A stretch of DNA of 64,000 bases. It comes from Heterostelium album PN500 (lineage: Eukaryota > Evosea > Eumycetozoa > Acytosteliales > Acytosteliaceae). The notes beneath the pieces were generated by a model. It saw only the letters and a program-made list of their open reading frames with translations. It made no database searches and was not told the DNA's origin. Location of the stretch: the NCBI RefSeq assembly GCF_000004825.1, contig NW_008805064.1:682001-746000 (forward strand). Reading direction: 5' to 3'. Shown here piece by piece: positions 1 to 64,000 of the stretch (position 1 is its first letter; the number at the start of each line of letters is the position of its first letter). A program made the translations under genes and the position numbers.

Positions 1-3000
1 CTAGATTCCAGATGTCATTGTTAGTCCGATCTTTATTATTTGTCATCGGAACAAACTATAGGAATTCCTATTTCATCAAGTTACTCTCTGATATTATCCA
101 ATTTGTGTATCCATTCATTTTATATAAATTCGTAGACTTTATCAATGATCCCGATGAGCCTTTTTACAAAGGAATCATCTATTCATTCGTTTTATTACTT
201 GCCTATGTTTTAACTACAATACTCAACAAGTATTATGAATTTCGAGTAAACAGAACAGGATTTAATGTAAAAACTATGTTGGTTAATTCAATATTTAATA
301 AATCTGTAAGTATTAAACTAAAATATTTATTATATCCTTTTCTAATATTAATATATTTTTTTTTTAATAGTTAAAACTATCAAACTTTGCAGGTGAAGGC
401 AAAACTAAAGGAGAGATTATCAATCTATGCAATTCCGATGTTGCAATGATTCAAACCATATTTATATATGGTCAAGAAACACTATCTCTACCATTTCAAA
501 TTATCATTGCTTTGGCACTTCTTATTAAACTACTCGGGTGGAGTCCATTGATTGGATTCTCGACACTACTCATTTTCACACCTGGTGGTTCTAAAGTAGC
601 TAAACTTCAGTATGGTGCTTCACATAATGTCAATATGAAACGTGAGAAACGTACATCTCAAATGACAGAAACAATAAGTGTAACTATTTTTATAAAAACA
701 AACTATTAACATAAAAACTAACTCTTTTAATATATAGTCTATCAAGTTTATTAAATTAAATGGATGGATTGAAATGATGCAAGAAAAGATAATGTTTTTA
801 AGAAATGCGGAAGTTCAAGCACAGAAAAAGATGAATTATATTACTTCACTTCTGTATTTGATTCATTTCCTTACACCAGATGCTGTTACATTGGTTACCT
901 ATTGTACATATTCATTACTTGGTAATGAATTAAAGTTGAATGTAATCATGTCTTCATTATCATTATTCTTTATTTTGAAATATCCAATTTCGTAAGTTAT
1001 TATATTTATTTTTAATGATATTATGGATCGATTATTAATATCTATTTAATAAACTATAATTAGAAATGTACCACATTTAGTTGCTGGATTAATGATGGCA
1101 AAATCATCAGTTGGTAGAATACAAAAATTCCTCTTGATACCAGAGGTTGAGAGACCAACCCCATGCTATGATGGAGTGTTACACTATGGTAAAATGAATA
1201 GCCAGCCACATATCAAAGCAAATAATTTGTCATTGGTAATTAAAAATGGTACATTCCAATGGAGCTCAAAGGATTTCGATGATCAAACCGATGATTCATC
1301 TAAATCCATCTCACTCACCGAACAACCGAAAACACCTTTGATCTCATCGGTGCCGGATGAATCGACAAACGCAACAATGGAAATCAAAAAGATGTTTAGA
1401 TTACAAGATATCAATTTGAAATTAGCAAAGAATTCATTGTCTATTGTCATTGGTACTGTGGGAAGTGGTAAGAGTAGTCTACTATCTGCAATTCTTGGCG
1501 ATATGAAGATGAAAGATGGAGGATCGTTATCTGTAGATTCAAATATTGGTTATGTTTGCCAGACTTCATGGATTCTGAATGCTACACTTCGTGAGAATAT
1601 CTTGTTTGGCAAGGAGATGGTTGATACAAAGTATCAGAGTATTCTTAGGCAATGTGCATTGTTACCGGATATCGAGATACTACCTGCCGGTGACCAAACT
1701 GAGATTGGTGAGAAAGGTATCAATCTCTCTGGTGGACAAAAGATGAGAGTTGCAATAGCAAGAGCAATCTATCATGAAGCGAACCTCTATCTATTGGATG
1801 ACCCACTGGCTGCACTTGACTATGATGTTGCGGTTCATATATTCAACAATGCCATCATCCCACTTGCAAAGAGATCTACTGTGTTGTTGGTCACACATCA
1901 ATTGTTCCCATTGGAACAATCCGATCAAATTATAACAATGCAGAATGGACAAATCAACAGTATCGTTACATTCGATGAGTTACCAAAGGAATCTTTGGAG
2001 ATCTATCAAATAAAACAAGAGCAACAACAGCCACTTGAACAACAAGATGAAAACAATCCAACAGAAAAGAAAGAAGCAGTTGTTACAACGAACAATACAA
2101 AATCTAAAATAGTTGAAGATGAAGATAGGAATGTAGGAATGGTTTCAATTAAAGAGTATATAGATTATCTTAAACATCTGGGACCATACTACCTAGTGAT
2201 ATCCTGTACTCTGCCATTCGTTCCACCTTTACTATCGATTCTATCAAACTACTGGCTGACTCTCTGGACAACCAAATGGGTCGAGGGAGAATCATCACTT
2301 GGCTATTATCTTGGAATCTACTTTGCCTTGTCAGTGATGACATCGATTACCATTTTCTTCCAAGTCCTCATGAATATCTTTGGTGGATTGAGGGCATCTT
2401 CTGTTCTCCATCACAAGGCATTAAATAGAGTGATGCATGCACCTATCCAATTCTTTGAAAGCAATCCTGCTGGCCGAATTATCAACAGATTCAGCTCTGA
2501 TATTGCGAAGCTCGACTATGCATTACCGGTTCATTTTGGTGAAGTTAGAAATTCATTTTGTTTCTCCATTGTCATGGTTGTCCTATTTTCTGTGGCATCT
2601 CCCTATATCCTCATCCTTCTCGTTCCAATACTCGTTAGCTTCTACTATATCAAAAACTATTTCCTAAATAATGTAAGAGAGTTACAGAGATTGGATCAAC
2701 TCTCACAATCACCATTAGTTTCTCACATCAATGAATCACTCAATGGAATATCAACAATCCGTTCATTCCAAAGCATAGAAAGATTCCAATTGAAACTCAG
2801 TAATCATCTCGATACCAACATTTCAATTGCATTCTCAGAGTTTAGTGTATCACAATGGGCATTCTTGAGAATCGGTATGTTGTGCTCTATGTTTGTACTG
2901 GGAACAGGACTATCTGCAACATTCCTCAAACACACATTCTCTGGAGCTGTCATTGTTCTTGCACTCACTTACACTGTTCAACTCTCACAGCGACTGACAA

Positions 3001-3812
3001 TATTTTTCAGATTCTTTACATCGGTTGAAACTGAAATGAACAGTGTACAGAGAGTGTTTCATTACTCTGATAATCTACCACAGGAATCAACGTATGCCAC
3101 AAACATTCCAAGTGACTGGCCATCCAATGGAAAAGTCGAATTCATCAACTACTCAATGAAATATAGAGAAGATCTTTCAAACTCTTTGAATAATATCAAC
3201 CTTTCCATCGAAGCCGGAACCAAGATTGGTATTGTAGGTCGTACTGGTGCCGGTAAAAGTTCACTTCTCTTGGGACTGTTCCGTCTGAATGAAGCGGCCA
3301 CCGGTAAGATTGAAATCGATCGGCTCGATATCTCATTGATAGGTCTATCGGACTTGAGATCTCGTCTCACAATCATTCCACAAGATCCGATTATGTTCAA
3401 CGGAACACTGAGATACAACCTGGATCCATATGGACAATTCACCGATCAAGAGATATGGGATATTCTCGAACGAATCCAAATTAAAGAGACAATAGAATCG
3501 TTGGACATACTGGTCTCTGAGGACGGATCGAATTTCTCGGTTGGACAAAGACAATTGTTCTGTTTGGTTAGAGCATTGCTAAAGAAATCAAAGATTATTG
3601 CACTGGATGAAGCAACTGCATCGGTAGATCAAACAGCAGACGCACTCATTCAACAGATCATCAGAGAACAATTCGAAAACTCCACAGTCATTACCATTGC
3701 ACATCGTCTCAACACTGTCGCTGACTATGATATCCTCGTCGAGATGTCAGAAGGTAGAATCAAGCGTATCGGTAAACCATCTGACATCATCGAACAAATT
3801 GATATTAATTAA
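1..3812 (+). CDS. ABC transporter, ABCC (MRP-type) subfamily, 5' partial
   Basis: Exons are 1-305, 371-679, 738-991 and 1064-3812; phases join cleanly. The reading frame is open to the window edge and the first ATG (12) lies inside the first membrane domain, so the start is outside. Seen: end of TMD1, then NBD1 with Walker A GTVGSGKSS (about 1452), signature LSGGQ (about 1725) and Walker B LLDDPLAALD (about 1794); a charged Gln-rich linker; TMD2; NBD2 with Walker A GRTGAGKSS (about 3237), signature SVGQRQ and Walker B ALDEATASVD (about 3600). NBD1 has Asp where NBD2 has the catalytic Glu, the usual ABCC asymmetry. Family knowledge: ABCC full transporters export organic anions and conjugates across plasma or vacuolar membranes. 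The substrate cannot be read from the sequence. An AATAAA lies at 3859 after the stop. Family call is firm; the exact orthologue is not. Confidence 0.95.
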
Positions 3813-4191
3813 GTATCACTTGATACTTGATTGAAAGTGTTGTTTTCAACAAATTAAGAATAAAGTATCAAAAAAATAACTATAACAACTTTATTTTTTT
3901 TTTAAATAAAAGCTAAACAACAATAATAATAATACTAATTATCTCCTAATTGTACAAAAAAAATATCTTTTTTTTTAAAAAAAAAATGAATAAAACAAAT
4001 CATTTTTTTATTTTTTTTAGAAATTAATTAAACTTTTTGATTTTTACCACTAGCTAGTTATCCAGTTTATAAATATATATCAGTTTATTTAGATATATAA
4101 ATATATATCAGTATTAAATCGTAGATCAATTTCGTGTAGTTTTGATTCATATCTAGATTAATTAGGAATATTCGCGAATATAATAAAAGAT
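3813..4191. other. intergenic, ABC transporter to PPP4R2
   Basis: Very A/T-rich spacer with A and T runs. It holds the 3' end of the ABC transporter gene (AATAAA at 3859-3864) and the presumed promoter of the next gene. A near-repeat 'aaatatatatcagt' occurs twice around 4070-4110. I see no gene. Confidence 0.7.
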
Positions 4192-5328
4192 ATGTCTGTG
4201 ATTTACACTGAAGATTTAAGAAAGCAACTAGAAGGTATGATCACTATTTATTCTGACTGGCATTAGATTGAATCAATAACACAAATCATATAAAATCATC
4301 CTATACTCGACATTTATATAGAGTTTGCAAAATCAGAGAATAAAGTAGTCACTCCAGAGTTGATGAGTATCATTGAGAATGTAGCAAAGACTGGTGTAAC
4401 TTGGTATGAATCATTCAATAATAATAATAATAATAATACTATTGAATAATATTGATAAACTAATTATATTTTTAATATTAAATAATAATAATAATAATAA
4501 TAGTTATCCATGGGTTCATTTAAAGGAATTGGTTTATTTTAAACTATCTCAAGTATGTATAGATGAACACAACTATATGTGATGTGTTTATTGAATAACA
4601 AACTAATTAAATCTATATATATTTTAGATATTCGATATTTTCGAGAGTAATTGTAATACAGATATAGGAAGTTTGAGCAATACAAGCAGTAACAATAGCT
4701 CAGGAACATCATCTCCCAATTCAAACACAGATCAAAAGAAAACATCATTGCTCAGCACACAACTCATCAACTCACAAGAGATGAAGGATGACGAGATGCT
4801 AAAGATAAAGAATCAACTCAATCAATCAGGTTTAATAAGAATCAAGAATCAATTCCAGAATCACTTTAAAGAATATAAAGAGTAAGTCAATAATAATAAT
4901 AATATTTGTATTATTGATCTGATTATTAAATAAGTAACTAATTATTGATTATTGATGGTGATTATTATTGTTATAGACCACCTTTTACAATTCAAAGATT
5001 ATGTGAATTAATTGTAGACTACAAAATATATACATCGTTCAGTAAATATCTGTGTGCGGTGGAGAAGATGGGAACTGTCACATCTACACTTCCACCATTG
5101 ACACCATCGGAAGTCATCGAATACAACAACAACCAACAACAGCAATCGAGAATGATTGGTACTGAGAACAACCAACAACAACAACAGCAGTCAAGTTCAC
5201 CGCCAACCATCGATATCAACAAGCATATTGATTCACAGACTAGTTTTATCGCTACAACTACCTTTCCAATGAAGTCATCATCTTCACAAAACGATGAGGA
5301 AATGAAAGATATCGATGAAGAACTATAA
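4192..5328 (+). CDS. ppp4r2: PP4 regulatory subunit 2 (PPP4R2-like)
   Basis: Five exons: 4192-4234, 4322-4403, 4504-4552, 4628-4881, 4977-5328; 259 aa, phases consistent. Much of it is in exons too short to stand out as open frames. Seen: an N-terminal helical part with VAKTG, a Ser/Asn-rich insertion, then the diagnostic block PPFTIQRLCELI and YLCAVEKMG, which matches the conserved PPP4R2 core (PFTIQRLCEL...FLRGVEKN in animals). A Gln-rich acidic tail follows. Family knowledge: PPP4R2 ties the PP4 catalytic subunit to PPP4R3 and directs dephosphorylation in DNA repair, centrosome and splicing functions. The start at 4192 is the first ATG in frame and sits just before the first splice site. 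Little doubt on family; the length of the Q-rich tail is lineage-specific. Confidence 0.88.
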
Positions 5329-5646
5329 CATTATTTAAAGACAAAACAACTAATATCCTATTATTATTATTATTACTATCATCGATTGACCTCGACATTA
5401 ACAACTCTGCTCGCGTCTCATCTCCAAAACTCCACCTCCAACCACTCTACTACTTCTGCATCCATCCCATCACCATCATCATCATTACTTGTTGAAACAA
5501 AATAATAATTAAAAGTAAAATCCTATTGTATAATATAATATAATATAATAATACATTTTTTTATTGGTATTTATTTATATACATGATATGTTGCATATAT
5601 AGTTGGTTATTATTGGGAATGATAAGAATATATGAGAATGATAAAT
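5329..5646. other. convergent intergenic spacer
   Basis: About 320 nt between the PPP4R2 stop and the stop of the opposite-strand ankyrin gene, so it holds two 3' ends. It is A/T-rich; 5400-5500 is somewhat richer in C. No gene seen. Confidence 0.7.
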
Positions 5647-5652
5647 CTATGA

Positions 5653-5691
<39 letters not shown>

Positions 5692-7411
5692 GTTTGTTAC
5701 ACCTCTCTTTGCTCTAATAGTATTTAGATATTCATGTATCTCTGGTTGTAATACTTCCAATCGGCATGGTTTAGCCTCCAAAACACACTCTGGTCTTTTC
5801 TCAATAACAAACTTGACTATATCGATATTCCTTGATCCAACTGCATATTGAACTGCCTCGTTTGCAGTACATCCCTCTGTTCTATTGCTGTGTAAGAATT
5901 GTAAGACATCCAAATGTCCAAACTCAATCGCAAAATCCATTGCCTTTACTGTACAACCTTCACTTCTATTATTATGTAAAAATTGAACGATATCAAAGAA
6001 TCCTCTTAAAGCTAATTATATATAAACAACCGTGTTTGTTAGATATTTGTTTGTTTGTTTTCTTTTTCTTTACAACTACATGTACTTACATGCCAAGTTC
6101 ATTGCATCGACAGTGGTTGGATCAGTTCTATTGACATGAAGATATTCTACTACAGGGAAGTGACCATATTGTGCCGCACGCTCTATTGCTCTTCTATCGT
6201 ATGGAAATTCCTTCTCGGTTAGGTATTTGATGATCTCGAGATTACCTCTCTGACAAGCGTAGAGGAAACAAGCAGAAGTGCCAACTTGATTGCATTCCTC
6301 TTTCAAAAACTTTATGATATCGATATTGTTGCCAAGACATGCAAATGTAAGAGCATTATGTGATCCTCCTTCCGTTCTATTCTTGTGCAAATATTTTAAT
6401 AACTCTAAATTACCTATTTTCGCTGCGTTATCAACCTGTAGGTTTTAATTATAAAATAAAGATAGATATGATATTCATTTGATTAATAACAATTATAATT
6501 ATACGCATTGAATAAACATAATACATACTGCTGATTTTGTACATCCCTCTGTTCTATTCTCTGAAATAAACTTAACCATCTCCAAATTTCCATTAATACA
6601 AGCATAATCAATCTTTATAATATAGAGATAATTAGACAATTAATTGATGATATTATAATGAATGAATGAATGAATGATAACCTACAGCATCTGTTGAACA
6701 TCCTTCTGTTCGATTCTCATGTAGATATTTTACAATGTCAATGTAGCCTTTGTAGGCTGCGTAGTTCATGGCATGAATGGTAGCAGGCAGTTTCTTTTCG
6801 GTGAGATATTTGACGACTTCAAACCGACCAAACTCTGAAGCCATGTCAATGGCTCGTGTCGAACCACCTTCTGTACGATTGTCAAGCAACCACCGTACAA
6901 TGTCGAGGCGTCCTTCTGCCGCGGCGTTATTGACTGCTTCGACTGTCGCACCCTCACTCCTGTTGGCATGCAAGAACTGTACGGTCTCTAGACACTGCTT
7001 GGCAGCTGTGTTCATTGCAGCGGTGGTTGCCGATGCCGTTCCGAGCGGTGTCATATTTAAATACTTGATTACCTCGAGATTACCGGTGGTCGCTGCCTGA
7101 TCGATACCCGATACCGCCATGTATTCCCAGTTGGCTTGGCAGATCGGTTCGAACACCGCTAGCTCTCTGACGTGTGCACATATCAAGGCGAGCGCTTCTT
7201 TAGTGTAGGTAAGTGGTTGCTTTTTCTTTAGAATTTTGTCTCTTAGCAGTCCATAGAAACCCTTCTCACAAATCCATTGTGCAGTGTCGATTTCATCATA
7301 CTTTTTCGAGCCGGACGTCGTTAAGAAATCAATGATAAGTTTCAGAATAACTTTGTTTCTTATAATCTGATAGAATCTAGATGTTCTTATTTGACTATCA
7401 CTTTCATCCAT
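5647..7411 (-). CDS. ankyrin-repeat protein, dictyostelid family
   Basis: Four exons on the minus strand: 7411-6686, 6612-6529, 6435-6090, 6011-5647; 506 aa, phases consistent. Seen: a short N-terminal block with FYQIIRNKVILKLIIDFL, then back-to-back ankyrin-like units of roughly 33-36 residues typified by A-x-x-G-x-L-D-I-V-K-Y-L-H-x-N-R-T-E-G. The NRTEG signature recurs in most units. The protein ends in a run of about 15 Thr encoded by a (GTT)n tract on the plus strand. Family knowledge: such proteins form very large, fast-evolving dictyostelid families of unknown function; ankyrin units bind proteins. The N-terminal motif resembles that of the unrelated-looking gene at 50669-52543. The start at 7411 is the only upstream in-frame ATG. 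Structure is secure, function unknown. Confidence 0.9.
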
Positions 7412-8126
7412 TGTTGTTTGTTTTTATATATCTGTAACTTTAATGTAGCCAGTGTTGTTACAACATTAACCAATCATTTGTCTGTCTGTGCTTCAATGAA
7501 AATTGATATTTTTTAATAATAATAATAAAAAAAAAAAAGATTTTTGATTAAATCAATTAAACTATTACCTAGAATTTGAATTTATTAAAAAATAAATTCA
7601 ACACAATTTAAATAGATAATTAAGTTTATTTTTATTTTTTTATTTTATTTTTTTTAAATCAAAAATACAAATTTTAATGATATCTTAGATTCGCTGAAGT
7701 TTTTAAAGGGATAATGTGAGCAATACCCTTTTCAGAACACACACACACACTAACTTTTTTTTTCAAAACAACCTTTTTCCTATTTTTTGAATTTTTTTTT
7801 TAAAAAGTTTTGCAACATGTTTTGGGTGTATTAAAACTAATATTAGTGTGATTGATTTGGTTTTTAATTCATTGTTATTTAAAAGATAAAAGTAAAACAT
7901 TGATATCTAAAACAAAACTGTCAATATCACAATCAATTAATTAATGTATATATATATATGAAAATAAAAAGTAAAGTAGAATAAAAAATAATAGTCATTT
8001 CAATAATTAGAATAAATAGATAATAAAGTACTAGTTTTATATATATTTATTATTTAAGATCTATTAGCTCAATTTAAATCAGAATAGATAATATATTCAA
8101 AAAAAAAGATAAAATAAAAGAAGAAT
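7412..8126. promoter_or_regulatory. divergent promoter region
   Basis: About 715 nt shared by the minus-strand ankyrin gene and the plus-strand kinase, so both promoters should lie here. It contains several A and T runs, a (CA)6 tract near 7740 and (TA)n near 7950. No coding sequence or RNA gene seen. Confidence 0.55.
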
Positions 8127-9720
8127 ATGAGTAATTCAGGATCTTTAAACGCACACATCGATCAAGGCGATCCTGAACAGATGTTCAGAGTGTTGGAGGT
8201 GATTGGTCAAGGTTCGTTTGGATTGGTATGCACATGTATAAACACACAGTCGAATAAAGTGGTGGCAATCAAGTTCCTCGAGATGGAACCGGACAACGAG
8301 AACAATCAGTCGCTGAGGCGTGAGATCACCATCCTCAAGAACACTGCAGAGTGTCCCTATATAGTACAGTATCACGGTTGCTACCTGAAAGACAACAACC
8401 TGATGATCGTCATGGAGTACTGCGACGGTGGTTCCGTACTCGATATAATGCAGATGTGTCAGATCAAGCTGAGCGAGCGTCAGATCGCCGCCGTACTCTA
8501 CAGCATCATCGAAGGTCTCGTCTATCTCCACTCCAACAAGATTCTACATCGTGACATCAAGGCTGGCAACGTACTACTCAACCAAGAGGGTAAGGCTAAA
8601 CTCTCTGACTTTGGTGTCTCTGCAATCCTTGTCAACACTGGTTTCAAACAGAAAACTGTTGTAGGTTCACCGTATGTATAAATAATTCGCTTCTTTTTTT
8701 TTTTTCTTTTTTGATTGTGTGTTGCTAGCGTGTAGTGTTTGGTAGCGGTGTTGGTTGTCATCACACAACAACCCACCATTATCACTTCACACACACACAC
8801 ACACACACAAATATTGATTATTTTTGAAATTTCTAACTCCAATCCTTTTTTTTTTTTCTTTCCACTTTTTTTTTATTTTATTTTGTTTTTCCAAATTTGG
8901 TTGCCACTTCACATTCATTCGCTCACTTTTTAGATATTGGATGAGTCCAGAAGTGATTTCAACACCAAAAGGATCGAGTGGATATGATTATAAAGCGGAT
9001 ATTTGGTCGTTGGGAATTACTGCGATCGAGATGGCAGAGGGTAAACCTCCACATTTCAATTTGAATCCAATCAAGGTCATTTTTGTTATTCCATTCCGTC
9101 AGTCGCCAACACTGGAAACACCGGGCAACTGGTCGAAGGAGTTCAACGATTTCATTTCGATATGTCTGAATAAAGAGGCTGACAAGCGACCGAGTGCACG
9201 CGAACTGCTGGATCACCCGTTCATCAAGATGGGCAAACAGGACAAGGACGCAATCATTTCGGAACTCGTCACAGACTGCATACCAATTATGGAGGAGTAC
9301 AGGCGTCGAAAGGCAGAGGAGGAGGAGGAAGAAGAGACACACTCGCAGGGTGGCGTCGAGAAGGGTACTCTCCTAAAGATTAACACTGTCACCAATCGTG
9401 CCACCGTAATGAACGGCACCGGCAACGACGGCACCTTTATACAGCATCCAGGCAGTGGAACTGGTACCGTTGTTTTTTCAAGAGGCAACACTGTAACATC
9501 TGATAACTGTAACAATAACTACGATGAAGACGACGAAGAGAATGGTGGTGGCGATTTCGATACTGGCTCCGTTGTTTTTAAGGGAGAAACTGGATCCAGT
9601 CTACAAGAGAATCTAGAGAAACTGAAACTGCAATACGAAAAACAACAACATAAAAATGACGATAGTGATAATGAAGATGGTGAATTTGATTCCGGTTCAG
9701 TAGTTTATACAAAAGAATAA
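8127..9720 (+). CDS. krs: STE20-family kinase, Krs/MST (Hippo)-like
   Basis: Exons 8127-8671 and 8934-9720; 443 aa. The kinase domain spans about residues 20-275: Gly loop GQGSFGLV (27-34), Lys49 in VAIKF, HRDIKAGN (141-148), DFG (161-163), activation segment GSPYWMSPEV across the intron, then a normal C-lobe with WSLGITAIEMAEGKPP. All catalytic residues are present. The tail is acidic and carries three copies of a G-S/T-x-V-V-F/Y motif (TGTVVF, TGSVVF, SGSVVY) around a short helix. Family knowledge: closest to MST1/2 and to dictyostelid KrsA/KrsB, which act in Hippo-type control of adhesion and motility. I am sure of the MST/Krs group, less sure which paralogue. The 262-nt intron holds a (CA)11 repeat. 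Confidence 0.93.
8788..8809. repeat. (CA)11 microsatellite in kinase intron
   Basis: Eleven perfect CA units lie inside the single intron of the Krs-like kinase gene. It is likely length-polymorphic. Confidence 0.95.
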
Positions 9721-10636
9721 ACTGATAAATAATAATAATTCTAGGTAAAATTTTTTTTAAAAAAAAAAATACATATATTTTTAAAACAACAACAAACAAC
9801 CAACAAAACACCATTAGTCATTTTAAACCAAACAAACCAACCAACCTAACCAAACAATACAACTAAATTTAATTATAAACCAATTTAAAATAAAATTGAA
9901 ATAAAAAAAAAAACAAATAAAAATTTATTTATTTATATAAAGATATGTACTTAAACCATTTATTATTTATATATATATAAACTAAACTATCGTTGTAAAA
10001 TGTAAAATTAAAATAAATCAGAAATCAACATCGATGTTGGTTTGTAAAACGATCAGACTTTTTTCGTAAAAAGTTGTCCCCAAATTTAACCGGCAAAATT
10101 TTAAAAAAAAACAAAGATATCTCTCTTTGAATTAAGAATATACCAAACCAAAGATACACATTCATGATAGGAGTTTAAATATTAATATAGAACTGAATGA
10201 GAAATTTTGTTGACAATCATTTACTTTAACTATTTATAGAATTGTTAATTTGAACAAAAGAGTCAAATCATTAAAAAAAAACTTTATATTGATTAACTCT
10301 TTATCATCTCGTTAGCTTGTTTCTTTTATTTTCAGTATTAGTTTATTAAAAACGTGAACCTTCTTCACAAACATAGCTCTACTGTTATCCACCAAAAAAT
10401 TTTAAAAATTTGAAAATTTGTTTCCGTTATTTTTTTTTTTGTCAGATTAAAATTTGGGCGGGTTGTAGATTTTAGGTTGAACTATAGTTTTTTAATTATA
10501 TTAAACTTATTGATCAAATATTTTCTAATTATCATTGTTTTTTTATATACTTATAAATTAAAGAAATAAAATAAAATAATCAACAAAATTGTTTAATTTT
10601 ACAAATAAAAAAGGATTTATAAATATAGAAAATAAG
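9721..10636. other. intergenic, kinase to ndc80
   Basis: About 915 nt of A/T-rich DNA with the kinase 3' end and the ndc80 promoter. There is a small perfect inverted repeat ACTTTTT/AAAAAGT near 10055. No gene or RNA recognised. Confidence 0.65.
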
Positions 10637-12905
10637 ATGACATCAAGACCAGTATTTAGTGCATTGAATAACAGTCAATATGGAAATCAAAACAATGGTA
10701 CTAATAATCAATATAATATAAATAATGGCATTGGTATGATGTCCACAAATGGAAAGCAACAACCAGCAATTGGTTTGTCTTCAACCTTGAAACAACAACA
10801 ACAACAACAACAGCAACAACAGTTACAACTACAACAGCAACAACAATTACAACAACAGCAACAACAGCAACAACAAATGATGTCAATGAGTGTATTTTCA
10901 ACACCAATGCAAACACCAAAGGTATTTCAGACGCCAGCCTCAAAGCTATCGATTGCACCCATTCCAATGGCATCACTCAACTCTTCCATTTCATCGGCAC
11001 CATCGTCAGTCCGTTCAACTATCACAGGAGTACCACAATCGACAACCAATCGTTTCAGTGCCGCTCCACTAAATCAGCCAAAGATGTCACTCGGATATAC
11101 AGGCATGTCTAACAACAACAAAAAATCAATTCCATCCATGTCAATACGTCCATCTTCTGCACGTGTAGAATCACGACCCATCTCTGACAAAGAATTCCAG
11201 AAACAGTGTACCAATCGAATCGCCACATTCCTCACATCCAACAGCTATCCAAACCAAATCACACCAAAGACGCTCAAGTCGCCATCCGGCAAGGAGTTCT
11301 ACGCCATGGCTGAATTCATGTTCCTCCAAATCGATCCCACCTTTAAATTCACAGCTAAACAAGACGATGAATTGATAGCTTTTTTCAAGATCATTCGTTA
11401 TCCATTCCCCATTTCCAAACGTAATTTGACATCAGTCGGAACACCACACACCTGGCAACATTTGTTGGCTGCACTCTCATGGCTGGTCGAGGTCATTGAG
11501 TATGACAACGCCACCCAAGTCGACCCTGAAAATGACCAGATGCAAGTAGACGAAGATCCATTCCTCCGCGAGTTCAACCGCCACGTTCTCCATTTCTATA
11601 CCACCGGCTACATGCATGGAAACGAAGAGGATCAGGTCGACCTTTTGCTCCAAGAGTATCACGGTGGCAGATCGCGTCAGCTCGAGGCAGAGATTGAGGA
11701 GATGAATGAGAAAATCACCAGTCAGAATACACACATGGAGGAGATTAGAAACGAACCAAACATCACCGGTGAGCTTCGTGAGAAGATTCAGTCGACCAAT
11801 GAGGATATTGTCAAGTTCCAGGAACATGTTGATCGTGTAAACAGTGGAAGATCGTCGTTGGAGCACAGCATTGAGACTCACACCGCACAGTCGTCGGAGC
11901 TTCAAAACAAGTTGGAGCGATTGCAACAACAGAAATCGTCACTCGAAGAGATCATTGCCGAGCAACAAAAGAGTTCGGTCGATGCTAAGATTCTCAACCA
12001 GCGTCGTGTCCAACTCCAGGAGGACATCAGCAAGTCACAGAAAGAGAGAAATCGTTTGGAACGATCCAAACAAGAGAAACTCACAGAGATCATCAACATC
12101 ATCTCAACCATCGATGGTTACATCACTCAGTACAACGAGTACGCTAGAAACCTCAATCTCCTCAAGGCAGACGGTGACGACCAAACAAACACACGTAACT
12201 ACCAAATCAATTTCGAACACAACAACGGTGATGTTACAATAACAGACTTGAAGAAAGTAAAGGTAAATATCATAAACACAACTTTCAATTCTAAAAAATA
12301 TTTAAACGAACTGGTTTGTTTTCTATTATAATTATCACTATAATTTAGAAAAACTTGAAATTATATATTGAAGAACAATACGAAAAGATAAATACAACCG
12401 AAGAAGAAACAAATAACAAGAGAAATGAAATGAAACATTTAGAGGATGATTTTGCTGACAAGCAACAACAAAAGAAGAGATCGGAACAAAAGTTTTCAAC
12501 AATGGAAAGTACTTGTAAAAGAGAAAAAGAAGTATGTATTATTAAATTATTATTATATGCAAAATATAGATTAACATTTTTAAACTAATTTGATAATTTA
12601 TTTATTTGAAAAAATAGAAACTAGATAAAGAGTTATCAGTGTTGATGGATAAAGTTGAAAAGAGACAATCGTCAAACAAAGAAATGAAAGAGTTCCTTAG
12701 AAATGATCTTGATCAGAAATCAGTTAGTTTAGATCAATCAAAAGAGCATGTGCAGTTACAAAAGGAATACATGAGTAAATTGGTAGTGGATTTGAAGAGT
12801 AAAGCTTTGACATTCTTGAATCTTACCACTCAACACCACGATAATTTGGCTGTTAAAATCAGATCTGTTTTGGATCACATGAACCAACATTGTAAATCAA
12901 CTTAA
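10637..12905 (+). CDS. ndc80: kinetochore protein Ndc80 (Hec1)
   Basis: Exons 10637-12262, 12349-12531, 12618-12905; 698 aa. The start is the ATG at 10637; the frame continues upstream but only from a TTG. Seen: a long Ser/Pro-rich N-terminal tail broken by a poly-Gln tract (about residues 52-80); the calponin-homology head (about 178-310) with FLTSNSYPNQ, IRYPFPISKRNL and the near-invariant VGTPHTWQHLLAALSWL; then long coiled coil to the C-terminus. Family knowledge: Ndc80 with Nuf2, Spc24 and Spc25 forms the outer-kinetochore complex that holds microtubule plus ends; the CH head and basic tail contact the microtubule. The poly-Gln insert lengthens the tail compared with animal Hec1. The identification is secure. 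Confidence 0.96.
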
Positions 12906-13059
12906 TTTAGTTACAAGTAAAAAAATAAATAAAACTATTGTACATTTTATATTAAAAAAAACTAATAATTAATAACAGATAGAACTGTGATAAAGTTATT
13001 CAATCAACTAAACCGTAAAGGATTTATTAAAAAAACTTAATAACTTGTATCATTTTGAT
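12906..13059. other. ndc80 3' flank
   Basis: Short A/T-rich 3' flank with AATAAA-like hexamers near 12925. Nothing else seen. Confidence 0.6.
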
Positions 13060-14060
13060 AAGGTAATCTTTTTTTGAAATTGATCATGATGGTGATAAAT
13101 ATGGTCTATTTCCTGATGGACATCTCAATGAGATCTATAGAGATCTCTTGAAATTATCATGAAAATACGTATGATGGTGTGACGGTGGAGCATTTAGCGG
13201 TTCACTTTCATATTTTGATGGTTTTTTCTCAGATAGTTTTTTTATATTTTGATGCTAAAAAAAGATTATAAACTAAACCTTTTTTTTTTTGCAAACATTA
13301 TATTTTGTGCAAAGGAGGATCAAACATATATATTATGTCCATTCTTTTAAATCGGAGTGTTTGGTGAAGATCATCTTTTTTAATTATAATAATAAAAACA
13401 CTTTTTGCAAAAAACAAAAAAGAATAAATCTAGATATCAAATCAACAAGTGTTGATATGCTTTCACAGTATTCCCAAAAATATCAGTACTTACAGAGTGT
13501 TCTTCCTGATTTCTTTATTTGTAATACATTCAATAAAATATCTATGATTGATGTTGATGCCAACAACCACAACCTAGCATTTTTTAATTATAATAAATTT
13601 TATTTATAACCAATTCATTTTAACTATTGGGCAATTCAAGCACATTACTTTCATGTTGTTGTAAAAATTGATTTTGCCCAGATCAAGTAAGTATCTTCCA
13701 TTGTATTTTGAGGATGATTCAGAAACAAATCCACTACATCAATATACTTTAAACAATTGTTATGAAAATGTAAATCAAAACATTGATGTAGCTCCGTGGG
13801 TCTTTGATCATCTTTGATTCACTGCTGATTCCTCAAAATGAGCAACTTGTGGTGGTGATGGTTTCTGACTTTAAATCAAAAGTGTAGATTCTTTTCTTAA
13901 ATATTAGTATTTTGAAATTTGATGGTATTGAAGAACCCTTAAAATGCTGGTGGTGTGAAAAATAAAGAGGGTTTTAACATCCAACAATGAATCATTGTAA
14001 TTCTAATACTGGGTGCTCTCTTCAGCCTGATTGTGAGTTTCTGGTTCAATTAATATTAAA
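13060..14060 (+). pseudogene. possible decayed gene of unknown family
   Basis: This kilobase has coding-like patches in different plus frames separated by stops, in otherwise non-coding surroundings. Patches: near 13075-13160 (IDHDGDKYGLFPDGHLNEI), 13289-13609 (about 100 codons, including SQYSQKYQYLQSVLPDFF), 13670-13815 (YLPLYFEDDSETNPLHQY) and 13830-13880 (IPQNEQLVVVMVSDF). Base composition is richer in G/C than the neighbouring gap. I read this as one or more host gene relics, but no family is recognised, so the call is weak. A perfect palindrome-like GAGATCT-ATAG-AGATCTC sits near 13131. Confidence 0.35.
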
Positions 14061-14097
14061 TTAAACAATGAGGTACACTGAGATTCTATAGACCATC

Positions 14098-14144
14098 AAT
14101 GCTCGCCCATCAGTGTCAGCCTAGACGCTCTGTATCGAGCATTT
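14098..14144. repeat. hairpin / inverted repeat
   Basis: AATGCTCG at 14098-14105 is perfectly complementary to CGAGCATT at 14136-14143, enclosing about 30 nt that are unusually G/C-rich for this region. It could be the stem of a small RNA or a repeat end. I did not recognise a known RNA family. Confidence 0.45.
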
Positions 14145-14734
14145 AAATAAATATCCTGGGCCAAAACAATTACCCCAAACCATTTTATTGGCTAATTAAT
14201 TTTAGGTTCACTTTTAACAATCGCGAGAAAAACCAAAATCATCAACAGCAAAAAAAAAAATGATCTATAATTATTGCTCTTCCCAACCACACCACATTTT
14301 ATTAAAAAAAAAAAAAGTGAATAAACTAAAGGGCGAAAGATATTATCGTTCATTCATTTTTTTCAAAATAAAGTTAATTTTAAAAAAAAAATTAAACAAA
14401 AAATTCAAATTTCTCTGCAAAAAAAAAATCCTTTTTCGATATACTCAATGTGCTTTTTTGATGAATAAGTTTTAACATCACCTCACCTCCCTAAATATAT
14501 ATATTTGTGTTTTGTGCAAAACAACAGTTTTGTCTTTTTGTTCTTGTTTGTCCTTTTTTCGACTTTTATATATCTTTCTATTTATTTATTATTTATTTAT
14601 TGTAAAAACAACAAATCTTCATCATCATTTTTTTTTTTTTGAAAAAAAGGTCAAACAGAACTATAAATCATTCACTTCACACACACTTATTTCTCTTTCG
14701 ATAACCATATGACATATTATGACACTTTGTAAAC

Positions 14735-15135
14735 TATTCGTCTATTTATTATAAAAAATAAAACATAAAACAAAAAAAATAACAATATACTATTTATTAA
14801 ACTTTTCCCCAAAACACATATCATATACTATTTATTATAAAAGACCTACCAACAAATCGATTGTCTTTCGCACACAAGACAAACACAACAATATACTATT
14901 TATTTATCTATTTATTTATTATACTATTATATTATCCTACCCTATTTAAATCAGTATTATAATAACTATCAAAATTCATACACCAACCAATTCAAAAAGT
15001 ATAGCATCAACAATTTTAATCTAAAACAAAAAAAAAAAAACAACAAAAAAAAAAATAAAGCAATCAACTCCATCTGTAACATATATTATTTATTTATTAT
15101 TTATTAAATTAGTCTATTTATTATAAAATCAAAAA
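14735..15135. repeat. cluster of TATTTATTATAAAA-type repeats
   Basis: Variants of TACTATTTATTATAAAA or its TATTTATT core recur at about 14740, 14790, 14830, 14895, 15085 and 15112 within 400 nt. The spacing is irregular. It could be a regulatory cluster or simple A/T-rich drift. Confidence 0.4.
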
Positions 15136-18100
15136 ATCCAATAAAGTTCGACAAAAAGGTAATGTACACCCATGAATCCGAGTTTCCAACCACACACCTC
15201 TTTCCAAACTATCTGTTTTTTCAAGGATGGTTGCAAACAACTTTGCTTGATTTAATAATAAACATTCAACAAAATCGATTTGCCAATGTGTGTGGTCGTT
15301 TCGTTTCCACCATAGTTGTGTATTTATAAATCTTTATTTTTGACACACCTCTGTTTGTTCCTATATTTTTATCATCCAAATTTATATTTTCATTCATTTC
15401 ATATAGTTTCTTTGAAAACGATAAAATTATAGTGTAGTTGTTATGTTATAATAGTTTTATAAAGTAGTAGTAGAGTTTCATAAATAGTTGATTGGTGACT
15501 TTTCGTTTTTGTTTAGAGCTTCACCATCAATCAATCAATCAAATAAACAAACAAACCAAACAGTCAAAAGACTATGTTGTCTATTTCTGTTTGATGGTAT
15601 TTTTGCTTTTATTTTTCTCCCTCGAATCTCTATGTGATTTTCATCAAGAGTGTACTACAAATGATTTAAGGTTACGACTCTATTTTAGATGTAAATTTAA
15701 AGTAATAAAATCACCAGATATTAGAGTAACAATGGTACTTAATGTCTAAGAGATAAATAATGTTGAGTTTGTTTTTGAGATGTGTGTTTGATTCACTACC
15801 ATCACAAAAATCCAATATATTATAACAACACCTTAGAAGTACTAATAGTAATAGTAATATAATGATTAAGAACACACCAAACACACACACACACACACAC
15901 CACACATAAATACTTTTCAAAAATTGTAACCGCCACCACAGGGCTGTTACTGTAAAAAAAAATAGTAGTAATAATTATAACATCACTATTTTTTTAAAAA
16001 ATTTATTACTCACTCACACTTTGGGAATAGGATCACACTTCACTCTCTCACCAATCCATGCCAAATATATTTTGGAATACTCATCATAAATCGAAGTGTT
16101 TCTTGATCAGTGCCAATGACTTGTATTCATCAACATCACATCAAACTTGAGAGGAAATTATTTATAAACAATTTACTGTTACAATTGTTGTTTGTTTGTT
16201 TTCTGTTCATGGCGACCATTTATTATCACATTTTACCTCCATCATTTTCTACCGCCTCCAGATTTAATGATATTAGTTGGTTTATTTCTATAAGTGAGAA
16301 TAGACGCCACAAAAGTAACAACAATTATAAATTCTCTTTTAAAGGTTGGTGGTTCTTCCTTTATATATTGTATTTAATTGTTATTTCTTTAACTTGTTTT
16401 CTTATTTATAATTATATTTCAAACAATTTGTTGGTCGATGGCAACTGTATATAAATTCAAAACACAATAATAATAATAGCATCAACAACAACAACATTGA
16501 TTCACATTAAAATACTTTTTTTTTTCAAATTTACAATCTAAAGTTCAAAACCAATTTATATTTATAGAATTCTACAGAATTCAAATAGTATTCTTATATA
16601 TATTAATTGTCTGAGTGGTATGTTGTTTTTTTTAATAAATAAATAAAAGTATCATTTTCACAATCATTAAAGACTTGACAAGATTTTCTTAAATTCTGAA
16701 ACAAGTTTCCTCGTTATGATTGACATTATCATTATATTCTCTTGTAAAGAGATTATTATCCTTTTTTAAATATATTTGTTTCAGTTGGCAGTACCTTTTG
16801 TTGTAAAAATCCATCATCACAAAAACAACACTGGTTTTTACCAATATAGAAAAAAAACGAATGCAATCCTAATTTATCATTTAGATTGGGGTTATGATGT
16901 TGAAAGGTTTGGTCATAGTTATATAATAGGCATAAAGTATTCTTATACTACAACCTATAGGTAATTACCAATACAACAACTTGCTCCTTTCAATATCTAT
17001 TTGATGATACTATAATGATGAAATTAATCGTTCAGAATTGGTTTCAATCGAATATCAATGATTTCTGATGATTTATACAGCACAATTAATGATTTTCCAA
17101 CAACACCACCATCAATAAGAATATAACAACTTATCTTCTACCACTCAACAAACTATTACTTTATTTATTTTTATTTAAAAGAGAAAAAAAAAACAAAGAA
17201 ATTACATTATTACTACCACCACTTTCATCGTTTCTGACATGATAAATAATGATCATCAATCTTGAGAGAGTGTGTTATAGATTTATCAACAAAACAATAA
17301 AAATTGCCGTTGTTAGTGTGTTGTGTTAGTGTGTGTTGTTATATATTTGGTGCTTGTGGTTTCCATTTTTATATCAGTGGCGGGGAGTATTTCATGAACT
17401 ATCCACTCGAAATTTATCATAAATCGATTGGTTAATCAATATATATATATTTAATTTTAATATATATATACGACAATACAAGATATGAAGTTATTTTAGT
17501 AGAAAGTTCATTTTATAAAACAAACTTAAATAAAAATAATAATAATAATCATTAATAAAATCAAACTATAATCAAGTGCGTGTGATATTTGCAAACAAAC
17601 TTTATTCAATAAATTTTTATTTTGTGATACTGTAATACCAATTGATGATACTCGATAGTAGATATATCTCAATGATGTTGTTGACCTTCTCCTTACGGTC
17701 TACTTCAACACATTAACAATAAATACCTGCACCATCACCTTGTTTAAATATTTCTAACCACTAAACAATAAATTTCCTTCTTTTCTTTCTATTTTGTTTA
17801 TTAACATCTATGTTGTTATAAAATTACTTTTAATCTCAGCATATTAACTTCATTTAATTGACTAACAAAATTATTATACTATTTTTATCAAATTAGTTAG
17901 TTAGGTTCATTACAATTAAAACAAATATTTTAGTAAGAAAATTATAATAATAATAATCAATCATCATCATCATCATTTTTTTTCATTGCTATTTTCTTTA
18001 GTTATTCGTTTTAATTCAATCAAGACAAGAAGACAAGACTATCACATTACTGGAATATATGAGAAAATCCTTCAATACCATACAACATTTCATCTTGTTT

Positions 18101-20182
18101 GTTCCCTCCTTTTTTTATAAACCAATCACTCGTTTAATTTTAACTTCACTGTTTTATATGTTGACCAGTCAACTTTCGTCACATTCTCACCACTCGGCAT
18201 ATTAGATCAGATGTTTTAAATTCGTTCTTTCGGTTGAATGCAATGAATACACTGATTCTTTGCACAACAGCGTCCATTCAAATAACAACCAAACATCAAC
18301 ACAATTTACCATCTGACAAGCTCATAAAAAGGGGGTGAGCCCTGCAAACACAAAAAAATATCATATTTATGTAATCAAATACCTATTAATTAAATTTGTG
18401 TTGTCGTCTGATTAATTGTTGTCGATGCAAACTCATCATTCACTTAACCATAATTGTTAACAAAAAAAGAAAAAAAAAACTTTCGAAAACTTGCCTCACC
18501 AATGCTGGGCAAAGCTTTGCAAACAAAAAACAAAACCTTTGCGCATCATGCTGGCATATTGTGTGTCTCGATTATTATTTTATTTTAATTTAAATGCAAG
18601 AGATCTCATAATTTTATGAAAAAACAATAATCTTTAGTTTTCATTTTTTGAACAAAAAAAAAAAAGGTTTTTGATTTTTTCAAAAAAGTTCTTGCATACT
18701 GTTTTTTTTTTTTCGATGTCACACCCCTACAGCCTCTGATCAACCTATTTTTGTCAAAAAATAATGAAAATGAAACAAAAAAAGATTCAATTTTAGTTTT
18801 TTTTCAGCTCCATAGATTTTCAAGATAAAAACCAAAGTGAGCCCCCCACTAAATTATAGAGTCATCATTGATGAACAAAAATTTGTCAAAAAAAATATCA
18901 AGGTACCACAGCCTTATATCCTTTTTTAAACAAAAATCATCATTTATAAGATAGTTTTTTTTTCATTTTCTTTTTTGTTTGAAAGTTTTTTTTTTTTTTG
19001 ATCAACTACTTTAAAGTATAGTTGTTGACTTTTTGTTGATTTATTTATTTATTATTTATTTATTTATATATCAAAAACAATTTCACCAATCACCAAAGAG
19101 ATTTGTTTTTGTTACATACATTAACGACTCACTCAGTCAATCAGTCAAAGCACACGCCCCATCAACCTCACTCCCCCCACCACACACCAACAACCAACCA
19201 CCAAATATACAATCGATCATTGTATAACTTATATATAAGTTTCTATTTATTTTAATGTACATAATAATATAAATTTAATATTCTAAAAAGTATAGATATA
19301 GATAAATATATGTCTGTTACATTGCAGTGTTTGTTTCAACCAATTAACTTTTTTTTTTGCTTGGCACACACCATTTAAATTAAATTTTGTTTTTTTTATT
19401 TTATTTTTAAAAAATTTTGTTATTTGTGGTAATATCTGTTAAAGCAGCATATTCACAGGCAAATTAGGGTGGGTTGAATGTGTGGTTTTAGTACAACATC
19501 AAACAACACACATCAACCACACTATTGTTCTCATATTCATTTCAAAATTCTTTCATATTCAATTAAAATTGAAAAAAAAAAAAGCAAAAATAATAATAAG
19601 GCTTCAACACACAACACACACATACAGATTGATTAGTAAAATCATCTTTCACATCACCTCAGCAGGCAATCAAATCAGTCATTGATCTAAACACACTACT
19701 CACAAGTAGCTATATATATACATATTTATAAGTTAGTTGTGTAATTTAGCAGTTATACTGTGTGTTTATTTTTTTTTTTTTTACTTTTCAGTCATAAAAC
19801 ACTTTCCAATTGATTCTATAGATATACTTACTTGCTGAAAGTGTGCATAATCAATCATCATATTGTTTTTTCATCTAATCCAAATTCATTTCATTTCCGA
19901 TCAAAAAAAAAAGAAGAAATTACAAATTAAATTAACTTATATATTTTTTATTCTTTTATCTAATCTTATTAACAACTATAGTTCAATTGTCAATAATCTA
20001 TTTTCCAATCAATCAAATTCAATCAAATCCAATCAAATTCCAATCTTTGAAATAATTAATTATCAAACCATCATCTGGAATTACAAATCGAAATTTTCAT
20101 TAATTAAGATTTTCTGGTCAAAATTTAAAAAACACTCTCTCAATCAATTTCAACACCCAAAATAGTTATAATAGAAAAAATA

Positions 20183-23134
20183 ATGGAAGATCCAACTTCA
20201 AATGATTATTTAGACACCAGTTTATATCTATCACTAGGATATGACGGTAGCTCCATTGATTCACTGAAGCCTGAAACCAATTTCTTTGGTTCGCTCGAAT
20301 CGATGGACACTTCCTCAACCAACAATCTCAACCTAAACAACAACAATAATAATAATAATAACAACAATAATATTAATAGTAATAACAACATTGTTATTAC
20401 ACCTGTAAGTAGCTCAACATCAACACCTTTGATGCCATCCAGTAATCACCAACCAGTCAGTATTAAGGAAAGCAATAGTAACAGCAGTGGCAATCTCTAC
20501 AATCAACAAGATCCACAGACACACGAACACTTTCTTAAGTTGCTTTCCCAAATTCAACAAACTCAACAGACACTCAATTCCTTCCAGACCAACCACGATT
20601 TCATCAATGCCCAAACAGCAGCAGCTGTCGCCGCATCATCTGCTCATTCTGCCAACGGCATCATTCAATCGTCACCAACATCATCCAACACCACCACACA
20701 ACAATCATCATCATCGTCATCACCATCTCAATCCTCTGTTTCAATCTCACCAATTTCCCTACTTGGTGATAACAATACCATCATCACCAACAACAACAAC
20801 AACAACAATTCAACATCCGATTGTAACAATAATTTATTTAATAATAACAACAACAACAACAACAACACAAATGTAAAATTGAATTCATCATCAGCACAAA
20901 ACTCACCGAATCTAAGTGATATTCAACAACAACAACAACAATCACAATCAACCGAGGCAACCATAACCATTTCAATGCCAACCAAAAAGAATATTAAGGC
21001 ATCGGCAATTGCTTCACCACCCAACTCACCACGTAAAACCACAAGAAACAGTAAAGTAAAACACAAAACTCAACAAGTCCAACAAAATATCCAACAAGCC
21101 ACTACCATGCCTGTTATGATCTCACCAAATCCGTCGGTGCCACCCTTCAAGTTGTCGGGATCACCACCCTCGTCGTCACCACCACAGTCACCACTCACTC
21201 CACCACCTCTGCCACCAGTGACCACCAAGAAACAAGGCAGAAAAGCAGTGGTACCAGCAGCACCAACCGGTCCCTCTGTTATTTCGATCATCAACCAACT
21301 GGGATTGCCAACCAACAACACCGCCACCACCTCCAACAATCTCTGCAATTCATCGAGTAACATCTCGATCAAGCAATCGGTTGACAGCATCCCAACAACC
21401 ACTACCACCACCACCACCAACAACGAAGATAAAAAGACAGTTTGTCTATCGTTCCTGAAATACTATTTCAATGTTAATCCATCATTATCAACACCAACAC
21501 TCCGTAGATCTCTCATTCTTTCACTCTATGTAAATAAGATTTCACAAGAACTTCGATATAGAAGACCAAACGATATGGCCAACCTATGTGTAGTTCTCTA
21601 CGGTTATTTATTCTCTTCATTAGATGATGTAAGTACTACCATTGCTTTTAATAACAATTACAAATATCTAATTAACAAATTCCATTCATATTCAAACAAA
21701 TAGAATACCATTAAAGAGTTTATTGCTGCTCATTCATCAAACATTCCAAAGTCTAAAAAGGACGATAAGAAACGAAAGAGAAAGAGAGACAAAGAAGAAT
21801 ATTCAAGTGACAAGCAACAACGTACTCCATTACAGAAATCTGTTAATGGTGTATCGAACACTCAACAACAACAACAACAACAACAACAACCTACTGCTTC
21901 ACAGATAATAAGCGATGCCAACACTTCAGATTGGCCACTCGCACCCATTCAAACCACACCATCCTATTTCGTATATGATCTAAGCTCTGCCACCTCGCCA
22001 GACAACTCCAACGGTGTTCTCTCACCAACCACTCTGTTGTCGCACGGTGGCAATAGCTCGCCAGGCTCATTCATGTTGTCCGACAGCATGCCAAGCAGCA
22101 CAACTACCAACAACGGTGACAACACACCGTCACCAACCACCGTCATCAATCCCTCACCATCAACATCGAACAGTACCACCGCACTAACAGCATCGAGTAC
22201 CGCCATCGAAAATACCGACGATGACGATACTCCCGTTTCGCTACACGATGCGTTTGTCAACTGTTTGAAATCCTGTACGTTACTACCATTCCTCGAGTTT
22301 AAACCGGTGCATTCCTTAGTTGCCCCGGCAGATTTGCCAATCACTGACTTCTACTACTCCTACGATGATTTGGTGCGTTGGGAGAACGAGTTGAAAGACC
22401 TCAAACAGAGTGTCAAACAACATGTTCAACACCAAAACATCCAGCAGAAGCAGCAACAACAACAACAACAAATTAATCAACAACAACAACAACAAGCTCA
22501 GCAACAAGCTCAGCAGCAACAACAAATACAACAAGCCCAACAACAACAAATCAATCAACAACAACAACAACAAATACAACAAGCTCAAATACAACAACAA
22601 TTATATCAACAGCAACAGCAACAACAACAACAAATTCAACAACAACAACAGTTATATCAACAACCATTACAACAACAACAATATCAAACACAACAACAAA
22701 TTCAACAACAACTACATCAACAACTAGCAATTACACCGACACCGATGATCGATGATAACAGTTGCAACTGGAAGATGGATCCAAAGAATGGTGTGCTGGT
22801 CAACGTATTGGAGAACGACGATTCGTTCATCATTTACGTAGCCATTCCACACTCTCGACCAAACACACTTAGAGTAACCGTCAACCAGCTGGAAGTGATC
22901 ATCGAAGGATGCGTTTCCATACCAGATACCATCTACCTCCCCAATGGCGCAGAGATGGCCATCCCAGTTGGAGCATTCCCTCTAAACTTCCAGAAGCAAG
23001 AGTTCTTCATCGGTCAATTCACCAAACACATTCAATTAAGCTCACCAGTGTCATCGTCTGTCGTTGGTAAACGTGAAGGTGTAGTTGTTATCATCGCAAG
23101 AAAAGAAACAACCTATCAAGTAACTCAATTCTAA
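20183..23134 (+). CDS. Asn/Gln-rich nuclear protein, candidate transcription regulator
   Basis: Exons 20183-21628 and 21704-23134; 958 aa. I do not recognise the family. Seen in order: a short conserved-looking N-terminus (residues 1-45, LDTSLYLSLGYDGSS); poly-Asn, Ser and Pro tracts; a helical, non-repetitive segment (about 420-495) with CLSFLKYYFNVNP and RRPNDMANLCVVLYGYLFSSLDD, crossing the intron; a strong basic nuclear-localisation-like stretch KKRKRKRDK (about 503-511); Thr/Ser linkers; a second ordered block (about 570-620); a long Gln tract (about 625-825); and a C-terminal region (about 835-955) with alternating hydrophobics resembling an Hsp20/CS beta sandwich (FIIYVAIPHSRPNTLRVTV, then VIIEGCVSIP). 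Placement behind a 6-kb non-coding stretch fits a developmentally regulated gene. A DNA-binding role is inference only. Confidence 0.85.
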
Positions 23135-23328
23135 ACATCATCATCATCACCATGTTAATTAACTTTAAAAGGACCAAAAAAAAAAACAAGAAAAACAAAA
23201 AAAAAAAAACCTAACAAACAAAAAACATCATACATTATTTATTCATTGTAATTTATCGACATACATGTAATTCAAATTTAATAAACAAACTTATTCAAAC
23301 AAGTAATTAATACTTTAATAACAAAAAA

Positions 23329-23370
<42 letters not shown>

Positions 23371-23859
23371 GTTATATTTATATGTAAATACTAAATATCT
23401 TTTTGTGAGGAATACCTGGTTTAACAAAACATTAATGTAATGATTTACAATAACTAGACGACTCTGTAGATATCAAATTTATCTTTAAAGACTCTGTTTA
23501 TCATTATTTTATTGTATTTTTGAACATTATCCATTTATATTTAAAGATAATTATAAAAAATTTCAAGATATGACTGAGATCATTTTGAAACAAACACCTA
23601 TTTCTTATTTTGAAACAAAACTAAGACTATTCGAAATAAAAGATGATCTTTTAAAAACTTGAACTTATTAATAATGAGATAGATCCGTTATAACTGAATC
23701 AAAGTTCAAATTTTTTACAAGGTTTTACAAAAAAAAACACACATTATTACAAGTTCAATTTTAACAATCACATTCACATTGTAATCTATATATAATAGCA
23801 ATATTAATATTAAATGATTATAGTATAAATAATAAGAAAACTAAAACTAAAACAAAGAA
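23135..23859. other. intergenic, nuclear-protein gene to med17
   Basis: About 725 nt, A/T-rich, with the 33-base T run at 23333-23365 preceded by nine A. No coding or RNA gene recognised. Confidence 0.65.
23333..23365. repeat. poly-T tract (33 nt)
   Basis: An uninterrupted run of 33 T follows a run of nine A two bases upstream, so a transcript across it could fold A on U. It is a typical dictyostelid homopolymer, and its length in an assembly is often unreliable. Confidence 0.95.
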
Positions 23860-26486
23860 ATGAGTGAATCATCTCCGACTATAAATAATAATAACAATAA
23901 TAATAATAATAATAATACCGAGCTCAATAATAATAATAATGGAAAGGTAAATGGGCATTCAAACAACAATAGTAATGCTCTGAACTATGGTGATTTCAAA
24001 ATATCTATTTCAATACCACCTGATAATCCACCGATTGCTCGTGTCGATCAGAATGGTACTGAATATCATTCAATGTAAGTAATTTTAATTGTAATATATA
24101 TATATATATATGAATGATGATGATGATGTAGTAATGTGTGATCAAAAGAAATGAATAGAGTATTAATGTATCGATTTTTACAATTTACTATAGTAAACCT
24201 ACGAATGAAAGTAAATTCATACAGGTGTTGAATCAGATAAAAGAACAAGAAGCATATCAAAAAGAATTGAATAGAAAGAAGGAATCGTTGTTGGAGAGTG
24301 GTGATACACAACAGCAACCACAACAAGGGCATCAACATCATTGATCAACAACAACAACAACAACAGTTACTTCAAGCCAATCCAATGATTGAATTTACAG
24401 ATAACATGAACTTGGCACGTATCGAACTCGAACAAATGATATTCCTTATCGATATGATAAAGAATGAAAGACATATAAGTCTATCGAGCATCGATAAACC
24501 ACAAGCATCCGAACAACGTGAATTAAATGATGCTGTACAACAAATTTCTTTAAAACAAAAAGTAAGTTTATCATAACATATATGAAGAACAAACAAAACA
24601 AAACAAAACAAAACATTATTAACTATTATATTTAAAGGCATTGAGTGATATGGGTAATAGATTGATTTCAGGTGCAGCAAGAATGAAGGCATCGGTCGCC
24701 ACTGCTTCGTCGTGGTGGAGTGATGTTTCAACGTTAAGATCAAAGTGGAGACTGAAAGGAAAAGATTCAATGACAATGATGATTCCAACAAACAAAGCAA
24801 GTACAAAGAAACTATCAATAGATTATGGATTTTATACGTGTAAGTAGAAAAATACAAAATATTTGATTTAATAACTGTACGTTTTTTTTTTGTATAAACT
24901 AATAATAATGATGATTATGATTATGATTATGTTATAAAGCTGGATCTATTGTCGATCAAACAGAAGCAGATCTTTCAAGAGGAAATAAAGGTGAAATGAA
25001 TATAGAATTCCCTAATCTACCATATCCATCGGCTTTGAACAAACGATTGTATATCAGCGTAAAGTCGAGAGATTCAAAGACATTCTCTAATAACTCAAGC
25101 GGGCAAATTCATAGACTTCCAGTTACCGATCACAGCAAATCATATCGTGAGTTTGAACAGTTGTTGAACCGTGTAGACACACTGCCACTTGAAGACGCAA
25201 GAAAGTTATCATTCTTAAAGTGTTCAAATCTCTTGAACAAAGCACATAAATATCAATTCCATTCAGAGTTGTTTGATAGTGTAAGTGTGTTTGACATTAT
25301 CTATTACACCATAATATTTAAATTAATCATTATATAATTATATATATAGTTAAATAGAGAAGCATCAATAGGAAATACAGGTGAAATCGTAATGTTGACA
25401 GAGAAGGAGATAAGAATAGAGTGTGGTGGTTTGAATTTATTTATTGGAATGGTGGATCCTAAGAGGGATGAAGATAGCGAGTCGATTGGTGGTAGTGCAA
25501 CTGCAGACGTCGACGAGAGAGAAGATAGAGAGCGTGACTTGTTGGTTTTATCAAGATGTGAGAAAGATAGCAGCAGTAGCAACAACAACAATAATATTGA
25601 TGGTGAAATGACTATGGAGCAACAACAACAACATAGATTGTTGTTTGTGCTGAAGACGTCGTTGAAGAAGATATCGACTCTGCTGTTGAAACGCTCACAG
25701 AAACAGCTGTTTATGAGTACTCACCGTAGAACACCAAAGTTTGTGTTTGGCAGGAAACTACCATTGCAACCGAACAACGATGAGTTGATTGGCAAGTCGG
25801 CGTCGATGTTGCGACACATGGATATGTTCCTCAGGATCACCAAGGTGTTGGAGTTTATCGAGAGAACACTGCCGGTGCGCATTAAATACACTCCGGGTGC
25901 ACCGATCTCGTCGTCGCTCATCATCATCAGTCTGATTGAATCGGTGCACTTTAACCAACCGATGGTGGCGATCGAGGTGGTCATCAAGCAGTCGCAGGTA
26001 ACCGTGGTGCAAGCGCAATCCAAGTCGATCTCCAACGACAATGAATATCTGGTCGGTAGTTTCATTATCAATCTGATACAAAGCTACTTTGTAGAGCAGA
26101 TGTCTAACAAGCCGACCATCGGTTCACTCATTGACCTAGAGGAATTCGAGTCGGAGCTAACCAGCAGCAGCAGCAGCAACAACAATGTATATCAACAACC
26201 ACAACAACAAAATACTAAAAAACAAAAACACTCTTCGACATCACTCATCAACTTTAATGATCTTACGATCAACAGTAGCATTGGAACAACAACAGCGACT
26301 ACAACGACAAACAACAAAAATCATAAACATATGAATGGAAGTATTAACAATCGATCATTAGCAACAAGATCATCATCATCATCATCGTCCTCAAAGAAAA
26401 GAAATACACAACAATACTTTCATCCGCAACTAATTGAATTGATTAAATACTTTCAAATTATAAACAGAGAAATAAACATACTTTAA
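23860..26486 (+). CDS. med17: Mediator subunit 17 (Med17/Srb4), apparent frameshift
   Basis: Exons 23860-24074, 24194-24561, 24638-24839, 24940-25280, 25350-26486; about 753 aa if one base is discounted. Seen against animal MED17: [17 protein letters not shown], then an [26 protein letters not shown] block (animal counterpart ends LLRLRQHWKLRKVG), then [27 protein letters not shown]...LYISV, and LNREA...[13 protein letters not shown]. The order of conserved blocks is the same. Family knowledge: Med17 is a core head-module subunit required for RNA polymerase II transcription. Oddity: within exon 2 the frame meets TGA at 24342, while the downstream Gln tract and conserved helix continue one base out of frame, so there is one extra base near 24340 or an unusual small intron. 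Poly-Asn at the N-terminus and Ser/Asn/Gln inserts are lineage-typical. Confidence 0.85.
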
Positions 26487-27787
26487 TTTCTTTCAAACTT
26501 TTTTTATTTTTATTTTTAATTTTTAATTTTAATTTTTTTTTTTTTTAAGAACCAGGTTACAAATGCATCCCTCAAATTCAATTACAGGGAGAGAATTGTT
26601 AAAAAATAAAATGCTAATCTAATTGTCAAGTCTTGGAAGGTGGAAAATCGGATTAATATATCTTGATATTTGTGATTCAGGTGGATTAGGAGCATGACGA
26701 TGAATAAAAAATAAAATGTAATGATTTAAGTAATTTTGAATAATTGGTATAGGCCTATGTTAGAATAGCACACAATTTTCTGTGGCCAATCAATGAATTA
26801 ATTAATAACACAAACAAGTGTTTTTGCTCAAACAGATGAATGTGGATGGATTGATGGATGGATGGATTGATGTTTACCTCCAGACTGCACAATGATGTCT
26901 GAGGTAGGTATAAACTACATCATTGTTTTTAAACACAAAACAGCAACTTTACCTTCCAATTTATTTTTAAATTTACCTCAAAAAAAAACAGTGGAGAAAC
27001 CTTTTAAAGTAAAAAAAACAAACTTTATGTGTGTTCATTGGTCAACAATGATCATTTTTTAAAATTCACCCCACACCCATCCATACTTGGATGATCCAAA
27101 TCAATTTCGATTTCACTAAATCTTTTTCCCCCCACACCAAACTATTTTTTTTTCAAGTTCTTTGTGATGTTTGGGATTGAATTGTTGTGATTTTTTCACT
27201 CTGAATTTTAATGAGGCTTCGTAAAATGATAAACCGCCCCAATGTTCATTTTTCATTTTTATTTTAATTCTATTTTGGGCTAATGTGTTTGTAAGTGGTG
27301 ACCATGATTTAAACCTCATGAATTTCATCTGATTGGTTTGTAGTAAAATGAAATGTTTTTAATATGTTTTGGTTTGACTGACTTCCTGACTGTTTGCAGT
27401 TAGATCTGTTTATCCTTTTTACATGATTCCTATTTGCTGAATTATCATAATGATAAAATCAAAGTCACTGATATCCTTTTCACACTAAACATCTTGTTTT
27501 TTAATTTTAAATAATAATTTTATATATATTATTCTTCTTTTTTAAGGGAATAAACTTCAAAATAAATATCATTCAACAACTACAATAACAATGAACAGTA
27601 TCTTGTAAATATTTTATTTTAACCTCAAAGAATAAAAATCATATCTATCAAATCTATAATAATCAATAAATTCGAAAATCAACAACAACTTTACTTTTGT
27701 TGTAAATAAAAAAAATAATAATAACAAACTAATTAGATAAGAATAATAAATAAGAAAACATACATATAAATAGAAAAAGTTTGAAAA
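26487..27787. other. intergenic, med17 to TIG-like gene
   Basis: About 1.3 kb. It includes a GATG/GATTGATG-rich patch near 26840-26875 and several poly-A/T runs. Short open frames on either strand show no coding character. No gene recognised. Confidence 0.6.
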
Positions 27788-28787
27788 ATGAAGAATAGTT
27801 ATAATATATATATAATTTTATTTATATTTATATTGAATTGTCATTATTTTTTATTGGTAGATTCTCGTATGTAATAAATTGAAATGATTATTCATTCTTT
27901 AAACTTTAACAAAATAAATATTAATTTTTTATTTTAATTGCAAAATTTCTATAGAGAATATTTCTGGGTATAAACAAAATGGACAAAATCTAACGATTTC
28001 TTTTACGAAAAATCATTTATATAATATATCAAGAGTGCAAATAGATAATTCGATAAAACCATTTTCTTATTTGGATGACATCCAAATCACTGTACAGTTT
28101 CCATGTCGATCTTTTAGACAAAAGTTAAGTGTCGAGTTCAATGGATCATACGGATCAGAGATTCTCGTTTACTTGAAGAGCTATATAGCAAACATCACTG
28201 CAGCGCCAGTCGATGGTGGATTTATTTATTTCGAAGGTTGTTACTTTGATGGTTGGGAAGAAAACAATCTGCTGCTCTACAGCAACAACAAAAAGAATCT
28301 CTGCGAAAACTGGGCAATCAACTCTAGACAAAAGTCATACTGTATAGTGGCACCTGGCGCAGGCAAGAACATATCGTTCTACATGACAGAGAAAGACGGT
28401 GTCACCAAGATGACAGAGTATTTCTTTAGCTACGAGCCACCCATTATCGAAACCGTGTCGCTTGCCAACAACAACTACACCGTAAATATCAATGGCAGTG
28501 GATACTCAGCGCCACTCCAGCTCAAAGTCAATGGAAATCTCTGTGCCAATGCAACCATCAACAATTCAGGCTCGATCAGTTGTTCGTACATCGATAGCAA
28601 ACCACTGAGTGACATCAATGAGATTCAGGTCGATCTCAACGTCGCCAACCAGTCGACGCAATACAAAGGTGAACTCTACCAGCCTCTGAATTCAGCACAA
28701 CAACTCCACCCCAATTTTATCTTTACAGTTTCACTCGCTTTTATTATATGTTTATCATCATTTTTATTTGATTTTGAACTCTACTAA
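27788..28787 (+). CDS. secreted or cell-surface TIG-like glycoprotein
   Basis: Exons 27788-27866 and 27955-28787; 303 aa. The start is at 27788 because the short first exon gives a clear signal peptide (ILFIFILNCHYFLL) that joins in phase to exon 2. Seen: an extracellular-looking region with several Cys and about nine N-x-S/T sites; around residues 190-260 an IPT/TIG-like immunoglobulin fold pattern (PPIIETVSLANNNYTVNINGSG) followed by a Cys pair; and a C-terminal hydrophobic stretch (FIFTVSLAFIICLSSFLF) reaching almost to the end. A hydrophobic end without a cytoplasmic tail suggests a GPI-anchor signal, though a TM anchor is possible. Family knowledge: TIG-domain surface proteins are used by dictyostelids for adhesion and recognition. 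The specific function is unknown. Confidence 0.85.
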
Positions 28788-30014
28788 TATCAAATAACAA
28801 CAACAACAACAACAACATCCGCAAATCAAATTGATTCATCTTCATTTGATCTTTTTTTAAAATAATAGAAAGATATTCTATTATATTTATAATATATATA
28901 TATTATGTAGCATCATTCATTTCACAACCACACACCATTCTTTTTTTCATTCCCTCTTCTTTTTTTGATGTATTTTGTCAACATCAAGAGAATCGAAATA
29001 AATCTAACTAACATTATTATTATGTAAAAACTAAATATTAAAACTTGTACTACTAGTTTACTTTACTGATTAATTCGAGTAGTGATCACTATTTTTATTA
29101 GTTAACTAATAAAAATTCCAATAGATTTTTAAATAACCCCCATTACTCACACCTCATTTAAATATGAATCATAATTAAACTATAAAATTGTTCTGACTTT
29201 TTCATTATGTGGTGGGTGTGGTTAATGTGGTGGTGTGAATTCTTATATTATCTACACATATATTTTTTGTGCGTCTTTGTTTAAATTTTATTCATATTCA
29301 TTGTGTTCTTGGTACAATCTCACAGTCCACTCCAAAAGACTGACTTTTTATCAATTTATTGAATTGTACAATAAAAATAATAATAGAAAAAAATTATAAT
29401 TGGACTGCTTCTATCATTATTAAGATTAAATTAATATTAAAACTACTAATATTTATTTTTTTGTTTATTTAAAAATAAAGATAGTTTAATAATTAAATAA
29501 ATAATAAAAAAAAGTTTGAATTCAAAGAGATCTTATTTATTATTCCATTACTGCTGCTCAATATAATTATAATAGTAATTTTATTTTAAAATACACGGTC
29601 ACTGTATCTACCAACAACACCTCATAGATAGATATTGGTTTTGTATTATTATCATTTTTTTGTTTTTTTGTTATCATTCAATCAATAAAAAAAAGATTTT
29701 ATAATAAAATTATTAAATATCTACCTAATTACCTACCATAGAGATATATAATTACGCATTATCATTCAATATTTCAATCTGATTGAAATCTAAAAGCTAT
29801 CGATTGTAACAGCAATAAAAATAACAATAAAAAAAATAACAACGACAACAACAATCACCAACAACTATATTCAAACTAGTTCTTCTTCTATTATTATTCT
29901 ATAATATGTTTAGTTAGTTTTTTAGCATATTTATCTTATTTGTAATATATTTATATTTTCATTTTACAAGTTATAGAATAATTTTATATTTATTAAGTTT
30001 TTTTAAAGAAAAAA
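28788..30014. other. intergenic, TIG-like gene to heptad-repeat gene
   Basis: About 1.2 kb of A/T-rich DNA, starting with a (CAA)n tract just after the stop. It holds several T runs and short A/T palindromes. No gene recognised. Confidence 0.65.
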
Positions 30015-32142
30015 ATGTTTGAAAATACATATTTACCCTCAATATTATGGGGATTGGTTGTATTATTAATAGCATTTATTTTAATATATCCATTTAAATT
30101 TTTAAGTATAATTTCAAGATTAAGGTATGTTTGTAATAAAAGAATTAAAAAGAGACTGGAAAAAATGTTGGACATTAATAAATTAATATTTGTGTTTTAC
30201 TTTATTTCTCTTCTAGGATAATAATAGAAAATCTTCCTTTGATTATACAGAAAAGACACAAGATATTTCCATATATGTATTATTTAAAAGGGAATGCAAA
30301 TGTATTCTCTTTGATTGATAAATTGCCGATGGTAAGATCGAAACTACCACGGCTTATCGATGAACTTCCAATAGTGGCACCACATCTCGAGCTCATAATG
30401 CACGACCACAACTTTGACAAGCTAGCACCACACATCGACTTGATTCTCGATAATCTACCGAAACTGACACCGTATCTCGATGTTATGCTTAGACATATCG
30501 ATTCGATACTTCCGCACTTTGAGCTATTCATCAAGTATTTCGACAAGTTGGAACCATACATTCCCGATCTCGCTCCGTACTTTGATGATCTCTGTCAGTA
30601 TATAACTATATTATCGCCGCATCTGGATACTCTTTTACCGAATTGTCGGGCGATGCTGCCTTATTTCTCGAGACTCTCACCGTATATTCCTCGGTTGCTA
30701 CCGAACACCTATTTAATACAACCGTACTCCAGACAGTTGATACCACATATCGACGTGTTACTTCCGCACATCGATGTTCTCCTGCCGTATCTACCGACGT
30801 TGCAACCGGTGATGCCAGAGATCATTGCCAATATCGATGTGCTGCTGCTGCACATCAATGAGATCACCGCCAACATGGAATCGGTACTGCCATACACCCG
30901 ATTGATACTGCCAAAGATCCGTCTGATATCGCCATACATCCCACAGCTGATGCCGCACCTGAAGCTACTGAGTCCGCACATGGAACTGCTAATAAAAAAC
31001 TGTGATCACATCGTTCCATTCATTCCAACGCTGATCCCTCACGTGAAAACACTGATGCCCTATATCAAGATTCTGTTGCCACGCTCCAAGACACTGTTGG
31101 AGTCGGCACACATCATTCAGCCACGAGCAGCAGTACTACTACCCTACAGTCCAAAGCTGCTGCCCTACATCGATATCCTAATGCCTCACAGCTCACTGTT
31201 GATCTTCCATTCACACAAGCTGATACCACTGGTCAACCGAATCTATCCTTACATCCCAGCGCTGATGCCACACTTTCATCTGCTGATCAATCATATCGAC
31301 GAGTTGCTGGAGAGTAAATTCTCATTGCTTCCATATATCGATGATATACTTCCACACATACACACAATCATTCCCTATACAAGTATACTGCTGCCATACA
31401 GTGAGAAGTTGGCACCTCACCTCGGCTATCTCCCCAAGTATTCATCGATACTGTTACCATATTCTAAATTCCTTCTTCCACACATCGATGAACTGTCAAG
31501 ACACATGCACGAGCTCTCACCCTATCTACCAGCGATATTCCCATATCTTGGCCAGCTCATGGATAGAATCGAACAAATAATACCACAACTCGACTATCTC
31601 GCACCTTATTTACAATATATAATACCAAATCTAGATGAACTTTTACCAAATATTGGAAATGTAATGTATTACAAATTAACTACACTAAGAATAAGAATAT
31701 CAAACAAAAATGATTATTAATATTTTTTAAAAAGGTATTGGATAGAAATAGATCGATAGTTCCTTACATACAAGATTATATATATTCAGCACAGGCTGCT
31801 AGAATGAACTACGGGTCGATTCAAACTGAAAGAAATCAATCGATGAAACATATACCACCACCACCACCACCACCGCTAGCAGCAGCAGCACCAGCATCTC
31901 TTCCTCAACCAGTGATCAACCATTACTCTATGAATACCTATAAACTAGATCCATCGATGCCTCCAGCCACTCTTCCTATGTATCACAAGAAAACACTTCG
32001 TGAGAGAATCAAAGATAAATTTAGAAAACATCACGACAAAGATGAAGACGATATAGCTGCACTAAATGATCTAGATGAGTTCAATCACAGACAAAACTTA
32101 ATCTCTATTCATAATAGTAGAGCAAGATCACCAACCCAATAA
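30015..32142 (+). CDS. membrane-anchored protein with 64 tandem Pro heptads
   Basis: Exons 30015-30124, 30217-31660, 31735-32142; 653 aa. Seen: an N-terminal membrane segment (residues about 6-33, LWGLVVLLIAFILIYPF) followed by Arg/Lys, so most of the protein should be cytoplasmic. From residue 69 to 518 the whole sequence parses into 64 consecutive seven-residue units (one unit has nine) with consensus [LI]-x-P-[HY]-[ILFS]-[DEP]-x; examples are LLPHIDV, LAPYFDD, LSPYIPR, LMPHLKL. Two or three weaker units start exon 3, then a poly-Pro/Ala linker (PPPPPPPLAAAAPAS) and a charged tail (LRERIKDKFRKHHDKDEDD). Proline at position 3 of nearly every heptad rules out an ordinary coiled coil. I do not recognise the family; a solenoid or rod-like tether is inference. 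The repeat region is almost entirely one exon ending exactly at a unit boundary. Confidence 0.9.
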
Positions 32143-32401
32143 ATTTAAAAAAAAAATAGTGTAGTTTATTTTTTTTTTTTTAATTAAAAAAAGTAAAAAG
32201 GAAAAAAGGAAAAAAAAAAAGAATTTGATTTTTTTTGTATTCATTTTATTAATTTTACAATATTTGTTTGTTGTTCTTTATTTTATTTATTTTTGTTTAT
32301 AAATCTAGTTCATCTTTTTATTATTTTAGTAAAATGGTTAAATTAATATTTCATCTATTAATACCCATCCACTAATATTACAATATTTCGAGCATTTGCA
32401 A

Positions 32402-32790
32402 CACTTACACAAATAATGACTTTCAATATCATACAAACAAAGATAGTCGATTGGCTCGCAATCTTTTCATATTTTTACAATTATCTTATTATTATTTTGT
32501 TTTTTTTTTTTTTTCACCATTGTTGTAACAAAATGTTTTTTTTTTATAACAAGTGGTATACATGTTTTATTAAAAGTTGTATTAAAGTTGTAACAAAATG
32601 TTAACAAAATGTTAACAAAAATAGGCTCATTGCTTGACTAGTTATCCACATGATTTGTTAATTTATAGAAGAAGAACATCAGTGTGTTTTTTGCATCATC
32701 GCCGTAGAATTTTTCAAACAAAATGATTCGTTTTTTAAAATTCTTTTTGGTGCGCACGTGTATTCCGCTCGTCTTTAAAATCATTCACAA
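32402..32790 (+). repeat. diverged tandem duplicate, copy A
   Basis: Segments here match copy B. CACTTACACAAATAATGAC at 32402 pairs with CACTAACACATATAATGAC at 33260, and ATAGGC...AGTTATC at 32621 pairs with the same pattern at 33479. Both are offset by 858 nt. A third match (TTCGTTTTTTAAAATT at 32727 against 33550) is offset by about 823, so an indel lies between. Confidence 0.6.
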
Positions 32791-33013
32791 ACTTTATAGA
32801 TTTAATTTTATGGGTTGTAAAAAAAATATAAAATCTTTTATTTTTAAATTTAATATAAATCTTTACAATGAAATAATCACATCACACCGCATTGTAACAA
32901 GTTATTAACTTAATCCTCTATCACCAAAATGCATCATACAAACTTTTTAAACAAATGTTTATGAACTGGTTTCAAACAAATAATTCAACCTCACAACATA
33001 GATTTTAGATTTT

Positions 33014-33047
33014 TTAATCAAAACATTGGATTAGTATTGTTGACAAA
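33014..33047 (+). pseudogene. 3'-end relic of O-methyltransferase gene
   Basis: These 34 nt are identical to 35753-35786, the codons for the last residues of the intact methyltransferase gene (NQNIGLVLLTK end), and are followed by an in-frame AAG TAA in place of the intact gene's AAA TAA... ending. No other exon of a copy is detectable here. It is a host gene relic left by tandem duplication and deletion. Confidence 0.75.
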
Positions 33048-33259
33048 GTAAATAAATGTCTACAATTTATAACAAAACAATGAATAATATCATATTGAAA
33101 GAAATAAATTATCATATTTCCAATGTTGGATTATTTGAATTTCATAATTGGTTCAGGCAACTTTGTTTTTCGTCACTGTGTCCCTATCAAGTTTAATACA
33201 TATGAATGTTGATCTATTCAAAACTATACCACTAATTTGATAGATCGATAGAACCATCA

Positions 33260-33620
33260 CACTAACACATATAATGACATTCAAAATCATAATAAAGAAG
33301 AAGTTGTTCAATTACAATAGATTTGGATCAGTTCAAAATATATCACAATTTATTTGTTTCATTGGTAATATTAAAAAAAGTTAGAAAAAATTGGTAAGAA
33401 ACAATTATTTGACATTTTTGTTTCAATAATATAGATAACATAAACACTTCAATGACTTTATTGAAAAAAATAAAAAAAATAGGCACTTTCTTGATAAGTT
33501 ATCAACATATTTTGTAGCTAAATTAATTTTCATGTCAGAATTTTAAATGTTCGTTTGTTTTAAATTATTTTTGTGGGGGTGAACATACAATAGTCTCTAA
33601 AAACATTCACATCAAAAAAT
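33260..33620 (+). repeat. diverged tandem duplicate, copy B
   Basis: Partner of copy A (32402-32790), lying 0.9 kb upstream of the intact methyltransferase gene. The order flank A, gene relic, flank B, intact gene is what a tandem duplication followed by loss of most of the first gene would leave. Confidence 0.6.
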
Positions 33621-34483
33621 ACACAGTAAAAATAAACTACTTGTAAACAAATATGTCAATTAAAAGTTTTATAATCATTCTATTTGCCAACTATATGATT
33701 TATTCTTTTAAAAACCCTTTGGACAAGATTATAAAATAATAAAAGGTCAAAAAATAAGTTATTTTGTTTTTTTTTTTGTTTTTTACCAAACCAGTTATTT
33801 TCAAGGGTACTACCCTTGGTTACTATAAAAATAAGTGATAAAAAAACCAATATAAAAGGCAATTTTTTATGTGTTATCCAATGCCAATTGAGATTTTTAT
33901 TTTTATTTTTTAACTAAATTTGATTCAAACTACCTCCATATTTATATGTGTGTCGTTTCAGATTTTAATAATTAGGAATGTCTTGATATTTATTTTTTTA
34001 AAAAAAATATTTAATGATCTACTAAGGTAATCTTTTAATAATTATAAAAATAAAACTTGGTTATATTAATATCATTGTAATTTACACTTGTGATACACCC
34101 CAACTATTTTTATTTTTGAGTCATCTTTCGAGCAACTTCACTTCTTCGGTAACAAACTAGATCAGACACACCCACACTAGTGGTGTATTGAAAAAATCAG
34201 TACAGCTCATATGAATTGAACTATAATCATTCATTTAAAATACTTTTTGGAGGGAGTTCCAGAAATAACGAAATTTATTTTTGTCTTTTCAAATGGTACC
34301 ATTTTATTCAGAATATGACTATTTAGATCAGAGTTTTTAAATATATTGGTTGATAACCAAAGTAACTAAAAATTATTTAATTTAATCAATAACCAACTTG
34401 TCTCATTATAAATAGATGTTCTAAACATATTCGATTCATTTCTATTTTAATATAATCCAAACAAACAAATAATAAATAACACA

Positions 34484-35790
34484 ATGATATCAAATTTCGA
34501 CAAACTATCAATTGGTCAGCCAAACAAGCCAGTAAACCCAAATGCTATGGCTACACCACCTCCACAGGGATTAAGTCCAGAGGCTAAGCTTATGCAAGTT
34601 GCAACTGGATATTGGGCAAGTCAGTGTTTGGCTGCGGTCATCCGTCTCGATATTCAAGATTGCTTCAAGAACGGTCCTCGATCGATCTATGATATTGCAC
34701 AAGAGAAGAATTGTAATGGTGATGCACTCTACCGTTCAATGAGAGCTCTTTCAAACATGGGAATCTTCATGGAGTGCGAAGAAGATGGATACTTTGATCA
34801 CAGTCCAACAACTAAAATCCTGGAGAATCCAAATGGTTATATCAATGCCCTAAAATTTGAAACCCATCCATCTGGATACAAGTATGTATTATGTAAATAA
34901 ATATTAATTTAATTGAAAACAATTTTGTTTAATTAATACTAATATAATATTAATAAATTTGAAGATGTTGGTCAAATTATTTCGAAACTGTAAAGAATGG
35001 TGGTCCAAATGCTCATGAGAATTTCAATGCAAAGAACATGTGGGATGTTATTCACCAAGATAAAGAGTTCAATGCTTTGTTTAGCCGTGCAATGGGAACT
35101 TTCACAAAAATGACTACTTTTGCAATTCTCAAAGAAGTTGGTCATGAATTTGCAAAATATGAAACCGTTTGTGATGTCGGTGGATCAAAAGGAGTGTATG
35201 TTATCTATAATTATTTCCATTTCCTACATGATTAATATTAATTTAAATTTAAAAATCAGTTTAATGAATGAATTATTGAAAATCAATCCAAACATTCAAA
35301 AAGGAATTTGTTTCGATTTACCAAGTGTTGTTGCTGATACCAAATCCGAAGACAGTAGATTCTCTGTTGTTGGTGGAAGTTTCTTTGATTCAGTTCCAGA
35401 GGCAGATTGTTATACAATTAAGAATGTTCTTCATGACTGGTCCGATGAAAAGTGTATTGATATTCTAAGAACCATTGGAAAGTCAATGAAACAAGGTGGA
35501 AAAATCTATATTTTCGATTCAATAATAAAAACAAAGAACACTCCATCACTTCCCTCTCTCCTTGATGTTCGTAAGTAAACATAAAAAAGAATTAACAACA
35601 AAAATTTTCATAACATAAAACTAATATTTCATTTTTTTAAAACAAAAACAAATAAGATATGATGCATATGTTTGGTGGAAAAGAAAGAAACACTAAACAA
35701 TGGAATATCCTTGCTGAACACTCTGGATTCAGAATAGAAAAATCTATTCCTATTAATCAAAACATTGGATTAGTATTGTTGACAAAATAA
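34484..35790 (+). CDS. SAM-dependent O-methyltransferase, type 2 family
   Basis: Exons 34484-34881, 34965-35195, 35260-35570, 35657-35790; 357 aa, normal length for the family. Seen: N-terminal helical dimerisation part with winged-helix-like DIAQEKNCNGDALYRSMRALSNMG; glycine motif VCDVGGSKGVL (about 199-211) for S-adenosylmethionine; FDLPSVV; then GSFFDSVPEADCYTIKNVLHDWSD with the catalytic-position His268; IYIFDSII near the end. Family knowledge: plant-type O-methyltransferases methylate hydroxyls on phenolics and polyketides; in dictyostelids one member (DmtA) makes the last step of DIF-1. This gene could be that enzyme or one of several paralogues; no neighbour decides it. The gene arose in or next to a tandem duplication (relic at 33014-33047). 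Confidence 0.92.
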
Positions 35791-38700
35791 AATATCATAT
35801 TTAATTAAACAAAATAAATGTAGATATTATAAGTATTTCAACTGAAAAAATAACTTTCTGTCGAATACCAATATTAAATTAAATTATAATAAACAAACAT
35901 GGTTGTGTAACATCACACAAAAAAAAAAAGAAAGATTAATATTATTTGAATTGAAGAATGAGGCAACGAATTTTTTCTAGCAAATAAAGAAGAGAATTTA
36001 ACTGACAAACTTTAATTTAATAATGTTTTTGATGATAATTGCCTATGAAGATTTAGTAAAAGAAATCAGGTGAAGAAGTAGAACAGATGGTGATATAAAA
36101 AAAAAAAAAACAAATTCTTAGCTTTGAGAAATAATCTCATAAAATTAAATTAAATTAAATAAAATTAATTAAAAACAAAATTGAATAGCAGTAAAATAGT
36201 TTAATCATGATTTTCGATATTTCTTTTGTTTTGTTGATGTTGTTTTTAACTACAACTAAAAGTAGGCAGCCCATTTTAGTCACGCATAAATCTGATTCAG
36301 ATTCTTACCCACAACATAATAACGCTCATTTACAACCACACTACAACCAACAAACACAAATCCATTAAGATAATTAAAAAAAATGTAAAAAAAAAAAGTG
36401 TATTCAATTTCGAATTCAAACTAGATATTGATTGAAAATTTACCCCCAATCTCTCTTTGCATACATGTCAGATCACCAAAAACAGAAAAAGCTGAACCAA
36501 AAACATCACGACCTCAAGAAGAATATTTAAATAAATAAAAAATGAAATTTAATTTAGTATTCCATACATATTTAATCTGCTAATTGGAATAAATAAATGT
36601 TTTAATAATTATCTAGTATATAAAGAATCTTTTTTTATTTAGATAACAAAAAAATAACCAATTCAATTTTATAATTTACTGTACATTCATTTTCCCAATT
36701 TAAAATCAATAAAATTATTGTTTTATTTTTTATCACGTAATCATTATTTTATTAAAATAATAGTAGTCATCATAATTTGTAGATAGATCAAATTAATTTT
36801 CATAAGCAACAACTAAAAATACACTTAAAAAGCACACTCCTGATCTGTAAAAACAACGAAGAAGACAAAGACGACGAATAGTTTATCTTCAACAAAAGCA
36901 AAGCATATTAGCTACCAACCAATTAATCAACTTAAACCAAATTAAAAACACGTAAGTTAAAAATTGACATTTATTTTTTAATTAAAATCGCACAGGGTAA
37001 TTGTTTTTTTTTTTTGTTTTTGTTTTTTTTCTAAAATTTTTTTCAAAAATAATTATCATTATTTATTGTTACTTTTAAATGTCATTATTTCCAACTATTA
37101 TAGTATAGTAGAATTATTATATATCATATATATTAATTAGTAATAACAATAACAATATTAATAATATAAAAGATAGATAATCTTCTACTTATTCCTCTTC
37201 ATCATCTTCAACTTCCTCTTCCTCTTCTTCTTCTTATAAATCTGTTTCGAATTCAGAAAGATTTATAAAAAAAAAAAAAAAAAAAAAAGAAAAAAGAAAC
37301 AGTTTGTTTTGTATGTATATCGTTTTGTCATTCATTCATTCTTTCTTTCTTTCTTTTCATTGAGATGTCTTGTCTATTCTCTTTATCTACTACTACTACT
37401 ATGCTCACTGCAACACACACACACAATAGCAGCGTTCAAACATATATATTATGTGAAAAAGTTTGTATGATTTCAGCACAGCATAAGAATATTCTCTTTG
37501 GACCCAAATTGTAAATTCTACCAACCAACCAACTAAAACAACTCAAAGTAAAATAATCATCGTCGTCGTCAAGTTAAAGAGAAAGATAAAAGACAGAATC
37601 TTCGATTTTTATATTAGAATATAGTTAATACCACTTTACAATCAACATTAAACAAAATAATAATAATGCTAATAAGACATACACCTGAAATAGTAATATT
37701 ATAAAATAATAATCTATTGTATTTTTTCATATTTGATCATCGGTGGTATTAAAATAGATTTATGTATTGGATGAGAAAAAGATAAATTTTTGTTAAAAGT
37801 TTATCATCTACATAATTGGTTTATCGCATGCTTTTCATTAATTGGTTATGAAAATCATATCATCTACAAATTAAAGGACTAAAAATGATAATTTTGTTCT
37901 AATCTATATTATATGACTTTAATACCACCACCACAAAAAAACAACAAAAACATTGTCAAAATCGATCAAAACTTTATGATAATTCATTTAATTTCACCAA
38001 AACAATAACAAACCTTTTTCCCTGTCCGTAATTAATAATTAAAATAACAATAACAACAATAACATCTTAGTTGTTTTGTTTAGATTGATAGATAGTTAGA
38101 AAGATATGCAAAAATCGACACACCAAATATATCATATTATATTTTTATTACTATTATAATCATGTATGATGCAATTTTTATTTGCATTTTTTCACTTTAT
38201 TCTGTTTTGTTTTACTGAGTGTGTTTGCAATGTGAGTGTGTGTATGTTGTTTGTTTAGTGGTGGTGTATTATCTTGGTAGTGTGTGTGTAGACAAAAAGT
38301 AGTAATAGTTTATAAATTATTTTAAAAAAACAATTTTCTCTCTCTTTTGCTTTTTTTTCTTTTTCTTTCTTTTTTGTTTTAATCTTTTTTGTCTGTCTAT
38401 TCCATCTGTGTCTGTCTTTGACCTACACCCATAATAATCGCATTAGCGTTAAAGTAATACACTGCCATTCTATTAATTTGATAGTGAATTAAAGTAAAAA
38501 GAGGAAAAACACATTTTTTGTTAATTTGTAGATGATTCTCTTTCTATTTCATTTTGTTTTATTACTATTTTCACATTATTATGTTAAATCATTATTAGAT
38601 TAGATATATCTTTTGACCAATCGTCACACCCAGAATTAGTCATTGGAAAAATAGCAGCAGCACTTCTAGATGATAGACAGGACTGGTTGTTGATTCCAAC

Positions 38701-39117
38701 AAACACAACATCAACTCACTCACTCTACCAACAACAAAGTGGTGTATTTTAAACTTTTATAACTTGGCACAACTTTTTAGTTTAATTATAAATTAGTTTC
38801 ATATCTTTTTTGTTTTTTTGTTTGTTTGTTTGTCACTTTTCACTTTCACACCTCTCATTTGTCTGTCTGTTAGTTTTTATTTTTATTATTAAAATTATTG
38901 TTTCTTTGTTGTAAAGTTTCTATAAACACCAACAAATTATAATTGTTTTGTTTTGTTTGTTTGTCTACTAGATTAACTTTAGTATTAGAACATAGAACCA
39001 TTGACTAATATCAAACCCCTCCTCTTATAATTATAAACCTACCCAACCAATTAGTTTTTTTTTTTTTGAAAGGAAGAAGATTTACTCTTTTCAAACCTTT
39101 TGTATTGATATCTCTTC
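35791..39117. other. 3.3-kb gene-free region upstream of sestrin
   Basis: A/T-rich with a 22-A run (37267-37288), CT-rich patches and GT/CA repeats around 38210-38300. A minus-strand patch near 37189-37260 encodes an acidic string (mostly Glu) ending in TAA but is interrupted by a stop upstream. No real gene is supported; much of it is probably the sestrin promoter and leader plus the methyltransferase 3' flank. Confidence 0.55.
37267..37288. repeat. poly-A tract (22 nt)
   Basis: An uninterrupted run of 22 A in non-coding DNA. Its length may vary between assemblies. Confidence 0.95.
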
Positions 39118-41179
39118 ATGGGCATGTCAATCAAACAACACACACAGCAAATAGAAGGCAGCAGCAACAGCAATGGGAATAGCAGCACAGAGTGGATAAT
39201 ACAATCGACAACTTCACCATTCCAAAATAATACAAATAAAAGATTTTCATTAGGTAGGCAACAACAACTACAAGACGAAGACTATAATCAACAACAACAA
39301 CAACAGGAGGGAGGAATAATAATAGGAGCAGCAGGTTTTGTTGACATTATCATTGAATATCCAACAATAGTTCACAACAATTGCGGAAGACGAAGACTAT
39401 ACGCATCATCACCATCATATTTTTACAATCCACCACCACCATCATCATCATCATCATCAAACACTAACCCCATTTCCAAACCATATTTTTCTCATTTCAA
39501 ACGATCAGATCCATACATGGAGCACCAAAATCATTATTCACCTCCCCAGTCACCTCTCAGTGTATCTGACCCGATGACTGGGTACTTTCAAAATCTACAA
39601 TCACCCGACATCAACATTAGAAAATCAGCTATCGAAAATATCATTACAACTCTGTCGAACCCAGACAACGAGAAACTTCTGAGAAGCTATATAAACAACA
39701 TCGTAGTGTTAGCTACAGAGTCTCCATTCGATGAAATTACAGAGTCTTTTTCAAATTTATTAAAATCTATACAGGTAAACTTTGATCTTTTTAACAAGCT
39801 GCTATTAGTGCTAAAAGAAACATTAATAATAACCATTCACTTTATTTTAGGATAAATATCATATACCAAAACAAAAAACAACATCGTTTATAAATGAAAC
39901 ACAATTACCACCATTAAATACGAATGATGAACTTACAAAGAGATTGTTCCAAGAAGTGTTTTTACAATCGGGTCGAGTAAACCATATCGTTCGTCTGTTG
40001 GGTTGGCACCCACAATATCTGGAGAGATTTCTGTCGAGTTACAATAAAGTGATGAGAGATCCAGGACCTCTTCCACTACCTTGGAGAAATTATATTGGTA
40101 TTTTATCGGCAGCACGTTACAACTGCACCTATCTGGTGTCACTTCAGGAGCATGAGTTCCTCAAGAACAACGGTGATCCCAAATGGCTACAGGGTATCGA
40201 TCATATTCCTCAGAAGCTAAAGAACCTTCTGAAAATTGTACAATTAATGGCACACCAACCCTGGCTGCTGCCCAATCTCGACCTGGAATACCTAGTGAAA
40301 GGACAGGACGCATGGTCCATAGCGGAATTGGTTCAAGCAATGATTTTAATTTGCACTTTTCTCTCGCTGTCTGGCTTTGTGTTTTCCTGTGGAATTCTAC
40401 CAGAGTACGGTCTGTCGCAGGAGGAGAGACCTCAGTTTTCACTGAATGACAGTGACTGCGAAGTCGAAGACAGCTCAGCATCGGAAAACACCATTAAGGT
40501 CATGGAGTTGCTCATGAAGAAACGCTCACAGGAGGAAGACGAAGAGGACCAGGATATCGATCGTCAACAAGAGTTTCACAATGCAGGAATGGAGTCTGGC
40601 CCACCTTTCGAGACGGCCAGCAGCAGTAGTGGCGGCGGTGGCGATTCCGACACGGGAATGATCGACCTCGAACGATACATCGGCAACTATACAATGTCTC
40701 ACACCGACTTTGACGTGTCATCCCGTGAGTACACAATCTTCTCCATTCAGGACTACAGTTGGAAGGAGCACGGTTACGAGTTGGTCAGTCGAATCTTCCC
40801 GGATGCCGCACCACTGCTCGACGAAGAATTCAACTTCGTGTACACAATGACCTATTACCGATTTAATAACAGTACCGATATCGATACATTACCATTCAGA
40901 CGTGCCGTTTGGTACTATGTACAGCGTGTTAAGGGAATGTGTCACGACGACTACAACTATCAGGAGGTAAACATGTTCCTTAACCGTAATCTCAAGTACT
41001 ATGTAAAGAAGGCAGTTTGTTTCCCAGACAACATCACCAAAGTCGATTATTCAAAATTAGGTTTTGATTTGAAACCGGATGAAAAGTGTCATCTGGCATT
41101 ATTAGCTGTATGTTCTCATAAACAAGCAGCTCTTTTATATGGATTATATACAGTTATGTGTTACCAAAATCGTAGATAG
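39118..41179 (+). CDS. sesn: sestrin
   Basis: Exons 39118-39774 and 39851-41179; 661 aa, longer than animal sestrins (about 480-550) because of a Gln/Asn/Ser/Pro-rich N-terminus. Seen: N-terminal alkylhydroperoxidase-like half with LGWHPQYLERFL, GPLPLPWRNYIGI, ARYNCTYLV and PQKLKNL; an acidic linker; C-terminal half with DYSWKEHGYELVSRIFPDA, FRRAVWYYV, DDYNYQEVN and KQAALLYGLY. Family knowledge: sestrins restrain TORC1 through GATOR2 and protect against oxidative stress. Residues Cys311 and Tyr313 match human Sesn2 Cys125/Tyr127, but the place of His132 is Gln318. In the leucine pocket, matches to Thr374, Thr386, Arg390 and Glu451 are kept, while Thr377 is Arg556 and Trp444 is Gly623 (alignment by eye). 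The identification is secure; activity may differ from the human protein. Confidence 0.95.
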
Positions 41180-41509
41180 AATTTAACAACAACAACAATA
41201 ATAATAACTATACAAATATATTATAAACACACACCAGCACAAAAACACAAATACAAAACAAACAACAGTATCATTGAAACCATTTTTCCCGTCCCACTCT
41301 TATACAAAAAAAAAGAAAAAAACAAAAACATAATCCATCTTTATCACAATAAAGGAATTAGGTTGAACTAGATTGCCTTTTAACAAAATAATAATGAACT
41401 TAATTATTTCTTTTCTTTTTTTTTTTTTTTTTTTGATTAAAAAATTGAGATAAATAAAAGGTTATTTTTTATTTAATATGGTTTATTAAGTTAATTATAC
41501 ATTTAAATA
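41180..41509. other. convergent intergenic spacer
   Basis: About 330 nt between the sestrin stop and the stop of the opposite-strand SNARE gene. Poly-T near 41411-41433. It holds two 3' ends and nothing else I can see. Confidence 0.7.
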
Positions 41510-42674
41510 TTACAAGAAAGGATTACCAACTTCATTTGGTTTTGGTCCTTTCGTTAGTTGTTCTTTGGTGATTGCTTTATGTCCGATCTCCTTCTCTACC
41601 TTGATATTGAGATTTTTCTGTTTCTTTATTTCTTCTTTTGCTTTCTTTTGTTCCTCTTTCTCTGCTTTCTTCTTCTCTTTCGCGACCTGCTTGGATGATT
41701 TACGCTTCAAGTTAAAGTCACTACCTCTCTCAAACGATGCACCAATGTCATCCATCTTTAGAGATTGTTGTTGTACCTCTGTATGCTGGGCAATAGCAAT
41801 ATTCTTTAGTTCACCGAGAATCAAACCCATTTCATCGAGTTGCTCATCCTCTGTCTTGAGCCAATGCGCCTTCTGTATGTAAACATTGTCTTGCAGATCG
41901 TTTTCGTTAGGTGTATTCATCGGTCTCATATTGACCATCGATGCCTCTGCCTTTCCAGAGTGATCGGTAGATGGTCCCCATAATCTAGATGACAAACCTC
42001 CACTTTCCTCTGGCTCTGCTTTTCTAGTTCTTGGTCTAGCGCCCATATTATCTGGACTATTGTTGTTATTGGCAGCACCCTCTGTAAATGGATTGTTTTG
42101 ATTCTCATTCATTTCCTTGATATCTTTAATTCTCTTTTCTTCTTCCTCTCTCAATCTTCTTTCTTCTCTATTCTTATAGATCTTTTCATTTGCAGAGTGT
42201 CTATATTTAACATTTTCAATATCACTATTTATTACTTTCTAAAAAATGGATTCAAAATTCAATAAAAATTGTTAACAACCAATTGATAGCTAATTCATTT
42301 AAACTATACACTTACAGGTTTATTTTCCTTGATTGGTACATTAACCTTTTTCATATATTTCTGGAATTTCTTATATTTACTTAGTCCTTTTAAATGTCTT
42401 TTTTGTTTTTAATATTAATATTAATTTGAATATTTAAGATTGTATAATTAACATACTGTTCATTTTCAAGGGCTAGTTTTTCGATTCTATTCATTTGTTC
42501 ACCTTGAACACCCAACTTTACAAGAGAATCTACACCTGTTTCATGTGTCTCTCTAAGAGTCTGTAGCATACGAGTTGTTCTGTCAACATTTGAATATTTA
42601 GCTTCCCATTCTTGAACGGTATTTTGGATCTCTTCCTCTGATCCCAAAGGTGGTGGCATTGGAGTATAAGACAT
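41510..42674 (-). CDS. SNAP-25/SNAP-29-like Qbc SNARE
   Basis: Minus-strand exons 42674-42457, 42397-42316, 42238-41510; 342 aa. Seen: an N-terminal Qb SNARE motif (DRTTRMLQTLRETHETGVDSL then LGVQGEQMNRIEKL, aligning with SNAP-25 TRRMLQLVEESKDAG...LDEQGEQLERIE) and a second Qc motif (EDEQLDEMGLILGELKNIAI, then TEVQQQSLKMDDIG), with a Gln in the zero-layer position. Family knowledge: such proteins give two helices to the four-helix bundle that drives membrane fusion. No Cys occurs in the linker, so the palmitoylation used by SNAP-25 is absent, as in SNAP-29. There are NPF motifs at residues 149-151 and at the C-terminus (NPFL), which in SNAP-29 bind EH-domain proteins. The tail is Lys/Glu-rich. 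Confidence 0.88.
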
Positions 42675-43369
42675 ATTTTAAATGATAAATATATTTAAAG
42701 AAATGACTTGTTCTAATCTAAATCTTAATATTTGGTTTTTTTTGATAAACTATAGTATAAAAAAATAATCTAAATTTCTTGATTTTCTGAAACCAATCTA
42801 AAAAAACATTCTAATTCAATATGAACTAAATATATGTATTATTTATTTGTATAATTAATTATTATTATTATTAATATAAATTGTTACAATGTAAATGTAA
42901 TTGTGTAAAATAAAAGATATTAAATAAATAAATAAATAAAAACAATGAATTATTCGTTATTTTAAATTAAAAATGAAAAATGTTGTGTGTTTTGTGGTTA
43001 AATAGACAACAGATAGGTTATAAAGTTGCACAAAAAATGAAAAATGGAAAAAAAAAAAACAAATTTAATTAAAAATTATTTGTTCAAAGTTTTATTTTCA
43101 ATGGTTTTTTACCTATTTTGGACAGGTCGAAACTGTTATTGCTATGAACCAAAAAATTCTAGAATTGTATTAAAAAAAAATAATAAAAAAAAAAAAATAG
43201 TATTTTAATATTTGATTTAATATTTTTCGATTAGAAAAGTATAATATATTTAATTAGATTAGATTTATGATTAGAACATTCTATTAAATAAAGAGTTGCC
43301 ATATTTCAATATTTGAGAAGTTATCATTTACTATTTACTTTGTATTTTTTATTTTTTTAACAACTGGAC
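42675..43369. other. promoter side of the SNARE gene
   Basis: About 700 nt of A/T-rich DNA with poly-A runs. It should contain the minus-strand SNARE promoter next to 42674. No gene recognised. Confidence 0.6.
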
Positions 43370-43960
43370 CAGACAATTATTCAACTTCCAGATGATATCC
43401 AAACATCGATTCATATTAAAATGAAGAGATTGTTTGATATGCATAGATACTACGTAAATGTTGATCAACGATATTCAAAGCTCAATTCTCAGAAATATCA
43501 CCGAGAATGGAGATCAAATTATAAGAATCAAATAAATAAATTGTTCAAGATTATTATTGGAGCTCATTCAACGGTGAAATTAATTTATTAGCTCATGACC
43601 TCAATGAAAATACCTATTACTGGGATTATACAAAAGAGATACAACAAAACAAAGTGTCGAAATAATTATATCCCACATTCACTGCTACATCTATTATAGA
43701 CTTAATGAATTCAAAGATCTGTTACTAAAATGGTGAAACCACCATCTCATATTAATAAGTCCTTCTTTCACAAACAAAGAACCACCAACTATTCCTCAGC
43801 TAACTAAAGAGGAGCTAGTCAATTCTTTAAAAACTATGCTCCCCGAAAATCCCAAGTATGACCAATATGATTTCAAATCGATTACCAGAGTCTCGTTCTT
43901 TATTAAAATTTCTAAATAAATCAAACTCTAAAGATTAGATTCTAAGTGGATCTTTTCAAT
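43370..43960 (+). pseudogene. decayed gene of unknown family
   Basis: The plus strand reads as protein for about 75 codons from 43373 (for example IQLPDDIQTSIHIKMKRLFD and KLNSQKYHREWRSNYKN). Coding-like patches then follow in other frames (LLAHDLNENTYYWDYTKEIQ near 43590; TNYSSAN-like near 43790), broken by stops. Composition is richer in G/C than the flanks. It looks like a dead host gene between the SNARE and ammonium-transporter genes. I do not recognise the family and cannot exclude several very short exons. Confidence 0.45.
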
Positions 43961-44207
43961 TTTTAAAGATCCAAAAAAATCAAGTTAAATATATTATTAA
44001 TCACCTTAATAACATCGAAAATCATCAAATATATCTTTTAATATCTTTAGCAAGCATGTCCTTCGATTTCTTTTTTTTTTTTTTTGTCAACACGTCAAAA
44101 ACTTTTTTTTTTTAGTAACAAAAAAAAAAAAACAGATCAAATTAATTTTATTAGATTAAGTAATCGACAGTTAGTTATTTTGTAATGATGACTATAGTAT
44201 TCTTAGA
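43961..44207. promoter_or_regulatory. promoter region of ammonium transporter gene
   Basis: A/T-rich, with T runs at about 44071 and 44105 and an A run at 44120. This is the expected core-promoter texture in dictyostelids. No defined motif is claimed. Confidence 0.4.
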
Positions 44208-45861
44208 ATGAACGATAGATATCAAATAATAAAGAGTATAATTATTATACCGATTCTAGTATTACTAGTGGATGCAACTATGCAGTATAATGATGATGAT
44301 CCTCTATCAGATCCAAAGCCAAATCCAAATGTAATCAAGAAATATAATTCAATCATGGACTCGAATTGGGTATTGAGATCATCATATCTTGTATTATGTA
44401 AGAAGATATATTTATAATTAATAACATTAAAAGCTATAGCAAGCTAACAATTAATTAATACTATCTTTTGTATAATTAGTAATGCAAGCAGGATTTAGTT
44501 TATTAGAATCAGGAATGGTTAGAGCAAAGAATACAAAAAATATATTAGTAAAAGTATGTTGTTTGATTGGATTGGATTAACAAACAACAAACAAAACAAA
44601 TTATTTATATTATTATTATTATTCTTAGAATTTAATTACAACAGCACTGGGTGCGATTATATTCTTTGGAATTGGATATAGTCTATCGTTTGACAGTGGA
44701 AAGAGTTATTCCAATCCACTGATAGCATGTTGTAGTTTCTTTAGTTTGGAGGAAGGCGATTACTATGTTTGGGTTTCGAAATGGGCATTCTCATCGATTG
44801 CCTGTACTATTATCAATGGATCGGTCTCTGAACGAACCAAGATCGTTGCCTATTTGATTTTGAATACGGTGGTGCCTGGAATCATATACCCGCTTGCGGC
44901 ACATTGGATTTGGAACGAAGGTGGCTGGCTCTATCAACTGGGCGTCGTCGACTATGGCGGTGGCATTGCTGTGCACGTACTCGGAGGAACTATCGGGCTG
45001 GTCGGAACGATGCTACTCGGTCCGCGACTCGGCAAATTCGATCCGGAGACGGGCAAGCCGCTGGTGCTGAGCGAGCACAACATAGTGTTGTCATCGATCG
45101 GCACGCTCTTCCTGTGGTTCTCGTGGTACGGACAGCACCCGGTGTTGTACGGTATGGATTTGAACAAGAGTCGTATCGCTTCGCGTGGCGCTATCAATAC
45201 TACGCTGTCTGGATCTATCAGTATGGTCACATCGTTTGTGATAACAGTGGTATCGACGAAACGCTACGATTTGAAGATATGTATAAACGGACTGCTTGCC
45301 GGGTTCGTTGCATCGTCGGCGTCGGCAGGTTTCATCGAGCCGTACTACAGTATCATCGTTGGAGTGGTGTCGTCATTCATCTTTATTGGATTCTCAAAGT
45401 TGTTGTTGCGCTACCAAATCGACGATCCCTGCCAGTCGACATCGGTTCATTTCGCATGTGGAATATGGGGTGCTGTTTCCTGTGGATTGTTTAGCGATTC
45501 TTCACTGCTCGATGAAGTGTACAAGAATCGTGAGAATCATCAATCTATAATCGAAGGTGTATGTATAGATAGCTAGATGACTAGTAGATAGATGGATATT
45601 TTTACAAATATATTTGAATCAACTAACATCCAATCCAATCTCATTATATTCAAAAACAAAAAAAAAAACAAATAGGATTTTAAATTATTAGTTATACAAT
45701 TAATTGGAGTATCAGCAACTATTATATGGTGTACGATATTGGCATATGTAGTTTTTAAGATTTTAAAGAAATATTCATTGTTGAGAGTTGATTCCGATAT
45801 TGAATTAACTGGATTCGATAATGCACATCATGGTGGTGCTGCTTATAATTATAGAAGTTAG
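44208..45861 (+). CDS. amt: ammonium transporter (Amt/Mep/Rh family)
   Basis: Exons 44208-44397, 44480-44553, 44629-45558, 45676-45861; 459 aa, normal length. Seen: N-terminal hydrophobic segment; QAGFSLLESGMVRAKNTKNIL, the Amt signature of helix 1-2; WAFSSIACTIINGSVSERT; PLAAHWIWNEGGWL; the first pore His in AVHVLGGTIGLVGTMLLGPR; and the second pore His in VHFACGIWGAVSCGLF. The family's twin-His pair is therefore intact. The 74-nt exon 2 is easily missed. Family knowledge: Amt proteins move ammonium across membranes as a trimer of 11-TM subunits; in dictyostelids ammonia is also a developmental signal and the three Amt paralogues influence slug behaviour. Which paralogue this is cannot be told by eye. 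Confidence 0.95.
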
Positions 45862-46504
45862 TTAATATAATCAAAAATAATAATAATAATAAAATCAAAA
45901 TTGTAAATATATAATCATCTTTTTTTTCAAAAAAATATCAAAAAAAATAGAAATAAATAAAATTAATTGTACCATTAATGAACACCTGACAAACCGATGA
46001 TCATGAGAGTTGTTCAACCAACAATCAACTAATTTCTTTTCATTTATTTTGAAAAAAAAAATAATATTTTTTCATGTTTTTTTTTTGTTTTGTTTTTCAG
46101 TCTCTTCACTAAACACCACAAGTAAATGAAATAAAAAATTGTGCTTTTTGTTGAAGGTCACATCCAAATCAACATTATTAATAATAGAATAGTAATCTTA
46201 GTATAATTTACAGACAGATTGATTTACTTTTTTTTTTTTTGAACACATTAATTATAATTCGATTTAAATAATCAATAGTTTTTTAATATTGATTAATTAT
46301 TATATATAAATAATTATATATAAATATTGTATAAAAGTAGTAATAGTTAGTTTATAAGTATAGTAAAAATAATAGCAATAGCAATAGCAATAGCCATAGT
46401 TAATATTACAGATAATAATAATAATAATAATAATATTATTGGAGTAAACAAAAAAATAATATTATTAAGGAAAAACAATAGAATTGGATTAAGGTTGTTG
46501 AGAG
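45862..46504. other. intergenic, amt to cnot11
   Basis: About 640 nt, A/T-rich, with AATAGC and AATAAT microsatellite patches at about 46370-46440. No gene recognised. Confidence 0.65.
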
Positions 46505-48378
46505 ATGATTAGTGCAAAGGATTTGGTGACATTGCTTTCATTACTGTCGGAAGAGGATAAACCATTGGAGACAGTGTCGACGACATTCAATAGAACGTTC
46601 AATAAGAATGATCATTTCAAGACTGGTTGTGCAATCTACACCATGTTGAAGGATGGTTTCATTCGAGTGCCTTCACATCGTCTCAACTCATTTTACATAC
46701 TCTACAGTCTATATAAACACGATCATCCTACCATTCAACAATATCAAAGTATAACTTCTTCACAATCGAATTCTTCATCATCTTTGACAGATAACAGCAA
46801 CAGCAACAACACCGATTCATCTGATAACAATAGTGGGAGCAATAACAACAACAACAGCAATAATAATAGTATCGATACATCATCTTCATCATCATCACCT
46901 TCAACAACAACAACAAACCCATTATCAGAATATCCAATTGTATTTAATCCATTCCTTCCAGTTTTTATTGATGAATTAGAAAAGCATCAGAATCAACAGC
47001 AACAACAACAACAACATGCATCAAAGTATCTGACACCTGTAGAGAGACAGTATTTAATACAATTCTTGACTCATCTACCTAAAGATGTAAGTAACAGAAA
47101 TAGAAAAAAAAAAAAAAAAGAAAAAGAACCTACTAAGCTTACTGGATATCCTATTTATTTTTAGTTCTCGAAAAAGACACCAAATGAAGTTGAACAACAA
47201 ACAGTAAACAGTGAACTAACAACACCAGATTTAAATGAATATAGAAAGTTCTATTTGGAAAGACTTGCACACCATTCATTCCCTTCACTAAGGAGTATAG
47301 GTGTATCGCCAACTTTATTTTTTCCAGAACAACAACAACAACAGCAGCAGCAGCAACAGCACCAACAAACAATACCACCAGCACAACAACAAACTAATAC
47401 ATCATCATCATCATCAACATCATCAGTATCACCGAAAATCAATAGTAAACATAATAAGAATAGTAATAACAAAGATAATAGTAGCAGCAGCAGCAACAAC
47501 AGTAACAACAACAGCAATTCCATACAAGATATAAATATACAATCTAAAGAGTTAAGCCTTTTTTCATTCGAACCTAATTTTAATAGACCACCTCCACCAC
47601 TTTATGAACATACAAACGTAGGTTTACATTACATTCTAAATACTTGTTCTTACTAATTTGAATGATGAATTCAGATGATTTGGATCAATACTACGATAAC
47701 ACATGGATTATTATTGAGTCCGACGATGGGATTCACTTCCGTTACAAATCCAAAGAGATTGGTTAGAGATCTTATGTCAAAGGCAATCAGAGGCAGACTA
47801 AAAAAGACACAAATTCAACAAGTATTTATTAGCTTATTGCTATTGTGAATATGAACAAGCAAAGAAGAATCATTACTAATGATTATTTTTGTTTGTTATT
47901 CTAGATAAAAGCAGAGTTAGATGCAGATCCAAAGTTAGTATTGTACTCTGGATTGGTACCGAAGAAACTACCGAATCTAGTGGAGAACAATACACAGGTT
48001 GCCATCGATGCGCTACTTAAGCTGATTCACTCACCAGACTTTAAGGATTACTTCCAAGAGTTGATCTCGATGGAGATGAACTATCGATCGATGGAGGTGG
48101 TCAATGCTCTCGCCACGTCCGTCGAGCTACCCAGCCACTTCATACCGATGTACATCAGCAACTGCATCACCACGTGCAACAACAGCAAAGACAAGGCAAT
48201 GCTACAGCGATCGGTGCGTCTCGTCTGTGTCTTTATACAATCTCTCATCAGAAACAACATCATCAACATCAAGGATCTATTTGCAGAGGTACAGGCATTC
48301 TGTTTGGAGCACGCCAAGATTCGTGAGGCAATCGGTCTTTTCAAATTGATGACTGAAGAGAAAAATAATGGAAATTAA
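46505..48378 (+). CDS. cnot11: CCR4-NOT complex subunit 11 (CNOT11)
   Basis: Exons 46505-47086, 47165-47617, 47675-47821, 47905-48378; 551 aa. Seen: N-terminal helical region ([33 protein letters not shown]) like the CNOT11 N-terminus; Ser/Asn/Gln/Thr inserts; a short exon 3 with [18 protein letters not shown] matching the family's LLLDPTM block; and a C-terminal domain with [45 protein letters not shown] and [16 protein letters not shown], nearly the animal sequence. Family knowledge: CNOT11 binds CNOT10 and the CNOT1 N-terminus in the deadenylase complex that shortens mRNA tails. The C-terminal domain is the best-conserved part. Identification is firm; the poly-Gln/Asn inserts are lineage-specific. 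Confidence 0.95.
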
Positions 48379-48966
48379 TAAACTAAACTAACTAAACAAA
48401 CAACATCAGACCCGACAAAGACAAAAGAAAACAACAACAACAATAATAATTTATTCATGAATGAACATATGACAACAATTATAATCAATCCAATAACATA
48501 GATATAACATTAGAAAGATCTCACAAATAACTAATTACAAATAAAATAAAATACAAAAACATTACATTCCCTTCATAATTATAAAATTCAAGATCGATAT
48601 TAAACTATCATTTTTTTTTTTCTTTGATCAAAAAAAGAAAAATATCTGTTCTATGTTTTTTTTTCGTGATCGATTTCACGAAAAAATAGAAAAATGATCG
48701 TGATGAACAACAGTGTCTTCTAAAATAATAATTTATTATTAATTTTTTTTTGATTTTCACACACCCAATAGGGATTAAAAGATTTTCACATCGATGGAGT
48801 TTTTAATCGTGACTCTCCACTCATTCACCTTTTCGAATTGTGTTTGTTTTGTTTGTTTGTGGTTTTTGGTCACTATTCCAATTCCAAAGACAGTTTAATT
48901 TGATGCTTGTAAACAAATAAAAATAGTATAATCATAATATAGAGTAGCAGTAGATTGAAAAAAAAA
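48379..48966. other. intergenic, cnot11 to 7-TM gene
   Basis: About 590 nt of A/T-rich DNA. There is an inverted-repeat patch at 48655-48690 (TTTTTTTTCGTGATCGATTTCACGAAAAAAT), an interrupted stem of about nine bases per arm (TTTTTCGTG/CACGAAAAA) with six bases between. No gene recognised. Confidence 0.6.
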
Positions 48967-50515
48967 ATGGGAGAGAGAACACCCAGTTCCTTAACAGGAA
49001 ATCATACTTTTGATATACTCGTTTCAACTGCACTGGCTCTAAGAATAACCATTAGTATGGCGATAGCCACAATGTGTTCTGCACAGGCTATATTCGAGAT
49101 ACGCTATCAACGTCAAAACCTAACGAATCTACTTAATCCTAGATTTATGACATTACAGGGTTTAATTTTTTTTAACCTGTGTATGTATTTTATTAGTTTC
49201 AAAATAACTACATTTAATATATGTATATTCTAATTACTTATTTTATAAAGTCAGATTATTATATGCAGTATTTCAATTTAAAACAAATTCAGATGCTACC
49301 GGTTCAATTTGTGATTATTTGGGTATGACTGCACTCTTTTTTGAAATGTGTGCATGGGGAATGATTGGTAGTTATTGTAAGTAATATATAGTAAAGCACT
49401 TATATTAATCCAAACTAATTTATTGATACTTGTTTATAATTAATAATAAATAATAAATAGGGTGTAGATTATTATTTGCTTTATTCACAGTTAAACCTTT
49501 GTATACAAAAAGGGTGGTCAATGCGACATGGATAAGCATGGGCTTGTTTGTGTTCTATTGGATTGGATATTGCCTTTTGGCTGGTTTCGTACCAACACAC
49601 GCACCAACATTCTTTACAGCTGGATTCCTAACGTTGCTACTTGTAATTGGTACTATTTGTTTTATTTGTAGTTTCTTTTTGCACAGACAAATACAGTACA
49701 AGAAGAACTTGCTGACGGAGCCAGTGATGAAACTGATCCGGAGAATCAAGATCTTTTCAGTGTTGATCATTTTGGTGTTGGTTGCCAATCTCAGTCGTGA
49801 TCTCACCTTTTATGTGATTCTGCGTATCTCTCTGGAAGATCCAATCTATCATCTGTCCAACACGCTCACACTGGTATTCGAGACGTTTACAGCGGGTGTC
49901 ATGATGATCGCCATTGCAGAGATACCGAAGAACTACTTTCTATTCCGTTCGATCAGTCCGAGTCTGCTGAGTGGCAGATTCGGTGCAAAAGTATCGTCGT
50001 CCGACAGTCACAATCACAGCAGTAGGAGTAAAGGAGAAAACACATCATCATCATCACATTCACAATCCAATAATTCATCGGGTGGTTCGTCTGGTGGCGG
50101 CTCTGGTATCAACTCGAACAACAGCAATGGTAAATGGTCAAACAACGCCAAAAAGCCTTCACGAGCACAAACCAATGCAACCTCCATCTCAATTAAAATG
50201 GGAAATCTTTCACATAAACAAAATCATAATGGCGAAATCAATATTAACAATAATAATAGTCATGATAATACAACCTCAACTTCACCACCACCAACATCGA
50301 CTTTAACGGTTGATTCAATTACAATTTCACAGCAACAAACTGATTCTACAAATCTAATTCCAAAACTCTCCAATCATAATAATGAAGATTTAAATGTTAC
50401 TACCACAACAGTAGCAACATCCATTGACATTCCAACTGTAATATTTAACGACGATACCTGTACTAATAATAATAATATTAATAAACTGACTTCTGGTGGT
50501 CACCTTGAAGTTTGA
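48967..50515 (+). CDS. seven-transmembrane protein, unassigned family
   Basis: Exons 48967-49180, 49251-49376, 49461-50515; 464 aa. Seen: seven hydrophobic segments in the first ~320 residues, including ILVSTALALRITISMAIAT, LFFEMCAWGMIGSYCWCRLLFAL, WISMGLFVFYWIGYCLLAG, FFTAGFLTLLLVIGTICFI, IFSVLIILVLVANL and TLVFETFTAGVMMIAIAEI, with a basic stretch between the fifth and sixth. The long C-terminal tail is Ser/Asn/Thr-rich and should be cytoplasmic. The topology resembles a GPCR or a plant TOM1/THH1-like protein, but I see no diagnostic motif of the cAMP receptor, Frizzled or GABA-B families. Function unknown. The start is the first in-frame ATG after stops. Confidence 0.85.
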
Positions 50516-50668
50516 TTCGATTTTTTTAATTTAATACTTTCACAAAAAAACAAAATATTATATTGTATTTTATTTTTTTTCTATAATTTCATAGGTATTA
50601 AAAGCATGGTTGAAATAACGTTATTCCTTTTAATATTTTATTGATTAAATTAACTGGAAGCAATTGAA
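50516..50668. other. short convergent spacer
   Basis: Only about 150 nt separate the stop of the 7-TM gene from the stop of the opposite-strand gene, so their 3' ends probably lie very close or overlap. Confidence 0.7.
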
Positions 50669-52543
50669 TTACATTTTAATTTCTTGTCCTGGAAATAAAG
50701 TTGAGAGTGCTCTGATGATCTTTAGATTTGTTTTTGGATTCATGAGACACTTAATTATTTCGAAAGAGTGAGACATGAGATAAATTTGTTCAATAATTGT
50801 CTTGGTTGCAATATCAATTTGAGAAATATCAAGTAGATAAGCATAGTAACCGATATCTAATCTACCAGAATCCTTTATTACAACTTCTAATTGAATCTCT
50901 GCGAACAAATCGTAATATTTCTTGAATATATATTCAATGATTGGAGTCAATGCTTCAATGATTGAGGTTAGTAGAATTGAATGACAATTATCCCTCAGGT
51001 CCGAACGATTTGTTATATTCTCCAAGAAGAATTGAACCATTTCCAAATCGGAATTTTGAATCGGTCTGAGTTGATTATAATAGAACTCGTTAAATAATCG
51101 ATATCTCTCCATGTGAAAAACAGAACGGAATTTCACTCTATATGAAATTCTAGTGCCAGAAGATATTAAATAGCGAAGCACTGAAGGATCGAATCTCTCT
51201 ATGATATTGGATACATGTTGTGTGTTGAAGGACAAATGTGAATCTTTAATCTTCAACAATATTTGTATTTGATCTTCATTCAAATACTCGCATAAATCGA
51301 CGGTAAAGTATTTCCATAAGATGTTAATCTGATGATTATCGATTTCTTTGGTTCGATTTGCCTCGAGAAAATATACAACATGTGAGAGATGGGTAAATCG
51401 ATCTCTCTCAATTTTGAAGAACCTGAGGCGTGCTAATGATTCAGAGTAATTTGAGAGAGTTCTAGGATCTATCATGTGACATTTCTTTAGGTATTTCAGA
51501 TACTCTGGATCTGGATCTTCATTGTCATCGATCGCAATAACTATTTTGATCAATGATACTATGTCACGAAAAACAAAGTAACTTTCATTGTAGGTGGTAT
51601 ATGCATCGGCTAGACCACAATAAAGATCGAACAGAATGATTCTAATACGGTCATCTCTCGAGATCTTTGTAAAGGAGTTAACTTTCTCCTCAGCCATTCT
51701 CAAGAGAGTCTTGCTATATGCTCCAGAGTCAAAGATACCCAAAGCGAACTGAATAGACTCTAGTGATTCCGTCAACGATTGACTTGTTTCTTGAAGCAGT
51801 GTCATTTTAATGTAGTTCAAAGCCTGTAGAATAAAAGAGGATATCAACAGCTTTGGGTAAGCATCAAGATGTCTTTTAGTGATAGATTGATCTCCAGCAA
51901 GTAACAAGAGTGTACACAGACAAGTTGATTCTGCTTTAGCAATGAGTTCGTGTTCCTCAAGGAATGAAATAAACTGGAGGTATCTATTGCAACTGAAATG
52001 CTTATGAAACTCTACTTTAAGTAAATGTTGGTCGTGCTCACTGGATCCATAGCACTCTCTAAAGTACACTGGCCTCTTCCGAAATTTCTCTAATATGTAG
52101 AGTGCAATCTCTGGGTTTACCAAAGCCAACGCCCTATTAATGAATTTGTCAACATCCAACTCTAGGTGATGATCGATAATTCTTTTCGCAATGTGGTTGT
52201 TGTATTTGATAGCATGTTCAAGGAAATAGTTCTTCAATGATGGTGGAAATAGGCGATCTCTTGAAATGCTGTCGAAATAGGTGTCAAACAGTTGATTATC
52301 GCCATGTTCGATAATCGTAGTGCCAGTACTGTCGATATCAAAGAACCTAGAATGATCGTCTCTATTTATTTTATACCAAAGTAAAGATAGATAGCCATGT
52401 TCTAACATCCAATTTCGATTTACAATCTGATCATACAAAAGATTTGTTGAATGTAAAGGTCTACCAACTTTTATGATATATTTAAATAGTTGTTTATTTT
52501 TTAATATTAATTGGAAATTTCTATAAAGTCTTTCTTGATCCAT
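50669..52543 (-). CDS. dictyostelid-family protein of unknown function
   Basis: A single exon of 624 aa, starting at the ATG at 52543 (upstream in-frame codons start only from TTG). Seen: an N-terminal motif LYRNFQLILKNKQLFKYIIK like that of the ankyrin protein at 5647-7411, then NRNWMLEHGYLSLLWYKI, and long alpha-helical repeats without Cys clusters, signal or TM segments (for example INRALALVNPEIALYILEKF and DFQFFLEN-like units). The rest resembles degenerate helical repeats. No poly-Gln/Asn tract interrupts it, unlike its neighbours. Family knowledge: dictyostelids carry large families with this N-terminal motif, some with ankyrin or FNIP repeats; none is well characterised. Function unknown. 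It sits head-to-tail with the colossin-like gene on the same strand (138 nt apart). Confidence 0.85.
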   Translation of the reverse strand: MDQERLYRNFQLILKNKQLFKYIIKVGRPLHSTNLLYDQIVNRNWMLEHGYLSLLWYKINRDDHSRFFDIDSTGTTIIEHGDNQLFDTYFDSISRDRLFPPSLKNYFLEHAIKYNNHIAKRIIDHHLELDVDKFINRALALVNPEIALYILEKFRKRPVYFRECYGSSEHDQHLLKVEFHKHFSCNRYLQFISFLEEHELIAKAESTCLCTLLLLAGDQSITKRHLDAYPKLLISSFILQALNYIKMTLLQETSQSLTESLESIQFALGIFDSGAYSKTLLRMAEEKVNSFTKISRDDRIRIILFDLYCGLADAYTTYNESYFVFRDIVSLIKIVIAIDDNEDPDPEYLKYLKKCHMIDPRTLSNYSESLARLRFFKIERDRFTHLSHVVYFLEANRTKEIDNHQINILWKYFTVDLCEYLNEDQIQILLKIKDSHLSFNTQHVSNIIERFDPSVLRYLISSGTRISYRVKFRSVFHMERYRLFNEFYYNQLRPIQNSDLEMVQFFLENITNRSDLRDNCHSILLTSIIEALTPIIEYIFKKYYDLFAEIQLEVVIKDSGRLDIGYYAYLLDISQIDIATKTIIEQIYLMSHSFEIIKCLMNPKTNLKIIRALSTLFPGQEIKM

Positions 52544-52681
52544 TCCAAGCAATATATTTATAAAGTTGTGTGTTAATGAGAAGAATTTTGATCTTTTTCA
52601 AGACTAGAAGTTTCTGAAAAAAAAAAAGTTTGATTTATTTGTTTTTTTTTTTATAAATTATTGTCAACCAACAAAAGTAAT

Positions 52682-54669
52682 TTAATTTATTCCTGCTGAT
52701 AAATCATTTGATAAAGCAATATTAAATCTTATTTGTCCTTCTGAGTTGTTTGCAAACTCACCATCATCTACAGTCTGTTTGTTCAAGCTAAAGCAACTTT
52801 GTTTTGGTAAACGGTTGTAATCACTGTATTTACCGATTTCATAACCTGGTAAAGTTTCAACAAATATACAATAGTTACCGGATGGAACGTTGTCAAAGGT
52901 ATATCCGTCATAGTCAGATTTTGTAATCTGACTCATGATTATTTGATCAGAGTCTGCATCATAGAGACTGACCTCCACACCGGCCAAGTATTCCTCGTCA
53001 GTCTCATGGAATCCGTTGTTGTCACCAGAATCATTCCAAGCGAATCCACCAATTGAATACGACTGTCTCTCATAGACAGCGAGATTCAATCTAACTTCAC
53101 CTTCTCCATTGACCACAAAATTATTTAAGTTTAGATCGTTCAACTGAATACATTGTCTTCCATCCTGGGCGAACTTGTTGAATGGTGATTCTGGCGCAAT
53201 CATATAGTTTCCGTTGATTTGTATTCTGCAACACACTTCTCCTGGTAGCAAGAATAATTTCCATCCACTATACTCATCTTTGATTGCAAATTCACTCATG
53301 AACTGATTTCCTTGGAATACAGTGACGTTGAAACCATCAACATATGGTTCACCCTCATCACGAACACCGTTTCTGTTGGAATCCACCCAGACATATCCAC
53401 CAACTAAGAAACCAATTTCATCTGGTCCTCCAAGGAAGGGTCCAGTTGTTGTATCTGTAAGAGGTAAGCCGGTACCAGAGGTCATTCCCGTGGTAGGTAA
53501 GACTGTAATTTCAGCTGTAAGTGGAATGATTCCTGTTGTGGTAGTCAGTTCTCCTGTTCTGGTTGTAGCAGATCTGGTTGTGAAAGATATTGATGTAGTG
53601 GATGTAGTGGATGTAGAAATTGTTGATGTTCCCGTTGTGAAAATGTTGGGTGGTAAGCAAACTGGATGACGATTGATAACAAAACACTTAGTATTGATAT
53701 TGCAGTCAACGAATGTACATAGATTGATACATGTTGGCTTAAGTTTTTTATTGTCACCTCCATGGCAACAAACTTCATCTGGTCCACATTTCTTAAAGGT
53801 ACATTCATCTATTCCTGGCGGTTGTGTGGAAATAGGAATACATGCGGCAGTACCAGAGATTACCGCACACTTGTATCCTTTCTTACATCTCACACCATCA
53901 CATTTATCTCTTGGTGGAATATAATCTGGACAACTTCCAAGCAAACAAAGAGGTTTTCCATGTACCGATGCACAAATGTAATTGTGTGGACAATAGAAAT
54001 TCGAGCAAACTCCATACCAACCAGAGCTTGTCCATGTGCCTGTGGTCGACGATGAAGTGTTCATACATGTAGGAATACCATTTTGGTTTACACATTGCAA
54101 TCCTCCATAGCACACCACTCCATTACATACGTTTCCACCAGTTGTTGTTCCAGTAGAAATCGTACCTGACGTTGGATTTGGTCTGATACAAGTTGCCAAT
54201 CCATTTATTTGGACACAAATTAGACCATTCAGGCATTTAACATCCTTACATACTAATGGACCAGAAGTACTTGAAGTGCCTGAGGAACCAGAGGAGGAGG
54301 ATACACCTGATGTGGAGGTTCCTGGTTTTACACATGTGGCAACACCATTTTGATTTACACAAACCAAACCTCCAAAGCATCTAAAGTTGGCACATACTAA
54401 ATCTGATCCTGATGATGAGGATGATGATGATGATGATGAAATCGTTGATCCAGATGATGATGTTCTAACACAAACTCCCATACCATTTTCTTCTACACAT
54501 TGCATACCGCCAAGGCAAACCATTCGATCACATATATTCCATGATCTTATACCTTTAATTGTTTGTTTTTTTTTGGTAAGTAAACTATTTTATATTCAAA
54601 TAAAAAAATGTTATAATGTTATTTACCTTTTAAAGTTATTAATAGTAATAAAACTATTAAATATTTCAT
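52682..54669 (-). CDS. colossin-like Cys-rich secreted protein
   Basis: Minus-strand exons 54669-54627 and 54552-52682; 637 aa. The tiny first exon supplies a signal peptide (MKYLIVLLLLITLK) joined in phase to GIRSWNICD. Seen: about seven to eight Cys-rich follistatin-N-like modules (pattern C-x(4)-C-x-G-x-x-C-x(5)-G-x-x-x-C, e.g. FRCFGGLVCVNQNGVATC), separated by Ser/Thr/Gly linkers; a Thr/Ser-rich stalk; two SdrD-like beta-sandwich repeats near the C-terminus (GYVWVDSNRNGVRDEGEP and FAWNDSGDNNGFHETDEE, each with a calcium-site-like D-x-N/D-x-D/N pattern). No C-terminal TM is obvious. Family knowledge: dictyostelid colossins and spore-coat proteins combine such modules. It is probably secreted or deposited in extracellular matrix. 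Confidence 0.88.
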
Positions 54670-55086
54670 GGGTGTTGTAGTTGTTGTCTAAAAATATATA
54701 AATAAAGATTTATCACTTCTTATTTTATTATTTTCTGGAATATAATAGATGTTTTATCATTATTGATATAATTATATAGTAATTCATTATTATCAAGTAA
54801 ATTCAAACAAAATATATTTTATTAAAGTCTACTCTCCCTTCTTTTTCAACATCATTTGAATATCTGAACACCTGTAATGTAAAAGCATACTTTTTCATTT
54901 CACTTTCAACCCCCAAAAAAATGTATAAATCAATATTTATTTGTGTGATTTTTATTCATTACAAGTATGTGATCATACATAACACTAAATAATTTAACAC
55001 TAAATTCAGTGGTGGTGATGATATAAACACAAAAGAACATTGTCAATAATAATATAATAAAGATTTTGTTAGCAACATTAATTTAT
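54670..55086. other. intergenic, colossin-like to BLTP1 gene
   Basis: About 415 nt between two minus-strand genes: the 3' end of the large lipid-transfer gene and the promoter of the colossin-like gene. A/T-rich; no gene seen. Confidence 0.65.
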
Positions 55087-58000
55087 CTAATCTTTATTAG
55101 ATTTCTTTTTGCTTGTTGTAGTTGTAGTTGTTGTTGTGTTGGTTGATATTGTTGAACTAGTGTCGTCATTGTTATTATTGTTACTACTTGGGATTTGTGC
55201 TGGATAGTTGCTATTGTTGTTGTTAAGTGTGGTTGAGAAATCCTTGAGCAATAAGAGTACTGATTCCAAACTATCGATGAGACCAATGTGAGTGTAATAT
55301 GGAATGGTATGATTGATATCCTTGATTCCGAGCCATCCGAAAACTGTTGTGATCTTTGGTGTCAAATCACCAAGTACATTGAGAGTGGGCGAGAGTTGGA
55401 ATTTCTTTTCCAAAAACACTCTTTTCTTCTCGGGAGGAGGTGGCGCTGCAAAGTTCAACGGTTTCGAAGGATATGCACCGCTGACACTGTAACGATCTGA
55501 GCGTTTCGGATGTTGGTGCAGACTAGAAGAGAGAGGTTCCAGGTTATTGAAGCTAACGTTGTGAACCATCTTGGTATTTTCGACACTCGATGCCAAATAG
55601 TGTTTATCGGCGTTGGCTGCGCTACTCAGTAGTGGACTGTCGGGAGCATTGTGTAGATGCATCGGTGGCGTAGCGGAAGCAGCCGATTGTGAGGACGGTG
55701 TCAGATCGGTGGCAGCTTTAATATAGGTCTGAACAATCTCTCTGATATCACTGTAGAGCGAAAGGTTGACAGAGATTGCAATCGAGTCAGTGAACTCCGT
55801 GAGATAGTAGAACTCAATGGTGCGATTTGGATGTTCAGTGGTGTACATAATGAGACTTGCCACTGGAATCTTGACAATCTTGGTCTCATTGGCGCCACGC
55901 GAGAATGGATCTCTTGCCCATTGTGGAGCGGACTGAATACTGTCTTCCGACATCTTGGAGATGTGATTCTGTCCCAAGAGGATGGAGAGTTGTCTGTGAA
56001 TCTCTTCTTTCTTTTTGCTTTGGTCGAGAGTGATTTGATAGCTCTCCAACGAGAAGTTGATCCACGTCGGATCTTTGATACTGTATCCAAAGAGAAGGAT
56101 TTGAAGATTCTTTCCTTTCGCTTTGATCTGACCAATAACAATCTGTTTGGCACCACCACCACTCTTGCCGGCACTCGAAGATGACACGGTGGAACTTACA
56201 TCGTCTCTTCCTCCTCCTCCGAGACTGAGGAATTGGTCGTCGTGAAGATGTTTCTTGGCGGACAACAATTTATCACTGATGATTTCATTGATTCTTTTGA
56301 TGATCTCAACGATCGAGGTGATTGTTTCACAAGACAACTGGACTTGTAGTGATCCACAAGATATTTCAGTGTTGATGTTTCTTGTGTCGTTGACAATAGA
56401 TTCGTTGATGGGTGGATCTGAGAAACGGAAATGAATGTCACCTGCACGTAGTTCAAGAATCTGAGACTGATTGAAATCGAATGATATTCTGATGGGTGAA
56501 AGGTAGGCAGTCCACATATTGATTTCCTTGACGGTGGACTTTAGTTTCCTGTAGGGCTTACGCTCGCCAACAAGTGCAACACCTTCGAGCTCGATATTTC
56601 CTTCCAGTTTACCGTGACACAACATGGAGATTGGACCAGTGTACAAACTAGTATAGAACAGTGAACCACTTACTCCTTCCTCTTCAGATGGCGAGAATAC
56701 AGCACAAATACTATTGATCAACATATTCGACCTACTAATTGGAAGGAAATCAATATCCATTCCAAGTGATCCAAGTTTCAAAGTAATATAATATTGTGGT
56801 TCTTGAAAAAAAAATGTTAATATATTAGTTTGTTTTTTCATTATCTTTAAAGGCGATGATAACTTACTATTTTTCTTTAGTTGAGATGGAGATTGTTGAA
56901 TTTGCTTTTGTTGTTGTCGCTTTTTAAGTGGCGAAGGTGGAGGTGTTACGATGATTTTCTTATTTGAACGTGGTACCCATGCGCTAATGAGAATGATTAT
57001 TTCATCGAGATATTTGCTGTTGAAGAATCCATGTGCGGTTTCGACATTCAGTAGAACAGAGACTACAGGTCCATCTTCTGTAATACCGTGAGCGGTTCCA
57101 ATGTTGATTTGTAGACTTCTCATGATCATACCGAGCCGTTCATCAAGGCTATTGGAATGCATAATCTTGAACATCATGTTATTCATAAACAATGTTCCGT
57201 TCATCAACAAGACACGTTTGTTTGCTGCAGTCGATTTGATAATCGATGACAAGAAGATATCGAGTGTACCGATTTCCACGATTGCCAGAATCTGATCGAC
57301 TCCATTCAGCAGTACTTTGGTTGGACTAATTCTAATAGTGCAAGTAACAGAACCAGGAGTCGTAATTGTACCACTGTTATCATTGCTATCCTTCTCTTTC
57401 TCCGATGTTTGTTCACCATTGGTATGCTTGACATCGTCATTGAACTGTGCTGTATAACTAGATTGAGGAGCGTTGTGAATGAGGTCATAGAGGAAATGAG
57501 TAAAGAATGGTGTCAACTTGATTTCCTGTGAGTCTAGATACAACATGATATTGGTCTCTGATTTCGACTTGGGGCTGGACGGCGTAGCAGGAGTCAAGAC
57601 ATGGTTAGTTGAGATCAAGATTGGGGGAAGTGGGAAACACTCTTGATATTGATCAAAGTCTTTGGTATTGGCAAAGGTAGCGGCATTCTTGTCGAAACTA
57701 TCCATCATTGGTGAGTTCTCCTGTGAGAATTCTCTGTCGTCTTGGTCATCTGAAGAGCTGGCATGTTTGGTAAGACGCGCCTCACCAGTGGTTGTCTTTA
57801 AAGTGAACTCAATCTCTAACCTATGATTAGAAGGTTGATTTGTCTGCTGATTATTATTATTATTGTTGTTATTGTTGTTGTTGTTGGAAACAGAAGAAGA
57901 TTGGGACGATTGACTACTACCTCCAGATGAATTACCATTCACACTGTCACCAGAGATATTCTTTATCTTTTCTTGTCCGAGAAGAATGAGATCTTGGAAT

Positions 58001-61000
58001 GCGACGATGTAGTAGAGTAAGTTGGTATCTAGATGTAGGAATAGACCAGAGGTTTTCAATTGAACCATACATTGTACCAATTGAGATTGGAGAACCATGA
58101 CAATTTGACAATCTCCATTGTCAATGACAGCACGATTTACAGCCGGTAATACATGGATAGAGTGAAGCTTTGAAGGGTGATAGTTATCGACAAATTGTAA
58201 AGAGAACTTTGAGAATTTACAATCACCAATCACTTTTATAGGATTGGTAAGCATGCTTGAGGATTTCTGCTTGCTCTTAAGAGGTTGGAGCATTGGTTGT
58301 TTGATGGCCACACCATAGAGTGTGAAGGAACCAAGTCCGACAACCAGAGCAGAGGAAGTCGATCCCTTCTTTTGCTCATTGAGAGGGATACAAAGAGAGG
58401 TATCAACAATCTTGAGATGCAACGAAAGGTTTGTCTCACGAATCGGCAAGGCAGATGGCAATTCCATGTGGTTGAGTGCACGCTTGACTTGCGGAACGGC
58501 ATTGGGAATCTTTGCCAGCTTCGAAGAGGTATTCTTGTAGGCTGTCAAGTAGAATAGATAGAGATCGGTTGCTTTGTCGATTGCCCATGGTTGGAGAGTG
58601 ACAATCGTCTTGCTAATGACGATCCACACGTTTTCCAATGGACTGGTCTTGTTGGCTGTGGAAGCAGCGATTTGCACTGGAATGACTTGACGGGTCTGGC
58701 TGGTTGTTCTCATGTTATTGGTGAATGGGAACGATTGTAACACGATGTCAGTGAACACACCTGCCCATATTTGAGTACGGATGCTGTGGAGACGAGAACC
58801 TGTACCGACAGGTGGTTCCAGTGCAACGTTGGGATCGGAAAGAATCAAAGACATTCCTCGCAGTCCAACACGCCAATTGAACTCATTGTTATTATTGATA
58901 ATTTGGTTGTTGAATTGAGTGAGATGATCTGAGAGTCTAACATCAATGACACCAGTGGAGAGTAACAACGATGACTTGGAATTGACAAACAGTATTTCAA
59001 CTCCGCGCAACACAAAACTGAAATTATAGTTAATGTCTTGGAGAATTGGTGGCATTCTAGAGTTTGTTGTGGAGCAATTGTTCGTGTTGATGTGATTGGT
59101 ATTGCCAACACCGCCTTGTTTCTTCTCGGCATAGTTGATATAGGCATCGAGAAGATCGTCTATCTCCTTAGAGAGGGTGGTACGCAATACCAAGATATTC
59201 TCAAGGAGTTCAATTGAGAGTGCATTCTGGATGAATCCAATCTCCAAGTTGGCGGTCAACGAAGGTCGGTCGTTGCTTACCAAACCAGATCCGGTCTTGA
59301 GCAAACCAAATGCTTTGATTCTTGGCAACATGAATGGATCCTTGGTGAGAGTGGCACCCATATTGTTGCTATCGGTCAAACCTTTTGGCTTATGGTTGGT
59401 AGTGCCGTTGTGGTTGCCGTTGTGGTTGCCGTTGCTATTTGTCAAGAATACAATTTGATGTTGATGTAGCTGCACGTTGAATTCCAACTCGGTCGGGGTG
59501 AACTGACTGAGCGATGCTGTGATTCTCGATATATGATACTTGACTGGCAACGATGAGATTACATCGGTTGACAAGATGATATCTTGAAGATCCAGCTTGA
59601 TTCTGATGGGAGGGAATTTGATACTCTTCAAATCGAAACTTGTGGATCCAGTCGGTGGATTTGGATTGACATTCTTCTTGGCACCACTGGAGGTTGTGGC
59701 GGGTGCAGATGGAGTCGGTTTCATTTGGTCGGGAGGTGTCCAAGCCTTAAGGAAATCCTTTAGTTTCGGAAGGAATCGATGTGACATCTTGAATGGAAGA
59801 TCGGCCTTGCTAAATGTCATCATCAGATCATATTTGAATGAAAATTCAATGTAGTCCTCTCGCTTTCCCGATGAGTTGTGTCTTGTCTTTTTCTTGCCAA
59901 TCTTGAAAAGCACTTCGTTGAACATTAAATTCTGAAGTGTTAGTTCAATGATTGGCTTGATAAAGTTTGTAGTTCCTGCGGCTGCAGCTGAAGTGGAGGT
60001 GGAAGTTGGAGATGATGTATTGCTAGAAGTTGGAGTACCAATGTTTTGTGGTTTAGTCTTCTTTGTCTGGTTGATAGATGACTGATCCAACAATTGGAAT
60101 TGTATCTCTGGAATAGAGAAAATACAAGAATGAACCATATGGATATAATCACCGTTCGGTCTAGATTCACTGGCAGCCTTCTTTGACTTTGAAGTACTAT
60201 TACCAAATTCATTAAAGACAAACGAAAGATTCTTGAGAACCATCTTCATAACACCATCATTCTCTGTGAAAGCACGACAATTGATCTCTTTGAATGAGAA
60301 ATGACCATGAACTGTAATTGTCAATATAGAATGATTCTGATTTTGATAAATAATCTTATTCTTATTAACTGGCTTATTGTTATTATTATTATTATTGTTA
60401 TTATTGATATTGTTACTATTAGCTTGTTGTTCTTTTGCATTGGCAATAGCAGTTTGTAATCTAGCTGAATTTAGATTGGGTGAACTTGCTGTTGTCTTGT
60501 GTTTGGTAGTTGTTGTAGTACTTGTTGGACTAGTAGTTATGTTGCTAGTATTACTTCCACTTGCATGATGTTTAGATGATTGATCTTGTTGCACTTCCAT
60601 TGATGATTGCTTTGGTTTGATAGCTTCTTTCCACTCGTGAGAACCGAGAATCAATTCCTCGCCTCTGAGCACATCCAGTTTGGTTGAGAGAACTTCGTGT
60701 GTTGTCAACTCAACGAATGTGATGAGATCCGGCGATACTTTGAGTGAAACCTTTTCACAACTGGCGAAAAAGTTGAAATCGAATGCCGACTTCGGAACTG
60801 CTCTGTTTATAACGACAGCTCCATCGGTCGTCGACTCGTAGATGTAGGTTGCAAGCGCACCTCCAGCAACGGTACCAATCGACAATTGATTCGAAGAGTT
60901 TATCTTCTCGGTGACAACCGCCGCAACAATTCCAGCGAATGAAAACTGTAGATTCAAATCGAATGCAGCGCTCTTTCCAGCGGGCGGAATAAACACTGTT

Positions 61001-64000
61001 TTGATTAGTGGACTCTGGAACAAGTGGATGAGGTCACCACCTTCGTCAATCTCGTAGATCTCATTGATTAGCTCTTGGAATGCTTGGTAGGCGTCGTACT
61101 GCGCTTCCAGTCGGACGTCGGCGACAATCTCATCGAGATGGGGACGCTCTGCAAATTGCAGGAAATGTCTCAGCTTTGAGATATCGCTCCATCCCAAGCG
61201 ATGGATCAACGCTTCGTCACCGATGATCTCTTTAAAATCGGGTGGAATGAATCCAACCTTTGAGTTGTGACTCACCTTTTGTCGGATGATTGCCGACGAG
61301 GTGTGGAGGGATCGCGTCTTCACACGGAGCAGCTCACCGATGAGAGTCTGCAGTTGTCGTGACCACAACTCCCTGTATCGCTCGATCACATTGGTGAGTG
61401 TCGATATATTGTAGATCCAGGTGTCCACCACTCTGAAGATAACGGGTGGCGAATCACTAGTACAGAATATCGATATGGGACCAAGCTGCACTGTGAAGGC
61501 GCCATTCGGAAGACCGGCACTTGACGACACCAGCTTATCGGCTTTCTTCGATTGGAACTTACCTTTGATATCGATATTATCACTACCTATCGATACGATA
61601 ATACGTTGTTGCTGTTGCTGTTTGTTTGTATTTGAGGAATGGTGATTGGAGTTATTGTGATATTTCGCCATGAGATCGGCTGGCAGACTATGTCCAGTGG
61701 TGTTGGCGCGAATACATCCGTGGATCGACTTGATAGTGAGTGATGTTTCGAATCCACAAAACTCCTCGTGAGCAATCAGCATTGTCGTAGAGGAATGAGT
61801 ACCAAGTGAATCAGAGGCCGGCGAACGATGTGACTGTTGTTGGCAAACACTCATAAACACTTGGAGTTCTTGCATCTCAAGTTCGGTTGTGTAAGGAATG
61901 GCCGGCTGTTTGTTGAGTGTCAGTGCTTGTGTCCAATGGAGGTTGAACTTGTGCAGCGATAGAGTCAATCTAATCTTATTGTGAAGGTATTTCTTCACTT
62001 TAAACTGCTCAGAGATCGTTCGGAGTTGGAAGTTGTCAAGCATGTAGTCGATCGATGGATCCTTGGCGATGAACGACTCCACCAGTTCTTCGAGGATGGT
62101 GATAATGACCGGAGTGGCAAACAGTTCGATATCTCTCATGATATCTACCACTATCGATGTAGTGGCGGTCTGGTCAGCGTGTGGATCTGCTGGACCATTC
62201 ATATTGTTATTATTACTCTTTCCAACACTGGAAGGACGACGATTGCCATATTTCACTGACAACTTGTGGTTGGGTGAACGCTTGGGAATCGGTGGAAGAG
62301 CACCACGCGACTGAATATACTTTACAAACGATGAGGACTCTTCGCCTGACACAGAGTGTATTGAACCGTGAGGATTGTCAGGGTCTATTGTTGGTCGACC
62401 GATAAACGACGATGAGGTACGAAGCCTCTTGCTGTTTGTCACCTCAACAAAAGAACTTGCTCGAGAAGTTGAACCGAATGCATCCATACGAGCTTGTGAA
62501 AGGTTGAAGAAATAGTTCCTCAAATGATGTCTCAGAGCAGAGATCTGTGGATTGATATGATTGTTTTTGTCCTGTTGACCATAGTCCATATTATTATGAT
62601 TGACATTGGTGTTATTGTTGTTGGTATTGATGTTGTGGTTATTGTTTGAAGTGGAAGGTTCCTCTTGAATATCATCCAGCTTGTTTGCATTTGTATCTAA
62701 TTTGGATTGAAGGATATTCTTTAGGTTGTTGGTACTGCAAGATACTCGCATTGGCGAAGCTGCCGATGCTCGCAGTGGGTTGGAGCTGTTGGTGGAGGGG
62801 TGTAAGCCACCAGGGGTGGTTGGGAAAGGTGGGAATACAGAGTTGGAAGTATGATAGAGAGAATCATCATGACTGGAAGCAAAGACATCTTCGACTTGAT
62901 CGTCATCGTCGTCGCTATCCTTGATGGATGACTCAGGTGTTCTAAAGTCAGAGTCGTCCTGCGAGTCGTTGTCGAGAATAGAGGGACCGGCATCTGTATC
63001 CAAGTCTTTACTGACATCCAAATTGGAACGACTAGATTTCATATGTTGTCCAATGCTTGTTGTGCTACTGGAAAAGTATGAATCGTACTGTGGCGAATTG
63101 GTTGTCCACTTTAAGATGTGGTGAGCGGCACTGCTTCCAGTTGGATAGAGAAACGACGACTGTTGTTGCTGCTGCTTCGGTGTCGATTGCATCGATCCAA
63201 TCTTGGGAGTCGGCAACTGTTGTTGTTGTGGTGAAAATGTAAATGGCGAAAGCGAAGTGACGGTGGTTTGCGACTGTGACTTTCTCGGAGTGTTGGCAGT
63301 GTATTGCAGACCACTAAAGATCGAAGGAATGACAAAGTCATTGTCATCCAGCTCATCGTCGTCGTCTAGCCAAAGGAAAGAAAGCAGTCGACTCTCAGCA
63401 TCATGTTTCAAAAGGAACTCACGTTGTCTCTCTGAATCCAACTGCCAATTCGGTTCTTTGTTGTAGATACTCAGATTGGCACTGATTTTCAACTCACCAA
63501 CCTCTGCCCATTTCTTCTTTTTGTTTTGATTACTATTGATATTCTGATTGATTTTCAAATTAAGATTCTGTTGCTGTTGTTTGCTATTACTATTTACACA
63601 TGGAACCAAACTCTTGAATGAAAACTCTGGTATTTCAATGGCAAACTTCTCGTGTGACAATTGGTCAATCAGAGAGTTGCTGTGCATCAAGATACCGGAT
63701 GGCAGTCTAATCTCTGAGATATTCTCTGAAGAGTAAAGATACAGTGAGATTGTGTTGACTGTGAATTTCAAGATTGAGTAGACAGGTTCGATTGTTGTTG
63801 CCAACTTGGTGGAGAGTGCATTGTCCTTGTTGAGAAGATGGAAGAAGAAGTTCTCCGACCAGATACCCATCGATGTGATCTGACTGACCAAGACATGTCC
63901 ACTTATCGTTCCAATATGGATATCTACAAAGTCTGCATAGTTGGCCTGTAGAGGTTGAGGACCATACAGGAAGTGAAGCTTGAATGTAAAGTCATTGATC
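55087..64000 (-). CDS. bltp1: BLTP1/Csf1 bridge-like lipid-transfer protein, C-terminal part
   Basis: Minus strand, open from the right edge (64000) to the stop at 55087; 2,970 residues are visible and the N-terminus is outside the window. The codon at 63891 is TTG within an open frame, not a start. Seen: near the edge FKLHFLYGPQPL and FVDIHIGTISGHV, like the Csf1/BLTP1 sequence; long stretches of beta-rich repeats with low-complexity inserts; DIELFATPVIITILEELVES; and a C-terminal block with LNVLGDLTPKITTVFGWLG and TIPYYTHIGLIDSLESVL matching the FSA-C/KIAA1109 terminus. Family knowledge: these rod-like proteins carry phospholipids between membranes at contact sites. A 66-nt intron-like segment (56802-56867) lies in frame. 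Poly-Asn/Gln/Thr tracts interrupt the protein. Confidence 0.9.
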   Translation of the reverse strand, partial: INDFTFKLHFLYGPQPLQANYADFVDIHIGTISGHVLVSQITSMGIWSENFFFHLLNKDNALSTKLATTIEPVYSILKFTVNTISLYLYSSENISEIRLPSGILMHSNSLIDQLSHEKFAIEIPEFSFKSLVPCVNSNSKQQQQNLNLKINQNINSNQNKKKKWAEVGELKISANLSIYNKEPNWQLDSERQREFLLKHDAESRLLSFLWLDDDDELDDNDFVIPSIFSGLQYTANTPRKSQSQTTVTSLSPFTFSPQQQQLPTPKIGSMQSTPKQQQQQSSFLYPTGSSAAHHILKWTTNSPQYDSYFSSSTTSIGQHMKSSRSNLDVSKDLDTDAGPSILDNDSQDDSDFRTPESSIKDSDDDDDQVEDVFASSHDDSLYHTSNSVFPPFPTTPGGLHPSTNSSNPLRASAASPMRVSCSTNNLKNILQSKLDTNANKLDDIQEEPSTSNNNHNINTNNNNTNVNHNNMDYGQQDKNNHINPQISALRHHLRNYFFNLSQARMDAFGSTSRASSFVEVTNSKRLRTSSSFIGRPTIDPDNPHGSIHSVSGEESSSFVKYIQSRGALPPIPKRSPNHKLSVKYGNRRPSSVGKSNNNNMNGPADPHADQTATTSIVVDIMRDIELFATPVIITILEELVESFIAKDPSIDYMLDNFQLRTISEQFKVKKYLHNKIRLTLSLHKFNLHWTQALTLNKQPAIPYTTELEMQELQVFMSVCQQQSHRSPASDSLGTHSSTTMLIAHEEFCGFETSLTIKSIHGCIRANTTGHSLPADLMAKYHNNSNHHSSNTNKQQQQQRIIVSIGSDNIDIKGKFQSKKADKLVSSSAGLPNGAFTVQLGPISIFCTSDSPPVIFRVVDTWIYNISTLTNVIERYRELWSRQLQTLIGELLRVKTRSLHTSSAIIRQKVSHNSKVGFIPPDFKEIIGDEALIHRLGWSDISKLRHFLQFAERPHLDEIVADVRLEAQYDAYQAFQELINEIYEIDEGGDLIHLFQSPLIKTVFIPPAGKSAAFDLNLQFSFAGIVAAVVTEKINSSNQLSIGTVAGGALATYIYESTTDGAVVINRAVPKSAFDFNFFASCEKVSLKVSPDLITFVELTTHEVLSTKLDVLRGEELILGSHEWKEAIKPKQSSMEVQQDQSSKHHASGSNTSNITTSPTSTTTTTKHKTTASSPNLNSARLQTAIANAKEQQANSNNINNNNNNNNNNKPVNKNKIIYQNQNHSILTITVHGHFSFKEINCRAFTENDGVMKMVLKNLSFVFNEFGNSTSKSKKAASESRPNGDYIHMVHSCIFSIPEIQFQLLDQSSINQTKKTKPQNIGTPTSSNTSSPTSTSTSAAAAGTTNFIKPIIELTLQNLMFNEVLFKIGKKKTRHNSSGKREDYIEFSFKYDLMMTFSKADLPFKMSHRFLPKLKDFLKAWTPPDQMKPTPSAPATTSSGAKKNVNPNPPTGSTSFDLKSIKFPPIRIKLDLQDIILSTDVISSLPVKYHISRITASLSQFTPTELEFNVQLHQHQIVFLTNSNGNHNGNHNGTTNHKPKGLTDSNNMGATLTKDPFMLPRIKAFGLLKTGSGLVSNDRPSLTANLEIGFIQNALSIELLENILVLRTTLSKEIDDLLDAYINYAEKKQGGVGNTNHINTNNCSTTNSRMPPILQDINYNFSFVLRGVEILFVNSKSSLLLSTGVIDVRLSDHLTQFNNQIINNNNEFNWRVGLRGMSLILSDPNVALEPPVGTGSRLHSIRTQIWAGVFTDIVLQSFPFTNNMRTTSQTRQVIPVQIAASTANKTSPLENVWIVISKTIVTLQPWAIDKATDLYLFYLTAYKNTSSKLAKIPNAVPQVKRALNHMELPSALPIRETNLSLHLKIVDTSLCIPLNEQKKGSTSSALVVGLGSFTLYGVAIKQPMLQPLKSKQKSSSMLTNPIKVIGDCKFSKFSLQFVDNYHPSKLHSIHVLPAVNRAVIDNGDCQIVMVLQSQLVQCMVQLKTSGLFLHLDTNLLYYIVAFQDLILLGQEKIKNISGDSVNGNSSGGSSQSSQSSSVSNNNNNNNNNNNNQQTNQPSNHRLEIEFTLKTTTGEARLTKHASSSDDQDDREFSQENSPMMDSFDKNAATFANTKDFDQYQECFPLPPILISTNHVLTPATPSSPKSKSETNIMLYLDSQEIKLTPFFTHFLYDLIHNAPQSSYTAQFNDDVKHTNGEQTSEKEKDSNDNSGTITTPGSVTCTIRISPTKVLLNGVDQILAIVEIGTLDIFLSSIIKSTAANKRVLLMNGTLFMNNMMFKIMHSNSLDERLGMIMRSLQINIGTAHGITEDGPVVSVLLNVETAHGFFNSKYLDEIIILISAWVPRSNKKIIVTPPPSPLKKRQQQKQIQQSPSQLKKNSKLSSPLKIMKKQTNILTFFFQEPQYYITLKLGSLGMDIDFLPISRSNMLINSICAVFSPSEEEGVSGSLFYTSLYTGPISMLCHGKLEGNIELEGVALVGERKPYRKLKSTVKEINMWTAYLSPIRISFDFNQSQILELRAGDIHFRFSDPPINESIVNDTRNINTEISCGSLQVQLSCETITSIVEIIKRINEIISDKLLSAKKHLHDDQFLSLGGGGRDDVSSTVSSSSAGKSGGGAKQIVIGQIKAKGKNLQILLFGYSIKDPTWINFSLESYQITLDQSKKKEEIHRQLSILLGQNHISKMSEDSIQSAPQWARDPFSRGANETKIVKIPVASLIMYTTEHPNRTIEFYYLTEFTDSIAISVNLSLYSDIREIVQTYIKAATDLTPSSQSAASATPPMHLHNAPDSPLLSSAANADKHYLASSVENTKMVHNVSFNNLEPLSSSLHQHPKRSDRYSVSGAYPSKPLNFAAPPPPEKKRVFLEKKFQLSPTLNVLGDLTPKITTVFGWLGIKDINHTIPYYTHIGLIDSLESVLLLLKDFSTTLNNNNSNYPAQIPSSNNNNNDDTSSTISTNTTTTTTTTSKKKSNKD
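56802..56867 (-). other. frame-neutral putative intron in BLTP1 gene
   Basis: On the minus strand the segment starts GTAAGT and ends in a T-rich tract followed by CAAG. It is 66 nt, a multiple of three, and contains no in-frame stop. It would add 22 residues (SKLSSPLKIMK... type) if retained. It looks like a normal intron for this genome, so both forms could be translated. Confidence 0.6.

Follow-up and report, generated by a model that had tools for sequence, protein, structure and literature searches.

The gene at positions 30015–32142 of the window, the 64,000-nucleotide stretch of DNA analysed here, raises the question of which structure a protein adopts that is largely built of proline-bearing heptads, and what such a structure may serve for. 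The gene is on the plus strand, as are all of its features described below, and consists of three exons coding for 653 amino acids. Exon 1 (30015..30124) encodes residues 1–36 and part of residue 37 and ends at the donor GTATGT; exon 2 (30217..31660) is one open frame; exon 3 (31735..32142) contains the two last heptads, a linker, the tail and the stop codon. Intron 1 is bounded by GTATGT..TCTTCTAG and intron 2 (31661..31734) by GTAATG..TTAAAAAG. Splice sites were deduced from the DNA as the most canonical-looking option among many open splice combinations listed. The splice of intron 2 has independent support because the heptad register carries on across it.

The repeat begins with four N-terminal heptads (residues 69–96; 30311..30394), evident on reading the sequence, and a nine-residue unit (residues 97–105; 30395..30421), the only place at which the register is interrupted from residue 69 through 532. 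Unit counts and shuffles define the following 59 heptads in perfect register (residues 106–518; 30422..31660), and counting on in register adds the last two in exon 3 (residues 519–532; 31735..31776). Residues 106–532, referred to here as the rod, thus comprise 61 heptads with zero insertions or deletions. The 64 units at residues 69–518, one of them with nine residues, that had been counted in the initial annotation are exact, and units 519–532 extend them by two. Position 1 of the heptad is hydrophobic (L/I/M/V/F) in 61 of 61 units (L 40, I 16, M 2, V 2, F 1), position 2 in 47 and position 5 in 48 (42 and 44, respectively, without counting A, C and W). Position 3 is proline in 45 units; the other 16 have a charged residue there (10 units), A, L or F (four) or Q or N (two). 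Position 4 is Y, H or N in 50 units (Y 24, H 18, N 8). The 427 residues of the rod include only three glycines. Prolines number 56, with 45 at position 3, 10 at position 6 and one elsewhere; in nine units, positions 3 and 6 are both proline.

The regular register claimed initially is far beyond that of shuffled sequences. The period-7 power of proline is 27.8 versus a maximum of 8.0 in 10,000 shuffles, and hydrophobic residues in the same phase run through 61 consecutive units, versus at most 17 in 20,000 shuffles. When the two halves were scored against each other as profiles, shift 0 was chosen by all 55 four-unit windows. In four MAFFT alignments of separate rod segments, each of the 49 gap runs, and each of the 18 internal ones, corresponded to whole heptads. 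No order above the heptad was seen among 24 lags scanned; a z as high as the maximum of 2.0 also occurred in 41% of permutations.

The 61 units are all different, with mean pairwise identities of 26% in amino acids and 41% in nucleotides; the nearest DNA pair reaches 76%. Position 3 uses all four proline codons, and synonymous codons are mixed at both positions counted. Tandem Repeats Finder reports a single array in the rod, with 2.6 copies of 21 bp, its remaining three rows falling in the linker. As synonymous codons are mixed and DNA units so divergent, it is in the protein that the heptad pattern is maintained, which supports the selection, instead of recent slippage, proposed at the outset; together with the single short array, these data rule out a fresh DNA repeat. 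The third-position G+C of the rod (30422–31776) is 0.50; the gene's two end portions have 0.29 and 0.26, and eight other frames of the window have values from 0.28 to 0.53.

The rod is preceded by a transmembrane segment at about residues 7–29 (30033..30101), with Kyte-Doolittle values of up to 2.57 in 19-residue windows. It is flanked by E3 before and by K28, R35 and R37 after it or at its end. By the positive-inside rule this charge distribution suggests an N-out/C-in orientation, so that the rod would be cytosolic. C-terminal to the rod, reading of the sequence reveals a PPPPPPPLAAAAPASLPQP linker (residues 559–577; 31855..31911), and a basic, weakly amphipathic segment is found in the tail (residues 602–620; 31984..32040), having nine K/R and three D/E with an acidic stretch next to it. 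The moment in 18-residue windows beginning at 606, 608 and 609 is 0.41–0.47; with the acidic stretch included, the net charge of these windows is only −1 to +1.

The initial annotation had held that proline at the third position argues against a coiled coil. This objection fails because positions 1, 2 and 5 repeat at 3.5 residues with proline opposite. The power of rod hydrophobicity peaks at that period (79.3 versus 1.9 at 3.6 residues), as in coiled coils and unlike free surface helices. If the rod is an alpha-helix, positions 1, 5 and 2 share one face, and position 3, with 45 of the 56 prolines, is opposite. On the Fauchere-Pliska scale, with prolines excluded from the means, this position is 180 degrees away from the middle of the hydrophobic face, on the Kyte-Doolittle scale 169 degrees; position 6, with its 10 prolines, is 117–128 degrees away. 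The face opposite the hydrophobic side is where a helix best tolerates proline. Proline occupies f when positions 5 and 1 are taken as a and d; in the scheme of the designed barrel apCC-Hex-LLIA, where positions 1, 2 and 5 correspond to g, a and d, it occupies b. In a helix, its main position is outward in either assignment. Other parts of the earlier interpretation (register, selection, an N-terminal membrane anchor, a Pro/Ala linker, a charged tail and no family found) were supported, the anchor, linker and tail by hydropathy windows and sequence reading.

In the broad sense of unbroken heptads with a hydrophobic stripe at 3.5 residues, the rod has the pattern of a coiled coil. When a generic a/d coiled-coil sequence was compared with the unit profile, its score was negative in each of the seven registers, so the rod does not belong to the canonical two-stranded kind. 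The 3.5-residue period also bears on whether the rod might spread along the surface of a membrane or lipid droplet as an amphipathic helix. Such a helix would explain the broad hydrophobic face flanked by Y/H/N, and the Kyte-Doolittle values beyond residue 60, which peak at 1.33, under the membrane-spanning value, would agree with it. However, surface-lying helices usually follow a period of 3.6–3.67, and at 3.5 we regard this placement as quite unlikely.

Despite proline at the outer position in 45 of 61 units, AlphaFold2 still predicts helix, at low confidence. Exon 2 as a single sequence gave many helices, interrupted, with a mean pLDDT of 40.4. With a four-row alignment of the protein's own segments, helices were predicted at 2–32 and 36–99 of 112 positions (31 and 64 residues) with modest confidence (mean pLDDT 62.5); a Foldseek search with this model yielded no match in the PDB at E-values up to 10. 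The models weakly support an alpha-helix for the rod, and as modelled the middle of the protein is probably one very long helix with prolines along its outer side. Low pLDDT and 56 prolines in 427 residues would also be expected of a rod that is largely flexible or molten, as other proline-rich repeats are. This is very doubtful for a sequence that is rich in L and I and holds its register through 61 units, and in which the residues we chose as disorder-promoting make up 46%, versus 69% in the tail.

Searches of the organism's own genome (a 32.9-Mb assembly of 39 contigs, the window being on contig 3) with the rod, the heptad consensus and the tail revealed no paralogue besides the gene itself; a tail match at E 4.5e-4 lies in a frame that is WD-repeat-like by eye and was discarded as unrelated. 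The whole protein had six Pfam matches, every one below cut-off, and zero matches to NCBIfam and, by sequence, to the PDB. Seven segments searched separately against Pfam retrieved weak matches to five families, with a best E of 0.0012; a cut-off was given for a single family and was not reached. HEAT_EF3_GNC1 (PF24984) scored 24.7 bits, below its cut-off of 27, and HEAT_EZ matched in two of the seven segments (best E 0.0074, cut-off not shown). At E up to 10, the listed Pfam matches include no MCE family. In the open-licence papers listed, neither the title nor the beginning of the abstract mentions a repeat of this kind. Judged by these comparisons, the protein resembles no described family convincingly. 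The initial annotation likewise knew no named family and had considered a confident match to a described repeat family as refuting its view; none was encountered in the Pfam, NCBIfam, PHROGs and PDB libraries searched.

PHROGs gave a match to a phage tail tape measure family (PHROG 305, E 5.8e-7, two stretches), and tblastn found 211 phage records at E up to 10 (best E 0.01), the best 20 of the 211 all being tape measure genes; repeats and composition can inflate both scores. Like the rod, tape measure proteins have hydrophobic helices bearing proline. In two of them the hydrophobic period is strongest at 3.6–3.67 in windows from residues 300 and 400, and at 3.5, as in the rod, in the window from residue 200. 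Unlike in the rod, their period-7 proline signal is not strong (at most 2.9). Nor is the locus that of a phage tail: the gene is spliced and has cellular neighbours, e.g. NDC80 and sestrin. We take the match as a likeness of composition and helix type, which is not the same as proven unrelatedness.

Profiles of the rod were also compared with PDB chains. The profile built from seven segments (A3) matched designed six-helix barrels best, with E-values of 1.6e-4 and 3.2e-4 that are sums of weak repeated matches (single-stretch i-Evalues of 180 or more) and to which composition contributes; wFAP1.1 (0.066) and DHD15 (0.23) came next. With other segment boundaries (A1), importin-5 was first (E 0.52), one barrel (8qad) had E 2.5 and the other (9r1o) was absent. 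LxPxL helices are common to HEAT repeats and this protein. The weak importin and HEAT matches and the splitting of the single-sequence AlphaFold2 model into many helices would fit a HEAT-like solenoid or folded-back bundle, in which short helices lie side by side. A HEAT unit comprises two helices and about 35–40 residues, but at lags of 5–6 units there is no excess (z 0.0 and −0.1), and periodicity above seven residues was not found at all. With three glycines and zero register breaks in 427 residues, and the score of HEAT_EF3_GNC1 under its cut-off, a solenoid appears unlikely.

The matched barrels, sc-apCC-6 (PDB 8qad, 9r1o), share with the rod heptads of the form LLxxIxx that are hydrophobic at positions 1, 2 and 5, and the rod has the extra hydrophobic position beside the core that distinguishes alpha-helical barrels (position 2, 47 of 61 units). 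Unlike the rod, they are designed proteins, their matched fragments have heptads without proline (one match extends into a P-containing loop), alanine stands where the heptad protein has D or P, and their helices are about four heptads long. A barrel fragment scored above zero against the unit profile in one register (1.9), compared with 14.7 for the rod, from which this profile was made.

Starting from the observed anatomy, register and face pattern, we infer self-association, rod length, topology and a tether role. The single N-terminal membrane segment would anchor the protein, and the long cytosolic rod would be an amphipathic alpha-helix running almost without interruption through 61 heptads, with the hydrophobic side chains of positions 1, 2 and 5 along one face and, in most heptads, proline opposite. 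The outward prolines may bend the helix gently, always to the same side, and several chains, or one folded back, could pack their hydrophobic faces into a left-handed superhelix that forms a spacer of roughly 39–64 nm. Docking on a second membrane or a partner protein might be provided by the poly-proline linker together with the basic segment near the C-terminus. We tentatively prefer this membrane-anchored, cytosolic, self-associating, proline-kinked helical rod as a 39–64 nm spacer between membrane and partner, giving it a chance somewhat short of even; its role between membranes is a reasoned guess. Against it stand the low confidence of both AlphaFold2 models, the nine units with prolines at 3 and 6, which may break the helix, the Foldseek search without PDB match and the summing of the barrel E-values from weak stretches.

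The dimensions come from a geometry calculation with an assumed bend angle, 100 degrees per residue and one bend per heptad on one face. Bends of 5–26 degrees resulted in a left-handed superhelix with a radius of 7–15 Å and a pitch of 178–70 Å. The calculated span of the 427 residues is 64 nm for a straight helix and falls to 57 nm with a bend of 10 degrees per heptad and to 39 nm with one of 26 degrees. By description only, the arrangement of membrane segment, long spacer and basic C-terminus is similar to that of the ER–plasma membrane tether Ist2, which according to PMC12617493 has a membrane domain, a long cytosolic spacer and a C-terminal polybasic motif. In contrast to the heptad protein, Ist2 is described there as having a scramblase for its membrane domain and a spacer without ordered structure.

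The three hydrophobic positions per heptad, arranged as in designed barrels that enclose a lumen, also raise the possibility that the chains form a hydrophobic tube, an alpha-helical barrel whose lumen carries lipids like the needle of bacterial Mce1. This mycobacterial lipid transporter is described in PMC9882608 as an inner-membrane-anchored complex with long kinked helices around a hydrophobic tunnel, the kinked helical repeats forming a left-handed superhelix with a pitch of about 75 Å. For the rod, the assumed bend of 26 degrees per heptad yields a radius of 14.5 Å and a pitch of 70 Å, but the other bends tried give 95–178 Å. A Nocardioides genome yielded 18 Mce matches; eight of them were inspected, as stretches cut at fixed residue numbers that possibly include non-needle parts. 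In seven of the eight, as in the rod, the hydrophobic signal is stronger at 3.5 than at 3.6 and 3.67; yet prolines are few (4–8 per stretch of up to 180 residues), with a period-7 power of at most 1.9. Mce proteins have an MCE domain, absent from the listed Pfam matches of the heptad protein. As no inspected Mce stretch has proline heptads, any likeness would be one of working, not of descent. A lipid-carrying barrel seems very unlikely to us, and we see a slim chance at best, argued by analogy, for a eukaryotic lipid conduit in the form of a homo-oligomeric membrane-anchored helical tube with a hydrophobic lumen of tens of nanometres, convergent with the Mce needle.

If our preferred self-associating rod is correct, outward proline in three quarters of the heptads would set the curvature of a long bundle rather than break the helix. 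With a lumen, the rod would be a simple eukaryotic lipid tube; without one, a ruler-like spacer with its length encoded by heptad number. Either would provide a natural template for designers of helical barrels.

Look-alike repeats were found in viral, prokaryotic and plasmid DNA. Two protein scans of viral contigs matched 2 and 21 stretches, and a consensus scan of prokaryotic genomes matched 594; none was confirmed as a relative. A five-unit DNA pattern was present in 28 viral and at least 115 prokaryotic loci, some of them in open frames. When each of the 143 loci is represented by its lowest repeat identity at 21 or 42 bp, the median is 0.96, and 142 loci reach 0.75 or more, compared with 0.42–0.43 for the whole length of the rod; the remaining locus (0.65) has stop codons. 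Save for that locus, we took them as recent DNA tandem repeats. In several bacterial contigs, near-identical 21-bp repeats read as LTPHSSL-like heptads in one frame.

Among plasmids there were 22 records at E up to 10, two of which were inspected and rejected: in Streptomyces sp. f51 (E 8e-39) the match is a satellite with a 21-bp unit that translates as LCNNIDT, and in lp17 of Borreliella afzelii (E 4e-4) it is a 21-bp repeat, both lacking proline. In the 60.7-kb Streptomyces plasmid NZ_CP149799.1, a 32-kb stretch is annotated as a single hypothetical protein. The inspected portions of positions 3580–24815 are a 21-bp satellite, and these 21 kb are stop-free in two frames on the annotated strand and one on the opposite strand. 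The satellite frame is likely a repeat or assembly artefact.

Pfam matches were obtained for five of ten neighbouring frames scanned (window 1053–54589), namely an ABC transporter (1053–3809), NDC80 (10580–12328), sestrin (39851–41176), an ammonium transporter (44629–45573) and, on the minus strand, an SdrD B-like domain protein (52685–54589). These genes give no hint of the function of the heptad protein. A frame of 220 amino acids (44832–45494) is nested in that of the ammonium transporter on the same strand and is probably a by-product of the latter's higher G+C.
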